From Opitutales bacterium (GTDB lineage Bacteria; Verrucomicrobiota; Verrucomicrobiia; Opitutales; UBA953): a stretch of DNA of 64,000 nt. Below, one piece after another: positions 1 through 64,000 of the stretch; the first letter of the stretch is position 1; each line of letters opens with the position of its first letter. Under the pieces are notes generated by a model, which saw nothing but the letters and a program-made list of their open reading frames with translations, had not been told where the DNA came from and searched no databases. The DNA lies in the NCBI GenBank assembly GCA_024697185.1, contig JAILGB010000029.1, positions 36,259 to 100,258 on the forward strand, written 5' to 3'. Made by a program: the position numbers and the translations under genes.

Positions 1-635
1 TTGTTGACCGCGATGCGGACGCCCTGAAATGTTTTTGTGGCGGGATGGATTTTGGAGCCGGGCTTCCGTCCGATTGTTTTTTCGATCAAGGCTGCAAATG
101 TTGCGGTAGAACCGAGGATCCCGCTGCCGCGCGCCCCGACAATCGCATCGACGACCTGCCGCCAGCGAGGTTCTTCGCCAAAATCCCTGACCGCCTCGAC
201 AAGAAGGGAATGCTCCGCAGACTCGAGAAAGTCCGCAGCGGATATCCCGTTGCGAGGATCCATTCTCATGTCTGTCGGAGCATTTTTGCGGAACGAAAAT
301 CCGCGATTCTCATCATCTAACTGAAAAGAGGAGACGCCGATGTCCATCAAAATCCCGGCAAACGGCGCTCCGGGAACTTCGTCAAGCCGGGAAAATTTAA
401 AGTTGTAAAAATGAAACGCGTCGCCGAAGTCCCGTTTAAAAGCTTCAGCTCTCACTGCGGCTTCCGGATCGCGGTCGAGCGCGGACAATTGCGTTCCCGC
501 AGGAGCGCGATTGAGAATCTCCCGAGAATGACCGCCGCCGCCAAAGGTGCAATCCAAAAAGTGTCCGCCACGCTCCGGCGCTAAAACAGCCAGCGTTTCC
601 TCAAACAAGACAGGGATGTGGACGGAAGAGCTCAC
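1..635 (-). CDS. rsmH: 16S rRNA (cytosine(1402)-N(4))-methyltransferase RsmH, 3' end truncated by window
   Basis: Minus-strand translation from GTG at 635: SSSVHIPVLFEETLAVLAPERGGHFLDCTFGGGGHSREIL...ILMDIGVSSFQLDDENRGFSFR; typical RsmH motifs; adjacent to mraZ. Confidence 0.93.
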   Translation of the reverse strand, partial: MSSSVHIPVLFEETLAVLAPERGGHFLDCTFGGGGHSREILNRAPAGTQLSALDRDPEAAVRAEAFKRDFGDAFHFYNFKFSRLDEVPGAPFAGILMDIGVSSFQLDDENRGFSFRKNAPTDMRMDPRNGISAADFLESAEHSLLVEAVRDFGEEPRWRQVVDAIVGARGSGILGSTATFAALIEKTIGRKPGSKIHPATKTFQGVRIAVN

Positions 636-638
636 AAT

Positions 639-723
639 TGTGAACAAGTGAAAAAGTGTGTGAAAAAGTTTTTACGTTGTGAATAAGTGCAAAACTTTGT
701 GAAAAAGTGTGATTTTATTCACA
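639..723. promoter_or_regulatory. Cluster of DnaA-box-like nonamers (TTWTNCACA) in mraZ-rsmH intergenic region
   Basis: TGTGAACAA 639-647, TGTGAAAAA 659-667, TGTGAATAA 678-686, TGTGAAAAA 698-706, TTATTCACA 715-723; about 20 bp spacing. Confidence 0.45.
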
Positions 724-728
724 CGAGC

Positions 729-1184
729 TTAGAGACCGAGGTCTTTTAGCGCGGCAAAGGTGTCTGCCAGATTGAGAGCTTGAGCCTGGGAGGCGGCTTC
801 GTAATTTTTGGGGTTCCAGATGTGAAATTTTGTAAATCCGCCTACGAGGACGGTTTCTTCGCTTTTGATTTTTGCATGGGCGAGCAGTCGGGGGTCGAGG
901 TTGATGCGTCCGGCTTTGTCGCAGGTGACTTTGATTGCCAGACTGGCCAAGCGTTGCAAGGCTGCCGATTTGCGCGGATCTCCGAGGGTCGGAGTTTTTG
1001 CCGCTTCGAGCAGGCGTCGGATGCCGTCAGGAGGTAAAACCGTAATACTGCCGTTGGGATCGGGAATCGCCAAGAACGAAATACCGTCGCCAAAACGCCA
1101 GTCGCTCGGGATCGTAAGACGGTTCTTACTATCGAGCTTGTGACGATATTCGCCGACAAAATATTGTTGTTCTTCCTGATTCAT
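729..1184 (-). CDS. mraZ: Transcriptional regulator MraZ
   Basis: MNQEEQQYFVGEYRHKLDSKNRLTIPSDW...; upstream of rsmH. Confidence 0.95.
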   Translation of the reverse strand: MNQEEQQYFVGEYRHKLDSKNRLTIPSDWRFGDGISFLAIPDPNGSITVLPPDGIRRLLEAAKTPTLGDPRKSAALQRLASLAIKVTCDKAGRINLDPRLLAHAKIKSEETVLVGGFTKFHIWNPKNYEAASQAQALNLADTFAALKDLGL

Positions 1185-1205
1185 GCTTTAAAGCGATGGA
1201 TTTTG

Positions 1206-1241
1206 TCCCATCTGAAAAACATTTTGCCCCACTTTGCCCCA
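1206..1241 (-). promoter_or_regulatory. Putative MraZ operator (TGGGN direct repeats)
   Basis: Minus strand TGGGGCAAAGTGGGGCAAAATGTTTTTCAGATGGGACAAAA just upstream of mraZ start; repeats offset by 10 and 21 bp. Confidence 0.7.
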
Positions 1242-1352
1242 CTTGTCAATATTTTTGCGACATTTTTATTTTTTTGACATTCAATCTTGGGTGGAATCGC
1301 TTTCGGGCTTATGAATTGAGAATTGCGCTTGCCACTTTTATAATTAGTTAAT

Positions 1353-2111
1353 ATGGAAAATAAAGATTTGTCTGCGCGGCCGGTGATTGAGTTGATTGAC
1401 GCGCGCAAGATTTATCGTATGGGCGACGAGGATGTCCGCGCGCTCGATGGTGTTTCGTTAAAAATTAATTCGGGTGAGTTTATTGCGATTTTGGGGCCTT
1501 CGGGCAGCGGGAAATCGACGATGATGCACATGATGGGTTTTATGGACACTTTGAGTTCGGGAACGATGATTTTTGAAGGGACCGATGTTTCGCATATCGG
1601 TGCGAGTCGTCGCGCCTGGTATCGTGCGCATCGTATCGGATTTATTTTTCAGGCCTTCAATCTTTTGCCGCGCCTGACGGTTTTGGAAAATGTGATGTTG
1701 CCGCTGACTTATGCCAGGACAGCCCGCCGTGAGGCGGAGCGGCGTGCCCGCGAGGCTTTGGAGCGCGTCGCCTTGTCGCACCGTGTGGACCATTTGCCGT
1801 CACAACTTTCCGGTGGTGAACGCCAGCGTGTGGCGACGGCGCGGGCGATTGTCAACAGTCCCGGGATTTTGCTCGCGGACGAGCCGACTGGCAATCTTGA
1901 CAGCAAAAATGTCAAGCGAACGCTTGATCTGCTTTGCTCGCTGCGCGATTCGGGCTTGCCGGTGCTCATGGTGACGCACGATCTCGAAGTCGCAAAATTT
2001 GCAGATCGCGTTGTCGAAATGCGCGACGGACAGGTGCTCCGCGATTACCGCCAGCAGAGTTGCCGCCATTTTACGGGAACGGGAAATTTGGGGGATTTGA
2101 AAAATGTATAG
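1353..2111 (+). CDS. ABC transporter ATP-binding protein (MacB/LolD type)
   Basis: Walker A GPSGSGKST, signature LSGGERQRVATARAI, LADEPTGNLD. Confidence 0.93.
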   Translation: MENKDLSARPVIELIDARKIYRMGDEDVRALDGVSLKINSGEFIAILGPSGSGKSTMMHMMGFMDTLSSGTMIFEGTDVSHIGASRRAWYRAHRIGFIFQAFNLLPRLTVLENVMLPLTYARTARREAERRAREALERVALSHRVDHLPSQLSGGERQRVATARAIVNSPGILLADEPTGNLDSKNVKRTLDLLCSLRDSGLPVLMVTHDLEVAKFADRVVEMRDGQVLRDYRQQSCRHFTGTGNLGDLKNV

Positions 2112-3369
2112 TGCGTTTTTTAACGGTTTGAGCGAAATCTGGGCGCACAAGATGCGTTCCCTCCTCTCAATGTCCGGTATTATTTTGGGCGTCGCGGCGC
2201 TGGTGGCGATGGTCTCGGTGGTGCAGGGGATGGTCGGACAGTTTCGCGGTTTTATCGAGATGCAGGGCGGGATCGAAAAAATCACAATCAGCACGGAATC
2301 TTTGCCGAAGGAGCAGGAGCATTTGCAGGATTCGGCTCCGGGTTTGCGGGTGGTGGACATTGAGGCGATTCGCAAATTGGCGCCGCTCGCATCGCACATT
2401 TCGCCGGAGATTTCCGTCAGGTGGACAAGCTTTTCCCGCAACGGCAAAGAGTTTAATGCCCGTGTGACGGGAACGATGTCGGATTGGCTCGTCGTCAACA
2501 AACGGACGGTGCAAAAAGGCAGATTTCTTTCTGACGAAGACGAAATATCGCGCGCGAAAGTTTGCGTTTTGGGCACTCTGATCGTCGAGGAGCTTTTCGG
2601 CGAAAACGAAGATCCCATCGGCGAAGCGATCAAAATCGGCGGCGAATGGTACACGGTTGTCGGCGTGCTCAACCAGTATTCGACGGGCACTAACGCAAAC
2701 GCTAAAAATTCCCGTCGCGGTCCGGGCGGTTTTATGAATCGCGGCTGTTATATTCCTTTGCATACGGCGATCAGCAACTATCAGTCCAACGACAAACTGT
2801 CGGCGCTTTATGTCCGCGTGAGCAGCGTCAACGAACTGGATGAGGCTGTCAGTCAGCTGGACGCGGCGCTCTTGCAGTCGCACAACGGATTTCAGGATTT
2901 TTCCGTCTCGACCAACGAGGAAATGCTTGAGGAGTTTAAAAAGACGGAGCAGTCGTTTATGATTTCTTTGGGCGGCGTCGCGCTGATCTCCCTTTTTATC
3001 GGCGGGATCGGGATTATGAATGTGATGTTGGCGGCGATCAACGAGCGTATTCGGGAAATCGGCGTCCGCAAGGCTGTCGGTGCGACTTCCGGCGATATTT
3101 TTATGCAATTTTTGATTGAAACCGTTTTGATCAGCACACTTGGCGGTCTCATTGGTCTGGCGCTTTCTGGCGGGATTATTTCCCTGATCATGCTTGTGAT
3201 GTCTTCGGGCGCCGGCATGACCTCCAATATCGCGTCTTCGATGACGATCGAACCGTCCGTGATGCTTGTCGGTTTTGCTTTTTCGGTGACAATCGGGATC
3301 GTTTCCGGCATTTTTCCGGCATTGCGCGCCGCCCGGCTTGATCCTATCGAAGCACTCAGATACGAATAA
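2104..3369 (+). CDS. ABC transporter permease (MacB/FtsX family)
   Basis: C-terminal IGGIGIMNVMLAAINERIREIGVRKAVGAT...FPALRAARLDPIEALRYE. Confidence 0.93.
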   Translation: MYSAFFNGLSEIWAHKMRSLLSMSGIILGVAALVAMVSVVQGMVGQFRGFIEMQGGIEKITISTESLPKEQEHLQDSAPGLRVVDIEAIRKLAPLASHISPEISVRWTSFSRNGKEFNARVTGTMSDWLVVNKRTVQKGRFLSDEDEISRAKVCVLGTLIVEELFGENEDPIGEAIKIGGEWYTVVGVLNQYSTGTNANAKNSRRGPGGFMNRGCYIPLHTAISNYQSNDKLSALYVRVSSVNELDEAVSQLDAALLQSHNGFQDFSVSTNEEMLEEFKKTEQSFMISLGGVALISLFIGGIGIMNVMLAAINERIREIGVRKAVGATSGDIFMQFLIETVLISTLGGLIGLALSGGIISLIMLVMSSGAGMTSNIASSMTIEPSVMLVGFAFSVTIGIVSGIFPALRAARLDPIEALRYE

Positions 3370-4142
3370 TGAAAGGCAAGTATGAAAATCTCATTCCCGC
3401 GGGAATGACGCGTTATCGTTGCATCGTCGAATACGACGGAAGCGATTTTCACGGCTGGCAAAGTCAGGTTTGCGGGAACGCCGTCCAAGATCATCTCGAG
3501 CGCCGGCTCAAAGAGATTACGCGCGAAACAGTCCGGATTCACGGGAGCGGGCGCACCGACAGCGGCGTTCACGCCAAAGGGCAATGTTTTCATTTTGACT
3601 GCCGCTGGCATTATCCGCCGGAAACGCTTTTGCGCGCGCTCAATTCCGGCATTCCCGCGGGCATCGTCGTGCGCAAGGCCGCATTTGCAAAAGACGGTTT
3701 TCACGCGCGTTTTTCGGCGCGCGGCAAACGCTATTGCTACAAAATCGTCGAAGGGTATCCGACACCGTTTGAACAGCGTTTTTGCTACGGGATCGCGGGA
3801 ACGCTCGATGTCGAAGCCATGAGCCGTGCGGCAAAAATGCTTTTGGGCAAACATGATTTTTCCGCCTTCGGTGCGACGCACGCCTCCGTGGAGCGCGAAA
3901 ATCCGATTAAGGACTTGCGGCGCTTGGATGTCGTCCGGCGCGGCAAAAAAATCACCGTCACGACAGAGGCGAGCGGTTATCTCTATAAGATGGTGCGCCG
4001 GCTTGTCGGCGGACTGATCAAGGTCGGGCAGGGCAAAATGACGCCGGAAGCGCTGCTCGCCTACCGCGAAGCCCGCGTTTGCGACGCCGTCGTCCCGACA
4101 GCTCCCGCCAGAGGATTGACGATGGAAAAAGTTTTTTATTGA
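3369..4142 (+). CDS. truA: tRNA pseudouridine(38-40) synthase TruA
   Basis: YDGSDFHGWQSQ, GSGRTDSGVHAKGQ motifs; alternative start ATG 3406. Confidence 0.94.
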   Translation: MKGKYENLIPAGMTRYRCIVEYDGSDFHGWQSQVCGNAVQDHLERRLKEITRETVRIHGSGRTDSGVHAKGQCFHFDCRWHYPPETLLRALNSGIPAGIVVRKAAFAKDGFHARFSARGKRYCYKIVEGYPTPFEQRFCYGIAGTLDVEAMSRAAKMLLGKHDFSAFGATHASVERENPIKDLRRLDVVRRGKKITVTTEASGYLYKMVRRLVGGLIKVGQGKMTPEALLAYREARVCDAVVPTAPARGLTMEKVFY

Positions 4143-4197
4143 TCGTTCCCGCAGAAAAATCGTTCCCGAAAAAAATTAAAATTCAAACAGTTCCCCG

Positions 4198-6072
4198 ATG
4201 CCTCTTTTGTCCGTTCGCAATCTTTCTTTACGTTTTAGCGGCCCCGCGCTCTTTGACGATGTCACATTCCAAGTCGAATCCGGCGAGAGGCTTTGTTTGA
4301 TCGGCCGTAACGGCGTCGGGAAAAGTTCCCTGCTGAAAATTATTGTCGGGCAGATGAACGCCGACAGCGGTGAAGTCGCGATCGCCAAAGGTTCCCGCGC
4401 CGCCTATCTTTCGCAAGAAGTGCCGTCCGCTCTCGCGGGAACGGTGCGTGACGTTGTTCTCGCGGGCTTGGGCGAGGTCGGCGAAAAACTCCGCGCCTAT
4501 GAAACTCACGATCTCGAAAAATACACCGAGTCGGACCTCAACGCGATTTTTAACTGGCTTGAGGAAAATCACGCCTGGCATCTGTCGAGCGAAGTCGATG
4601 CGATGATTTCAAAAATCGGCGGGAACGCCCAACTGCCGTTTTCGTCGCTTTCGGCGGGGATGAAGCGTCGAGTCTTGCTCGCGCGGGAACTCGTCGCCAA
4701 GCCGGACATTCTCGTTCTCGACGAGCCTACCAACCATTTGGACATCGACTCGATCGAATGGTTGGAAAACTTTTTGCTCGCCTGGCGCGGGGCGATTTTG
4801 TTCGTAACGCACGATCGCCGTTTTTTGCGTCATGTCGCCACGCGCATTCTCGATCTCGAACGCGGGATCGTCACTTCGTGGGACTGCGACTACGACACTT
4901 ACCTGCAGCGTCGCGAAGCGCTCGACGAATCCATTGCCGCCAACGAAGCGGAGTTTGACAAACTCCTCGCGAGAGAGGAAGCCTGGCTGCGCCAAGGCGT
5001 CAAGGCGCGCCGTTGCCGCAACGAAGGCAGAGTGCGCGAATTGATGCGCCTGCGCGAACTGCGCGCCCGCCGTCGCGAGACGGTCGGCAATGTCCAGGCG
5101 ACCATCAGCGAAGGGACACAATCGGGCGCCAAAGTCCTGAGCGCCGAAAAAATCAGCCATCGCTGGAATGGCGTTCCCGTAATCGAGGATTTTTCGACCG
5201 TCATCATGCGTGGCGATCGCGTCGGCATCATCGGCAAAAACGGCATCGGCAAAACGACCTTGCTCAAAATCCTCCTCGGGCAACTCACCCCGGACAGCGG
5301 CAAGGTCACGGCGGGAACAAATCTGCAAATCGCCTACTTCGACCAGTTGCGTTCCCAACTCAAGGAAGACAAAACATTGATCGAAAATCTCGCGGGAGAC
5401 GGCGGGGATACTGTTGTTGTGGGACATCAGAGCCGCCATGTCATCAGCTATCTCGGCGATTTTCTTTTTAGCCCGGACCGCGCCCGCAGCAAAGTCTCAA
5501 TGCTCAGCGGCGGCGAGAGAAATCGTTTGATGCTCGCAAAAATTTTTCTAAAAACCGCCAACGTTCTCGTGCTCGACGAACCGACAAACGATTTGGATCT
5601 CGAGACGCTAGACCTGCTCGAAGAACTGATCTCAAAGTTCGCGGGAACGGTTTTGCTTGTTTCCCACGATCGCGAATTTTTGGACAATGTGACGAGCTCC
5701 TACATCGTTTTTGAAGGGAACGGGAAACTGCGCGAATTTGTCGGGGATTATGAAAGCTGGAAAAAAGAATACGGCGTTCCCGTAGAAAATCCCGTTCCCG
5801 CCAAAACGCAAAAAGCCGTTCCCGCAGCCAAAAAAGCCGTTCCCGCGGACAAGAAAAAACTCTCCTACAAGGAAACGCACGAATTGGCGGCTTTGCCTGA
5901 TAAAATCGATGCGCTCGAACGCGAACAAAAAACCTTGACGGCGCAAATCGCCGATCCGGAATTTTATCGCGATCCCGCAGCCGTCAAAGCGACAAACGAA
6001 CGTTTGGCACAAATCGAAGAAGATTTGCTCACCCTGATGGACCGTTGGGAAGAACTTGAAAGCAGAAAATAA
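4198..6072 (+). CDS. ABC-F family ATP-binding protein (Uup-like)
   Basis: Two ABC domains (GRNGVGKSSLLK, GKNGIGKTTLLK), no TM domains, C-terminal coiled-coil extension. Confidence 0.92.
   Translation: MPLLSVRNLSLRFSGPALFDDVTFQVESGERLCLIGRNGVGKSSLLKIIVGQMNADSGEVAIAKGSRAAYLSQEVPSALAGTVRDVVLAGLGEVGEKLRAYETHDLEKYTESDLNAIFNWLEENHAWHLSSEVDAMISKIGGNAQLPFSSLSAGMKRRVLLARELVAKPDILVLDEPTNHLDIDSIEWLENFLLAWRGAILFVTHDRRFLRHVATRILDLERGIVTSWDCDYDTYLQRREALDESIAANEAEFDKLLAREEAWLRQGVKARRCRNEGRVRELMRLRELRARRRETVGNVQATISEGTQSGAKVLSAEKISHRWNGVPVIEDFSTVIMRGDRVGIIGKNGIGKTTLLKILLGQLTPDSGKVTAGTNLQIAYFDQLRSQLKEDKTLIENLAGDGGDTVVVGHQSRHVISYLGDFLFSPDRARSKVSMLSGGERNRLMLAKIFLKTANVLVLDEPTNDLDLETLDLLEELISKFAGTVLLVSHDREFLDNVTSSYIVFEGNGKLREFVGDYESWKKEYGVPVENPVPAKTQKAVPAAKKAVPADKKKLSYKETHELAALPDKIDALEREQKTLTAQIADPEFYRDPAAVKATNERLAQIEEDLLTLMDRWEELESRK
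5775..5846 (+). repeat. Cluster of four CGTTCCCG motif copies in ABC-F linker
   Basis: Motif starts at 5775, 5793, 5817, 5838; encodes VPVENPVPAKTQKAVPAAKKAVPADK. Confidence 0.85.
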
Positions 6073-6271
6073 AGCCGCTTTCAAAAGCCTTCACGGAAAG
6101 CCCGCAAGATTTTTTACTTTCGCTTGAAAACCCGGCGAAAGCGCATTTTCGCATTAAAATTTTTGTCGGAACTTTAGCGGGAACGCCAACGGAAAATTTA
6201 TAAATTTTTCAAATAATATTTTTTTTCAAAAAAGTCTTGCGAGTTTTTTTTTTCTCCTCATTATAATTTTA

Positions 6272-6817
6272 ATGAAAAGAAAAATTGACCGTAAGAAAAA
6301 AATGACAAGGAGCGTTCCCGTCTGGGAGCGCAATCTGATTGCGGCATTTGCGGAGCTGGCAAAAATGATCGGGCTGATGCCGGTTGTCGGAGAGGTTGCC
6401 GCCATGATTTATTTTTCTCCTGTGCCGATGTCAAAGGCGATGCTTGAAAAATCCCTGTGCATTTCTCACGGCTCGTCACAAAATGCGATCAATATTTTGC
6501 GTTCCTTCAATGTTTTGACGGTTCATAAAAAATCCTTGCGGGCGGCGGAACACTATTCGATCGACAAATCGCTCCACGAACTTGCGACCTCGGCGATTTA
6601 CGGGATTTATTTACCCTTGCTCGCGGACGCGAACGCCTTGCTTGCAAAATCCCGTGAGCAGGCGGAGGCGCTTGCCGTTCCCGCGGAAAACGGCGTTCCC
6701 GCCAAATCTTCAGAACTCGCCAAGCCTTCGGAAAAGACGCTCGGCAAGATTGACAGCGTTCTCCGCGCCTTGGATTTCGCGCGGGAACAATTGGCGGTTT
6801 TGGCGCCTCACAAATAA
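6272..6817 (+). CDS. GbsR/MarR-like winged-helix transcriptional regulator
   Basis: GEVAAMIYFSPVPMSKAMLEKSLCISHGSSQNAINILRSFNVLTVHKK resembles GbsR-type HTH. Confidence 0.65.
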   Translation: MKRKIDRKKKMTRSVPVWERNLIAAFAELAKMIGLMPVVGEVAAMIYFSPVPMSKAMLEKSLCISHGSSQNAINILRSFNVLTVHKKSLRAAEHYSIDKSLHELATSAIYGIYLPLLADANALLAKSREQAEALAVPAENGVPAKSSELAKPSEKTLGKIDSVLRALDFAREQLAVLAPHK

Positions 6818-6820
6818 TAA

Positions 6821-7852
6821 ATGGAGCCTCCTGTCACAGTTTCGATTATCGTTCCCGTCTATAATGTCGCGGCGTTCATCGGGCGTTGTGTCGAATCTGT
6901 GATCGCGCAAACTTATCCGCATTTGGAGTGTATTTTTGTCGATGACTGCGGGACGGACAATTCGATGGAAATCGTGCGGGAACGACTTGCCGGCTATCGC
7001 GGGAAGATCGATTTTAAAATCATAAGGCACGAGCGGAATCGCGGGCTCTCGGCGGCGCGCAACACGGGAACGGATGTCGCGAGCGGCGAATATGTCTATT
7101 ATCTGGACAGCGACGATCTGATAACGCCGGACTGCATCGAGATCCTCGCGAAACCTTTGCGGGAACACCGTTTTGATTTTGTCCAAGGTGAATACGCCTC
7201 CGGCGGCGACGGCTGCTGTTTTGTCCGATGCAAACTCAATGATTGTCGGATTTTTGGCAGCGAAAAAATCCGTCGGCTTTATATCGCGTCCTCCTGGCCG
7301 ATGATGGCTTGGAACAGGTTGCTGCGACGGGATTTTCTGCTCAAAAACAAAATTTCTTTTGTCGAAGGTTTGCTCCACGAGGACAATGTCTGGTCGTTCG
7401 AACTGGCTTGCGTCGCGGAGAGCGTCGCCATTGTTCGGGCGCCGACTTATCTTTATGTCATCAGGGGAGGCTCGATAATGACGTCGCGTTCCCGCAAAAA
7501 TTTTGATGCCCTGGTGCGCTCAGCCTATATTTTTGAGGAATTCGCGCGGGAACGGAAAATTGAAAATTGTCCGGATGTCTTTAAGTTTTTGATAAACTGG
7601 CGGGAACAGCTTTTTGCGCGGGCTTTTGAATTCGGTTGGGCGACAGCTTGGCAGATTTATAAAAAGGAAGTTCGCGGGAACGGTGTTCCTCTGCGCCGGC
7701 TTTTTTCTCTGCCCTTAAAAACACGTCTTTATGTCTTGCCGCATCGTCTCGTTCCCGCGCCGCTCGGTTTTTGCGTGCGTTGTCTCTCGCAAAAAATGAT
7801 TTTCCTGGCAGGTTTTGCAATCAATCACATTTTCAAAAAGCGGAAACAATAA
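6821..7852 (+). CDS. Family 2 glycosyltransferase
   Basis: VSIIVPVYNVAAFIGRCVESVIAQTYPHLECIFVDDCGTDNS, ARNTGTDVASGEYVYYLDSDD. Confidence 0.93.
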   Translation: MEPPVTVSIIVPVYNVAAFIGRCVESVIAQTYPHLECIFVDDCGTDNSMEIVRERLAGYRGKIDFKIIRHERNRGLSAARNTGTDVASGEYVYYLDSDDLITPDCIEILAKPLREHRFDFVQGEYASGGDGCCFVRCKLNDCRIFGSEKIRRLYIASSWPMMAWNRLLRRDFLLKNKISFVEGLLHEDNVWSFELACVAESVAIVRAPTYLYVIRGGSIMTSRSRKNFDALVRSAYIFEEFARERKIENCPDVFKFLINWREQLFARAFEFGWATAWQIYKKEVRGNGVPLRRLFSLPLKTRLYVLPHRLVPAPLGFCVRCLSQKMIFLAGFAINHIFKKRKQ

Positions 7853-9171
7853 TGGCGATTTCCTCCGATAACAAGCGCATTGCGAAAAAATTTATGAAAA
7901 ATATCTGTAAAATTACGAATGTTTTTATTTCTGAAAATAAAGTTGAAGTAGAATTCGATGTTCAAGGCGAGTGGAAAAAATATTTTATAGGGAACAAATA
8001 TTGGGTAGAATATTCGCAAAATATTTCAGCGGTTCCGAAAGATGTTGCGATTGTTCCATTTATTGCAAATTTTGCGATTCTCGCGTCTATTGTCGATGGA
8101 CGATTTGAACTTGGGGCGATTGACGAGGACTTCGCGAATTGTTTGAAGGAGGTTGCCGGCGGTTTTGAAAAGATGTATCCGATGATGAAATTCAGTAAAG
8201 ATTTTTTTGTCACGGGAACGCGTTTTGTGAAAAATCTGCAGCCTGCGGGAACGAAAAGCGCAACGTTTTTTTCTGGCGGTGTCGATGCATTCAATACGCT
8301 TGTGAATCATGCGGACGAGCATCCTGATTTGCTTACGGTTTGGGGAAGTGATGTAAAATTGACTGATTTCGAAGGCTGGAAAAATGTTTACAGCCACGTC
8401 AAAGAGACAAGCGAAAAATTTGGAACTGATGCGATTGTAATAAAAAGTAATTTTAGACTTTGTATTGATGAGGGGTTATGTAGCAGTCTTGTTTTGTCGA
8501 TGAACGCGAAAGATGCCTGGTGGCACGGATTTCATCACGCGCTTTCTTTGCATGGGCAGGCGGCGCCTCTGGCATTTTTAAACAACTATAAGCAAGTGTA
8601 TTTCGCTTCTACATTTTGTTTTAGGGACTTGGGAAAATATACTTGTGCAAGCGATCCGACGACAGATAATTTTGTAAAATTTTGCGGTTGCAAGATTATT
8701 CATGACGGATTTGAGTTTAATAGGCAGGATAAAGTTCATAACATTGTAAAATTTTCGCGGGAACACAAAATAAAAATTGCGCCGCGTGTTTGCTGGATTT
8801 CGACGGGCGGTAAAAATTGCGGTGTGTGTGAAAAATGCTACAGAACTATTATTGAGTTTGTCGCAGAAGGGGCGGATCCCAATGATTTTGGCTTCGAGTG
8901 GAATAAAGAAGATATTCAAGCATTCAAAAAGGCTGTGAAATACCGATTGTTGATTTTCCCGGAATTTAATTATTGCTATTATGAAGATGCGCAGATTTTG
9001 ATGAAACAGTCTCCGGAAAAATTTTTGGAGGATTACAAATGGTTTTTGGAGCTTGATATTAAAAATTTCAATCATTATCCCGTAAAGTTTATCCGCAAAA
9101 AATTTAGGGATGTTTATACGTTCCCGCGTCGCGCGCTCTTGAAAATTTTGCGAGTTTTAAAATTGAAATAA
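7852..9171 (+). CDS. PP-loop ATPase-like protein of a polysaccharide cluster
   Basis: FFSGGVDAFNTL (PP-loop-like), C-terminal CGVCEKCYRT cysteine cluster; ATG at 7852 overlaps upstream stop. Confidence 0.6.
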   Translation: MAISSDNKRIAKKFMKNICKITNVFISENKVEVEFDVQGEWKKYFIGNKYWVEYSQNISAVPKDVAIVPFIANFAILASIVDGRFELGAIDEDFANCLKEVAGGFEKMYPMMKFSKDFFVTGTRFVKNLQPAGTKSATFFSGGVDAFNTLVNHADEHPDLLTVWGSDVKLTDFEGWKNVYSHVKETSEKFGTDAIVIKSNFRLCIDEGLCSSLVLSMNAKDAWWHGFHHALSLHGQAAPLAFLNNYKQVYFASTFCFRDLGKYTCASDPTTDNFVKFCGCKIIHDGFEFNRQDKVHNIVKFSREHKIKIAPRVCWISTGGKNCGVCEKCYRTIIEFVAEGADPNDFGFEWNKEDIQAFKKAVKYRLLIFPEFNYCYYEDAQILMKQSPEKFLEDYKWFLELDIKNFNHYPVKFIRKKFRDVYTFPRRALLKILRVLKLK

Positions 9172-9184
9172 TCAGCGGGGCATC

Positions 9185-10729
9185 ATGCTTGTTGCATCGA
9201 GGTTTGAAAAAATTCTCGTAAATACGGGAATGGCATTTGCGGCACAGGGGGTTACGCTGTTGTTGTCGTTTTGTTCTCGTATAATTTTTGTTCGGGTTTT
9301 AAGTGCGGAATATTTGGGAATCAGCGGTTTGTTTACAAATATTTTACAAGTTTTGTCGTTTGCAGAATTGGGATTGGGAACGGCGATGATGTATAGTTTT
9401 TATAAACCCGTTGCAGAAAACGATAGCGAAAAAATTGCGGCGTTGGTTGCTTTTTTTAAAAGTGTTTACCGTTGGATCGCGTTAACGGTCGGCGGATTGG
9501 GTTTGGCGATTTTCCCGTTTCTCGATTGTCTCGTAAATTTTGACAAGCCGATAGAACATTTGAATGTTTATTATCTTTTGTTTTTGTTGAGCACGGTTCT
9601 GTCTTATTTTTTTGTTTTCAGAACATCTCTTTTTGTCGCATACCAAAAAGAATATGTGCTGAAAACATATCATATATTTTTGGGAATAATCAGCTTTGTT
9701 TTGCAAATTTTTGTTCTTATTTTTACAAAAAACTATATGCTGTATTTGTGCACATCGATTTTGATGATGTTTATCAGCAATTTAATTTGCAATCAAGTCG
9801 CATATAAATATTTCCCGTATTTGAAAAAATCTGCATCCGTTCTTGAAAAATCTGAAAAAAAGAAGATTTTTGACAATGTAAAGTCATTGTTTATTTATAA
9901 AGTTTCGGCGATTATTCAAACAAATACCGATGTGATTTTGATTTCAATTTTCGTGGGAACGCTTACGGTCGGCTATTATTCCAATTATTTGCTAATCACA
10001 TCGGTTGTCGGCGGTGTTATTTCAATGATTTTTGGGAGCGCAAAAGCAAGTCTTGGGAACCTTATCGCATCGGAAACGACGACTCAAAACTCGTATTTTG
10101 TTTTTAAAACAATGGAAAAACTCTCATTTTGGTTGACGGGATTTTCATGTGTTTGTTTCGGGTGTTTAACGCAAGATTTTATCGCGATTGTATTTGGAGA
10201 AGAATATGTGCTTGATGAAATTCTTTTGGCGCTTGTGATTGCAAATTTTTATATCAATAATATTCGTCATCCGATTTGGGCATATCGCGAAACTGCCGGG
10301 ATTTTTCATCAAACACGACATATAACGGTTGTCACATCAACATTGAATTTGCTTTTGTCGCTTATTTTGGGGAAATATTATGGTTTGCACGGAATTATTT
10401 TTGCAACGGCGATTTCAAAAATGCTCTATGGCTGGTGGAAAGAACCGTTAATTCTTTATTCTGTGGTTTTTAAAACATCGCCGGTTCATTACTTTTTTGT
10501 CTATTTTATTGATTTTTGCGTTTTGATTGCTGTTTTTTCAGTAACGTTTTTTATTACGAAAAATATTTCATTGGAGAATTCGTATCTTGCTTTCGTTTTA
10601 AAAATGGTCGTCTGTGCCATCGTGCCAAATGTGTTTATCGCTTTTTATATTTTACCGACACAGGAGGGCAAATATTTTTTGAATAAATTCAAGAAAACAT
10701 TTTCATCCACCAAAATTATTAAATCCTAA
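9185..10729 (+). CDS. Oligosaccharide flippase / lipopolysaccharide biosynthesis membrane protein
   Basis: RIIFVRVLSAEYLGISGLFTNILQVLSFAELGLGTAMMYSFYKPVAE, many TM segments. Confidence 0.88.
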   Translation: MLVASRFEKILVNTGMAFAAQGVTLLLSFCSRIIFVRVLSAEYLGISGLFTNILQVLSFAELGLGTAMMYSFYKPVAENDSEKIAALVAFFKSVYRWIALTVGGLGLAIFPFLDCLVNFDKPIEHLNVYYLLFLLSTVLSYFFVFRTSLFVAYQKEYVLKTYHIFLGIISFVLQIFVLIFTKNYMLYLCTSILMMFISNLICNQVAYKYFPYLKKSASVLEKSEKKKIFDNVKSLFIYKVSAIIQTNTDVILISIFVGTLTVGYYSNYLLITSVVGGVISMIFGSAKASLGNLIASETTTQNSYFVFKTMEKLSFWLTGFSCVCFGCLTQDFIAIVFGEEYVLDEILLALVIANFYINNIRHPIWAYRETAGIFHQTRHITVVTSTLNLLLSLILGKYYGLHGIIFATAISKMLYGWWKEPLILYSVVFKTSPVHYFFVYFIDFCVLIAVFSVTFFITKNISLENSYLAFVLKMVVCAIVPNVFIAFYILPTQEGKYFLNKFKKTFSSTKIIKS

Positions 10730-10730
10730 T

Positions 10731-11858
10731 ATGAAATCGCTGATTAAAAAATATCTTCCCGCAAAGGCTTTAAGTTTTTTGCGTTTTGTTTATCCGATGT
10801 CATGCTTTCGAATTTTAATTGCGAAGATTATAAAGGAATGGCGAATTCGTCGTATTGTCCATTATTGCAAATTGACAGAGGGTGATAAGCGCGCGTATTT
10901 GTTTTTTGTTCCCGAGCATGGCAATATCGGCGATCAGGCGATTGTGGTCGCAGAGCGTGAATTTTTCAAACGCTATTTGCCGGATGTCGCCCTGCTTGAG
11001 ATTCCGGAGAATATCGATCGCCCGGTGGCGGCAAGAATTTTCGCCACCGTGCATAGTAACAAGGAAGTTGTTACTATGCACGGTGGCGGTTGGCTCGGGA
11101 ACCTGTGGATTCCGTGGGACTATGTTATAAAAGGTTATTATGAAGTCTTTAAGGATAAGCGTATTGTTATGTTCCCCAATACGTTTTTCTTTGAAAAAAA
11201 GGGTGATTGGCAAGAGGAGATCGTTCTCTCGCGCGAAGGGTATGAGCGGCATCGCGATTTGCATGTTTTTATCCGGGACAAATCGCTTGATTTTACGCGT
11301 GAACAGATTATGCCGACTGCAAAAGAGCGCGTTTATTCGGTTCCGGATATTGTTTTGTCTTTGGACCGGTCGTCTCCAAAGTTTGAGCGTGAAGGAGTTT
11401 TGTTGTGTTTTAGATCCGACAAGGAAAAAGTCGTCCCCGCAGAAACGCTTGATAAAATAATGGCGATTTTGCGTTCCCGTGGTGAATCCTGTTCTCGCAC
11501 GGATACGGTGCAGCCCTATGCTGTTCCCTCATTTGCGCGCGAGATTGAAGTTGAAAAGAAGTTTGACGAATTTCGTCGTTCCCGCTTGGTGATAACGGAT
11601 CGTTTGCATGGGATGATTTTCGCGACAATTACGGGAACTCCGTGTATTGCCGTCAACAACATCAGCAAAAAAGTGCAAGGGGTTTGGGAGCTTTGGATTA
11701 AAGACCGTTTCCCATATGTTAAATTTGTTGAAAATGCAGACGAAATACCGGACTTGCTTGATGAAATGCTGGCATTAGGGGCGCAACATTACGATCCGTC
11801 GATTTTTGAAGCTTACTGGCGGCAACTTGCCGATGTCGTTCGCGGCGGCATAAAGTAG
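10731..11858 (+). CDS. Polysaccharide pyruvyl transferase family protein
   Basis: EHGNIGDQAIVVAEREFF, HGGGWLGNLW, SRLVITDRLHGMIFATITGTPCIAVNN. Confidence 0.88.
   Translation: MKSLIKKYLPAKALSFLRFVYPMSCFRILIAKIIKEWRIRRIVHYCKLTEGDKRAYLFFVPEHGNIGDQAIVVAEREFFKRYLPDVALLEIPENIDRPVAARIFATVHSNKEVVTMHGGGWLGNLWIPWDYVIKGYYEVFKDKRIVMFPNTFFFEKKGDWQEEIVLSREGYERHRDLHVFIRDKSLDFTREQIMPTAKERVYSVPDIVLSLDRSSPKFEREGVLLCFRSDKEKVVPAETLDKIMAILRSRGESCSRTDTVQPYAVPSFAREIEVEKKFDEFRRSRLVITDRLHGMIFATITGTPCIAVNNISKKVQGVWELWIKDRFPYVKFVENADEIPDLLDEMLALGAQHYDPSIFEAYWRQLADVVRGGIK
11042..11088. repeat. Perfect 21-bp inverted repeat with 5-nt loop
   Basis: CGCCACCGTGCATAGTAACAA-GGAAG-TTGTTACTATGCACGGTGGCG inside the pyruvyl transferase CDS. 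Confidence 0.97.
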
Positions 11859-11888
11859 CCGCGTTGTTTTTATTTCCCTCCGGTGCTG

Positions 11889-13127
11889 TCAGGGATTTTT
11901 TCCGATTTGGGCGTTGACACCCATGAGGACGGTTTCCGTGAGGGCCTGCATTGCGTTAAAGTTGGCGACGGGCGGGAACGCCGATTTGCCTTGGAGGCAT
12001 TCGGTCCAGTTGCGGTAAATATTGCCTTTGATGCGCGGGAGGCGGGAACGGATTTTTTTGATTTGCGCTTTGTCGTAGGGGCGCAGCAGGCGGATGGTTT
12101 CGCCGGAAGAGCCGACGAGCAAATCGTTTTTTGTCCCGTGGAAAATACTGCCGCCGATGAGTTCTCTGCCTTCGGCGGGAACGACAAATTCGTTGCCGAT
12201 GTAGTTGCCGTCAAACCAGGTGATGTCGAGCGGTTTGCCGGATTTGGTTTTAAATTTGAAAATGATTTTGCTGCCTTGCGGGAACGCGATTTTGCTTTTG
12301 CCCCGTGTCTCTGCGATGAGGTCTTGCGGGCGTTCCAGGTCGAGCATAAAAAATGCGGGATTTAAAACATGTTGCGCCATGTCACCGAGCGCTCCCGTCC
12401 CGTAGTCGATCCAACCGCGCCAGTTGAAGGGTGCGATCGCTTTTGAATACGGGCGTTTGGCGGCGTTGCCGAGCCAGAGATCCCAATGCAGTTGGGGCGG
12501 GCAGGGGTCTTCGGCGGGTTCTTCCTGCATGCCTTGCGGCCAGATGGGGCGGTTGGTCCAGGCGCTGACGCGGGTGATTTCGCCGAGCACGCCCGCTTCG
12601 ATCCATTCTTTGGCGACGCGGATGAGGTTGGAGACGGCGCCTTGATTTCCCGCTTGGGTGATGAGTCCGGCGGCAGCGGCGGCCGCGGTGAGTTCCCGCA
12701 ACTGCGGGATTGTTTTGCAAATGGGTTTTTCGACAAAGAGATGTTTGCGGTGTCGCACGGCTTCCATCGCCACGTCAAAATGTGAGTGGTCGGGTGTTGC
12801 GACAACGGCGGCATCGATGCGGGAACGGCATTTTGTAAAAACTTCCCGATAATCGACAAAGCCTTCGACAGTGTCGGCGGGAACGCGGTGTGTTGCGAGG
12901 CGTGCGCGCGCGCGTTTTATCGCTCGTTCGTCGCAGTCGCACAGCGCCACGATGCGCACGCCCGGCAAAGTTGCAAACGCCTCCATGTCCGCCAATCCCA
13001 TACCGCCGAGTCCGAAGACGGCGAGATTGACAGTGTCGTTGCCGTTCCCGCCCGCCAAGAGGGACGGAGCGAGGCAGGTTCCCGCAAATGCGGCGGCTGT
13101 GAGGCGGATAAAATCTTTGCGCAGCAT
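11889..13127 (-). CDS. Gfo/Idh/MocA family oxidoreductase (exported)
   Basis: MLRKDFIRLTAAAFAGTCLAPSLLAGGNGNDTVNLAVFGLGGMG; HFLVEKPICKT-like EKP motif. Confidence 0.9.
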   Translation of the reverse strand: MLRKDFIRLTAAAFAGTCLAPSLLAGGNGNDTVNLAVFGLGGMGLADMEAFATLPGVRIVALCDCDERAIKRARARLATHRVPADTVEGFVDYREVFTKCRSRIDAAVVATPDHSHFDVAMEAVRHRKHLFVEKPICKTIPQLRELTAAAAAAGLITQAGNQGAVSNLIRVAKEWIEAGVLGEITRVSAWTNRPIWPQGMQEEPAEDPCPPQLHWDLWLGNAAKRPYSKAIAPFNWRGWIDYGTGALGDMAQHVLNPAFFMLDLERPQDLIAETRGKSKIAFPQGSKIIFKFKTKSGKPLDITWFDGNYIGNEFVVPAEGRELIGGSIFHGTKNDLLVGSSGETIRLLRPYDKAQIKKIRSRLPRIKGNIYRNWTECLQGKSAFPPVANFNAMQALTETVLMGVNAQIGKNP

Positions 13128-13146
13128 AATAGGTGTTTTTTTTTCT

Positions 13147-13479
13147 TTAAAAATAAAAGGCGAGCAGAAGGAGCAGGACAAGGAGGACGGGAACGAGGAA
13201 GAGGAAGATTTTTTTTGCGGGAACGCCGTTTGATTTTTTGCGCCATTCGGCTGCCTCTTCCTCGTCGTAGGTTTCGACGATTTCCGCGAGTGCGATTTGG
13301 GCGGGAACGTGATTTTGTTCTGCCGCCTGTCTGAAAAATTTTTCGGCGGTTTCGATGTCTTCAAAGGCTCCGCCCCTGCCGTCGCGGTAACGCAGGGCGA
13401 GTTCGTAAATCGCTTCGGGATCGCCCGTTCCCGCGAGTTTTTTTATTTCAAACAGCCGTTTGTTTTTGTAGTCGTCCAT
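13147..13479 (-). CDS. Small SEL1-repeat membrane protein
   Basis: GDPEAIYELALRYRDGRGGAFEDIETAEKFFRQAAEQNHVPAQIALAE plus C-terminal TM. Confidence 0.75.
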   Translation of the reverse strand: MDDYKNKRLFEIKKLAGTGDPEAIYELALRYRDGRGGAFEDIETAEKFFRQAAEQNHVPAQIALAEIVETYDEEEAAEWRKKSNGVPAKKIFLFLVPVLLVLLLLLAFYF

Positions 13480-13482
13480 TGT

Positions 13483-14274
13483 TTATTTTGGCGGATAGCG
13501 CTTTTCAAATTTTAGAAGAATCTCGCGAAGTCTGTCGTCTAAGAATCCGAGCGCCTGTTTTCGGATCTCAGCCGGCACGCTGTAGCAGGCTCCGGCGACG
13601 GAGGCGGTGATGGCGGCGAGAGTGTCGCTGTCGCCGCCGATGGAAATGGCGTTTCTTACGGCGTCTTCAAAATCCGTCGATTCAAAAAAGGCCTCCAGTG
13701 CCTGGGGGACGGTGCCTTGGCAGGTTTCGTCAAATCTGTAGTTTTCGCGAATGTCGTCGAGGGTGAAGTCTATCGGATAGTAGTTTTGGCAGATGTGATC
13801 CCGTATTGCCGACGGGCTTTTGCCGCTTCGGGCGAGGAAGACGGCGACGGCGGTGGCTTCGGCTCCTTTTATGCCTTCCGGATGATTGTGGCTTATTTCG
13901 GTGACGGCCTTTGAGAGCTGTTTGACCTCATCGATGTTTTTCCCGGCATAGGCGCAGGCGCTGACTCTCATCGCGGCTCCGTTCCCGTAGCTGTTGTAGG
14001 GTTGGGGATTGTCGGAGTAGATCCATTTGTAAAACGAGCCGCCGTAGCCGCAATAGGGATAGGGACGTCCGATTTTTTGCATGGAGCGGACGCTTTGCCT
14101 GCCCAAATCGCGATAATCTCCGTTGCAAGCCATCAGTGCGTCGCATACGGCGAGCGACATTATGGAGTCGTCGGTAAAAAAACACAGGGGCGTAAACAGA
14201 TCAAAGTCTTTCGACTTGTGATTGTTCCATTCGAAACGCGAGCCCACAATGTCTCCGATTATCGCGGCGATCAT
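13483..14274 (-). CDS. ADP-ribosylglycohydrolase family protein
   Basis: IAAIIGDIVGSRFEW, FTDDSIMSLAVCDAL, GGDSDTLAAITASVAGACY. Confidence 0.9.
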   Translation of the reverse strand: MIAAIIGDIVGSRFEWNNHKSKDFDLFTPLCFFTDDSIMSLAVCDALMACNGDYRDLGRQSVRSMQKIGRPYPYCGYGGSFYKWIYSDNPQPYNSYGNGAAMRVSACAYAGKNIDEVKQLSKAVTEISHNHPEGIKGAEATAVAVFLARSGKSPSAIRDHICQNYYPIDFTLDDIRENYRFDETCQGTVPQALEAFFESTDFEDAVRNAISIGGDSDTLAAITASVAGACYSVPAEIRKQALGFLDDRLREILLKFEKRYPPK

Positions 14275-14439
14275 CTGAAATTTTTATCCGTAAAAGGGTT
14301 GGTCGGCATCCGGCGGTATTTCGCCGTCATCCGGACTTATTATAAAAATTGTTGCGGGAACGGGCAATTTTTAATTGGCGGGAACGGCGTTCTTTTTTTA
14401 GTTGTTGTCGGGAAGGGCAATCTTTATAATTTTTCCCGT

Positions 14440-15336
14440 ATGCTTAACAAATTATTCCCCATTTTAACAGTTCTCGCGTTGGCGCCCTTTGCGGCGGCGC
14501 AGGACACGGCCGTTCCCGAAGTGACGGAAGCCACGCTCGCTCCGGCATCTGAATCTGCCGGCCTCGTGGCTGCAATTCCGGCGGAAAAAACCTTGGAATA
14601 TTATAAGGTCTTTGGCGCGCTGATTTCCGCCAATATCGGTTTGGGCAACGTGGGACTCACGGATGCCGAGATCAACGCGTTCGCGACCGGTCTCGCGGAA
14701 GGTCTTAAAAATCCGGATGCCGCCAAAACTTATCGGGATTTTATCAAGGAAAACGAAGTCGAATTCCAAATGTTCATCGGCTCGCTCCAAGAACGCGTGC
14801 AGGCAAAAATGATGGAGGAGCAAACGGCGGCGATGGAAAAAGAAATCGCGCAAAATCAGGCGGCGGGTCAGGCGTATATCGAAAAATGCCTGAAGGATCC
14901 CGGATTTAAAAAACTGCCCGGAGGAACATTGATCAAGGTGATTTCGGCCGGCGATCTCGCCGTTCCCATAAAGGCGACGAGCATGCTCTCCGCGCGCTAT
15001 ACGGGAACATTTGTCGATGGGACGATTTTTGACAGTAGCGATCGCAATCCCGAGACGGGCGAACCGCTTCATTTTTCGCCGGACGGCGAAGTGACGGAGT
15101 TCCCGTGCGCGTTGGAGATGTTGATCCCCGGCTGGATCGAGGCTTTGACGACGGTGGGCAAAGGAGCTAAGCTCACTTTGGTGATCCCGCCGGAACAGGC
15201 TTACGGCAACGAAGGCCCGCTTCCGCCCGCATCGACGCTTGTTTTCGATATTGAGATTGTCGATGTTAAAGAAGCGCCCGCCGAAGCGGAAGCAAGTGAA
15301 GACGGCGACGTTCCCGCTGATGACGAGGGAAAATAG
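14440..15336 (+). CDS. FKBP-type peptidyl-prolyl cis-trans isomerase (exported)
   Basis: Signal peptide MLNKLFPILTVLALAPFAAAQ; YTGTFVDGTIFDSS...GNEGPLPPASTLVFDIEIVDV. Confidence 0.92.
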   Translation: MLNKLFPILTVLALAPFAAAQDTAVPEVTEATLAPASESAGLVAAIPAEKTLEYYKVFGALISANIGLGNVGLTDAEINAFATGLAEGLKNPDAAKTYRDFIKENEVEFQMFIGSLQERVQAKMMEEQTAAMEKEIAQNQAAGQAYIEKCLKDPGFKKLPGGTLIKVISAGDLAVPIKATSMLSARYTGTFVDGTIFDSSDRNPETGEPLHFSPDGEVTEFPCALEMLIPGWIEALTTVGKGAKLTLVIPPEQAYGNEGPLPPASTLVFDIEIVDVKEAPAEAEASEDGDVPADDEGK

Positions 15337-15353
15337 GCAGAAATGTTTTTTGT

Positions 15354-15391
15354 AAAAATCTTGCGGGAACGCGCGTTCCCGCAAGATTTTT
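15354..15391 (+). terminator. Terminator made of a head-to-head GCGGGAACG pair
   Basis: 38-bp perfect palindrome AAAAATCTTGCGGGAACGC|GCGTTCCCGCAAGATTTTT. Confidence 0.88.
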
Positions 15392-15411
15392 TATTTTGTC
15401 CTACAAAAAAC

Positions 15412-15439
15412 TTGAAAAGTCTCGCGCCCGTGCTATAAT
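15412..15439 (+). promoter_or_regulatory. Sigma70-type promoter
   Basis: TTGAAA-N16-TATAAT. Confidence 0.65.
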
Positions 15440-15445
15440 GAAAGT

Positions 15446-15535
15446 TGCAGGGAAACCTGCTATATATCTTAAAAGTACGGCCTAGCTGACTTCCCCCCGA
15501 TGGTTCCTATCCTTTTCCCGTCGGGGGGTTTGCTT
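15446..15535 (+). ncRNA. Candidate structured leader or small RNA upstream of rplM
   Basis: GCAGG-GAAA-CCTGC GNRA hairpin (15447-15460) then CCCCCCGA...TCGGGGGG stem (15493-15500/15521-15528), downstream of a promoter. Confidence 0.4.
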
Positions 15536-15712
15536 TGTCGCGGGAACGCCGGATCTGTGGGGGATTGTTCAAAAATTTCTTGCATTTTTGCATCAAATAA
15601 TGTTTAATAAGAGTCCATTCTCAAATAAAAAACTTGGATTAACGGCAGTGTAGTTCTCCCACCCGATCATCTGAACAGTAGCTGCAGAGCGTCCAAACAA
15701 CACAAAAATCAA

Positions 15713-16150
15713 ATGAAAACAACATTAGCTAAAAAACCGAACGAGACCGACCGCAAGTGGTATCTCGTTGACGCTACGGACAAGACGCTCGGTCGTCTCG
15801 CCGTTACGATTGCAGCCATTCTTCGCGGCCGTCACAAGCCGACTTATACGCCCAATACGGATACCGGCGACTATGTCGTCGTGATCAATGCGGACAAAGT
15901 CGCTGTCAGCGGCGCAAAAGAAACAGGCAAAACCTACATGTTCTATACGGGCTGGGTGGGAACCAAATATCATCGCAGCGTTGCCGATATGCGTGCTCGC
16001 CGTCCCGAGTTCCTGATCACACACGCTGTCAAAGGTATGTTGCCGCACAACCGCCTTGCCAACGCGATGATCAAAAAACTCAAGGTTTATGCCGGCGCGG
16101 AACATCCGCACGCCGCTCAAAACCCGGTGGAAATTATCGAAACCAAATAA
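15713..16150 (+). CDS. rplM: 50S ribosomal protein L13
   Basis: RKWYLVDATDKTLGRLAVTIAAILRGRHKPTYTPNTDTGDYVVVINADKV. Confidence 0.97.
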   Translation: MKTTLAKKPNETDRKWYLVDATDKTLGRLAVTIAAILRGRHKPTYTPNTDTGDYVVVINADKVAVSGAKETGKTYMFYTGWVGTKYHRSVADMRARRPEFLITHAVKGMLPHNRLANAMIKKLKVYAGAEHPHAAQNPVEIIETK

Positions 16151-16169
16151 CCTTTAATAAAGAAAAACA

Positions 16170-16565
16170 ATGAGCACTCCAGAAGTTTTCACAGCAGTCG
16201 GTCGTCGCAAAACGTCCAGCGCCCGTGTGCGTCTTTCGTATGGCAAAGGCAAAATGACCGTTAACGGCAAACCTTTGAACGAATACTGCTTCACCGAAGC
16301 CCTCGCAAAAACCGCGACTGCTCCCATCGCAGTCGCGGAGCTCGAAGGATCGCTTGACATCACCGTTCTCGTTAACGGCGGCGGCGTTTCCAGCCAGGCG
16401 GGAGCAATTTCGCTCGGCATCGCACGCGCTATCGAAAAATACAATTCTGAAAAGCGCGCTGTGCTTAAGAAAGCCGGTCTCCTCACTCGCGACGGTCGCG
16501 ATAAGGAACGTAAGAAAAGCGGTCAGCCCGGTGCCCGCAAGCACTTCCAGTTCTCGAAACGTTAA
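16170..16565 (+). CDS. rpsI: 30S ribosomal protein S9
   Basis: AVGRRKTSSARVRL...GLLTRDGRDKERKKSGQPGARKHFQFSKR. Confidence 0.97.
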   Translation: MSTPEVFTAVGRRKTSSARVRLSYGKGKMTVNGKPLNEYCFTEALAKTATAPIAVAELEGSLDITVLVNGGGVSSQAGAISLGIARAIEKYNSEKRAVLKKAGLLTRDGRDKERKKSGQPGARKHFQFSKR

Positions 16566-16589
16566 TCCAAGTTTTGGGAGAACTACCGA

Positions 16590-16626
16590 AAAGCCGTTTC
16601 CGCAAGTCGCGGGAACGGTTTTTTTA
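16590..16626 (+). terminator. Terminator after rpsI using a motif pair
   Basis: CCGTTTCCGC-AAGTC-GCGGGAACGG TTTTTTT, one G-U wobble. Confidence 0.8.
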
Positions 16627-16707
16627 TCGTCGGGATTTGGCGGGAACCCGTTATTTTTTATTGCTTTTTTACAAAAAAAACGCTATTATTGAATTCAATT
16701 CCAATAT

Positions 16708-16800
16708 GGAGAGGTGGCCGAGTGGCTGAAGGCAACGGTTTGCTAAATCGTCATAGGGTCTCAAGCCCTATCGTGAGTTCGAATCTCATCCTCTCCGCCA
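16708..16800 (+). tRNA. tRNA-Ser (GCT)
   Basis: Cloverleaf GGAGAGG...CCTCTCCGCCA, anticodon GCT, long variable arm, CCA encoded. Confidence 0.95.
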
Positions 16801-16829
16801 GTTTTGCCAAGTTGTTGTTGGCGTTGTTG

Positions 16830-16865
16830 TCGTTCCCGTGAAAATTTGCGGGAACGATTTTTTTT
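16830..16865 (+). terminator. Terminator after tRNA-Ser using a motif pair
   Basis: TCGTTCCCG-N10-CGGGAACGA TTTTTTTT. Confidence 0.82.
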
Positions 16866-16963
16866 GAGGCGCGTTCCCTGTCGCTTAGATATTGAGGCTG
16901 CGATTGGAAATTTATATAATTTTTTTTCGATTCAGGTTTAAATTTTCAGTGTTTTTATAAATT

Positions 16964-18517
16964 ATGTATTCCACCGTTTATTCCGGAGCTCTTAGGGGTG
17001 TTGAGGCTGTCAGTGTTCAAGTTGAGGCGAAATCGGGCATGTTGGGCGATTTTGCGATGATTGTGGTCGGTTTGCCGGACGCTGCGGTCAAGGAGTCGAG
17101 CGATCGCGTTACGGCAGCGTTTTCGAGTTGCAAACTTTCCTTGCCGTTTTCTAAGACGATTATCAATCTCGCTCCCGGCGATATTCGCAAGGAGGGACCG
17201 ATTTATGATTTGCCGATCGCCTTGTCGCTCCTGGTCGCCAACGGAACATTGCCGCCGGAGTGTCTGGAACGTTTTGTTGTCGCGGGCGAATTGGGTTTGG
17301 ACGGTGTGGTGCGCCCGATCCGGGGCGGCGTTTCCCTGGCGCTTTTGGCGCGCAAACAGGGACGGGATGTCATTTTGCCGCGAGTGAGCGCGGAGGAGGC
17401 TGCGTTAGTCGAGGGCGTCAATGTTTATCCGGTTGAGGACCTGACGGAATGTTTGAAATTTTTGAAAGGCGAAAAGGCGATTGTGCCGCTGACACCGGAA
17501 TCGAGTTCGTTCGCGAAAAGCGTTCCCGCGGAGTCCCTGCTTGATTTTTCAGAGGTCAAGGGGCAATACCAGTTGCGTCGCGCGGTGGAGATCGCCGTGG
17601 CCGGGGCTCACAACCTTTTGATGATCGGCTCTCCCGGTTCCGGGAAAAGTATGATTGCCAAGCGCATTCCGACGATTTTGCCGGAACCCGATTTGGATGA
17701 ATTTTTGGAAATTTTGGGAATCCAATCCGCGGCGGGAATGACGATTGTCGGCGATGAGCACGGAATCCAGCGGCCGTTTCGCTCTCCGCATCATACGATT
17801 TCGGATGTCGGTCTGATCGGTGGCGGGAGCGTTCCCGGTCCCGGGGAAATTTCCTTGGCGCACAACGGTGTTCTTTTTTTGGACGAGTTCCCGGAGTTCA
17901 AGCGTTCGGTGCTTGAGGTTTTGCGCCAGCCGCTTGAAGACGGCGAAGTGACGATTTCGCGGGCTTCGGCAAAAATTACCCTGCCGGCGCATTTTATGCT
18001 GGTGGCGGCGATGAATCCGTGTCCCTGCGGTTATTATGGGGACCGTCATCATCGTTGCACCTGCACGCCGACGCAGATCCAACGCTATCGTTCCCGCCTC
18101 TCCGGTCCTTTGCTTGACCGCATCGACATCCATGTCAACGCACCGACACTGTCGATCGAAGAGTTGCGGACGGCGAAACCCGGCGAATCTTCGGCGACAA
18201 TGCGGGCGCGCATCGTGGCGGCGCGGGCGGTGCAGGAAAAGCGTTTTTCGCAGGACGCCTCTATGGGCCCCAAGACGCGTTGCAATGCGCGCATGACCAA
18301 CCGGCAGATTCAAAAATATTGTGAGCTTGGCGAAATGCAAAGTCGTATGTTGCAAATGGCGATGGAGCGTTTCGGCCTCTCGGCGCGCGCGTATAGCAGG
18401 ATTTTGAAAGTTGCCCGGACAATCGCCGATCTCGCCGGACACGAATCCATCGAAGCTCCGGATATTTCCGAAGCGATCAATTTTCGTCTGCTCGACAAAG
18501 CCAACGAACAGATTTGA
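16964..18517 (+). CDS. comM: YifB/ComM family Mg-chelatase-like AAA+ ATPase
   Basis: [25 protein letters not shown]...[19 protein letters not shown]...CPCGYYGD. Confidence 0.93.
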
Positions 18518-18533
18518 CGTTCCCGCGGGAACG
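18518..18533. repeat. Perfect palindrome of two overlapping motifs
   Basis: CGTTCCCGCGGGAACG directly after comM stop codon. Confidence 0.9.
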
Positions 18534-18586
18534 GAATCTGCGGTCGGGCTCTCGCGGGAACGAAGTTTTCGCGTTATAATGGATTT

Positions 18587-20512
18587 ATGGCAAATGAAAT
18601 GCGTGTGGCTCCGGCGGCAGAGCTGGGCTTGGTAAAAGTGGCGGCGGTTTCGCCGAGAGTGCATTTGGCGTCCGTGGCGGAAAATGTTCGCGCGGTCGGT
18701 GATGCGATGCATCGCGCGTCGCAAGAGCAGTGCGCGATTATCGTCTTTCCAGAATTGGCGCTGACGGGAGCTTCGTGCGGGAACATTTTTTTGCAGTCAA
18801 AAATATTGTCGGAGGTCCGGGACGGTTTGGCGCGCCTGGCGCGTTTGTCCGCGGAGCTGGATATGACGGCGATTGTCGGCGCTCCCTTGGCGATCGGGCA
18901 AAATCTCTACAGTTGTGCGATTGTCTTGAGCAGCGGAAAAATTGTTGCCGCCGTTCCCAAAACCCGCCTTGCCGCCGGCTGTCGCTTTTTTCAAACGGCG
19001 GGGGATTTACAGCAGGATTTTGTCGAAATCGCGGGTGCGGAAGTCCCTTGCGGGAACGATTTGATTTTTGAAGCCGCCGGCTATCCGTTTATTTCCTTCG
19101 GGATCGAGTTTGGCGAAGATTTGTGGTCGGCGACGCCGTTGTCGGGTGATTTGGCGTCAGCGGGCGCGATGATGGTTTTTGATCTCTCCGCGACTGAAGA
19201 GACGGTCGGCAAGGCGCGTTCCCGTCGGGAACTCGTGCGGGTGCAGAGCGCGCGCACGCTCGGAGCCTACATTTATGCCGGCGCGGGTTGGGGCGAAAGC
19301 ACGACAGATCTTGTTTACGGCGGAGAATGTCTGATCGCTCAAAACGGAGTGATGCTCGCGGGAACGGAAAAATTTTCAATTGCCGGCGTGATGGCGATGG
19401 CGCAGCTTGATGTGGATTTGCTGGCTCATGCGCGTCGTGCCGCCGGCGTTCCCGCAGTCAAAAAGCCGTTCCGCCGGATCAAGTTCACGCTCGCGGGCGA
19501 CCATCAGATGCCGGCGAAGATTTTCGGCAAAGTTTCAAAAACGCCGTTTATTGACGGGAACGCGCAAATTTTGGAGGAGAATTGTCGCGAGGCGTTTGAA
19601 ATCCAGGTTGCGGGTTTGGCGCGACGTGTGGAGCATACGCGCGCCAAGGGTGTCGTTTTGGGGATTTCCGGAGGCTTGGACTCCACGTTGGCGATTTTGG
19701 TCGCCAAGGCGGCGTTTGAAAAATTGGGTCGCGATCCGAAGGAAATCGTCGGGATCTCGATGCCGGGTTTGGGAACGTCCGAACGCACGCGCGGGAACGC
19801 TCTCGGGCTGATGCGGCGGCTCGGCATTACGGCGCGGGAGATTTCGATCGTTCCCGCCGTTTTAAAACATTTTGAGGATATCGGTCACGACCCGCAGCAC
19901 TTTGATGCGACTTATGAAAATGCGCAGGCGCGGGAACGCACGCAGGTTTTGATGGATGTCGCGAGCGACTTGGGCGCGTTTGTCGTGGGGACGGGCGACT
20001 TGTCGGAGGCGGCGCTCGGCTGGTGCACCTTCAACGGCGATCATATTTCGATGTATCATGTCAATCTCGGCGTTCCCAAAACATTGATCCGGCACATTAT
20101 CGCCTGGGTGGCGAAGGAGCGCGGAGACAAGGAGATCGCAGCGATTTTGGCGGACATCATCGACACACCGATTTCGCCGGAGCTTAAACCGGTGGACGAA
20201 CAGGGCGCCATCGCGCAAAAAACCGAGGATCTCATCGGACCTTACGAATTGCACGATTTCTTTATTTATCATTTTTGCGGGAACGGTTTTTCTCCCGACA
20301 AAATTCGTTTTTTGGCGCGCCATGCTTTTGAGGGCGATTATGACGGCGAGACGATTGACAAGTGGCTGCGCGTGTTCTTAAAACGCTTTTTCAGCCAGCA
20401 GTTCAAGCGTTCGTGCTGTCCCGACGGCCCCAAAGTTTTGCAGATTTCCTTGAGCCCGCGCGGCGATTGGCAGATGCCGTCGGACGCAAAGTCGGATTTG
20501 TGGGATTTTTGA
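18587..20512 (+). CDS. nadE: Glutamine-dependent NAD+ synthetase
   Basis: N-terminal nitrilase domain plus LGISGGLDSTLAILVA and DLSEAALGWCTFNGDHISMYHVN. Confidence 0.94.
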   Translation: MANEMRVAPAAELGLVKVAAVSPRVHLASVAENVRAVGDAMHRASQEQCAIIVFPELALTGASCGNIFLQSKILSEVRDGLARLARLSAELDMTAIVGAPLAIGQNLYSCAIVLSSGKIVAAVPKTRLAAGCRFFQTAGDLQQDFVEIAGAEVPCGNDLIFEAAGYPFISFGIEFGEDLWSATPLSGDLASAGAMMVFDLSATEETVGKARSRRELVRVQSARTLGAYIYAGAGWGESTTDLVYGGECLIAQNGVMLAGTEKFSIAGVMAMAQLDVDLLAHARRAAGVPAVKKPFRRIKFTLAGDHQMPAKIFGKVSKTPFIDGNAQILEENCREAFEIQVAGLARRVEHTRAKGVVLGISGGLDSTLAILVAKAAFEKLGRDPKEIVGISMPGLGTSERTRGNALGLMRRLGITAREISIVPAVLKHFEDIGHDPQHFDATYENAQARERTQVLMDVASDLGAFVVGTGDLSEAALGWCTFNGDHISMYHVNLGVPKTLIRHIIAWVAKERGDKEIAAILADIIDTPISPELKPVDEQGAIAQKTEDLIGPYELHDFFIYHFCGNGFSPDKIRFLARHAFEGDYDGETIDKWLRVFLKRFFSQQFKRSCCPDGPKVLQISLSPRGDWQMPSDAKSDLWDF

Positions 20513-20582
20513 GCGGGAGACAAAGGCGCGTTCCCGTGAAATTTTGTCGCGGCTCCGTAAAAAGAAGTTTAAACTTGCTATT

Positions 20583-22043
20583 ATGGAATACGAAGCGGTT
20601 ATCGGACTTGAGATTCATGTGCAACTGAAGGCGAAGAGCAAAGTTTTTGCGGGAACGCCGGCAGGTTTTGGCGAAGAGCCGAATCTGTTGATCGATCCGA
20701 CGGTTTTGGCGTTGCCGGGAGCATTGCCTGTGCTCAATCGCGAAAGCGTCGAGAAATCGATGAAATTCGGATTGATGATCGATGCCAAGATGCCGACGAT
20801 CTCCCGCTGGTCGCGCAAAAATTATTTTTATCCGGACTCCCCTAAAAACTATCAGATCACCCAGCTGGCGGAAGAGGCGATCGTCGGGCCGGGCGAGGTG
20901 GAAATCGAGTTGCCGGGACCGTCGCGCAATGTGATGGGAGAGCACAAAAAGATTCGTATCAACCACGCGCACTTGGAGGAGGATGTCGGCAAACTGACGC
21001 ACGGCGGGAACACTTCGCTCGTCGATTACAATCGCGCGGGAACGACCCTGCTTGAAATCGTCACCGAGCCGGATATGCATTCCGCGGAAGAGGCGGTCGC
21101 CCTTTTGAACGCGATTATTATGATTTTGCGCGCGGCGGGACTTTCGGATTGCGATATGGAAAAAGGTCAGTTGCGCTGCGACACCAACGTCTCGGTGCGG
21201 CCGGCGGGAACGCAGGAATTGCGCACGCGGACGGAGATGAAAAACGTCAATTCGTTGACAGGCGTCCGCAATTGTATCAATTTTGAAATCAAGCGTCAGG
21301 CGGCGGCTTATGAACGCGGCGAAACGATTGTCCAGGAGACGCGCGGCTGGAACGCCGAAACGGGGCACACTTATAGTATGCGTTCCAAAGAGAATGCGCA
21401 CGACTATCGCTATTTCCCCGATCCGGATCTGATGCCGGTTAAAGTTGACGACGCCTGGCTGCAACGTCTCGCCGCCACTTTGCCGGAACGTCCCTTTGAC
21501 CGCCAGCGCCGTTATATGGCGGATTACAAGCTGCCTTACACGGTGACGTCTGTCCTGATCCCGGATTTGCAGTTGTGCGAATATTTTGAAGCGTCACTGA
21601 AAGCCTGCGGCAAAAATCCGCAGCAAACGGCAAATTTTTTGATCAATGAAATCTTGCGGGAACTCGCCGCTATCGGTCCTGAAGCGACGATCGCACAAAG
21701 CAGAATCGCTCCCGAAGCGCTCGCCGGACTTGTCGAGGTTGTCGAGGCGGGAACGATTTCCAAACAGCAGGCAAAAGAAGTTTTTGCCGAGATGTGGACG
21801 AGCGGCAAGCCGGCTGCGGCGATCATCGAGGAAAAAGGTTTGTCACAGTCCAACGACAGCGGCGCGCTTGAAGCGATTATCGACACTGTGCTCGCGGACG
21901 CCAAAAACATTTCTCTTGTCGCAGCTATCAAAGGCGGGAACGATCGTGCGATCAACGCTCTCAAAGGGCAGGTGATGAAGGCTGCCAAAGGCAAGGCGAA
22001 TCCCGCACAGGTCGATGCGATTTTGCGGGCGAAACTGGCGTAA
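20583..22043 (+). CDS. gatB: Asp-tRNA(Asn)/Glu-tRNA(Gln) amidotransferase subunit B
   Basis: MEYEAVIGLEIHVQLKAKSKVFAG...YFYPDSPKNYQITQ. Confidence 0.95.
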   Translation: MEYEAVIGLEIHVQLKAKSKVFAGTPAGFGEEPNLLIDPTVLALPGALPVLNRESVEKSMKFGLMIDAKMPTISRWSRKNYFYPDSPKNYQITQLAEEAIVGPGEVEIELPGPSRNVMGEHKKIRINHAHLEEDVGKLTHGGNTSLVDYNRAGTTLLEIVTEPDMHSAEEAVALLNAIIMILRAAGLSDCDMEKGQLRCDTNVSVRPAGTQELRTRTEMKNVNSLTGVRNCINFEIKRQAAAYERGETIVQETRGWNAETGHTYSMRSKENAHDYRYFPDPDLMPVKVDDAWLQRLAATLPERPFDRQRRYMADYKLPYTVTSVLIPDLQLCEYFEASLKACGKNPQQTANFLINEILRELAAIGPEATIAQSRIAPEALAGLVEVVEAGTISKQQAKEVFAEMWTSGKPAAAIIEEKGLSQSNDSGALEAIIDTVLADAKNISLVAAIKGGNDRAINALKGQVMKAAKGKANPAQVDAILRAKLA

Positions 22044-22125
22044 AACCGTTCCCGCAAAAGCCGTTCCCGCGCTGTTTACGTTTTGCGGGAACGCCTTCAA
22101 AAATTGAAAAGATTTGAGAAAAAAG

Positions 22126-25100
22126 ATGAAGGACGGGAACGCTGAAAATTTTTTTGCCCGAAACTATCTCACGGGAGTCAACGTTCCCGCGGCTTTGGCG
22201 GCGTTTGCGTATTTGGCGTCTCCTCGGGCGCCGCTTGTGGTGCTTGTCGCCCGGCAGCAGCATGCGGCGGAACTTGTTTTGGAGGATGCGGCATTTTACA
22301 ATGCGCGCATTTTGGAGCGAAAAGTTCGCCCCAAGCTGTTTTCGTTGGCGGCGCCGATTGAAGGGCAGACGGGCGACCGTCAATTTGTAAGCGATTGCGA
22401 TTTGCTGAAAGTGCTCGCGGGACTTTCCAATCGTCGGGACGGGGAAACGATCTGGCTTGCCTGCACTCCGGATTCCTTGCGACAGGATGTTCCCACACCA
22501 CAGTCGATTCGCGGGAACGAGCTGGTGCTGACTTCGGGACAGCGTTTTGACAAAGCGCGCCTGCTGGCGCTGCTGACGGAATATGATTATGACAACGAAG
22601 CCCTTTGCGAGCAGCCCGGGCAATATTCCGAACGCGGCGGACTGGTGGACGTCTATCCGCTGAACGCGTCCGCGCCGGTGCGCATTGATTTTTTTGATGA
22701 CGAAATCGAAAGTTTGCGGGAGTTCGATCCCGAGACGCAACGTTCGACGCAAAAAATAGACCGGCTTGTCATCATCGGTCGCGGGAACGATGCGGCGGGA
22801 ACGGCGCGGCTTGAGCGGCAGGCAAAAATTTTTGAATATTTTCCGGCGGGAACGCAATTTGTTTTTGTCGAAGCGGACACATTCGAATCGTTCCCGCCGA
22901 CCGACATTTTGGCGAAAATTGCGGAGCGGCAATTTGTTGTCGATGCCTTCGGGCTTGTCGCCGAGCCGCCGTCGTGGCTGCCGGCTCAGAATTTGCGCGT
23001 TTGGAAAACGGAAGATTTGGAGGCTTTGACGAGCGGCGGGATCGACAGCGGCGCTTTGGGCGTGGAGCGTTTGATCGAGGCGGAAGAGGCGCGCCGGCAG
23101 TTTTTAAAAGTCTTGAGCGACCGCCAGCGCGAAGGCGAACGCGTCGTTATCGTTTGCGAAACACCGGCGACGATCAGTCGTCTCAACGAGATTATAGACG
23201 AAACGATTGCGACGGGAACGCTCGACGAACATTTTGTTCCCGAAATCATCGAAGGCAGGATCAGTTGCAGTTTTAGCGTCGCCACGGACGAGGATGAACT
23301 CGAACAGGTGACGCTGGTCGGCGAAGACGAGATCTTTGGCCGCAAGCGCAAACGGCTTTCGGGATTGCGTTCCCGCAAAATCGCCGCCCATTCGACCGTC
23401 GAACAGCTGCTTGATTTTAACGAACTGGTCAACGGCGATTATATCGTCCATCTTGAACACGGCGTTTGCATTTACAGGGGGATTTTTCCCGCCAATCCCG
23501 AAAAAGGCATCAAGGAGGATATGCTGGTGCTTGAGTTTGAGGAAAAATCCAGACTTTATGTGCCCTTTCGCGACGCGCATCTGCTCTCGCGCTATATCGG
23601 CTTGAGCAAAAAAACGCCCAAAATCGCAAAGCTCGGAAAAGCGGGAAATGCAAAATGGCACAAAACTTGCCGTGAGGCGATTGAAGCAACGCGGGATTTC
23701 GCTTCCGAAATGCTCTCTTTGCAGGCGAGACGAAAAAGTTTTGGAGGTTTTGAGATGTCGCCCGATGAAAAAATTCCGTGGTTGGGCGCGTTTGAAAAAG
23801 CGTTCCCGTTTACGGAGACTCCGGACCAGCAAAAAGCGATTGACGAGACCAAGCGCGACCAGGAAAGTGGCGCTCCGATGGACCGCCTGATTTGCGGCGA
23901 TGTGGGATTCGGCAAGACGGAAGTCGCCATTCGTGCGGCGTTCAAGGCTGTTTTGAGCGGCTATCAGGTGGCGATCTTGGCGCCGACGACGGTTTTGGTG
24001 CAGCAGCATTTCAACACTTTCAAGGATCGCTTCGCCCAGTATCCGGTGGCGATCGAAATGCTTTCCCGCTTCAGGACGGCGAAGCAATGTCAAAATATTT
24101 ACCGTCAAATCCAGTCGGGCGAACTGGACATTGTGATCGGCACGCACGCGCTGTTGTCAGACAAGGTGGTTTTCAAAAAACTCGGGCTTTTGGTTATCGA
24201 CGAGGAACATCGTTTTGGAGTCCGGCAAAAAGAGCGCATCAAGCAAATGCGGGAACAGGTCGATGTCTTGACGATGAGCGCGACGCCGATCCCGCGAACG
24301 CTTTATCTGGCAATTATGGGCGCGCGCGATTTGAGCGTCATTGAGACGGCACCGCGGGAACGCCTGCCGATTCAGACGATTATCAAATATTTTGATCTCG
24401 ATCTGATCCGAAGCGTCGTTCGCGCGGAAGTCGAGCGGGGCGGGCAGGTTTTTTATCTGCACAACCGCGTTGAGACGATCGAGGAGGTGCGTTCCCTCCT
24501 GCAAGCCTGTCTGCCGGAAATCAAGATCGCGGTCGGGCACGGGCAAATGGGGGAAAAAGAATTGGAGCGCGTGATGACAGATTTTGTCGCCGGTAAATAC
24601 GATCTTTTGCTCTGCACGACAATTATCGAAACGGGACTCGACATCCCCAACTGCAACACGCTGATTATCGACGGAGCCGACCGCTTCGGCTTGTCGCAAC
24701 TCTATCAGTTGCGCGGCAGAGTCGGGCGTTTTAACCGTCAGGCCTATGCGTATCTGCTCCTGCATCGTCGCGGGAACATTACGGGTGATGCCCGGCAAAG
24801 GCTCGCCGCCCTCGCGCAAAATACAAAGTTGGGCGCCGGATTCAGGATCGCGATGCGAGACCTCGAGTTGCGCGGTGCCGGCAATATTTTGGGTGTCAAA
24901 CAAAGCGGGCCTATCGCCGGCGTCGGATTTGAACTGTATTGCCAACTCTTGAGACAAAGCATCGCCTCTCTCAAAGGGGAACAAAAAATGCCCCTGTTCA
25001 GAGCGGAGATCCAACTCGATTTTGTCCGTTTTGGCGAAAGCCCGACAGAACGCGGGCGCGACCTGCGCAACACTTATGAAATCGTGCGCGACGCCCAAAA

Positions 25101-25473
25101 CGAGAAATATCGCGGCGATACGCTGCTCGTGACAATCCCCAACGACTATATCCAAGACTCCCGCGTCCGCATCGATATTTTCAGAAAAATTGCAATGGCG
25201 CAAAACGAAAAGGAAATCGACGAACTCGCAGAGGCTATGGCGGACCGCTTCGGCAAATTGCCGCGCGAGGTAAAAACATATTGCCAATTTATAAAATTGC
25301 GTTGTCTGGCGGAACAGCACGGGATCGCACGGCTTGAGACCAATTGCGGAAAAATCAGCGCATTCCGTCGCAACGGCACCCAAATTTTGGTCGGGAACTC
25401 CCTGCCGAGACTCTCCGCCGTCGCCGCAAAACAACGTTTCCGGGAACTCGAACAATTTTTGATGAATTGTTAA
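22126..25473 (+). CDS. mfd: Transcription-repair coupling factor Mfd
   Basis: CarD-like RID, DEAD helicase LICGDVGFGKTEVAIRAAFKAV, DEEHRFGVRQKE, TRCF domain. Confidence 0.96.
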   Translation: MKDGNAENFFARNYLTGVNVPAALAAFAYLASPRAPLVVLVARQQHAAELVLEDAAFYNARILERKVRPKLFSLAAPIEGQTGDRQFVSDCDLLKVLAGLSNRRDGETIWLACTPDSLRQDVPTPQSIRGNELVLTSGQRFDKARLLALLTEYDYDNEALCEQPGQYSERGGLVDVYPLNASAPVRIDFFDDEIESLREFDPETQRSTQKIDRLVIIGRGNDAAGTARLERQAKIFEYFPAGTQFVFVEADTFESFPPTDILAKIAERQFVVDAFGLVAEPPSWLPAQNLRVWKTEDLEALTSGGIDSGALGVERLIEAEEARRQFLKVLSDRQREGERVVIVCETPATISRLNEIIDETIATGTLDEHFVPEIIEGRISCSFSVATDEDELEQVTLVGEDEIFGRKRKRLSGLRSRKIAAHSTVEQLLDFNELVNGDYIVHLEHGVCIYRGIFPANPEKGIKEDMLVLEFEEKSRLYVPFRDAHLLSRYIGLSKKTPKIAKLGKAGNAKWHKTCREAIEATRDFASEMLSLQARRKSFGGFEMSPDEKIPWLGAFEKAFPFTETPDQQKAIDETKRDQESGAPMDRLICGDVGFGKTEVAIRAAFKAVLSGYQVAILAPTTVLVQQHFNTFKDRFAQYPVAIEMLSRFRTAKQCQNIYRQIQSGELDIVIGTHALLSDKVVFKKLGLLVIDEEHRFGVRQKERIKQMREQVDVLTMSATPIPRTLYLAIMGARDLSVIETAPRERLPIQTIIKYFDLDLIRSVVRAEVERGGQVFYLHNRVETIEEVRSLLQACLPEIKIAVGHGQMGEKELERVMTDFVAGKYDLLLCTTIIETGLDIPNCNTLIIDGADRFGLSQLYQLRGRVGRFNRQAYAYLLLHRRGNITGDARQRLAALAQNTKLGAGFRIAMRDLELRGAGNILGVKQSGPIAGVGFELYCQLLRQSIASLKGEQKMPLFRAEIQLDFVRFGESPTERGRDLRNTYEIVRDAQNEKYRGDTLLVTIPNDYIQDSRVRIDIFRKIAMAQNEKEIDELAEAMADRFGKLPREVKTYCQFIKLRCLAEQHGIARLETNCGKISAFRRNGTQILVGNSLPRLSAVAAKQRFRELEQFLMNC

Positions 25474-25556
25474 AGGTTTTTCAAAATAAAATTTTTTGAG
25501 ACCTTAAATTTGTATTCTCGCGGGAACGGGAATTCTCGTTTATACTGAAAATCAGT

Positions 25557-27842
25557 ATGAAAGATATATCCTTCTTAACCATTCTCGCTGTCGCCCCGTT
25601 TTTGGCGGTCGGCTGTTCCTGTAACTGCAATGTTGAAACTCCCGCCGAAGCCGGCGTTCCCGCGGAAACTGTTCCCGCGACGGCGCCTGCGGACAAAAAA
25701 GCCGTTCCCGCGCTTATCGATACCGCAGCGCATCCGTTTTTGGTTAAGACTCCCTTTGTTGCCTGGTCGCAGCTGACCTATGACAAAATCGTTCCCGATA
25801 CAAAATTGATCCTTGAGATCACTCAGGCGAAAATTGATGCGATCTGTGAACTCAAGCCGGAAGAATTGAGCTACGATTCCGTCGTCGGCGCCTATGACAG
25901 CGCTTTTTTTGACTTGGGATATTTTGAAGGCATCCTTTCTCATTGCGAATCCACTTGCATGACGGACGGTTTTAGAGAGCAATACGAAATCGTTCAGCCG
26001 ATGTTGAGCGAATTTTGGACCGCCCAAAGCCTCAACGAAAAATATTACGCCGTTTTGAAGGCTTATTCGGAAACACCGGAAGCGAAGGGGCTCGATCCCA
26101 TCCGCGCGCGCCATTTGAAGCAAATGCTTGAAGGGTTCGTCGATGGCGGTGTGGATTTGCCGGCGGACAAAAAAGAGGAGCTCAAAGCCGTAATGGCGGA
26201 GATGGTGCCGCTGACGCAAAAGTTTTCGCAAAACGTCCTCGATGCCAATAACAGCTATAAAAAACTGGTGACGGACGAGGCGAAGATCGCCGGATTGCCC
26301 GAATCCAACCGCAAGGAGGCGCTCGCCGCCGCAATCGCGGCAGGATTGGCGACAGAGGAAAAACCGGCGTGGCTTTTCACCACGCAGGTTTCCTCCTATT
26401 CTCCGGCGATGAAATATCTCGACGACGAGGAACTTCGCCGCGAAATCTTTCTCGCCCGCAACAATATCTGCGCGCCGGGAACGCCTTATGACAATACGGA
26501 CTTGATGAAGCGCATCTTGGCGCTCCGCCAACGCGAGGCTGAAATCCTCGGCTATAAAAATTTCACAGACCTGATCTTGAAACGCCGCATGGCCAAAAAT
26601 GGCGAGACGGCGATGGCGTTCGTCGATGACCTGGCGGCGAAGACAAAACCGGCTTTTGATCGCGAATACAACGAGTTGCGCGCGTTTCGCAGCAGCGTCG
26701 ATCCGGCTTTTAAGCTTTCGTCGAGACCGTCGTTCCAGCCGTGGGATTTTGCGTATTGGGCGGAAAAATATCGCCGGGCGGAATATGATTTTGATGAAAA
26801 TCTCCTGAAGCCGTATTTTGAGAGCAACAATGTCGTCAACGGCATGTTCGCGTTTTTTGACGAACTCTATGATCTGACGATCCGTGAGATCCCGAGCGCC
26901 TATCGTCCGTTGGGCTCGACGGAGCCTTTGCCGGAGGGAATGGTTGAAATCTGGCATCCGACGGTAAAATGTTACGAGATCATCGACAACAAGCTCGGTT
27001 ACCGCATCGGCGTTTTCTATATGGATATGTTCCCGCGAAAAGAAAAGCGCAGCGGCGCCTGGATGCATCCGTTCGTGGCGGGCAACCACGACAAGGGCGA
27101 AGTCAGTTTTGCCATGGTTTGCGGCAACTTGACGGCTCTGACCGGCAACGGGCCGGCATTGTGGTCCCACTATGATGTGGAGACGCTCTATCATGAGTTC
27201 GGACACAATCTGCACCAGATCTTGGGCAATGTCCCCGTGTCGCCGCTCAACGGCAGCAATGTCGCTTGGGACTTTGTGGAACTCCCGTCACAGATCAATG
27301 AAAACTGGACCTGGGAACCCGCGATTCTCGCCCGCTGGGCAAAACATTATCAGACGAACGAGCCGATCCCGCAGGCATATGTCGATGCGATGGTGCGCGC
27401 GCGCAATTTCCAGGCCGCATACCAGCAAATGCGCCAGCTTTCTTTTGCCAAGGGTGATTTGTATATCCATATGAACGCAAAGGATCTCGCCGGCCAGGAT
27501 ATCGACAAGGTCGCTCGCGATGTGACTAAGGATTATGTCTGGCCTTCTCCCTATGAACAGCGTTCGAACATGAACAGTTTCACGCATTTGTTCCGCGATC
27601 CCGTGGCCTATGCGTCAGGCTACTATTCTTACAAGTGGGCTGAGGCTTTGCAGGCGGACGCGTTCCAGACCTTCAAGCGTCCGGACGGCTCGCTCGACCT
27701 TTCGCGCGGGATGGTTTTCCGCAGAACAATTCTCGAAAAAGGCGATTCGAAAGACGCATCCGAACTCTTCCGTGATTTTGTCGGACGCGATCCGGATTGG
27801 AACGCGATCAACGTGCTCCACGGCATCGTTCCCGCAAAATAG
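25557..27842 (+). CDS. M3 family oligopeptidase/peptidyl-dipeptidase lipoprotein
   Basis: Lipobox FLAVGC; HEFGHNLHQ zinc motif. Confidence 0.93.
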   Translation: MKDISFLTILAVAPFLAVGCSCNCNVETPAEAGVPAETVPATAPADKKAVPALIDTAAHPFLVKTPFVAWSQLTYDKIVPDTKLILEITQAKIDAICELKPEELSYDSVVGAYDSAFFDLGYFEGILSHCESTCMTDGFREQYEIVQPMLSEFWTAQSLNEKYYAVLKAYSETPEAKGLDPIRARHLKQMLEGFVDGGVDLPADKKEELKAVMAEMVPLTQKFSQNVLDANNSYKKLVTDEAKIAGLPESNRKEALAAAIAAGLATEEKPAWLFTTQVSSYSPAMKYLDDEELRREIFLARNNICAPGTPYDNTDLMKRILALRQREAEILGYKNFTDLILKRRMAKNGETAMAFVDDLAAKTKPAFDREYNELRAFRSSVDPAFKLSSRPSFQPWDFAYWAEKYRRAEYDFDENLLKPYFESNNVVNGMFAFFDELYDLTIREIPSAYRPLGSTEPLPEGMVEIWHPTVKCYEIIDNKLGYRIGVFYMDMFPRKEKRSGAWMHPFVAGNHDKGEVSFAMVCGNLTALTGNGPALWSHYDVETLYHEFGHNLHQILGNVPVSPLNGSNVAWDFVELPSQINENWTWEPAILARWAKHYQTNEPIPQAYVDAMVRARNFQAAYQQMRQLSFAKGDLYIHMNAKDLAGQDIDKVARDVTKDYVWPSPYEQRSNMNSFTHLFRDPVAYASGYYSYKWAEALQADAFQTFKRPDGSLDLSRGMVFRRTILEKGDSKDASELFRDFVGRDPDWNAINVLHGIVPAK

Positions 27843-27848
27843 GCGATA

Positions 27849-28916
27849 ATGAAGGACGTGGCGATTATCGGGCTCGGTCCCGCGGGAGCGACATTGGCTC
27901 GCCTGCTCGCGGGAATGCTCGATGTCGTGGCGTTTGACAAAAAAGCCGCCGATCCCGATGCTGCAGGTTTTAGAAAACCCTGCGGCGGGCTCCTGGCGGA
28001 AGACGCACAGCGCTCCTTGTCGCGACAGGGCTTGACCTTGCCGAAATCCGTTCTCGCGGATCCTCAGATTTTTGAGGTGCGGACACTCGATTTGTGCCGC
28101 CGGCTCGAGCGTTGCTACCGGCGCTTTTATATCAATATGGATCGTCACAAATTTGATTTGTGGCTCCAATCGCTCGTTCCCGCGACTGTCGAGATTCACA
28201 ATGCCTGCACGGTAAAATTTTTTGAACGCGCCGATGACGCGTGGCGGATCCATTATTACGAGAACGGCGAGAAAAAAACAATTGAGGCGCGTTATATCGT
28301 CGGAGCGGACGGCGCCGCGTCCCTGGTGCGCCGCACGATCGCCCCGGATCACAAAATCCGCAGTTACAATGCGGTGCAGCAGTGGTTTAAGGACGAAAGC
28401 GCCCGCGGACTTTACGCCTGTTTTTTTGACGAGCGTTTGAGCGATTGCTACGGTTGGGCGGTCTCAAAAGACGGACGCGTCGTTTTTGGCGCGGCGTTCC
28501 CGCCCAAAAATTCAAAACAAGCCTATGACACGCTCCTGGCGCGGGCCCGCGAAGCCGGATTTTCCTTGGGCGAGCCGTTGGCGACGGAAGCCTGCCAGGT
28601 TTTGCGCCCGGAGCGGATGGACGATTTTGTTTTAGGGAATGACGACGGCGTTTTTTTGATAGGGGAGGCGGCGGGATTTATTTCTCCCAGTTCGCTTGAG
28701 GGGATGAGTTATGCGCTTGATTCGGCGGAAATTCTGGCGGGAACGCTCTTGCGCGAGAACGCGGATTTGTTTGAGGATTACAAAAAATCGACATTGAAGT
28801 TGCGTCTCAAGCTTTTGTCCAAAATTTTGAAAAATCCTTTTATGTATAATCCCGTCTTGCGCTCTTTTGTCATGAAAAGCGGCATCGCCAGCATTGCCGT
28901 TCCCGCAAGAAAATAG
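27849..28916 (+). CDS. FAD-dependent oxidoreductase (geranylgeranyl reductase-like)
   Basis: AIIGLGPAGATLARLLAG, VGADGAASLVRR, LIGEAAGFISPSSLEGMSYAL. Confidence 0.85.
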   Translation: MKDVAIIGLGPAGATLARLLAGMLDVVAFDKKAADPDAAGFRKPCGGLLAEDAQRSLSRQGLTLPKSVLADPQIFEVRTLDLCRRLERCYRRFYINMDRHKFDLWLQSLVPATVEIHNACTVKFFERADDAWRIHYYENGEKKTIEARYIVGADGAASLVRRTIAPDHKIRSYNAVQQWFKDESARGLYACFFDERLSDCYGWAVSKDGRVVFGAAFPPKNSKQAYDTLLARAREAGFSLGEPLATEACQVLRPERMDDFVLGNDDGVFLIGEAAGFISPSSLEGMSYALDSAEILAGTLLRENADLFEDYKKSTLKLRLKLLSKILKNPFMYNPVLRSFVMKSGIASIAVPARK

Positions 28917-28941
28917 CCGTTCCCGCGATTTTTTGACTCTT

Positions 28942-29496
28942 ATGAAAATTTTGCTTCACGCCTGTTGCGGTATTTGCGCGGGGCATTGTGTTTCGACTTT
29001 GCTCGCCCAGGGGCATTCGGTGACCTTGTTTTACAGCAACGCCAACATCGCGCCGCATGAAGAGTTTGAAAAACGTCTGGCGGCTCTGCAACGTTTGGCG
29101 GAGCATTTTGGCGTTCCCGTGATTGTGGACCGTCCCGATCACGGCGAGTGGTTGGAGCAGGTCGCCAAGGGTTTTGAAAACGAGCCGGAACGCGGAGCCC
29201 GCTGCCCGCGCTGTTTTGGATATTCGCTGGCGCGAACGGCAAATTTTGCGCGGGAACACGGTTTTGACGCGTTTACGACGACATTGACGGTGTCTCCGCA
29301 CAAAAATTCCCCGATGATTTTTGCCGTCGGCAAATCGCTTGGCGGGAACGCGTTTTTGGAGGAAGATTTCAAAAAAAAGGACGGTTTCAAAAATACGAAT
29401 GCGATTGCGCGCGCGTTGGAGCTTTATCGCCAGCGCTATTGCGGTTGCGAATTTTCCTTGCGAGATGCTTTGAAGGCGTCGCGGGAACGAAAATAA
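28942..29496 (+). CDS. queH: Epoxyqueuosine reductase QueH
   Basis: MKILLHACCGICAGHCVSTLLAQGHSVTLFYSNANIAP...RCPRCFGYSLARTA. Confidence 0.88.
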   Translation: MKILLHACCGICAGHCVSTLLAQGHSVTLFYSNANIAPHEEFEKRLAALQRLAEHFGVPVIVDRPDHGEWLEQVAKGFENEPERGARCPRCFGYSLARTANFAREHGFDAFTTTLTVSPHKNSPMIFAVGKSLGGNAFLEEDFKKKDGFKNTNAIARALELYRQRYCGCEFSLRDALKASRERK

Positions 29497-29537
29497 TTTT
29501 TGTCAGATATTTTTAAAATATTTATAATTAAAACACT

Positions 29538-30728
29538 ATGACCCCGACAAAAGAACAAGTTCAACAACTCGCCCGTCAATACAAGAGCGAGCTTCTCGAT
29601 AACGTCATGCCGTTTTGGATGGAGCATTCCATCGACAAGGAATGCGGCGGTTATTTTACCTGCCTCGAGCGCGACGGAACGGTTTTTGACACCGACAAAT
29701 TTATTTGGTTGCAAGGTCGCGAAGTCTGGATGCTCGCGTATCTCTACAATCATTGTGAAAAGAAACAGGAGTGGCTCGATGCCGCGATTCAGGGCGCCGA
29801 GTTTTTGAAGAAATGCCATGACGGCGAATATAATTTTTATTTTTCGACCCAACGCGACGGCACTCCGCAGGTCGAGCCCTATAATATTTTCTCCAACACA
29901 TTCGCCTGTATGGCGTTCGGCCAATTGTCGATTGCAACGGGCAACAAGGAATATGCGGAGATTTCCAAAAAAGCCTTTGATCGCGTTATCGCGCGTTTTG
30001 ACAATCCCAAGGGACGCTGGAGCAAGGCTTCTCCGCAGGCGCGCCCGATGAAGGCGTTTGCGTTGCCGATGATTGTCTGCAATCTCGCATTGGAGATCGA
30101 GCCTTTGATCGATCCCGCGTTTTTGCAAAAGACGATCGATACTTGCGTGAAGCTTGTCACGGAGGAATTTTATCGTCCCGAAGTCGGTCCCGGCCTCATC
30201 GTTGAACACCTCAACGCCGACGGCACGCTCGCCGACAACATGGACGGACGCCTCCTGAATCCCGGCCACATGATCGAATCCACATGGTTTATGATGGATC
30301 TCGGCGAACGCATGAACGACCGCGCGCTCATCGACAAGGCTGTTGAGATCTGCTTGAACGCCTTGGGTTACGGCTGGGACGACAAATGCAAGGGAATCTT
30401 CTATTTTATGGATCGCAAAGGTTTCCCCCTGCAGCAGCTTGAGTGGAACCAAAAACTTTGGTGGGTGCATATCGAAACCCTGATCGCCTTGCTCAAAGGC
30501 TATCGCCTGACGGGAAATCCCAAGTGCTGGGAATGGTTCGAACGCGTTCACGAATATGCTTGGGAGCATTTCAAAGATCCCAAATATCCGGAATGGTTCG
30601 GCTACCTCACACGCGAAGGCGAGCCCTTGCTTTCGCTCAAAGGCGGCAAGTGGAAGGGTTGCTTCCACGTCCCGCGCGGCATGTGGCAATGCTGGCAGCA
30701 GCTTGAAAAAATCGCCGAAAAAATGTAG
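29538..30728 (+). CDS. AGE family epimerase/isomerase
   Basis: MEHSIDKECGGYFTCLERDGTVFDTDKFIWLQGREVWMLAYLYN. Confidence 0.92.
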   Translation: MTPTKEQVQQLARQYKSELLDNVMPFWMEHSIDKECGGYFTCLERDGTVFDTDKFIWLQGREVWMLAYLYNHCEKKQEWLDAAIQGAEFLKKCHDGEYNFYFSTQRDGTPQVEPYNIFSNTFACMAFGQLSIATGNKEYAEISKKAFDRVIARFDNPKGRWSKASPQARPMKAFALPMIVCNLALEIEPLIDPAFLQKTIDTCVKLVTEEFYRPEVGPGLIVEHLNADGTLADNMDGRLLNPGHMIESTWFMMDLGERMNDRALIDKAVEICLNALGYGWDDKCKGIFYFMDRKGFPLQQLEWNQKLWWVHIETLIALLKGYRLTGNPKCWEWFERVHEYAWEHFKDPKYPEWFGYLTREGEPLLSLKGGKWKGCFHVPRGMWQCWQQLEKIAEKM

Positions 30729-30752
30729 GCGTTCCCGAAAAAAACATTTTTA

Positions 30753-30783
30753 ATGCCGTCCGGTCACCGGGCGGCATTTTTTG
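30753..30783 (+). terminator. Rho-independent terminator
   Basis: AATGCCGTCCGG-TCA-CCGGGCGGCATT TTTT. Confidence 0.85.
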
Positions 30784-30891
30784 TGCGCGAATCACAATGT
30801 GAAATATTTTTTAGAAAATATTTTTAGAAAATATTGCGTTTTTTTTTTACATTTTAGAATTAACGCGTTATTTGATTACTCCGACGAAATT

Positions 30892-33009
30892 ATGAGAGCT
30901 AGAAATTCGAAGATTTCCGCTTTTTTGAATGGCGGTAAAAAAAGATTTGTCATTCCTCCTTTTCAACGCAATTATGCCTGGGAAAAATCCCAATGCAATG
31001 AACTGTGGGAGGACATTGCTTATGCTCTTGAAAATAGAAGGACGCACTATTTGGGGAATATCATTTATTACAAAGGTCCGTCTTCGGAGCTCCAAGAATA
31101 TGTTTTGGTTGACGGTCAGCAGCGGGTGACGACCGTTCTGCTTTTGCTGACGGCAATTCGGGATTTTGTGAAATACGACAACAAAGAATTGTCCGAAAAG
31201 ATCACAAAGGATTATTTGCTACTTGACGGCGACGAAAGTTCTGAAAAAGTGAAACTGAAGCAGACGGCGAGCGATGCGGACAGTTTTAAAAGAATTATTT
31301 CCGGAGATCTTGAGGAAAAAGCAAAAGATAGGACAAAATATTTGTTGAAGAACTATAAGTTTTTTAAATCCAAGCTGGAAGCTCGCGAATATGATGTAGA
31401 AAGAATTTATAAGACGATTGAAAAACTTGAGATCGTTAAGATCGATTTACAAGTTAAAAACGATGATCTCCGGACGATTCAAACGATTTTTGAAAAAATA
31501 AATTCAACGGGCAAAAAACTGGAGCAGTCGGATTTGATCCGAAATCTTTTGTTGATGACATCTTCGGTGGAGGAGCAGGAACGGCTTTATAAGACTTATT
31601 GGATCCCGCTTGAAGACAAATATGTCGATCCGGAAAATGTTTCCGATTTTTCGAAATATTTTTTGATGATGAAAATACAGAATCAGATAAAAAATACGGA
31701 TGTTTATATGTCGTTTAAGAGGAATTATCTGGAAGGTCAGGGAATTGCCAAGGAAGATGCGTTGAAAGAGATGCTCAAGTATGCGAGATTTTATAGATGT
31801 TTTAAACATGAGGACTGTCCGGAAGATAAAGAGATTTCAAATTTGATTTGGCTTCACAACAAACTCGATGCAGATGCGCTTTTGCCGCTTTATCTCTATC
31901 TGTTTGAGAAATTGTTTGATAGCGACCGCGAAGCTTTAAAAAAGATTTTCGATTTGATTTTGGATTTTACCATCCGTTTTCGCGTTTGCGAGCCGGAGGC
32001 AAAGGATGTTTTGCCCGAGCTTGTTATTGCGTTAATTAAATCATTTGAAGGCGCGGAAGGTGCGGAGCCGTTTGACTATTACAAACATATCCGTTATGAA
32101 TTTTCCAATAGTCGGACGGAAAGAACGCGTTTTCGTTACGATGAGGAATTTAAGAAAGCCCTTAAAGAAAACCCTCTTCCTTCAAATTATGCGCTGGCGA
32201 TTTTGTTAAAAGTGGAAGCCGATGTCAGCGGCGACGGTTTGCGTGTAAGTAAGCGGTTTTATTGTTCCCGACTCTTACCTCAAAAGATGACATCCGAATG
32301 GATCGCCTATTATAAGGGAAAAGAAGAAATGGAAAAAGTTCAAGAGAAGTATGTGGACCGTATCGTGAATTACGCTTTGTCGGAAGAGAGCAAATTGGAT
32401 GAAAAAGATTCGTGGGCGCAAAAAAGAAAGCGTTTAAAGCATTCGAGTTTTAAAATCTCAAAACGGCTTTCGGAAGATGAATATAAAGACTGGCGCGAGG
32501 ATGATATAAAAAGACGGGAAGGTGAAATTGTCGGGCAGATTTGTAAGGCGGTTTCGGGACCGGACCCGCGGAAACGCGAATTGCCCAGCCGCCCGGAAGT
32601 CCCGGAAACTTGCATTGTCCTTGACGATTCCAAGCCGCATCCGCATACAAAGCCGAAATCATTTTATTTTCAAGATTCCGAAGAGGAGTTTGAATGCAAA
32701 TCTTGGAATCGTTTGCTCGTTGAGCTTGGCGAATTTTTATCCGAGCGGGATCCGGAAAAGTTTAAAGAAATCGTTGAGCGCAATCAGATTCACAAGGAGC
32801 GTTCTAAAAAAATTGAAGGACGGCCGGATCCTATCATAACAACAGACCGTTCCTTGTTGACAAGAGATCTTGAAATCCCGGGAACGCCGTATTTTGTCGA
32901 GGCGAACCTTTCGGAAAAAGATGCGCGCAAGTATGGTGCAGAGCTTTGCCGAGCGTTCGATATTAATCCTTCATCGGTGATGATCGAAATCCGCGGAGCG
33001 CAGGATTAG
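30892..33009 (+). CDS. DUF262 / DUF1524-like (GmrSD-type) protein with C-terminal accessory domain
   Basis: FVIPPFQRNYAWEKSQCNELWEDI, YVLVDGQQRVTTVLLLLTAI; DUF1524-like RLLPQKMTSEW...NYALSEESK. Confidence 0.8.
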   Translation: MRARNSKISAFLNGGKKRFVIPPFQRNYAWEKSQCNELWEDIAYALENRRTHYLGNIIYYKGPSSELQEYVLVDGQQRVTTVLLLLTAIRDFVKYDNKELSEKITKDYLLLDGDESSEKVKLKQTASDADSFKRIISGDLEEKAKDRTKYLLKNYKFFKSKLEAREYDVERIYKTIEKLEIVKIDLQVKNDDLRTIQTIFEKINSTGKKLEQSDLIRNLLLMTSSVEEQERLYKTYWIPLEDKYVDPENVSDFSKYFLMMKIQNQIKNTDVYMSFKRNYLEGQGIAKEDALKEMLKYARFYRCFKHEDCPEDKEISNLIWLHNKLDADALLPLYLYLFEKLFDSDREALKKIFDLILDFTIRFRVCEPEAKDVLPELVIALIKSFEGAEGAEPFDYYKHIRYEFSNSRTERTRFRYDEEFKKALKENPLPSNYALAILLKVEADVSGDGLRVSKRFYCSRLLPQKMTSEWIAYYKGKEEMEKVQEKYVDRIVNYALSEESKLDEKDSWAQKRKRLKHSSFKISKRLSEDEYKDWREDDIKRREGEIVGQICKAVSGPDPRKRELPSRPEVPETCIVLDDSKPHPHTKPKSFYFQDSEEEFECKSWNRLLVELGEFLSERDPEKFKEIVERNQIHKERSKKIEGRPDPIITTDRSLLTRDLEIPGTPYFVEANLSEKDARKYGAELCRAFDINPSSVMIEIRGAQD

Positions 33010-33583
33010 CGGCGGGAACGATGCCGCGTGAGGGCGTCGCAAAAAATTGTAGCGGGCAGTCGTTTTCGTCGGCGGGAACGGAATCGCAAAACTGGCAGTC
33101 GTAGCCGATGACGACGGCGCGGGCGTTTGGATCGATTTGTTTGAGAAAACGGTCGTAAAATCCTCTCCCGTAGCCGAGGCGGTTGCCGTGGCGGTCAAAA
33201 GCGAGTGCGGGAACGATGTGGATTTGCGGGAACGCGGGATCGACGGTCTGGCAGTTTTGGGCGGGCTCCGGAATATTAAAAAATCCGGGAACGAGGTCTT
33301 GCTCGGGAACGCGGATTTGTTTTAAAACAATTTCCGTGCCGGCAACTTTGGGCACGCAAACGGTTTTTGAGGCGCCGATCATTTTGTCGATGAGGGCTCT
33401 CGTGTCGAGTTCGTCGCCAAACGAAACATAGCAGGCGATGCGGTCAGCGGCGGAAAATGGTTGCCAGTTAAAAAGGATTTCGATGATTTTTTCCGCCTGC
33501 GTTTTTGCGTCGGCGGGAAGGATTTGTCTTCGCAGCCGTCGAAATCGCTTTCTCAGTTCGTCTTTGTCCGACGGGAACGGCAT
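32963..33583 (-). CDS. 5-formyltetrahydrofolate cyclo-ligase
   Basis: DELRKRFRRLRRQILPADAK...VPALAFDRHGNRLGYGRGFYDRFL. Confidence 0.92.
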   Translation of the reverse strand: MPFPSDKDELRKRFRRLRRQILPADAKTQAEKIIEILFNWQPFSAADRIACYVSFGDELDTRALIDKMIGASKTVCVPKVAGTEIVLKQIRVPEQDLVPGFFNIPEPAQNCQTVDPAFPQIHIVPALAFDRHGNRLGYGRGFYDRFLKQIDPNARAVVIGYDCQFCDSVPADENDCPLQFFATPSRGIVPAANPALRGFRSSPMKD

Positions 33584-34017
33584 TAGAAATATTTTTTGAA
33601 AGTCTCGATGACGAATTCGGGCGGGCGAATGGCGTGTCCTTCGTTATTCATGAAGACGTGCGTCGTCGTTCCCGTCGTGAGCATTTCGTTCCCGCGGTGA
33701 ACGGTGTATTCGATGCGGATTCGCAGGGCGGGCATTTCTTTGATCGTGGCGGTGACGAGCAGTTCGTCGTCGTATTTTGCCGGCAATTTGTATTTTACGT
33801 TGGCTTCGAGGACGGGCAGGTGATAGCCTTGGCTTTGAAGTTTTGTGTAGGGCAGGCCGATTTGGGCGATGAGAGCCGTCCGGGCGATTTCAAACCAGGG
33901 GAGATAGTTGGCGTGATAGACGACGCCCATGGCATCGGTTTCGGCAAAGCGCACGACGACTTTGATTTGGCTACTGATCATAAACGACATTATAGGGGAT
34001 TGAAAATTAAAAATCAA
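33583..34017 (-). CDS. Acyl-CoA thioesterase (YbgC/4HBT family)
   Basis: VRFAETDAMGVVYHANYLPWFEIARTALI. Confidence 0.9.
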   Translation of the reverse strand: MIFNFQSPIMSFMISSQIKVVVRFAETDAMGVVYHANYLPWFEIARTALIAQIGLPYTKLQSQGYHLPVLEANVKYKLPAKYDDELLVTATIKEMPALRIRIEYTVHRGNEMLTTGTTTHVFMNNEGHAIRPPEFVIETFKKYF

Positions 34018-34076
34018 AATGGGAGAAAAAATTTGATTTTTTTGAACAAGCGTTCTAAAATTAAAAAAACATCTTT

Positions 34077-34724
34077 ATGAAAAAGCGCGACACGGCGAAA
34101 TCTTTGGAGACGCGGATGCGGATTCTCGAGACGGCAGAACGGCTGTTTGGGGAAATCGGCGTTCCCGCGACGACGCAGCGCAAGGTCGCGGAGGTGGCGG
34201 GGATTCGCGTTTCAAACGTTTACTATTATTTTTCCTCCAAGCAGGATTTGCACCGTGCGATTATTTTGGAGCGGATTAAAAATGTTATGGCTCGCCAAGA
34301 CGAGCTTTTGGAGCTTGCGCGGGAACGTGCTCCTGGCGGGAAACTTTCGTGCGAAGCGATTGTCCATGCCTATGCGGCGCCGCGTTTGTTTGAGATAAAG
34401 GATTCTTCGTCGCGGCATTTGTTGTCGGCGCTTTTTTCTTATGTGATCACGGGCGAGGAGGCGGATGTCAAGGAATATCGCGAGTTGGGTTTGCGGCAGG
34501 ATCAGAAGTTTTTGGCGCTCTTGTGTGAAGCGATGCCCGATTTTACGGAGCTTGAGTTGAAAGTTCGCCTGACGTTGTTGAATGCGGCGCTTTGCGGTTT
34601 GGTCGGAATCGCCCGCCATGTCAGCGACGATTTCCCGAAAGACGTTCCTGCGGACGATTATAAAAAGATGATTATGGCTTATTTTACGGCTGCGTTTGTG
34701 GCGCCTCAAAATTTTAAAAAGTAA
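34077..34724 (+). CDS. TetR/AcrR family transcriptional regulator
   Basis: RMRILETAERLFGEIGVPATTQRKVAEVAGIRVSNVYYYFSSKQDL; upstream of RND operon. Confidence 0.92.
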   Translation: MKKRDTAKSLETRMRILETAERLFGEIGVPATTQRKVAEVAGIRVSNVYYYFSSKQDLHRAIILERIKNVMARQDELLELARERAPGGKLSCEAIVHAYAAPRLFEIKDSSSRHLLSALFSYVITGEEADVKEYRELGLRQDQKFLALLCEAMPDFTELELKVRLTLLNAALCGLVGIARHVSDDFPKDVPADDYKKMIMAYFTAAFVAPQNFKK

Positions 34725-34746
34725 ATTTAATAATAAAAAAAAGAAT

Positions 34747-35976
34747 ATGAAAACGATTAAGAAAACATTCCTTCTTGTCGCGTGTGCAGCGCTTGTTTTG
34801 ACCTTTGCCGCTTGCGACAAGGTTAAATCCCTTGTTTCGGGTGATGAAGCGGCGGCTCCGCTTGCCGCCGAGGCAAAGCAGCAGGTCTTCCCCGCGCATA
34901 TTTACGAGGTGCGTTTTTCGGAGCGCGACTTGACTCAAAATCTGCCGGGTCGCGTGGATGCGGTGCGTTGTGCGGATGTTCGGGCGCGTGTTCAGGGAGT
35001 TTTGCTTGAGCGTCGTTTTGAGGAAGGCAAACAGGTTCAAAAGGGACAGTCTCTGTTTTTGATCGATCCCGCGGAGATTTTGGCGAGCAAGGCGGCTGCG
35101 GAGGCGCAGTTGGCTGCCGCGTCGGCAAATCTGGAGAGCGCCCAGCTTGTCTTTGAGCGTTTTCAAAAAGTGATCGGCAAGGGTGGCGTCTCGCAACAGG
35201 ATTATGACAATGCGCGCATCGCGGTCGCGACAGCCAAGGCAGGGGTTTTGCAGGCTCAAGCCGCGTTGCAGACGATTAATATCAATCTTGGATATACGGA
35301 AGTGGTGGCGCCGATTTCCGGGATTGTCGGCGCAGCACAGGTGACGGAAGGCGCGCTGGTCGGCCCCGCGATGCAGAGCCCGTTGGCGGTTATCCAGCAG
35401 ATGGATCCGATTTATTTTGATTTTACCCAGTCGGCGACAGACCAGCTCGAACTTCGTGCGGCGATCAAATCCGGGCGTGTCGAGCAGGTTGACGAAAACA
35501 GCGTTCCCGTGGAGCTCGTGCTTGCCGACGGCAGCGTTTATCCGTATAAGGGGAAATTGAAATTTTCGGAAGTGACGATCGATCGCACGACGGGAATGTA
35601 TAAGCTGCGTGCGGAGTTTGAAAATCCGGAGCATATTCTTTTGCCGGGAATGTTCGCTCGCGCCCGCATTTGTCAAGGTGTTGACAAGGAGGCGATTCTT
35701 ATTCCTCAGGAAATGCTGATTGTCGGTTCCGCCGGCAAGGCGATGGCGTTTGTTCTTGGGGAAAACAATATCGTGCAGGTGCGGCAGGTGCTCATCGGCG
35801 AGATGGTCGGCAACAAATTTTCTGTCAAAAGCGGCTTGAAGCCCGGCGACCGTCTTGTCGCGGACGGATTGATTCAAATCGGTATGATGCTCCGTTCGGG
35901 ACCGGTGACGATCATTCCGTTGCCGCCGGAAGGCGCAGCGGAGGAAAACGCCGTTCCCGCGGGTGCTGAAAAATAG
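34747..35976 (+). CDS. RND efflux periplasmic adaptor (AcrA/MexA-like)
   Basis: Lipoprotein signal; LPGRVDAVRCADVRARVQGVLLERRFEEGKQVQKGQSLFLIDP. Confidence 0.94.
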   Translation: MKTIKKTFLLVACAALVLTFAACDKVKSLVSGDEAAAPLAAEAKQQVFPAHIYEVRFSERDLTQNLPGRVDAVRCADVRARVQGVLLERRFEEGKQVQKGQSLFLIDPAEILASKAAAEAQLAAASANLESAQLVFERFQKVIGKGGVSQQDYDNARIAVATAKAGVLQAQAALQTININLGYTEVVAPISGIVGAAQVTEGALVGPAMQSPLAVIQQMDPIYFDFTQSATDQLELRAAIKSGRVEQVDENSVPVELVLADGSVYPYKGKLKFSEVTIDRTTGMYKLRAEFENPEHILLPGMFARARICQGVDKEAILIPQEMLIVGSAGKAMAFVLGENNIVQVRQVLIGEMVGNKFSVKSGLKPGDRLVADGLIQIGMMLRSGPVTIIPLPPEGAAEENAVPAGAEK

Positions 35977-36037
35977 TCCTAAAGACGGGAACGTTTTTTG
36001 TAAGGCATTGAAAATTCAGAATTTTTAAAAGAAGATT

Positions 36038-39000
36038 ATGGCACGATTTTTTATTGACCGCCCGGTTTTTGCATGGGTTTTGTCCCTGCTGATCATTTTG
36101 CTTGGTGGGATTTCGTTGACGCAGTTGCCGATTGCGCAATATCCGACGATTGCGCCGCCGTCGATTTCGGTGACGGCGACTTATCCGGGAGCGTCTTCGG
36201 AGACGGTTGAGAAGACGGTGACGACGGTTATCGAGCAGCAGATCAGCGGCGTTGACAACTTGCTTTATATGACTTCGACCTCTCTGTCGAAGGGTGTCTC
36301 GATGATTGAAGTTTACTTTAACACGGGAACGAATCCGGACATCGCGCAAGTCCAGGTGCAAAACAAGGTTTCCATGGCTTTGCCGATGCTCCCGCAAGTG
36401 GTGCAGCAGACAGGTGTCGTTGTTCAAAAATCGTCTAAAAACATCACGGCAGCCGTCGCGATTTACGACGAAAACGACAATATGAAGCGTGCGGAGATCT
36501 GCAACTTTGTGGCGTCGCAGCTTCTCGATCCCGTGCGCCGTATCGACGGTGTCGGTGAAGTTATGTTTTTCGGTTCGGAAAACGCGATGCGCATTTGGCT
36601 GGATGCCGAAAAAATGAACCAATACGGTTTGACGGGACCGGATATTGTCGCTGCGGTGTCGGCGCAGAATACGCAATTGGCGACCGGTTCTTTCAATGCC
36701 GATCCCGCACCGGAAGGAACGTTGATTACGGTTTCAATCCAGGGACCGGGAACGTTGAATACGCCGGAGGAATTCAAGAAAATCCTTTTGAAGGTTTCGG
36801 AGGACGGTTCGCGTGTTTATCTCGGCGATATCGCGGATATTGAGATCGGTCAGCAGGAAAATTCTTTTTCGGGCTTTTACAACGGTCACGAGGCTGCGGG
36901 TTTTGCGGTCAAACTGGCGACGGGTGCCAACGCATTGAAGACGGTGCAGGCGGTTAAGGATTTTCTCAAATCCCACGAGCAATATTTCCCTGTCGGCGTC
37001 AAGGCGGCGTTCCCGTATGATACGACGGTGTTTGTGGAGGCTTCGATTCACGAAGTGCTCAAAACGTTGGTTGAAGCGATTGTTCTTGTTTTTATCGTCA
37101 TTTACCTTTTCCTTCAAAATATCCGAGCGACCTTTATTCCTACGATTGTCGTTCCGATCGCTTTGATGGGAACGGTGCTTGCGCTCTATGCGATGGGCTT
37201 TACGATTAATGTGCTCACGATGTTCGGCATGGTGCTCGCGATCGGCATTTTGGTGGACGACGCCATTGTCGTGATTGAAAATGTCGAGCGTATCATGAAG
37301 ACGGAAGGCTTGAAGGCCCGCGAAGCGACACGAAAGGCGATGGATCAGATTTCCGGTGCGCTGATCGGCATTACGACGGTTTTGACGGCGGTCTTTATCC
37401 CGATGGCGTTTTTTGCGGGATCGGTGGGTGTTATTTATCGCCAGTTTTCATTGACCTTGATCGCCTCAATGCTTTTTTCGCTTTTCTTGGCGTTTACCTT
37501 GACGCCGGCACTTTGTGCGGCGATTCTCGAGGTGAGGGCATCGGGTAAGGAAATTTTTTGGGCGCGTTGGTTCAACAAATGTTTTAACGGGATGGTGCAT
37601 GTTTACACGGCGGTTGTCGGCAAACTGATTCGCCATTCGTGGTTTGGCGCCGGATCGTTTTTGCTCATCGCCGCGGGCGCGCTTTGGGGTTATATGATTT
37701 TGCCGACGGCATTTTTGCCGACGGAGGATCAGGGTGCGGCAGTCGGCATGGTGCAGTTGCCGCCGTTGGCGTCTCAGGAACGCACCGTCGGTGTGATTCG
37801 CGATTTTGATTCGTTTTCCGTCCGGCAACCGGAAGTGACGGCGACGATGTCGATTCAGGGTTTTTCGTTTAACGGTCAAGGTACCAATGTCGGCTTGTCG
37901 TTTATGAAGCTTGCGGACTGGAGTGAGCGTCAGGGCGAGGGGCAGGATGCCGGCTCGATCGCCAATCGCGTCATCAGTCAGTTCGGCGCTTATGGCAAGG
38001 GGCTTGTTTTGAGTTTCAATCTTCCGCCGATTCCCGAATTGGGCAATGCGGAAGGTTTTGAATTGCAGTTTGAAGATCTCTCGGGCAACGGTCACGCGCG
38101 GCTTGAGGAGGCATTTGCCTATATTTTGCAGCGCGCGAACGATCCGTCGAGTCCGATGACACAGGTGCGTCGTCAAGGTTTGGAGGACCAGGCGCAGTTT
38201 CAAATGTATGTCGATCGCGAAAAGGCGGAAACTTTGGGCGTGCCGACGGCGTCGCTCAACAATGCGATCCAGGTGGCGATGGCGTCCGTTTATGTCAACA
38301 ACTTTGTCCAGGGCAATCGTGTGCAGCGCGTCTATGTGCAGCTCGGCGGCAAAGATCGCGATTGCGTCGAGTCCGTCAAACAAAGTTATGTCCGCACGAT
38401 TTACGGGACAATGGTGCCGTTGGCGGAGCTGGTAAAATTTGAATGGGGATTCGGGTCTCCCGCCCGTCAAAAGTATAACGGTAACTCTTCGATTAACATT
38501 GTCGGCGCTCCCAAACCGGGCCATTCGACAGGCGAGTGCATGAAGGAGATCGACCGCATCATTTCAGAGGAATTGCCTAAAAAAGGATTTTCCGGCTTCG
38601 GTTATGAATGGGTCGGCCAGTCGCTTCAAGAAAGCGAATCCGGAAATCAGGCGCCTATTCTTTACGCGCTTTCGTTCATCATTGTTTTTCTCTGCCTGTC
38701 GGCTCTTTATGAGAGCTGGTCGATTCCGTTTGCGGTTATGCTGATCGTTCCCGTCGGAATTTTGGGTTCGGTTGCCGCGACGATGTGGGCGGGGCTTTAC
38801 AATGACGTTTATTTTAAGGTCGGATTCCTTGTCATTATCGGTTTGTCCGCCAAAAATTCTATTTTGATCATCGAGTTCGCCCGGGATTTGCAGTCTCACG
38901 GACGCACGCTCTATGATGCGACAATCGAGGCTGCCCGCTTGCGCTTGCGCCCGATTTTGATGACGTCTTTGGCGTTTATTTTGGGCGTTGTGCCGCTCGC

Positions 39001-39220
39001 CACTGCCAACGGTGCGTCGTCGGCGGCTCAAAACTCCATCGGTGTCGGCGTTATCGGCGGCATGTTGGCGGCAACGATTTTCGGTGTCTTCTTGATTCCT
39101 TGTTTCTTTGTGGTGGTAAGAAAGATTTTCAAGGGCAAGTTTGACCGCAAGCCGAATTCCGTCAGCAATGACGCGTCGGTGGCAATCCGCAACACTTACA
39201 ACGAAAACAACGGGTTTTAA
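36038..39220 (+). CDS. RND efflux inner-membrane transporter (AcrB/MexB-like)
   Basis: MARFFIDRPVFAWVLSLLIILLGGISLTQLPIAQYPTIAPPSISVTATYPGAS. Confidence 0.97.
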   Translation: MARFFIDRPVFAWVLSLLIILLGGISLTQLPIAQYPTIAPPSISVTATYPGASSETVEKTVTTVIEQQISGVDNLLYMTSTSLSKGVSMIEVYFNTGTNPDIAQVQVQNKVSMALPMLPQVVQQTGVVVQKSSKNITAAVAIYDENDNMKRAEICNFVASQLLDPVRRIDGVGEVMFFGSENAMRIWLDAEKMNQYGLTGPDIVAAVSAQNTQLATGSFNADPAPEGTLITVSIQGPGTLNTPEEFKKILLKVSEDGSRVYLGDIADIEIGQQENSFSGFYNGHEAAGFAVKLATGANALKTVQAVKDFLKSHEQYFPVGVKAAFPYDTTVFVEASIHEVLKTLVEAIVLVFIVIYLFLQNIRATFIPTIVVPIALMGTVLALYAMGFTINVLTMFGMVLAIGILVDDAIVVIENVERIMKTEGLKAREATRKAMDQISGALIGITTVLTAVFIPMAFFAGSVGVIYRQFSLTLIASMLFSLFLAFTLTPALCAAILEVRASGKEIFWARWFNKCFNGMVHVYTAVVGKLIRHSWFGAGSFLLIAAGALWGYMILPTAFLPTEDQGAAVGMVQLPPLASQERTVGVIRDFDSFSVRQPEVTATMSIQGFSFNGQGTNVGLSFMKLADWSERQGEGQDAGSIANRVISQFGAYGKGLVLSFNLPPIPELGNAEGFELQFEDLSGNGHARLEEAFAYILQRANDPSSPMTQVRRQGLEDQAQFQMYVDREKAETLGVPTASLNNAIQVAMASVYVNNFVQGNRVQRVYVQLGGKDRDCVESVKQSYVRTIYGTMVPLAELVKFEWGFGSPARQKYNGNSSINIVGAPKPGHSTGECMKEIDRIISEELPKKGFSGFGYEWVGQSLQESESGNQAPILYALSFIIVFLCLSALYESWSIPFAVMLIVPVGILGSVAATMWAGLYNDVYFKVGFLVIIGLSAKNSILIIEFARDLQSHGRTLYDATIEAARLRLRPILMTSLAFILGVVPLATANGASSAAQNSIGVGVIGGMLAATIFGVFLIPCFFVVVRKIFKGKFDRKPNSVSNDASVAIRNTYNENNGF

Positions 39221-39240
39221 AATTTAGCGAATTTTATCGT

Positions 39241-40791
39241 ATGAAAAAATCATCTTTTTACATATCTCTTTTTGCGCTCGCTCTCGGCGGCTGTTGGACG
39301 ATGGCTCCCGATTACGAACGCCCTCAAAGTCCTGTCGGGAACGACCGGTTTAACGGCGCGGGAACGCAAGTCGAGTTGGGTGCCGGGCACGCGGCGTTTT
39401 TGGGATGGAGACATTTTTACAAGGATGAGACGCTGTGCCGTCTGATGCAACAGGGGCTTGAAAACAATCGTGACTTGCGTGTGGCGGTGCTCAATATTGA
39501 AAAACTCGCCGCCGCCTATCGGATCAACCGCTCCCTCTTTTTCCCGTCTGTCAACGGAAACGCTTCGTGGACCCGCACGCGAACGCCGGAAACCGTTCCC
39601 TCCAACGTCACGGGATCGGCATTGAGAACAAACAATTCCCAGGCGGTCGGTTTGATTTCATACGAATTGGATATTTGGGGACGGATCAAGTCTTTGAACG
39701 ATGCTGCTTATGAAAATTATTTGAGAGCGGCGGAAGTGGAGCGGACGGTGCGCATTACGCTCGCGGCTTCGATCGCCCAACAGTATTATGCCTATTCTTT
39801 GGCGACAGAGCAGTTGGAGATTTCTCAAAAAATGCTCGCGTTGGCGAAAGAATATCGCGATATCGTTTCTGAAAATTACAATTCCGGTTTGGTTTCAGAA
39901 CTTGATTTTTCGATGGCGGAAGCGCAGTATCAGCAAACGGTGGACTCAGTGGAGCAGCTCAAGGCAGCCAAGGCGCAGGCTTACAACGCTCTGCAACTTT
40001 TGGTCGGTTCGCAATTGCCGGAGACGCTCGTTCCCGGCAAAAGTTTGACGGATGAGGCTCTCGTGGCGGATTTGCCGGCCGGTCTGCCTTCCGAACTTTT
40101 GACGGCGCGGCCTGATATTTTGGCGGCGGAGCACGCCCTCAAAGCGGCAAATGCGAATATCGGGGCGGCGCGCGCCGCATTTTTCCCGTCGGTGACATTG
40201 ACGGCTTCCGCCGGTTGGGCTGCCGGCGAGCACAATGAACTGCTTCATCGCAACGCCCGGACATGGCAGATTTCCCCGTCTGTCAATCTTCCTATTTTTA
40301 ACGGCGGTCGTCTGGCGGCGGAGCTTGATGTTGCGAAACTTGAGCGCGAGGTCGAGATCGCCAATTATGAAAAGGCGATTCAGGCGGCTTTTAAGGAAGT
40401 TTCCGATGAATTTGCCGTCGCTAACACGATCGAGCAGCGCGTTGCCGCCCAGGATATTTATTTGAAGTCGGAAAAACGCCGTTATGAGATTGTCCGCGAC
40501 AATTACGATTGCGGGAACGCCTCGTCATTAGATGTGATTTTGGCGCATCAGGCATATTTTGGCGCACAGCAATCGGCGCTTGCGACACGCTTTGAGCGGG
40601 TTTGCAACAAGATTCGTTTTTATAAGGCGCTCGGTGGCGGCTGGACAGCGGAAGCCATCGGCGGGAACGAAGAAATCGTATCCGCGGGAACGGAAGAGGG
40701 GCAGGCGTTTGAAGAAGAATTTGTCGATCAAAACCTTGTGCCGACTTCTTGTGAGGCGATGGCCAAAGAATCACTTGAAGATTTTGAATAA
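39241..40791 (+). CDS. RND efflux outer-membrane lipoprotein (NodT/OprM family)
   Basis: LGGCWTMAPDYERP; two OEP repeats. Confidence 0.94.
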   Translation: MKKSSFYISLFALALGGCWTMAPDYERPQSPVGNDRFNGAGTQVELGAGHAAFLGWRHFYKDETLCRLMQQGLENNRDLRVAVLNIEKLAAAYRINRSLFFPSVNGNASWTRTRTPETVPSNVTGSALRTNNSQAVGLISYELDIWGRIKSLNDAAYENYLRAAEVERTVRITLAASIAQQYYAYSLATEQLEISQKMLALAKEYRDIVSENYNSGLVSELDFSMAEAQYQQTVDSVEQLKAAKAQAYNALQLLVGSQLPETLVPGKSLTDEALVADLPAGLPSELLTARPDILAAEHALKAANANIGAARAAFFPSVTLTASAGWAAGEHNELLHRNARTWQISPSVNLPIFNGGRLAAELDVAKLEREVEIANYEKAIQAAFKEVSDEFAVANTIEQRVAAQDIYLKSEKRRYEIVRDNYDCGNASSLDVILAHQAYFGAQQSALATRFERVCNKIRFYKALGGGWTAEAIGGNEEIVSAGTEEGQAFEEEFVDQNLVPTSCEAMAKESLEDFE

Positions 40792-40798
40792 ACGATAA

Positions 40799-41881
40799 AT
40801 GTTTTGGTGCCGGAACATCTTTTTCATCCTCTCGCTGTTGGCGGGAGCGTCAACGCTTTTTGCCGATGATGTTTGGATGGAAAACGGTTCTGTTTTGCGC
40901 GGGCGTGTTCTTTCGATCAATGGTGATTTTGTCGTTTTGGAAACGAATATCACCAACAATAAAGAACTGCGGATCAAGCAAAGTGAGGTGGCGACGATTG
41001 TTATCGAGCATTCTTGTGAGGTGGTGCTCAAAAACGGGGAACGCCTTGTCGGCCCTCTCGACGCTTCGACGACGGACGGTTTTTTGATCGTCGGCGGGAA
41101 GGAGATTTTTGTCGAGGACATTCGCGAAGTCTTTACCAAAGACGCACAGCAGCTGTTGATCGAGGCGGCAGAGCGGCAGCGTTTTAAAACCGAAATCGAA
41201 TTGGGCTTGAGGCTCAACGCGCAACAGGGCAATACGGAATCCTTGAATGGCGGCCTGCATTTTGATCTGGTGACAAAAAACGATAAAAAACAACTTAAAA
41301 TTTATTCAAAATATCTCTACGGCAAGGTTCGCAGCTATAACGACAGGTGGACGAAGTCGAATGATAAGTTTTTGGCGGGCATCGAGTGGCGCGATGATTT
41401 TTACGATCCCGTCCTTTGGTATATTTTGACGGAAAACGGCTATGATCATACGCTCAATCAGCGTTTTAGCGATTATTCGGCACTCGGTCTCGGTGTGAAC
41501 ATTATAAAAGAAGACAAGCATTCCTTGATTTTTCGAATGGGTCTTTCCTATCGCTATGATGATTTGCACGACTATATGAACACTTGGGAAGTCGGCAAAA
41601 AGTATGACAACACGAGTGTTGCCGGTCTTGATGTCGCCGTTTCCCATGAGTATAAGTGGTCGCAGAGCAAAGTTGTAACCGAGTTGAAATATTCGCCGTC
41701 TTTCGACAGTTATCGCGATCACTATGTCGCCACATGCGAAAGCTATTATCAGGCGGAGCTTCCGAGTTTTCAAAATATGTATATCCGTCTCGGGATGAGG
41801 CATGATTACGATTCCACGCGGGAGTATCCTAAAAAACTCGACAGCTATTATTACACTTCCCTGGTTTTCAAGTGGAAATAG
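40799..41881 (+). CDS. DUF481 outer-membrane protein
   Basis: DDVWMENGSVLRGRVLSINGDFVVLET...; C-terminal beta-barrel pattern ending FKWK. Confidence 0.78.
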   Translation: MFWCRNIFFILSLLAGASTLFADDVWMENGSVLRGRVLSINGDFVVLETNITNNKELRIKQSEVATIVIEHSCEVVLKNGERLVGPLDASTTDGFLIVGGKEIFVEDIREVFTKDAQQLLIEAAERQRFKTEIELGLRLNAQQGNTESLNGGLHFDLVTKNDKKQLKIYSKYLYGKVRSYNDRWTKSNDKFLAGIEWRDDFYDPVLWYILTENGYDHTLNQRFSDYSALGLGVNIIKEDKHSLIFRMGLSYRYDDLHDYMNTWEVGKKYDNTSVAGLDVAVSHEYKWSQSKVVTELKYSPSFDSYRDHYVATCESYYQAELPSFQNMYIRLGMRHDYDSTREYPKKLDSYYYTSLVFKWK

Positions 41882-41897
41882 TTTTTGCGTTTGGCGG

Positions 41898-41934
41898 GAA
41901 CGCGACAAAAGGCGGGAACGATTTTGTCGCGTTC
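41898..41934 (+). terminator. Hairpin with motif in loop, downstream of DUF481 gene
   Basis: GAACGCGACAAAA-GGCGGGAACGA-TTTTGTCGCGTTC perfect 13-bp stem. Confidence 0.75.
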
Positions 41935-42012
41935 TGCGTTTTTATAATTGCGTTCCCGTATTCCCGGCTTTAGAATATTGATACTTTTTAATTAACGAAA
42001 CCTACTCCTATT

Positions 42013-42903
42013 ATGAGCGATAAATGCTGCTGTTGTGGCTTTCATATTCCATCGTTGGTAAAAAAATACCTGATGGCTGTGACGGGCCTTGTTTTGGTCT
42101 TGTTCCTGTTGGTGCATGTTGTCGGCAACCTTCAGATGTTCCAAGACCCTTCTCACATCAATACCTATGCCCATTTGTTGCATAGCTTGCCTCCCGTCTG
42201 CCTTTGGGGCTTCCGGGCTTTCATCTTGCTGTGCTTCGTAGTGCACTTCGGCATCGCGATCAAGTTGAAGATTGAAAATTTGAACGCGCGCGGTCCCGAA
42301 GGCTATTTGACCAAATCGACGCGCTATGCCGCATGGTCCGCCCGTATGATGGTCATTTCCGGCATCATCGTTCTGCTGTTTGTCTTCGGACATATTATTC
42401 ATTTTACAATCTTAAAAGAGGCCGGTGCGGACTGCCTGGCGCAGTTTAAAGACGCCGCGACGATCACCGCGTTTGGCGATCACGGTCTTTTCGGCTATCT
42501 TGGCACGCACGGTCCGGCAGAAGGCGGCGCGATCACCTATAAGGTTTTTGACGTTTACGGCATGGTTTATGCCGGCTTCTCCTGCCCTTGGATTGCCGGA
42601 GCGTATGTCATCGCGATGTTGGCGCTGTTGTCGCACCTTTCGCATGGTGCACATTCAATGTTCCAGTCGATCGGATGGCGCAACGAGACGCTCCGTCCGA
42701 TTCTTCGCGGTGTCGCAGTCGTTTATGCGGTCGTAGTCTGCGGCGGTCTGCTCGCCGTTCCCGCGGCAATCCAACTCGACCAGCATGTCGATACGGGACT
42801 TTTCCCGACAGTTCACAAAACGGCCTGTTGCGCCTGTGACGCAACGCCGGAGAACAATGTGCCTGCAACGGAACCCGAAGTCATCGTCACTATTCAACAA
42901 TAA
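42013..42903 (+). CDS. sdhC: Succinate dehydrogenase cytochrome b subunit
   Basis: SLVKKYLMAVTGLVLVLFLLVHVVGNLQMF; upstream of sdhA/sdhB. Confidence 0.93.
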   Translation: MSDKCCCCGFHIPSLVKKYLMAVTGLVLVLFLLVHVVGNLQMFQDPSHINTYAHLLHSLPPVCLWGFRAFILLCFVVHFGIAIKLKIENLNARGPEGYLTKSTRYAAWSARMMVISGIIVLLFVFGHIIHFTILKEAGADCLAQFKDAATITAFGDHGLFGYLGTHGPAEGGAITYKVFDVYGMVYAGFSCPWIAGAYVIAMLALLSHLSHGAHSMFQSIGWRNETLRPILRGVAVVYAVVVCGGLLAVPAAIQLDQHVDTGLFPTVHKTACCACDATPENNVPATEPEVIVTIQQ

Positions 42904-42926
42904 CGCGATAGAAAGTCTTTAAGATT

Positions 42927-44927
42927 ATGTCAAATCCCGAAATTTCTTTTTCAGAAAAGTGGAAATCCGCAACAGATCCCAATGATTTTGCCAAGACGAT
43001 TTCCTTAATCCCGGACGGACCGCTTGCGGAAAAATGGAGTAAGCGCAAGTTTGAATACAAGCTTGTCAATCCCGCCAACCGTCGCAAATTTCATGTGATC
43101 GTTGTCGGCTCCGGACTCGCGGGCGGCGCTTGCGCGGCCTCATTGGGCGAGATGGGTTTTAATGTCAGCTGTTTCTGTTATCAGGACAGCCCCCGTCGTG
43201 CCCACTCGATTGCGGCGCAGGGCGGTATCAATGCAGCCAAGTGCTACCAAAACGACGGCGACTCCGTCTATCGCCTTTTCTACGATACGATCAAGGGCGG
43301 CGATTTCCGCGCTCGTGAAGGCAATGTTTATCGTTTGGCGGAGGTCTCCAACTCGATTATCGACCAATGCGTGGCGCAAGGTGTTCCTTTTGCCCGCGAA
43401 TACGGAGGAACTTTGGCGAACCGTTCGTTCGGCGGCGCACAGGTTTCCCGCACTTTTTATGCTCGCGGACAAACGGGACAGCAGCTTTTGCTCGGCGCCT
43501 ATTCCGCATTGTCCAAGCAGATCGGTCTCGGCACGGTTAAAATGTACAATCGCCATGAGATGATGGATCTCGTGATTGTCAACGGCGAGGCCAAGGGCAT
43601 CGTCACGCGCAATATGATCACGGGCGAAATCAAGTCTTGGAATGCTGACTGCGTGGTGCTCTGCACGGGCGGCTACGGGAACGTTTTCTATCTTTCCACA
43701 AACGCTCAAGGTTGCAATGTGACGGCTGCGTTCCGCGCTTTCAAACACGGCGCCGGTTTTGCGAATCCCTGCTACACGCAGATTCATCCGACTTGCATTC
43801 CCGTCCATGGAGACCAGCAGTCCAAATTGACACTGATGTCCGAGTCGTTGCGTAACGACGGACGCGTTTGGGTGCCGAAGACACGCGAACAGGCAAAAGC
43901 GATCCGCGAGGGCAAACTCAACCCCAACGATGTTGCGGAAGAAGATCGCGACTATTATCTCGAACGCAAATATCCGTCGTTCGGCAACTTGGCTCCGCGC
44001 GATATTTCTTCGCGTGCGGCGAAGGAGGCTTGTGACGATGAGCGCGGTGTCGCTTCGACGGGTCGCGGCGTGTTCCTCGATTTTCGTGACGCCATCAACC
44101 GTTTGGGTGAAGATGTGATCCGGGATCGCTACGGAAACCTTTTTGATATGTATGAAAATATCACAGGCGTCAATCCGTATAAGAATCCGATGCAGATTTA
44201 TCCCGCTTCGCACTATACGATGGGCGGCCTTTGGGTCGATTACAACTTGATGTCCACAATCCCCGGTCTTTTTGTCGGCGGCGAGGCCAACTTCTCCGAC
44301 CACGGCGCAAACCGCCTTGGAGCTTCGGCGTTGATGCAGGGACTTTCGGACGGCTACTTTGTTTTGCCGGCATCTGTTCCCAACTATTTGGCGAAATGCG
44401 GCCTCAAAGGCGCCCCCAAGAAGGAGGATCATCCCGAATATGCGGCTGCGGAAGCGGCGGTTCGGGAACGCATCGAGAAATTGATGTCAGTTCACGGCAA
44501 CAAATCTCCGCGAGCCATTCACCACGAACTCGGAAAAATCATCTGGGAAAAATGCGGTATGGCGCGCACAGAGGAAGGTTTGAAATCCGCGATTGAGGAA
44601 ATCAAGGCCTTGCGCGAGGAATTTTGGAAAAATGTCAAAATCGTCGGCACGGCGGATTCGCTCAATATCGAGCTCGAACGTGCCGCCCGTGTGGCGGACT
44701 TCCTTGATTTCGCAATCCTTCTCTGCAAGGACGCTCTCGAACGTCGCGAATCTTGCGGCGGACATTTCCGTGCGGAGTTCCAGACGGAAGAGGGTGAAGC
44801 TTTGCGTGTTGACGAAAAGTTCCACCATGTCGGCGTTTGGGAATACAAGGGGGACGACGATTTTGTGCGCGTGCAAGAACCGCTCGTGTATGAAAATGTT
44901 CACTTGGCGACCCGTTCGTATAAATAA
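42927..44927 (+). CDS. sdhA: Succinate dehydrogenase/fumarate reductase flavoprotein subunit
   Basis: [35 protein letters not shown]. Confidence 0.96.
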
Positions 44928-44952
44928 GCTAACCTTCAAACCTTTTTAAAAC

Positions 44953-45744
44953 ATGTCTGAAGAAAAAACACTTTCCCTTACACTTAAAGTTTGGCGTCAA
45001 TCCAAAGCGGATGCGAAAGGTCATTTTGAAACTTACAAAGTTTCGAATGTTTCGACCGGCTCCTCTTTCCTTGAGATGCTGGACATTCTTAACGAAGATC
45101 TCGTGGCGCAAGGCAAGGAGCCGATCGCGTTTGACCACGATTGCCGCGAAGGCATTTGCGGCATGTGCTCGATGACAATCAACGGTATGCCTCACGGTCC
45201 CTTGCCGGGCGTGACGACTTGCCAGTTGCACATGCGCAATTTCCGCGACGGCGAGACGATTACGATTGAGCCGTGGCGCGCGAAGCCGTTCCCGGTGATC
45301 AAAGACCTTATTGTCGATCGCACGGCATTTGACAAGATCATTCAGGCTGGCGGTTTTGTTTCCGTGCGCACGGGCTCGGCGATTGACGCCAACATTATCC
45401 CCATTGCCAAGGAGACGGCGGACCTCGCGATGGACGCGGCGGAATGCATCGGTTGCGGCGCTTGCGTTGCGGCTTGCAAAAATGCATCGGCGATGCTTTT
45501 TGTCTCGTCTAAAGTCACCCAGCTCAATACGCTCCCGCAGGGACAGCCGGAAAAAGACCGTCGTGTGCTCGCAATGGTCAAGGCAATGGACGATGCCGGA
45601 TTCGGCAACTGCTCCAACTTGGGCGAGTGCCAGGCCGTTTGCCCCAAAGGACAGACGCTTGATTTCATCGCTAAGATGAATCGCGACTACGCGGTGGCAT
45701 CCATCAAAAAATTGTTCAAATCTCGCGGTAAGAGCAGAAAATAA
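44953..45744 (+). CDS. sdhB: Succinate dehydrogenase/fumarate reductase iron-sulfur subunit
   Basis: [36 protein letters not shown]. Confidence 0.96.
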
Positions 45745-45763
45745 ACTGCAGGTTTTGAAATTT

Positions 45764-45801
45764 AAAAACCGTTCCCGTCAAAGTTTCGGGAACGGTTTTT
45801 T
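45764..45801 (+). terminator. Terminator after sdhB using a motif pair
   Basis: AAAAACCGTTCCCG-TCAAAGTTT-CGGGAACGGTTTTT perfect 14-bp stem. Confidence 0.9.
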
Positions 45802-45861
45802 GTTTGCGGCATTATTTGATTTGTCTTTTGCCGCCGGCGAGCAATTCTTTCTCGCGCCCGT

Positions 45862-48621
45862 TTGAATATGACTATAAAATTGAGGGTAATGCGCGTTGCG
45901 ATTCCATTTTTATTTTTGTTTGCTGCGGGAACTGCCATTTCCGCGGCGGAGACGATTTCTGAGAATACGGAAAAAGGGTCCGGTTGGGTTTCGACAGAGA
46001 ATATTGATATTGTCGCGGGAACGCTTTCGCTTTCCAATGCGACGATTTCACACGATGTCACGATTACGGCGGGAACGTTTACGAATACGGGAACGCTTGC
46101 GGTTACCGGGAATCTCAGCGTTGCCGACGGCACGACTTTCACCCTCAACGATGCTCAGTTTGGTGGCAATATCGATGTCGCTTCCGGTGCGGGAACGGCG
46201 ACATTTAATTTGTCGGGAACCGCCAATGCGATTGGTGCCGCGAGCGGCAATTTTGCATTTGTCCTTGCAGAGAATTCGGCTCTTGTTTTAAATTCTGCTT
46301 TTTCGGGAACGCTGTCCGCGTTGACTTTGTCAGACAGTTCGTCGGTCAAGTTTTTGGGGAACGCGACCTTGGGGACTTCTTCGGTGGCGATTGCTCCGGC
46401 GGCGGGAACGCTTGATTTTGCATCGGGTGTTTCCACTTTTGCCTCGGCGACGGATTTGTCGTCGGCGACAGTTTTGCTGAACGGCGGGGATTTGGCAGGC
46501 GAGGATTTGACTTTGGGGAATGTTTCTGTTTTGGCGGATACGGCGCTTGGCGGGAATATTACGGTTTCGTCATTGCTTGCAGGCGAATCCACAGCGATGC
46601 TTACCATCGCATCAGGTAAGCAGTTGCAGATCAGCAATGCGGTTTCCTATTATAGCAACGTTCTTGTTTCGACAGCGGGGGTGCTGACGGTCGGTGGCGC
46701 GGGAACCTTGTCGGGCAGTGGCAATACGCTGACTTTTTTGTCGATTGCTTCGGGTGGCGGTTTTGTTTTGGCTGCCGATGTCAGCGGACAGACATTGAAT
46801 GTCGCGCCCGATACGAAATTAATTTTGGATACGCCGGCGACGATTACAAAAATCAATCTGACGTCGGGAACGCTTGGCGCCAATCAGCCGGCGACGGTTA
46901 CCGATCTCGATGTCAGCGGAGCATCCGTTATCGACAGTTCTTCGATGATCTCGGTCAGCAACCAGGTCAATCCGATGGGCACGCTCACGATCACTTCCGG
47001 CAGCACTTTGGATGCGACGATGAGTCTGACGCGCGTCAATGCAGTTTTGGATGGGGCGGGAACGCTAAAGGGCGATTTGAATCTTACGGCGGGAACGCTC
47101 GGAATCGCTTCAGTTGACGGCAATGTGATTTCTTCGGGCACTTCAAAAAAGACGGTCAATGCCGCGAACCTTAGCGTTACGGGGACCTGGACCAATACGG
47201 GTGTTGTGGATTTGGCGAACAATCTGGCGACACTGACGATTGCCGGCGGTGCTTTGAACAATTCCGGAACACTTATTGTCAACGGCTCGACTTTTGTCGC
47301 AAACGGCATCAACAACACGGGAACGCTGCAGATAAATGCCGGTGCGGATCTCGTGGGAACGGCGGTCACCTTCGCGACTGGCAGCACGCTTGTAATCGAT
47401 GTTTCGCAGATGGCGAGCAATGACACTTTTGACGCGATTGCCGGATTGACTTCGACTTCCTTTGGCGGTGTAAATTTGCGGTCAACTTCGGGCGCTTCGC
47501 TCGACGGCCGGTTTTCTTGGAGCGGCAGCACTTGGATTTTTTTGGGTTTGGACGGTCGTGTTGTCAAAACAACGATTTATCCGGAGTTTTTGCGGGAACA
47601 GGCTTTGCAGACTTTCCGTTTTGCGGAGACGGTCGTGGGACAGATTGAAGCAGCCTCGGTGAGAAAGCCGCTTTTTGGCGCAACCCGCAAAACCTCACAC
47701 TATATGCGCGGTTATTTGGAGCGTTCCCGTCGTTTTGATCGCAGTGAAAACAAGCCGGAAATCGTTCCCGTGGAGGAAGAAAATCCCGGAGATTATGCAA
47801 AGCGATTTGAAAAAGCCCTGGCGCATGCCTGGATTGCGGGAACGACGGCGAACTCGACACGGGAACGCAAAAGCGATTTTTTGAAATATGAAATGGATGC
47901 GCGATCGGTCTTGCTCGGCACCGATTTGCCGTTTTCGGAGACATGGTCTTCGGGCTTGACTTTGTCCAGCACGCGTCAGACGCTCAAAACTTTAGGCGAG
48001 CCGCTTTCTCACAAACTGGAAACGGATTTTTATCAAGGTTTGGCGTATTTGCGTTACAGTGATCGGGAAGGCGACAGCGCGACATTCGCATTTTTTGGCG
48101 GGAACGCTTCGACGGATTCGACGCGCGGGAGCGTCGGGGCGGATTTTGACTCCTGGCAAATGGGCGCGCTGATGGATTTGAGTATGGGATTCATGCCGTC
48201 GGTGACATCTCTTTGGCGGATGCATATGGGCTTGAAGACGGTTTATTCCCATAGCGACAGTTTTGAAGAGTCGGGAACGGCAGGTGCGCTGAGTGTCGAA
48301 TCCGCACACGCTTGGGTGTCCCGGGCATCGTTGGGAACGACTTACGCCTGGCTGCCGGTCGATCCGGTTCAGATTTCCTGCGATTTTCGCCTTATTTATG
48401 ATTTTGGCAGTCGTCAAAACGGCATCAGCGCCTACGATGTCGATACGGTTTCCGATGTGCGATTGCTGGGACGCAAATATGAAAATTTCGCGTGGCAGTT
48501 AAATTTGTCGGGCGATTGGCAAATCAATGAGAATTTTTCCGTCTTCGGCGGCATTACGGGAACGAAGCGTAAAAAATCGGATGAAATCCAATTGACAATC
48601 GGCGCGCGCATGGCATTTTAG
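45862..48621 (+). CDS. Autotransporter domain-containing protein
   Basis: Signal peptide, beta-helical repeat passenger, C-terminal barrel ending TIGARMAF. Confidence 0.88.
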   Translation: MNMTIKLRVMRVAIPFLFLFAAGTAISAAETISENTEKGSGWVSTENIDIVAGTLSLSNATISHDVTITAGTFTNTGTLAVTGNLSVADGTTFTLNDAQFGGNIDVASGAGTATFNLSGTANAIGAASGNFAFVLAENSALVLNSAFSGTLSALTLSDSSSVKFLGNATLGTSSVAIAPAAGTLDFASGVSTFASATDLSSATVLLNGGDLAGEDLTLGNVSVLADTALGGNITVSSLLAGESTAMLTIASGKQLQISNAVSYYSNVLVSTAGVLTVGGAGTLSGSGNTLTFLSIASGGGFVLAADVSGQTLNVAPDTKLILDTPATITKINLTSGTLGANQPATVTDLDVSGASVIDSSSMISVSNQVNPMGTLTITSGSTLDATMSLTRVNAVLDGAGTLKGDLNLTAGTLGIASVDGNVISSGTSKKTVNAANLSVTGTWTNTGVVDLANNLATLTIAGGALNNSGTLIVNGSTFVANGINNTGTLQINAGADLVGTAVTFATGSTLVIDVSQMASNDTFDAIAGLTSTSFGGVNLRSTSGASLDGRFSWSGSTWIFLGLDGRVVKTTIYPEFLREQALQTFRFAETVVGQIEAASVRKPLFGATRKTSHYMRGYLERSRRFDRSENKPEIVPVEEENPGDYAKRFEKALAHAWIAGTTANSTRERKSDFLKYEMDARSVLLGTDLPFSETWSSGLTLSSTRQTLKTLGEPLSHKLETDFYQGLAYLRYSDREGDSATFAFFGGNASTDSTRGSVGADFDSWQMGALMDLSMGFMPSVTSLWRMHMGLKTVYSHSDSFEESGTAGALSVESAHAWVSRASLGTTYAWLPVDPVQISCDFRLIYDFGSRQNGISAYDVDTVSDVRLLGRKYENFAWQLNLSGDWQINENFSVFGGITGTKRKKSDEIQLTIGARMAF

Positions 48622-48648
48622 TCTTGTTGTCTTCGCGTTTTTGGGAAA

Positions 48649-50775
48649 ATGAGCACGGCGGAGCCATTGATTGTTTATACGGCAAAAATTTTTGCCGAAA
48701 ACGGTTGGCTGCAAAAATATATGGGGATGGAGTGCCGCCCCCAACAAGCGGCGATGGCACAACAGGTGGCGCAAACGTTGTTGTCGGGCGAGTCTCTGCT
48801 TTTTGAGGCGGGAACGGGCGTCGGGAAAAGTCTCGCTTATCTCGTTCCCGGCTTGATTTATGCGCTGACGGAACACAAAAAATTTGTGGTCTCGACCCAC
48901 ACGATCCCGCTGCAGGAACAGATCATTCATAATGATTTGCCCATTTGCCGTATGCTTTTTAGCCGCGTTCCCGAGTTAAATTTGTTTTCAAAATTTAATA
49001 CCGTGCTGATGATCGGCAAGGGCAATTATCTTTGCGGCACACGCTTGGCGGAGGCTTTGCGTCGGCATGAAGGGCTTTTTGACGGCTCCGACGGGTCCGA
49101 TGTCGCCCACGAATTGAAAATCATAAAAAACTGGTGGGCGCAGGAAAATTGCAGCGGGATCCGCGAACATCTTCCGCAGGCGGTGAGTGACGAAACGTGG
49201 GAACTTGTCAACGGCGACTCCCGCGCGTGTTCCCGCAAACATTGCACGCCCAAAAATTGCGCGCGTCGCCGCGCTCAGGCGGCTCTCGAAAAGGCGGACA
49301 TCGTCGTCGTCAATCACAGCTTGCTTTTTTCCTATATTGACGCCGGACTCACTCCTGGCGGCAACATCGGCGGCAATCAGACAAAAAATGATGACGCGAA
49401 GGGAATCCTCTATGCCAACGATTTTGTCGTGCTTGACGAGGCGCACCGCGTTCCCGATGTGGCGACAAATTATTTCGGCTGCGAAGTCGTATCGACTGCC
49501 GTCTTAAAATTGTTGTCGCAAATCGATCGCGCTTACAAAAAAGGCGGCGTTTTGGCACAACAGGAGGGCAAAAAAAACAGCGAGATTCGCGAGCAGCGTT
49601 CCCTCATCGCCAATGCGAAAGAGGCGGCGGACACTTTTTTTACAGATGTGAGATTTCGTGTTCTCGGCAAGAAATCCATTATTCGTTTGCGTCAAAAAGA
49701 CTGGATCGAAAATCTCTGTGAAATCCCGTTCGCTCGTCTCGAAAAAATGCTTCGCCAACTTGCCGATTTGGCGATTAAGGAAAATGTGAAAGACGAGATC
49801 AGCGATTTTGTCGACCGTCTCCTGTCGATTCGCAACGATTTGCGTGACTGCGTAACCTTGCGGCGGGAGCCCGATTTTGTGTATTGGGCGGAGTTTTCCG
49901 GCAAAAAACGCCGTTCCGTCCGTCTCGCGGGAGCTCCGATCGATGTGGCCAAATCCTTGGCAGAAGTGCTTTTTACGCGCGGGACAAGCGCTGTTCTTTC
50001 GAGCGCGACATTGGCAGATGACGCCGACCATTCGATGAAGCGTTTTCGTTCCCGTTGCGGTGCCGATCTTTTTGACGGAGAAAATGTCCTCGACCGCGTC
50101 GAAGCCTCCCCGTTTGATTATTTGCATCAGATGAAAATTTTTGTCGCGACAGACGCTCCCGAAGAAGGACGCGACAAAGACGGCGTTCCCGACGACGCCG
50201 CCAATATCGCCTACAACGCCACCGTCGCCGCGCACGCCATAAAGACAATGCCGGGCGGCGGGACTCTCATTTTGGTCACAAGTTTTGATTTTGCCAACAA
50301 ATTGGGCTTGTGCCTGCGAAAACTTTTGCCCGACCGGGAAATTTTCATTCAGGGCGAATCTCTTGCGAGAAAGGCGCTTTTGGAACAATTTCTCGTTTGC
50401 GGGAACGCCGTTTTGATCGGCAATCAAAGTTTTTGGACGGGTGTCGATGTCCCCGGAGCGGCGCTTTCGCAAGTCATCATCCCGCGTCTCCCCTTTGCCA
50501 ATCCGCGCGATCCCATCGTCGAAGCGCGCAGCGAATGGATTAAATTGAACGGCGGAAATCCTTTTCGGGATATGAGCGTTCCCGAAGCCGTTTTGCAGTT
50601 TCGCCAGGGGATCGGAAGACTGATTCGCAAGGCAGACGATCGGGGGCGGCTCATCGTTACGGATTCTCGGGTCGTTTCCAAGCCCTACGGAAAAAAATTT
50701 CTTGCCGCGCTCCCGCACCGGGCGTTTGTCCGTTTTGACATAAACACATTGAAAAATCTCATTACGGATTTTTAA
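48649..50775 (+). CDS. DinG/XPD-family ATP-dependent DNA helicase
   Basis: RPQQAAMAQQVAQTLLSGESLLFEAGTGVGKSLAYLVPG, DEAH, ATLAD, QGIGRLIR. Confidence 0.92.
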   Translation: MSTAEPLIVYTAKIFAENGWLQKYMGMECRPQQAAMAQQVAQTLLSGESLLFEAGTGVGKSLAYLVPGLIYALTEHKKFVVSTHTIPLQEQIIHNDLPICRMLFSRVPELNLFSKFNTVLMIGKGNYLCGTRLAEALRRHEGLFDGSDGSDVAHELKIIKNWWAQENCSGIREHLPQAVSDETWELVNGDSRACSRKHCTPKNCARRRAQAALEKADIVVVNHSLLFSYIDAGLTPGGNIGGNQTKNDDAKGILYANDFVVLDEAHRVPDVATNYFGCEVVSTAVLKLLSQIDRAYKKGGVLAQQEGKKNSEIREQRSLIANAKEAADTFFTDVRFRVLGKKSIIRLRQKDWIENLCEIPFARLEKMLRQLADLAIKENVKDEISDFVDRLLSIRNDLRDCVTLRREPDFVYWAEFSGKKRRSVRLAGAPIDVAKSLAEVLFTRGTSAVLSSATLADDADHSMKRFRSRCGADLFDGENVLDRVEASPFDYLHQMKIFVATDAPEEGRDKDGVPDDAANIAYNATVAAHAIKTMPGGGTLILVTSFDFANKLGLCLRKLLPDREIFIQGESLARKALLEQFLVCGNAVLIGNQSFWTGVDVPGAALSQVIIPRLPFANPRDPIVEARSEWIKLNGGNPFRDMSVPEAVLQFRQGIGRLIRKADDRGRLIVTDSRVVSKPYGKKFLAALPHRAFVRFDINTLKNLITDF

Positions 50776-50783
50776 GCCCGATC

Positions 50784-50809
50784 CCGTTCCCGAAAAGTGG
50801 CGGGAACGG
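50784..50809 (+). terminator. Motif-pair hairpin after dinG-like gene
   Basis: CCGTTCCCG-AAAAGTGG-CGGGAACGG. Confidence 0.65.
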
Positions 50810-50853
50810 CATTTCCCTTTGTTTTTCTCTCGCTAAAAGCTTTGCGGGAGATT

Positions 50854-51339
50854 ATGATAAAAGGGATGAAAACTTCCTTGCTAAGTCCCCTGAATTTGCG
50901 AGCGCGGTTAAAGAAACCGAATGTTTCATTGGTGGATGTTTTTTCCATGTTGAGTGTTTTTTTGGCGGCGGCAATGCTTTATACGATGAGTTCGACGTAT
51001 ATCTTTGCGCCGGGCTTGACATTGGACTTGGAGGCGTCGCAGGAAAACTCGTCTTATGTTTTGCCGGTCGGCGAAGGTCCTTTGCCGGGCGTTCCCGTTG
51101 GCGGTGTTTTTACGATGCGCAACGATCATCAGTTTTTGTATGACGGGCAAATTTTCAGTTCAGTCCAGGCGGCGCTTCCGCCACAGGCGGCGGGAACGAC
51201 CATCGACCGCGGCGCTCTTCTCGTAAAAATCGACCGCGCGGTAACGGTGCAGGGGCTTTTTGAAATCGTCGATGCGGCAAAGGCTGCGGGATTCACAAAA
51301 ATTCAGTTGGCGGGCGAGGAAAAAATTGTAAAGAAGTAG
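50854..51339 (+). CDS. ExbD/TolR-like membrane-anchored protein
   Basis: KPNVSLVDVFSMLSVFLAAAMLYTMSS single N-terminal TM, LLVKIDRAVTVQGLFEIVDAAKAAGFTKIQLA. Confidence 0.6.
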   Translation: MIKGMKTSLLSPLNLRARLKKPNVSLVDVFSMLSVFLAAAMLYTMSSTYIFAPGLTLDLEASQENSSYVLPVGEGPLPGVPVGGVFTMRNDHQFLYDGQIFSSVQAALPPQAAGTTIDRGALLVKIDRAVTVQGLFEIVDAAKAAGFTKIQLAGEEKIVKK

Positions 51340-51354
51340 AAGGTTTTTTGAGGG

Positions 51355-51993
51355 ATGAACGATCCGTTCGGCAATATTTTTTATTTTGTGCTGACCCTTT
51401 GGCTGGCGAGCATCTGGTGGAGGGATATTCGTTCGGGCGCGAAGGGCGGGCAGCCGGGAGCGACAGCCTGCAAATCCCTCGCGCCTTATTTGATCGCGGT
51501 GGCGGGAACGCTGCTTTTGCTGGCGGCAGAGACTGTCGGGGAACTTTGTCTCGGGATCGCAGACCAGCAGACGGATGTGAGCGCGATCGCCCTGCTGGCG
51601 TTTGTTTCGGGCGCGATTGTCGAGGAACTGGTTTTTAGAGCCTATCTGGTGGTGGAAACGCGTGGTGAGACGCTCAAATGGTTGTCAATCGTCGTCTTTT
51701 CGGTCGTTTTCGCTTTGTTGCACCCGTATTTTTGGACTTTTGAAAACCCGCCCGATGCGGACGCGCTGTCGATTTGGGAACGCGCTTTGGCGGGAACGCA
51801 ATTTCATTTTACATTAAAGGCGGCTTGGACAACGGCATTCATTTTCGCAGGCTCGCTTTGGTTTTATTTTGTTCGCTTTTTCAGATTTAATCCCGCACAT
51901 TCGATTTTGGTGCCGATTGCCGCGCACTTGGCAAAAAATTTGGCGGTGTTTTTCATCAAACTCGCGGAGGGTCATGTGACATCGTGGTTTTAG
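51355..51993 (+). CDS. CPBP family intramembrane metalloprotease
   Basis: GAIVEELVFRAYLV (EEXXR-type), HPYFW, HLAKNLAVF. Confidence 0.8.
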   Translation: MNDPFGNIFYFVLTLWLASIWWRDIRSGAKGGQPGATACKSLAPYLIAVAGTLLLLAAETVGELCLGIADQQTDVSAIALLAFVSGAIVEELVFRAYLVVETRGETLKWLSIVVFSVVFALLHPYFWTFENPPDADALSIWERALAGTQFHFTLKAAWTTAFIFAGSLWFYFVRFFRFNPAHSILVPIAAHLAKNLAVFFIKLAEGHVTSWF

Positions 51994-52006
51994 GAGAAAA
52001 GTAAGG

Positions 52007-54382
52007 ATGAGAACTTTAAAAATTTTTCTTGTTTTTTTGGCGCTTCAACCGCTTGTCTGTCCTGCGGCGAACGATGTCGCAGTAAAGGATTTGTCGGGCT
52101 TGCAACTTTCAGGCTATGCCAAAAACAATCTTTTGCAGTGGACGATTGAGGCGAAGTCGGCAGATTTGGCAGACGAATCCAAGAATATCAAAAATCCCAC
52201 GAAAAACGGAATTTGGGACGTGCGGGAACTTCGCCTCGCGTTTTTTGCCGATGGGGAAAAAAGCGTTGAGATGAAAAGCGAGTCGGCGCGTTTTTTCCCG
52301 CGGGAAAAAACAGCTTCGAGCGAATCTTCCGTTTTTGTAAGCGGTGATTTTTTTAGTGTCAACGGCAAAGGTTGGCGCTGGGCAAACGGCAACAACGAAA
52401 ACAGCATTGAGATTATGCAGGGTGTCGTTGTGACGATTTTGCGTCCCAAGACGGAAGAAGACGGCGTCCCCGCTGGCAAAAATGCTGAAGTTGAAAAAGC
52501 GGTTGTCACGGCTCAAAAGATGAAAATTGTGACCGATGACGCGGGAACGACAATGAGTTTTTCCGGCGAGGTGACCGTGCTTTACGGGGAAATGCTGATG
52601 AATGCGGACCGCTTGGAGATTCAGCTGCCGTTCGGCAAATCCGTCAGCTCGGACTTGGGGACAAGCCGCGCACCGTTCAAAGGACTGTCCGCCGTCTCGA
52701 GCATTTGCGGCAAAGGCAATGCGGTTTTGCACGCGCGGGAACACCGGGCTTTTGGCGACGCGGTCGAGTTTGTGCCCGCGGAGGAAAAAGTCTATGTTCG
52801 CGGGAACGCCAGATTTGAGTTTGAAAGCAAAAACGGCGATGTCGTCGTGCGCGGCGCCGAAGGAAGCGGGGATATAAAAACAAAACATTTTGAACTCGAC
52901 GGAATCTCCGGCGCCGATGGCGTTCCCGCTGTCAAAATCGAGATGCCGAGCCTGGCGATGCGACGGAACAAAAACTGGCAGGCGAATCCTCTGGCGCGCG
53001 CGCATTTGACGGGACAAAAATTGTTGATCGACCTCTTGGAGGACGAAAATGTGCTGACGCTTGACGGGAACGTCCGTTTGTATGATGAAGAGTGGAACGT
53101 TCGCGCGAATTGGCTTTGCGCCCGTCTCGATCGCGATTTTGACATCGAAGGCGAAGTCTCTGACGGGAACGTGGGCGACAACAATCTCTTGGCGGTAAAA
53201 TCGCTGACGCTTCGCGGTTTTGTGGAGGTGTCGAACGGCACACAATCTTTGCATTGTGACGAGGCGCAACTTTTCCCGCGCCAACAAAAGGCGGAACTCA
53301 GGGGAAGACTTAAGATTCAGGAAGGCGAAGCGTATCTGACAGGCGACCGCGCAAATGTTTTTTATGACGAAGAACGGCTGCAGGTTCTTGGCGACGAGGC
53401 GAAAGGTGTGCCGGTGAAGGCTTGGTTGCCGGCGATGAAGGAACAAAGAAGACATCAATTGGAAGCGCTAACGGAGGTGCAACGGATGTCGGCGACGGGC
53501 AAAAATTTGGAACTTACGCACAATGGCGATTTGGTCGTTGTCGATATTTTGGACGGGATCGAGATTTCGGATCCCGAGTTTAAGGCGTCGGCGGACCGAG
53601 TGGTGGTTTTTGTCAAAGACTCAAAGGACGACATTCCCCGTCAGGTCCGCAAGGATTATTTGGATCCGAGCATTCAGCGTGTGGCGGTTTTCGGGAACAT
53701 AAATTTGGAAAACACAAGCGGACGCATGACCGGTGGCATAGCGACGATCGACAACAATCTCGAAGTCACGGAATGGCTCGATTCGGACAAGGGCGGACAA
53801 GGTGAGCGTCCGGTGCGCATTGCTGTTGAGGCGGATCCCGCGATGCCGCAGACAACGCGCCCGCGATTTTTTATGACGGGCGAAAAAACCGCCGCGGGAA
53901 CGGGTGCTTACATCGAAGGCGACCATTTGGAAGTTTTGCTCGAAGCGTCGCGCGTGCGTTTTTGGCTGCGCAACGATGTGCGCCTGATGACGGAAGACGC
54001 GCAGGGAAGATGTCACACCGTCGAAGGGCTTTGCCTGCCGAAGGGAACGGAAAAACGTCTCGAACTCGAACGGGTCGTCGCTCGCGGGAACGTGCTTTTG
54101 GATTACGGGAGCTCTTTGGCAAAGGGCAATTTGCTGGAACTGTTCCCGCAAGAAGATTTGGCGGTGCTCTCGGGATCGGCACAGTTGATCGACGACCGCG
54201 GCATATCGGTGACGCCGGGCGACGACCGCTTTATCTACAATACAAAAACTCGCGAAATAAAAACGTTCGCAGCCGCTGAAAAACTTGTCGGACTCGGGCA
54301 AAAAACAACTCAGGTTTCGCGTCCTAAAATCAAAATTTCAGGCGGCAGCGACTTGAATTTTGTCGTTCCCGCAAAAAAATAA
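52007..54382 (+). CDS. LptA/LptC/OstA-like LPS-export-associated protein
   Basis: Signal peptide; repeated OstA-like strands (TMSFSGEVTVLYGEMLMNADRLEIQLP). Confidence 0.6.
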   Translation: MRTLKIFLVFLALQPLVCPAANDVAVKDLSGLQLSGYAKNNLLQWTIEAKSADLADESKNIKNPTKNGIWDVRELRLAFFADGEKSVEMKSESARFFPREKTASSESSVFVSGDFFSVNGKGWRWANGNNENSIEIMQGVVVTILRPKTEEDGVPAGKNAEVEKAVVTAQKMKIVTDDAGTTMSFSGEVTVLYGEMLMNADRLEIQLPFGKSVSSDLGTSRAPFKGLSAVSSICGKGNAVLHAREHRAFGDAVEFVPAEEKVYVRGNARFEFESKNGDVVVRGAEGSGDIKTKHFELDGISGADGVPAVKIEMPSLAMRRNKNWQANPLARAHLTGQKLLIDLLEDENVLTLDGNVRLYDEEWNVRANWLCARLDRDFDIEGEVSDGNVGDNNLLAVKSLTLRGFVEVSNGTQSLHCDEAQLFPRQQKAELRGRLKIQEGEAYLTGDRANVFYDEERLQVLGDEAKGVPVKAWLPAMKEQRRHQLEALTEVQRMSATGKNLELTHNGDLVVVDILDGIEISDPEFKASADRVVVFVKDSKDDIPRQVRKDYLDPSIQRVAVFGNINLENTSGRMTGGIATIDNNLEVTEWLDSDKGGQGERPVRIAVEADPAMPQTTRPRFFMTGEKTAAGTGAYIEGDHLEVLLEASRVRFWLRNDVRLMTEDAQGRCHTVEGLCLPKGTEKRLELERVVARGNVLLDYGSSLAKGNLLELFPQEDLAVLSGSAQLIDDRGISVTPGDDRFIYNTKTREIKTFAAAEKLVGLGQKTTQVSRPKIKISGGSDLNFVVPAKK

Positions 54383-54418
54383 TTTAACAAAAATATTAAC
54401 CTGTAACGCTTATATAAT

Positions 54419-54760
54419 ATGTTTGGTTTTGATATCGGTAAACAGTTGATGCCGGCGATCAACAATATGATCGGAGACAAAGTCGGCAATGTCACACGCT
54501 TTGATTTTTCCGGCGGCAATCTCGCCTTGACGATCGAGCTCAAAGGCGAAGAAAAACTCCCCCTCGAATTGACGATCAGCAACATCGCCTATCGCGTCGA
54601 GGACGGCAAAATGAATATTTATTTTGAAACCGTCACGGCATCGCGCCCGTGGTTGAGCGGGATTTTTGAAATGGTCGCGGAGAAGACCGGGAAAAAATTT
54701 TCAATCCCGGACAGCATGCGTCTGATGCCGCTCAAAATGCTTTTGCCCAAGAAAAAATAG
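54419..54760 (+). CDS. Conserved hypothetical small protein
   Basis: Open frame with good codon character between lptC-like and polyprenyl synthetase genes. Confidence 0.6.
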   Translation: MFGFDIGKQLMPAINNMIGDKVGNVTRFDFSGGNLALTIELKGEEKLPLELTISNIAYRVEDGKMNIYFETVTASRPWLSGIFEMVAEKTGKKFSIPDSMRLMPLKMLLPKKK

Positions 54761-54796
54761 TTCGCGGGAACGATAAAAAATTGCAGATTTGAAGCC

Positions 54797-55828
54797 GTGG
54801 ATAAAAAAAAGAATACGGAGCCGACATTGAACGCCACGTTGAGCGCGAGCGGCGTTTTTGATCCGCTCGCACAGCACTTTAAGGTTTTGGACGACTTTTT
54901 GGACGCCCAAGTCGATCAGTTTTCCAAAGTGACCCGATCGCTGGTGCGCTATACTTTGGAACATCGCGGCAAGCGCTTGCGTCCCGCTCTGGTGTTTTTT
55001 TGCGGCGGCGATTTTAACCGTGTCGATCCGGATCTGGTGCGTGCGGCGGCGATCGTGGAGATGATTCATCTTTCGACATTGGTGCACGACGATATTCTCG
55101 ACGACGCCCAGTTGCGCCACGGTTCTCCGACGCTTTTTGCAAAATACGGCTCTCACACTTCGGTGCTTCTGGGAGACGCGATCCTGTCGCAGGCGACAAT
55201 CCTGATGACGCAATACGACAGCATCGAATTTTGCCGTGCGACAGCCAAGGCGGTGAGGGAAATTTGCGACGGCGAAGTCTGGCAGACGGCGGAGCGCGGG
55301 AACGCCGATTTGTCGCTTGACGATTATTTTAAAATCATCCAGATGAAAACCGGGGAGCTTTTTGAGATCTCCGCCTTTCTTGGAGCAAGTATCGGAGGGC
55401 AGGGCGTCGAGCGCGCGCAGGCTTGCGCCAAATACGCCCGCCTGCTGGGACGCGCGTATCAAATTTTTGACGATTTGGTCGATTTTTTGGGAACAGAAAA
55501 AGAAATCGGCAAGACGCTCGGGACAGATTTGGCAAGTGGAAAATACACCTTGCCGCTGATTCTTTGGCTCGATAAAAAAATGGCTTCGGAGCGCGCGGAA
55601 ATTTTTGCGCGTATTGCGGCAAAAGCCATGACGATCGAGGAAGTCGTCGCGACAATGCGCGCCGAAGGTGTTTTTGAGCGTTCCCGCGCCTATTTTAACG
55701 ATTCTGTCGCCGAGGCCGTCGCCGCGATCGATTCGGGCGATTCCGACGATTTGGCGACACAGAGTTTGAAGCGCCTGGCGGCTTTTGTCAAAGCGCAAGT
55801 TGACCGTTTTTTTGAAACTCATGTTTAA
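54797..55828 (+). CDS. Polyprenyl synthetase family protein
   Basis: GKRLRPALVFF, EMIHLSTLVHDDILDDAQLRHG, YQIFDDLVDFLG; GTG start. Confidence 0.94.
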   Translation: MDKKKNTEPTLNATLSASGVFDPLAQHFKVLDDFLDAQVDQFSKVTRSLVRYTLEHRGKRLRPALVFFCGGDFNRVDPDLVRAAAIVEMIHLSTLVHDDILDDAQLRHGSPTLFAKYGSHTSVLLGDAILSQATILMTQYDSIEFCRATAKAVREICDGEVWQTAERGNADLSLDDYFKIIQMKTGELFEISAFLGASIGGQGVERAQACAKYARLLGRAYQIFDDLVDFLGTEKEIGKTLGTDLASGKYTLPLILWLDKKMASERAEIFARIAAKAMTIEEVVATMRAEGVFERSRAYFNDSVAEAVAAIDSGDSDDLATQSLKRLAAFVKAQVDRFFETHV

Positions 55829-55910
55829 ACTTTCCGGAACCGAGCGCACGACGCTTTCCTTGCTGGTGGGAACGCTCATAGCGGCGTTGCTGCTTGCACA
55901 GTTGTTGTAG
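55821..55910 (+). CDS. Possible 29-aa membrane peptide overlapping previous gene
   Basis: MFKLSGTERTTLSLLVGTLIAALLLAQLL, ATG to TAG, one predicted TM. Confidence 0.35.
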   Translation: MFKLSGTERTTLSLLVGTLIAALLLAQLL

Positions 55911-55942
55911 CGCTTGGCTTACGGGAACAATGTAAAAAAGAG

Positions 55943-57934
55943 ATGAACCGACTTATAAAATACTTTCTCGTTGCTGCGCTCCTTCCGTTGGTGGCGGCTG
56001 ACGGATTTGCCGCCAAAAATAACATCGTTCCCGTGAAAAAAGATCCGGCGACTTTGCCGGCGACGAATCCGCTCGCGCCCAAGCCCTACGGAGCGACTCC
56101 GACAGAAGCGCAAGTGCAATGGCAACGGATGGAATATTATGCCTTTGTCCACTTCGGCTTGAATACTTATACCGGAAAAGAATGGGGCTACGGGAACGAA
56201 AGCCCGGAGATTTTCAATCCTCAAAATTTTGACGCCGACAGCATTGTTAAAGCTTTTAAGGACGGCGGTATGACGGGAATGATCTATACCGCAAAACACC
56301 ATGACGGCTGGTGTGCCTGGCCGACAAAAACGACAGAGCACAATATTAAAAAATCGCCCTGGAAAAAAGGGCGCGGCGATGTCGTGAGGGAATTTTCCGA
56401 CGCCTGCAAACGTCACGGGATCAAGTTTGGCGTCTATCTCAGCCCGTGGGACCGCAACCATCCGGAATATGCCCGCGCCGGCTATATCAAAGCCTATTAC
56501 GGTCAAATCGAAGAACTGTTGCGACGTTACGGGGACATTTTTGAAATCTGGTTTGACGGCGCAAACGGCGGTGACGGCTATTACGGCGGAGCTTGTGAAA
56601 AACGTTCGGCTCCCGGCGGCGCGGACAACTATTATAATTTTGAACAAATCGTAAAAAATATCCGGAAATTGCAGCCTAATTGCATTATTTGGGGAGCTTC
56701 ACATTACGGGGATGCGCGTTGGGGCGGCTCGGAACGCGGTAATGTCGCCTATCCGCATTGGCATACCGTCGGAGAGTCCAACCCCGAAAAAACCCAAGTC
56801 ATGCATCCCGCATCTTGCAAGGAAAATTGCCGCCATATCGTCTCTGCCCACGGGCTCGAGGACGGCAAGCGCTGGGTGCCGGCAGAAGGCGACACTCCGA
56901 TCAACAACAGCGGATGGTTTTGGCATCAGGGAGGACGTCCCAAAAGCCCGCAGCAGCTGATGCAGGTTTGGTTTGACTGCGTCGGACGCGGTGCAAATCT
57001 GATCTTAAACCTGGCACCCGACAAGACGGGAAGGCTCGATCCCGAGGATGTGAAATCCTTGATGGGCTTTAAAAAATTGCGCGATGAACTTTACCAGAAA
57101 GATTTTGCGCGCGGAGCGACGCCTACAAAGATTTCCAATGTGCGCAAAAACAAACCGAAACTTTTTGGCGCCGCCGCACTTTTCGACGGCGATCCCGATA
57201 CGTTTTGGTGCACGGACGATAATGTGAAAACGGCTTCGGTGGAATTTGACCTTAAAAAACCGGCGGCATTTAATGTCGTTCGCGTCCGGGAGGAAATCCG
57301 CCTCGGGCAGCGCGTGAAGGCTTGGGCGCTGGATGTTTATAAAAATGAAGCCTGGCAGCAGGTTCTGGCGGGCGAGACGATCGGCAATCAGGCGATGCTC
57401 GTTTTGCCGGAAATGCAAAATGCGCGCCGTGTCCGCCTGCGCATTATGGACGCCAAGGCGAGCCCGTGCATCTCGGAACTCTCACTTTTTGCCCTGCCGG
57501 CAGGATTGGATTTGAAAAAAGCCTCCGCGGGATCCGTGATGAGCGCCGGGATCGACAAGTCGAAATGGACCGTCGTTCCCGCGAGTGCAAAAGCCGCCAT
57601 TGACGGGAACGCGAAAACAATCTGGACGGCGGGAGCGGCACCGCAAAGTTTTTCTGTCGATATGGGAACAATGCGCAAATTTAGCGCGTTTGCCTATCTG
57701 CCGAGACAGGACGGGAACAGCAAAGCTCTGACAGACTGTTATAGTTTTGAAGTCTCCGCCGACGGCAAAAAATGGGAAAAAGTCGCAGAAGGCGAATTTG
57801 GCAATCTGGTGGCGAATCCTATTGAGCAGACTGTAAGTTTTTCGCCTAAAAACGCGCGCTATTTCCGCTTTACGGGAACGCGCTCTATCGGCAGTGACGG
57901 CATCTCCGTCGCAGAAATCGCCATTATTGAATAA
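55943..57934 (+). CDS. GH29 alpha-L-fucosidase with F5/8-type C domains
   Basis: EYYAFVHFGLNTYTGKEWGYG, KHHDGWCAWPTKTTEHN, EIWFDGANGG; C-terminal discoidin-like repeats. Confidence 0.92.
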   Translation: MNRLIKYFLVAALLPLVAADGFAAKNNIVPVKKDPATLPATNPLAPKPYGATPTEAQVQWQRMEYYAFVHFGLNTYTGKEWGYGNESPEIFNPQNFDADSIVKAFKDGGMTGMIYTAKHHDGWCAWPTKTTEHNIKKSPWKKGRGDVVREFSDACKRHGIKFGVYLSPWDRNHPEYARAGYIKAYYGQIEELLRRYGDIFEIWFDGANGGDGYYGGACEKRSAPGGADNYYNFEQIVKNIRKLQPNCIIWGASHYGDARWGGSERGNVAYPHWHTVGESNPEKTQVMHPASCKENCRHIVSAHGLEDGKRWVPAEGDTPINNSGWFWHQGGRPKSPQQLMQVWFDCVGRGANLILNLAPDKTGRLDPEDVKSLMGFKKLRDELYQKDFARGATPTKISNVRKNKPKLFGAAALFDGDPDTFWCTDDNVKTASVEFDLKKPAAFNVVRVREEIRLGQRVKAWALDVYKNEAWQQVLAGETIGNQAMLVLPEMQNARRVRLRIMDAKASPCISELSLFALPAGLDLKKASAGSVMSAGIDKSKWTVVPASAKAAIDGNAKTIWTAGAAPQSFSVDMGTMRKFSAFAYLPRQDGNSKALTDCYSFEVSADGKKWEKVAEGEFGNLVANPIEQTVSFSPKNARYFRFTGTRSIGSDGISVAEIAIIE

Positions 57935-57954
57935 ACTTTAAAATCCTAAAAATT

Positions 57955-59019
57955 ATGAGCCGGTTTTTTATCTATCTCTTTAGTTTTTTGTTTGCGAGCG
58001 TCTTGGCTTTGGCCGCTCCCAAAAAAGGTGTTTCCGCGCCAGATGACGATGCGGATGACGCGTTTGAAGATGTTATCGAAGAATTGCCGGGCGATAATTT
58101 TTTGAATTCGTGGCCGACAGAAACGAAGTTGGCGGAAAAATTGCCGGCGAAAACCGTCAAGGACGGACCGGACGAGTGGGTTTATGAAACCAAACATTTC
58201 CAGTTCCACTCCAACGCGCCGATTGCCATCAGCACGATCAAACAGATCGCGACGATTTTTGAGGGGACATATGTCGCAAATCTCTCATTGCCGTTGAATG
58301 CGCCGTGCAATTATTATCAAGTGGCGGAAAGCGGAAAGTATCAGGCGCAACTCTATGAAACAATGGAGCAATACAAGGCAAGCGGAGCTCCAGACGGTTC
58401 GGCGGGTTATTACCGCGGGAACGGGGATTTGAGCGCCGGCAAAACACATGTTCCGTTCCAGTCGCTGGGGCTTGAAAAAGCCGGCAAAAAATATGTTCGC
58501 GGCGGTCGCAAGGTCGATTCCAAGACGCTCGTTCACGAGATTACACACCATATGACCTTAGGCTCGTGGACGATTCCTGCGCCGCTTTGGTATAAGGAGG
58601 GTTATGCCGAATATGTCGGTTGCTCACCTTACAATAACGGACGCATTAATTTTAAAAACAATGTGAAAGGTCTCGCGGCGCAATTGAGCAACCGTTTGAG
58701 CGGACAAAAAGTTTTTATGGCGCCGATGACATTAAAAGCGTTTATGCGGCAGTCGGACGGCGAATTCATGTCGAGGGACAATGTTCAGTTCAACTACGGT
58801 ATGTCGATGGCACTTTTCTATTATTTTTGCCACTGTGACGGCAAGCGCGACGCTGCAAAGCTGAAATCTTATATCAAAGCCCTGCAAGAAGGCGAAACGC
58901 CAGAAAAAGCTGAGGAGCGCCTGCTCGCCGGCCGCAGTTGGAACGCTTTTCAAAAAGAGGTTTCAAAGGCGATAAAGTCCAAGTTGAAAATTACGATTAC
59001 GTTCCCGAACGAAAAATAA
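57955..59019 (+). CDS. Secreted putative zinc metallopeptidase-like protein
   Basis: Signal peptide; TLVHEITHHMTLGSW (HEXXH) and WYKEGYAEYVG. Confidence 0.65.
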   Translation: MSRFFIYLFSFLFASVLALAAPKKGVSAPDDDADDAFEDVIEELPGDNFLNSWPTETKLAEKLPAKTVKDGPDEWVYETKHFQFHSNAPIAISTIKQIATIFEGTYVANLSLPLNAPCNYYQVAESGKYQAQLYETMEQYKASGAPDGSAGYYRGNGDLSAGKTHVPFQSLGLEKAGKKYVRGGRKVDSKTLVHEITHHMTLGSWTIPAPLWYKEGYAEYVGCSPYNNGRINFKNNVKGLAAQLSNRLSGQKVFMAPMTLKAFMRQSDGEFMSRDNVQFNYGMSMALFYYFCHCDGKRDAAKLKSYIKALQEGETPEKAEERLLAGRSWNAFQKEVSKAIKSKLKITITFPNEK

Positions 59020-59055
59020 GTCGGCTTTTCGTAAATTCCCGGTCTGAAAATTTTT

Positions 59056-59084
59056 GTTCCCGTGAGGAGTTTCCTCGCGGGAAC
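59056..59084 (+). terminator. Motif-pair hairpin
   Basis: GTTCCCGTGAGGA-GTT-TCCTCGCGGGAAC, one wobble; weak T tract. Confidence 0.6.
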
Positions 59085-59160
59085 GCTGTTTGTGGCGGCT
59101 TCAAAAAAAAATGACTTGCATTTTTATTTTTTTTCGTTCATAATTGACTTTACATTTGAC

Positions 59161-59237
59161 GGGGGTATAGCTCAGTTGGTTAGAGCGTTTGCATGACACG
59201 CAAAAGGTCGCAGATTCGACTTCTGCTACTCCCACCA
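59161..59237 (+). tRNA. tRNA-Val (GAC)
   Basis: Cloverleaf GGGGGTA...TACTCCCACCA, anticodon loop ATGACAC. Confidence 0.93.
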
Positions 59238-59242
59238 TTTAA

Positions 59243-59316
59243 GCGGCTATCGTTCAGTGGTAGGACTCCACTCTTCCAAAGTGGTAAGGTCAGTTCGAGT
59301 CTGACTAGCCGCACCA
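59243..59316 (+). tRNA. tRNA-Gly (TCC)
   Basis: GCGGCTA...TAGCCGCACCA, anticodon loop CTTCCAA. Confidence 0.94.
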
Positions 59317-59400
59317 CTTTTTTTAATCTTAAAATCACGGATCGCGATTTTAAGTTTTTTTGTTTATGTCCCCTAACGATGCCTATATAATGATTTCATT

Positions 59401-59709
59401 ATGAAAATCGCATTATCGACAATTGTTCTTACCTTGATTCATTTTATTTTGGTCCTTGTGCAATATACGGGGCATCTTCCGTCGATCGTTTTTAAGGTTA
59501 TCGGTCAGCCGGGCATTTGGGTTGCCAATGCTATGGGCTGGTATGGCTGGGGAACGGCGGAAGGCTCCCTGGCGACCATCGGCGCGTTCGCGACAGGAGG
59601 CGCCAATCCCCAATGGCCGCTTTCTTTTTGGCTCTGCATGCTCGCGACATCTGTTGTCTGGGGTGTTGTTTTGGGTTTTGCGCTCCAGCTGGTTTTTAAG
59701 AAAAAATAA
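59401..59709 (+). CDS. Small hypothetical membrane protein
   Basis: 102-aa ORF with several TM segments. Confidence 0.6.
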   Translation: MKIALSTIVLTLIHFILVLVQYTGHLPSIVFKVIGQPGIWVANAMGWYGWGTAEGSLATIGAFATGGANPQWPLSFWLCMLATSVVWGVVLGFALQLVFKKK

Positions 59710-59721
59710 AAAGGCTTTCTC

Positions 59722-60648
59722 GTGGAGAATCTTGTAATTATCGGTAGCGGCTGCGCGGGTGCGACAGCGGCGATCTATGCGGCGCGCGCCGGCTTTTCGC
59801 CTTTGGTGCTCGAAGGCAATGTTCCCGGCGGTCAGATTACAACGACGTCGGTCGTCGAAAATTTCCCGGGCTTTCCGGACGGCGTTGACGGTTTTTCGCT
59901 GACATATTCAATGCATCAGCAGGCAGAAAAATTTGGCGCGCGTTTCGAGTTTGATGCGGTCGATTCGGTGGATTTTTCGGGAACGGTAAAAAAACTGAAT
60001 TTAATCTCGGGAAAGACGCTCGAAGCGAAAGCGGTTATTGTCGCAACCGGTGCGACGCCACGTTTTTTGGGCGTTCCCGGGGAAAAGGAATTTTTTGGCG
60101 GGAACGGCGTTTCGACTTGTGCGACTTGTGACGGCGCGTTTTACAAGGACAAGGAGATTGCCGTTATCGGCGGCGGAGATACGGCGGCGGAAGAGGCGCA
60201 GTTTTTGACGCGTTTTGCGTCCAAAGTTTATTTGGTGCACCGTCGCGACAAATTGCGCGCGTCAGAAATCATGGTTTCCCGCGTCATGAACAATCCCAAG
60301 ATCGTTCCCGTCCTCAATGCTGTCGTGGAGCGGATCCTCGGCGGCGACAACGGTAAAGTCCGCGCGCTTGTCGTCAAGGATAAGCTTAGCGGCGAAGAAC
60401 GCGAGATTGCCCTGTCGGGAATTTTTGTCGCGATCGGTCACGAGCCGGACACAAAGTTTTTGAAAGGCGCGTTGCCGATGGATGATGACGGCACATTGCG
60501 CACGGAGGGCGAGACCGGCGTCAAGACGGCAATCCCGGGAGTTTTTGTCGCGGGCGATTGCGCGGACCGTCATTATCGTCAGGCGATTACAGCGGCGGGA
60601 ACGGGCGCCCGCGCCGGTATTGAGGCGGGACGCTTTCTTGAAGGCTAA
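59722..60648 (+). CDS. trxB: Thioredoxin-disulfide reductase
   Basis: IIGSGCAGATAAIYAARAG, CATCDGAFYKDKEIAVIGGGDTAAEEA. Confidence 0.95.
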   Translation: MENLVIIGSGCAGATAAIYAARAGFSPLVLEGNVPGGQITTTSVVENFPGFPDGVDGFSLTYSMHQQAEKFGARFEFDAVDSVDFSGTVKKLNLISGKTLEAKAVIVATGATPRFLGVPGEKEFFGGNGVSTCATCDGAFYKDKEIAVIGGGDTAAEEAQFLTRFASKVYLVHRRDKLRASEIMVSRVMNNPKIVPVLNAVVERILGGDNGKVRALVVKDKLSGEEREIALSGIFVAIGHEPDTKFLKGALPMDDDGTLRTEGETGVKTAIPGVFVAGDCADRHYRQAITAAGTGARAGIEAGRFLEG

Positions 60649-60665
60649 TTTCCGTTTTTATCCAA

Positions 60666-61292
60666 ATGGCTGCGCTTGTCGCCTGGCTTTTGACCCATAT
60701 CAATTATTGGACGGTCGCGATTTTTATGGCGGTCGAGAGTTCCTTTGTCCCGTTCCCGTCGGAAGTGGTCGTCCCTCCCGGCGCGTATAAGGCGGCGGCA
60801 GGCGAACTCTCTCTCATCTGGGTTGTCATCGTGGCGACCGTCGGCGCAGATCTCGGCGCTCTTTTCAACTATTACATAGCGCGCTACTTCGGGCGCGATT
60901 TCGTTTATCGTTTTGCCCAATCCAAACTCGGGCGGCTCTGCCTGCTCAACGAGGAAAAAATCGCGCGCGCCGAACTGTTTTTCAGAAAATACGGCGCGGT
61001 CGCAACGATGACGGGACGGCTCGTTCCCGTTGTCCGGCAGTTTATCTCCATTCCCGCCGGGCTCTCAAAAATGCCCGTAGGAAAATTTTTGATATACACG
61101 ACACTCGGCGCGGGAGCGTGGAATATTGTTTTGGCAGTGATCGGCTATGCCTTGCACTCCGTCGTCGCATATGAAGACCTGGTCCCGATGGTGGAGTCTT
61201 ACAGCAAGCCGATCGGACTCGCGATCGCCCTGGTCGCCGCGCTTGCGCTGCTCGTTGTCTTTTTAAAAAAACGCTTTGAAATCCAAAAATAA
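60666..61292 (+). CDS. DedA family membrane protein
   Basis: ESSFVPFPSEVVVPPGAYKAAAGE, GRLVPVVRQFISIPAGLSKM. Confidence 0.92.
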   Translation: MAALVAWLLTHINYWTVAIFMAVESSFVPFPSEVVVPPGAYKAAAGELSLIWVVIVATVGADLGALFNYYIARYFGRDFVYRFAQSKLGRLCLLNEEKIARAELFFRKYGAVATMTGRLVPVVRQFISIPAGLSKMPVGKFLIYTTLGAGAWNIVLAVIGYALHSVVAYEDLVPMVESYSKPIGLAIALVAALALLVVFLKKRFEIQK

Positions 61293-61385
61293 AAACAGGG
61301 CGCGAAGATTTTTTGCTTGCTTTCGCTCTGTCCCGGTGGCAGAATAGAATAACAATTTCAAATAACCATTTATTTTTTAAAAATT

Positions 61386-61556
61386 ATGCCACGCGAAACC
61401 GTTATTATCGAATGCACAGAAGCTCGCAAGGAAGGTAAAAATCCTTCACGCTATATGACCACCCGCAACAAAAAGACGATGCAGGAGAAGGTTGAGAAGA
61501 TGAAATACAACCCGTCGCTCCGCCGTCGCACACTTCATCGTGAGATTAAGGGCTAA
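61386..61556 (+). CDS. rpmG: 50S ribosomal protein L33
   Basis: MPRETVIIECTEARKEGKNPSRYMTTRNKKTMQEKVEKMKYNPSLRRRTLHREIKG (too short for the supplied ORF track). Confidence 0.93.
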   Translation: MPRETVIIECTEARKEGKNPSRYMTTRNKKTMQEKVEKMKYNPSLRRRTLHREIKG

Positions 61557-61651
61557 AAGTTCTTTTTGGATTTTTTTCATAATAGTTTGATTATCGGTTA
61601 AGCTCGCGGGAACGCGGGCTTTTCCTATTAAAAGCGCGGAAGTTTTTTTTT

Positions 61652-63436
61652 ATGCCGTCATCGTCAAAACGAAGATTTTCGCCCCGACGTTTTTGGAGCC
61701 GGGCTCTTGCGGACCGTCCGTCTTTTTGGACTTCGACGCTGATGGCTCTGTGCGTTTTTTTGTCGGCAGCAGAGTTGGCGACGACGGTCGGTTACAGTCT
61801 CGACGACAGCGTTTTTGCGATTTATGCGCGTTCGATCTCGGCTCTTTGCGTCCTTTTGTTTTGGTTGCAGGAAGTAATTCGCATTCATTTGACGCGCAAG
61901 CCTTTGTTCCCGTATTTGTTTGAGCACAAATTTGATTTTGTGCTCTTGCTGGCGATGTTGCTCTTGCCGGTTGCGGGTTCCCTGATGCCTTTTTTGGACG
62001 GCGGGGCGATCAATATTGAGGCGTCTTTGACGTTCCCGGAGATTGCGATGCACTGCATTGTGTTGGTTTTTGGCTTGTTGCGCGGCATTCGTTTTCTGCA
62101 AAACATTTCCTTGTCGCCCGGTTTGATTTTTATTTTGAGTTTTGCCGTTTTGATATCGATCGGGACGATTTTGTTGTTGATGCCCAACGCTACGGTCGGC
62201 GAGGAGGGACTCGGTTTTGTTGACGCGGCGTTTTTTGCGACGAGCGCGGTTTGTGTGACGGGGCTTGTTCCCGTGGAGAGTATGCCGGAGACGCTTTCGA
62301 CGACGGGACAGATGATTTTGCTGGTGCTTTGTCAGTTGGGCGGTTTGGGAGTGATGACGATCACCTACTTTTTTGCCTTTTTCTTCGACGGCGGTTTGTC
62401 GATTCGAAACCGCTTCGCTTTCGGCGATCTTTTTAACGAACGCAATGTCTCAACAATCGGTGTCACGCTTTTTACGGTTGTGCTTTTTACGGCGATTGTG
62501 GAGACGCTCGGCGCGGTGGCGATTTATTTTTCTGTCGCGGGAACGCCGGCGGTCGATTCGCCCGTTTATTTTTCGATCTTCCATTCGATAATGGCATTTT
62601 GCAATGCGGGATTCTCGATCGTTCCCGACGGCTTGTGCAATCCCGAATTTGTGCAAAATACCGCCGTTTTGTCGGCGATCGGGATTTTGACGGTTTTCGG
62701 AGCTCTGGGTTTCCCGGTGGTTCGCGATTTGACTTTGTCCGCCTGGACGCATTTGCGCCGTAGGATGTTCCCGTTGGTCGATCAGCTGCCGCAAAAAATG
62801 ATGACGCACACGCGCGTCGTGATGGTGACGACACTGATTGTTTCCGTTGCGGGAACGCTGATTTTGTGGCTGACGGAGCAGGGCGATTTCTTTTCCGCGC
62901 TTTTTTCGGCATTTGCGTCGCGAACGGCGGGTTTTGCCGTAACGGATACGGCGACGCTTTCAAATGCGTCCTTGTTTGTGATGATGGTGTTGATGCTCAT
63001 TGGCGGCGCGCCTTTTTCGACGGCGGGCGGCATCAAGGTGACGACTTTCGCCATTGCGATTTTGGCGCTCAAACAATATCTTTTGGGCAGACGGGATCTG
63101 GAGATTTTCGGGCGTCGTCTCGATAGCGATATCGCTAATCAGGCGTTAGCGATTGTTTTGCTGACGCTCGGACTCTTTGCGCTCGTCGCAATCGTCGTCT
63201 GCGCGCTTCACCCCGAAATCCGCGCGATCGAGGTCATGTTCGAGTCGGTTTCCGCAGTGGGAACAGTCGGGCTTTCTTGCGGGATCACGGCAAAACTTTG
63301 CTGGATCGCCAAATTATGCTTAATTTTTGCCATGTTTATTGGTAGAATAGGTGTGTTGCTATTTTTCGCGTCCTTTATTTCCAAGCGCAACGTCAACAAC
63401 ACTGCGCGCTATCCGGAGACAACGATTACGCTTTAA
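61652..63436 (+). CDS. TrkH family potassium uptake protein
   Basis: FFATSAVCVTGL, AFCNAGFSI, GGAPFSTAGGIKVTTFA, SAVGTVGLSCGIT selectivity-filter repeats. Confidence 0.93.
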   Translation: MPSSSKRRFSPRRFWSRALADRPSFWTSTLMALCVFLSAAELATTVGYSLDDSVFAIYARSISALCVLLFWLQEVIRIHLTRKPLFPYLFEHKFDFVLLLAMLLLPVAGSLMPFLDGGAINIEASLTFPEIAMHCIVLVFGLLRGIRFLQNISLSPGLIFILSFAVLISIGTILLLMPNATVGEEGLGFVDAAFFATSAVCVTGLVPVESMPETLSTTGQMILLVLCQLGGLGVMTITYFFAFFFDGGLSIRNRFAFGDLFNERNVSTIGVTLFTVVLFTAIVETLGAVAIYFSVAGTPAVDSPVYFSIFHSIMAFCNAGFSIVPDGLCNPEFVQNTAVLSAIGILTVFGALGFPVVRDLTLSAWTHLRRRMFPLVDQLPQKMMTHTRVVMVTTLIVSVAGTLILWLTEQGDFFSALFSAFASRTAGFAVTDTATLSNASLFVMMVLMLIGGAPFSTAGGIKVTTFAIAILALKQYLLGRRDLEIFGRRLDSDIANQALAIVLLTLGLFALVAIVVCALHPEIRAIEVMFESVSAVGTVGLSCGITAKLCWIAKLCLIFAMFIGRIGVLLFFASFISKRNVNNTARYPETTITL

Positions 63437-63447
63437 AAAAAACAAAA

Positions 63448-63523
63448 GGGCCTATAGCTCAGCGGTTAGAGCAGGGAACTCATAATTCCTTGGTCGCAGG
63501 TTCGAACCCTGCTGGGCCCACCA
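63448..63523 (+). tRNA. tRNA with CAT anticodon (Met or Ile2)
   Basis: GGGCCTA...TGGGCCCACCA, anticodon loop CTCATAA. Confidence 0.93.
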
Positions 63524-63527
63524 GTAA

Positions 63528-63560
63528 AAAAAGAGGAAAGATATACTTCCTCTTTTTTCT
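63528..63560 (+). terminator. Rho-independent terminator after tRNA
   Basis: AAAAAGAGGAA-N-TTCCTCTTTTTT. Confidence 0.8.
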
Positions 63561-63871
63561 TGTTTTAAAGGGGGCAAGAAAGCCCAATGTTTGCGGGTGT
63601 TTGCAAAAGATTCGTTTGATGCGACCAAGCTGTCACTTTTGATAATTTTTGCCAGGATACCGCCCGCCGCACCAAAATAGATACTTTTGGATTGAGCTCA
63701 CTCAGACCATTTTGCCCTGATAATACTAGCCTCTGACCTGCCAAGTTCGTATCCTATATCCTCGCCACTCTTGAACAAATCAGAAAAGAGATACCGGTAA
63801 ATGTAACCTTAATTATAAGTGGGATTATCACACCAAATTTATTGACTCCGAAAATTTCCGCGCTAATATTA

Positions 63872-63886
63872 GAACATAAATAGAAC
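63872..63886. promoter_or_regulatory. LexA-box-like direct repeat GAAC-N7-GAAC
   Basis: GAACATAAATAGAAC, 15 bp upstream of Y-family polymerase ATG. Confidence 0.5.
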
Positions 63887-63900
63887 ATTTAAGAGGTAAA

Positions 63901-64000
63901 ATGCGCCAGCACGTTATAGCTTTGGTTGATTGTGACTGCTTTTTCGTTTCTTGCGAGCGGAAAGATAACCCCGATTTGCAGGGAAAGCCGGTATGCGTGA
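63901..64000 (+). CDS. Y-family DNA polymerase (UmuC/DinB-like), truncated by window
   Basis: MRQHVIALVDCDCFFVSCERKDNPDLQGKPVCV. Confidence 0.85.
   Translation, partial: MRQHVIALVDCDCFFVSCERKDNPDLQGKPVCV

Follow-up and report, generated by a model that had tools for sequence, protein, structure and literature searches.

Uptake sequences and terminators in described systems

Facing copies of uptake motifs were found by Kingsford et al. (PMC1852404) in ~55% of the high-confidence terminators of Neisseria and in 17-29% of the terminators of Pasteurellaceae, with one preferred arm order. Inverted pairs occur in all genomes with DUS dialects (Frye et al., PMC3630211), and uptake motifs are known from just two families (PMC12616744). 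Copies of the Neisseria DUS are spaced roughly every 1.1 kb (PMC2397512). A further dispersed motif, the palindrome HIP1, is associated with methylases (PMC4390886). No report of a motif like the one described here was found for Verrucomicrobiota in the literature searched.

The preliminary description of this DNA had cited inverted pairs of the Neisseria DUS and the Haemophilus USS as established terminators, a precedent that is correct (PMC1852404), and had taken hairpins of the same build as the closest parallel for an uptake function. The terminators are strongly supported by the data below, but the step to DNA uptake is by analogy only.

Abundance and distribution of the motif

The window (the whole stretch of 64 kb analyzed, G000:C5:36259-100258) is part of a draft MAG (G000; 1.59 Mb, 32 contigs, 97% complete), and the nearest named relatives are Puniceicoccales/Opitutales MAGs. 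Statistics on motifs and terminators refer to a 443 kb sample of G000, in which genes were called by a simple codon model, and to smaller samples of congeners; whole genomes were covered by pattern counts only. Gene and terminator callers were home-made.

The most over-represented word in the window was CGGGAACG (200 copies, ~17 expected), which forms the core of the nine-letter word GCGGGAACG, the best form of the dispersed motif (124 copies, 6 expected). The motif is sharp, with an 8-bp core and little information past one base on either side. Throughout G000, GCGGGAACG occurs 3488 times in both orientations, i.e. once per 456 bp, against 48 copies of the reversed control word. Such numbers lie in the range of uptake sequences (at least ~1000 copies, far above expectation). 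Of the 61 family genomes compared, the motif is carried only by the eight that belong to this genus: six (G000 and five of its seven congeners) hold 3060-4396 copies each, G019 holds 743, and G027 holds 336. In the 53 genomes from four other genera, it stayed at background level. As with motifs of the DUS/USS type, it is specific to a lineage and common to close relatives.

Density in the 443 kb sample was 2.98 copies per kb within genes and 4.71 per kb in intergenic DNA, and 1135 of the 1429 copies were located in genes, where they encode A/T/S-G-T, R-E-R or x-V-P-x. The highest values (18-19 per kb) were reached in the first 40 nt past stop codons, compared with 2.7 per kb over the 20 nt immediately upstream of starts. 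No consistent bias with respect to gene or GC-skew direction was detected (contig C17, 237 F and 230 R copies with 84% of genes on one strand; contig C13, 166 and 86).

The motif-poorest region found was not foreign DNA but an AT-rich core region (G000:C15:16000-32000; 32-39% GC vs 51%) with 2 copies in 16 kb, where ~50 were expected. A foreign origin was ruled out by dnaN, mnmG, mnmE, and argS and by a GC-skew switch near dnaN; on the same grounds, the stretch is likely the replication-origin region. About 14 kb of core genes around dnaN are almost free of the motif in G000. The same region of a congener (G015:C1:60000-76000) is also AT-rich (37-45% GC), with about half the usual motif density.

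Motif-pair hairpins in the window

Facing copies of the motif form hairpins after several genes of the window. In the following list, R-F denotes the arm order CGTTCCCG...CGGGAACG and F-R the opposite one.

14440..15336, + strand: gene for an FKBP-type peptidyl-prolyl isomerase, preceding the palindrome (Pfam FKBP_C, 1.8e-15; NCBIfam FKBP models)
15354..15391, + strand: 38-bp perfect palindrome in F-R order, predicted intrinsic terminator hairpin (from its fold, position at stop+17, and T tail)
15412..15439, + strand: sigma-70-like promoter, TTGAAA-16-TATAAT with TG, reading into the rplM-rpsI operon (11/12 consensus matches alone)
16170..16565, + strand: rpsI, ribosomal protein S9 (ORF; tblastn orthologues in congeners and sister genera)
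16589..16626, + strand: predicted terminator hairpin after rpsI, built from an exact and an imperfect motif copy and followed by T7 (-23.7 kcal/mol, z -5.35, stop+24)
16708-16800: tRNA-Ser(gct)
16829..16866, + strand: R-F motif-pair predicted terminator after tRNA-Ser(gct), then T8 (-19.1 kcal/mol)
16964..18517, + strand: comM, YifB family Mg chelatase-like AAA ATPase (Pfam; NCBIfam TIGR00368, 2.8e-171)
22047..22095, + strand: hairpin downstream of gatB (stop at 22043) involving three motif copies, no clear T tract (-22 kcal/mol, z -3.6)
45764..45801, + strand: R-F motif-pair predicted terminator after a 2Fe-2S/4Fe-4S (sdhB-like) gene, T6 (-21.6 kcal/mol, z -5.8, stop+19)
50784..50809, + strand: R-F motif-pair hairpin after a helicase gene, weak pyrimidine tail (-17.3 kcal/mol, z -1.97, stop+9)
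59056..59084, + strand: hairpin from one exact and one truncated (5′ arm) motif copy, poor T tail (-24.3 kcal/mol, z -6.4, stop+36)

The 38-bp perfect palindrome that had been reported after the FKBP gene is present letter for letter. Positions 15354-15391 read exactly AAAAATCTTGCGGGAACGC followed by GCGTTCCCGCAAGATTTTT, begin 17 nt past the FKBP stop codon, and are followed by the T tail TATTTTGTCC. The RNA is predicted to fold into a 17-bp stem with a 4-nt loop (-26.0 kcal/mol, z -6.7), which no shuffled sequence matched. Its arm order, GGGAAC..GTTCCC (F-R), is the minority one; most of the other hairpins reported with it, like most pairs in the genome, show GTTCCC..GGGAAC (R-F). The sigma-70-like promoter sits 20 bp beyond this hairpin.

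All five further motif-pair hairpins of the preliminary description exist where it had placed them, but two (16590 and 59056) contain an imperfect arm, and the tails at 50784 and 59056 are weak. A good stem together with a T tail was found at 16590, 16830, and 45764. At 16590-16626, the mismatched arm GTTTCCGC retains pairing as G.U, and at 50784-50809, 9 of 200 shuffled sequences folded equally well. The hairpin at 22047..22095 had been missing from the earlier list. Motif pairs with a weak or absent T tail occur at 18518, 22062, 50785, and 59056. Among the strong terminator-like hairpins following protein genes in the window, five of seven contain the motif.

Between the strong promoter-like site and rplM (15440-15545), we also noted a 270-nt leader that holds two hairpins, a small one and a strong GC one, CCCCCCGA..TCGGGGGG, with TTTGCTTTG after it. 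The arrangement resembles an attenuator or a small RNA gene; this region matched no Rfam family and showed no similarity among the congener loci compared. An Rfam search of the 64-kb window returned tRNAs only, with miRNA matches to the palindrome far under gathering scores.

Position, flanks, and covariation of facing pairs

In the 443 kb sample of G000, 38 intergenic R-F pairs with a gap of 3-20 nt were counted, compared with 11.7 ± 3.1 expected when copies were placed randomly within the same intergenic regions (500 trials; maximum 23, none reaching 38). The excess of inverted pairs after genes, whose absence had been named beforehand as the outcome contrary to a terminator function, is therefore real. 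Intergenic F-R pairs numbered 7 (12.1 expected) and same-direction pairs 37 (24 expected) in the same sample. Of the R-F pairs, 25 start 20-39 nt past a stop codon. Facing pairs with a gap of at most 20 nt were frequent in convergent regions (12 pairs, ~20 regions available), intermediate in tandem regions (40 pairs, ~173 regions), and rare in divergent ones (2 pairs, ~25 regions).

Around intergenic R-F pairs, the 12 nt downstream contain 5.8 T on average and the 12 nt upstream 6.5 A, against only 2.5 T and 2.3 A for R-F pairs within genes. The six outer nucleotides were complementary at a rate of 0.608 in G000 (0.444 ± 0.027 with shuffled partners, 0/2000) and of 0.671 in clade B (0.569 ± 0.022, 0/2000). 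Complementarity of the outer bases above that of shuffled partners shows covariation that lengthens the stem. Terminator-like hairpins followed 75 of 178 gene ends but only 8 of 178 in dinucleotide shuffles, and the 75 strong hairpins carried the motif in both arms (39; 52%), in one arm (6), or in none (30). The features of intrinsic terminators are thus assembled in these elements: a GC-rich hairpin with a T tract, a position just past stops with avoidance of the region before starts, and compensatory change.

Judged from sequence, the hairpins are very probably intrinsic (Rho-independent) terminators whose stems consist of two facing copies of a motif dispersed for another reason. In the proposed mechanism, transcribed CGTTCCCG...CGGGAACG with 3-6 further covarying pairs would form a hairpin trailed by a U run, and RNA polymerase would stop ~20-60 nt past the stop codon; that polymerase actually stops there is what we infer. 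With a motif this common, adjacent copies that face each other would be readily available and could have been co-opted into terminators, and selection for termination would then keep pairs, spacing, and T tails. Alternatively, the hairpins could protect mRNA 3′ ends or pause polymerase instead of terminating transcription, in line with the missing T tails at some of them (22062, 50785). As most hairpins come with T tracts and adjoining stops, and convergent regions are favoured over divergent ones, we regard such a role as improbable.

Conservation and loss among congeners

Terminators with the motif in both arms were also detected in samples of the motif-rich congeners (G002, 38%; G015, 46%; G011, 56%, although with few terminators in G011; small samples of G007 and G023, 1/9 and 1/2). 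Their share was 29% in G019, 6% in G027, and 0% in four sampled genomes of sister genera. Whole-genome counts of R-F pairs (gap 3-20) followed the same order, with 175 in G000, 171, 176, 136, 130, and 133 in the motif-rich congeners, 73 in G019, and 15 in G027; the reversed-motif control gave 0. Position, energy, T tracts, and covariation, together with the presence in congeners and the absence in the sampled sister genera, strongly support the formation of terminators from facing motif copies.

In a tree of ten genes with strong support for all forks, G019 and G027 grouped together as sisters of G000, and the other five motif-rich species formed a second clade. These positions are most simply explained by a motif already present in the ancestor of the genus, most copies of which disappeared in the lineage of G019 and G027; that the same word was gained twice independently is less likely. 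In G019, single copies have fallen to 0.19 of the G000 density (0.61 vs 3.22 per kb), R-F pairs to 0.32 of the G000 level (73 per 2.1 Mb vs 175 per 1.59 Mb). G019 would thus keep ~9 times more intact pairs than predicted by independent loss of the arms (73 vs ~8), a figure that presumes the G000 state as starting point. Paired hairpins outlasting single copies are expected if termination preserves them. No surplus retention of pairs relative to singles was seen in G027 (15 pairs).

For one gene, the orthologous ends carry motif pairs in G000, G011, and G015, and G027 has GCGTTCTCGCAG..CTGCGAGAGCGC with a T tail; here the motif is gone and the hairpin was kept through changes in both arms. Often, a motif pair in one species corresponds to a motif-free hairpin or to no hairpin at the orthologous end in another, so that no single pair is indispensable.

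Motif sites within genes were intact at 30% of the sites aligned between G000 and the distant clade B, compared with 5.8% for control 8-mers (p 1e-26). In the sister species, they did not exceed the control (G019, 5.6% vs 4.1%; G027, 6.6% vs 5.4%). An apparent excess of one-mismatch sites in G019 and G027, seen on few genes (32% vs 11-17%), faded when more genes were included (19% vs 12%, p 0.065; 20% vs 14.5%, p 0.26). Only the absence of excess conservation is robust for these two species, not an "erosion" of motif sites. A motif dialect was likewise dismissed: G019 has the same motif at lower density, and G027 has no replacement 8-mer. We also observed many intergenic arrays of a degenerate C-rich unit in G027 (CACCAC[C/T]AACCC plus a 6-8 nt spacer, ~18-bp period), which is absent from the over-represented words of G000.

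Competence genes and pilins

The genus possesses ComEC, DprA, ComM, a PilQ-type secretin, and PilB/PilT-type (T2SSE) ATPases, together with at least seven proteins resembling type IV pilins, among them a four-pilin cluster and a short pilin; no secretin turned up in the fragmented G023. Machinery for competence and type IV pili accompanies the motif, as it does DUS and USS, but it is also present in motif-free genera. Since the set is equally complete there and in G019 and G027, it does not discriminate motif-rich from motif-poor genomes. For the motif-poor species, we considered and rejected the idea that a competence gene or the short pilin had been lost, because both species still encode ComEC, DprA, and the short pilin.

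Full-length relatives of the short type IV pilin-like protein (G000:C8:16428-16826; ~130-156 aa) were found only in this genus, and it is a possible candidate for a DNA receptor. As a separate observation, G019 (C36) and G027 (C62) encode a second secretin along with an additional ATPase and additional pseudopilins, resembling type II secretion. This set occurs in sister genera too and is absent in the motif-rich species searched, a distribution that requires two losses on the ten-gene tree.

Possible reasons for the dispersal of the motif

Called terminators contain only 6.6% of all copies, so termination cannot account for the abundance of the motif. That the motif is primarily a terminator element, its abundance being the sum of all terminators, would agree with the density peak just past stop codons. 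This reading is already refuted for the bulk of the copies, given the 1135 of 1429 located in genes and the conservation of coding copies between G000 and clade B, and it retains very little probability. A mobile repeat of the REP or MITE type that inserts after genes is similarly hard to credit. Copies are clustered in intergenic DNA and arranged as inverted pairs, but a longer shared and mainly extragenic unit was not found: conservation fades within 1-2 bases of the 8-mer, most copies encode protein, and alignments with clade B showed gaps at motif sites (0.075 and 0.021) not clearly more often than at control sites (0.042 and 0.022). Tentatively, the motif could be a HIP1-like or protein-binding chromosomal signal (for methylation, repair, nucleoid or recombination-hotspot binding) from which terminators were co-opted. 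A density near that of cyanobacterial HIP1 (described in PMC4390886), the sharp 8-bp core, and the dispersal through coding DNA fit this alternative, which we nevertheless consider rather unlikely: CGGGAACG differs from its own reverse complement and is not a palindromic 8-mer, and the lack of a consistent strand bias argues against KOPS- or Chi-like polarity.

By analogy, DNA uptake is the best candidate reason for the dispersal, well motivated by copy number, competence genes, and terminator pairing. Competent cells would bind DNA bearing the motif, repeated uptake and recombination would enrich it, and terminators would arise as a by-product, as in Neisseria and Pasteurellaceae; this addresses the presence of the motif and is compatible with the terminator explanation. 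Several findings agree with it, namely (i) the 3488 genus-confined copies in both orientations; (ii) ComEC, DprA, one PilQ-type secretin, PilB/PilT-type ATPases, the four-pilin cluster, and the genus-restricted short pilin, with comM in the window; (iii) a terminator share resembling that of Neisseria (PMC1852404); and (iv) the retention of motif copies at identical codons in G000 and clade B, not in G019 and G027. Set against these are the equally complete competence genes of motif-free genera, G019, and G027, the detection of no more than a candidate receptor, the nearly motif-free dnaN core stretch, which speaks against a simple rule of enriched core genes, and the consideration that any very abundant short motif could be co-opted as a terminator. 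On balance, we give uptake an even chance. The same evenly poised judgement applies to the fuller proposal of a true uptake sequence of independent origin in Verrucomicrobiota, the third besides those of Neisseriaceae and Pasteurellaceae, with co-opted terminators and a maintenance that lapsed in G019 and G027 though their competence genes persist.

Comparison with known systems

The same signature, an abundant motif whose facing copies make up about half of the strong terminators, appears here in another phylum. Even without uptake, the co-option of a dispersed motif for termination would recur across phyla. If the motif is an uptake sequence, it would offer an independent third case of how such sequences start, persist, and get lost, as well as a natural experiment in which two motif-poor sister species can be compared with relatives that keep motif codons at ~60-70% protein identity.

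The closest likeness is to the Neisseria DUS (GCCGTCTGAA). In both systems, two facing copies of an abundant genome-wide motif supply the arms of hairpins that lie after genes and bear A and T tails, one arm order is preferred, and convergent regions are enriched; the share of terminators with the motif is ~55% there (PMC1852404) and 52% (both arms) here, as determined by a different caller. Unlike the DUS, the motif described here is unrelated in sequence, belongs to another phylum, is ~2-3 times denser (456 bp vs ~1.1 kb), and is only a candidate uptake sequence; its tails lie outside the motif, and the stem is lengthened by covarying pairs beyond it. The Pasteurellaceae USS (AAGTGCGGT, ACAAGCGGT) shows the same co-option in 17-29% of terminators (PMC1852404), but its sequence is unrelated except for a shared GCGG, and its arm-order bias is weaker than that of Neisseria (PMC1852404), whereas the bias is strong here (38 R-F, 7 F-R). 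HIP1 of cyanobacteria (GCGATCGC) is likewise a very dense, dispersed, lineage-specific 8-bp motif; in contrast to HIP1, the present motif lacks palindromic symmetry, and terminators arise from it only where two copies face each other. The arrangement of uptake motifs as terminators is so far known from Neisseria, Haemophilus, and relatives, and what is new here is its occurrence in a genus of Verrucomicrobiota with an unrelated word.
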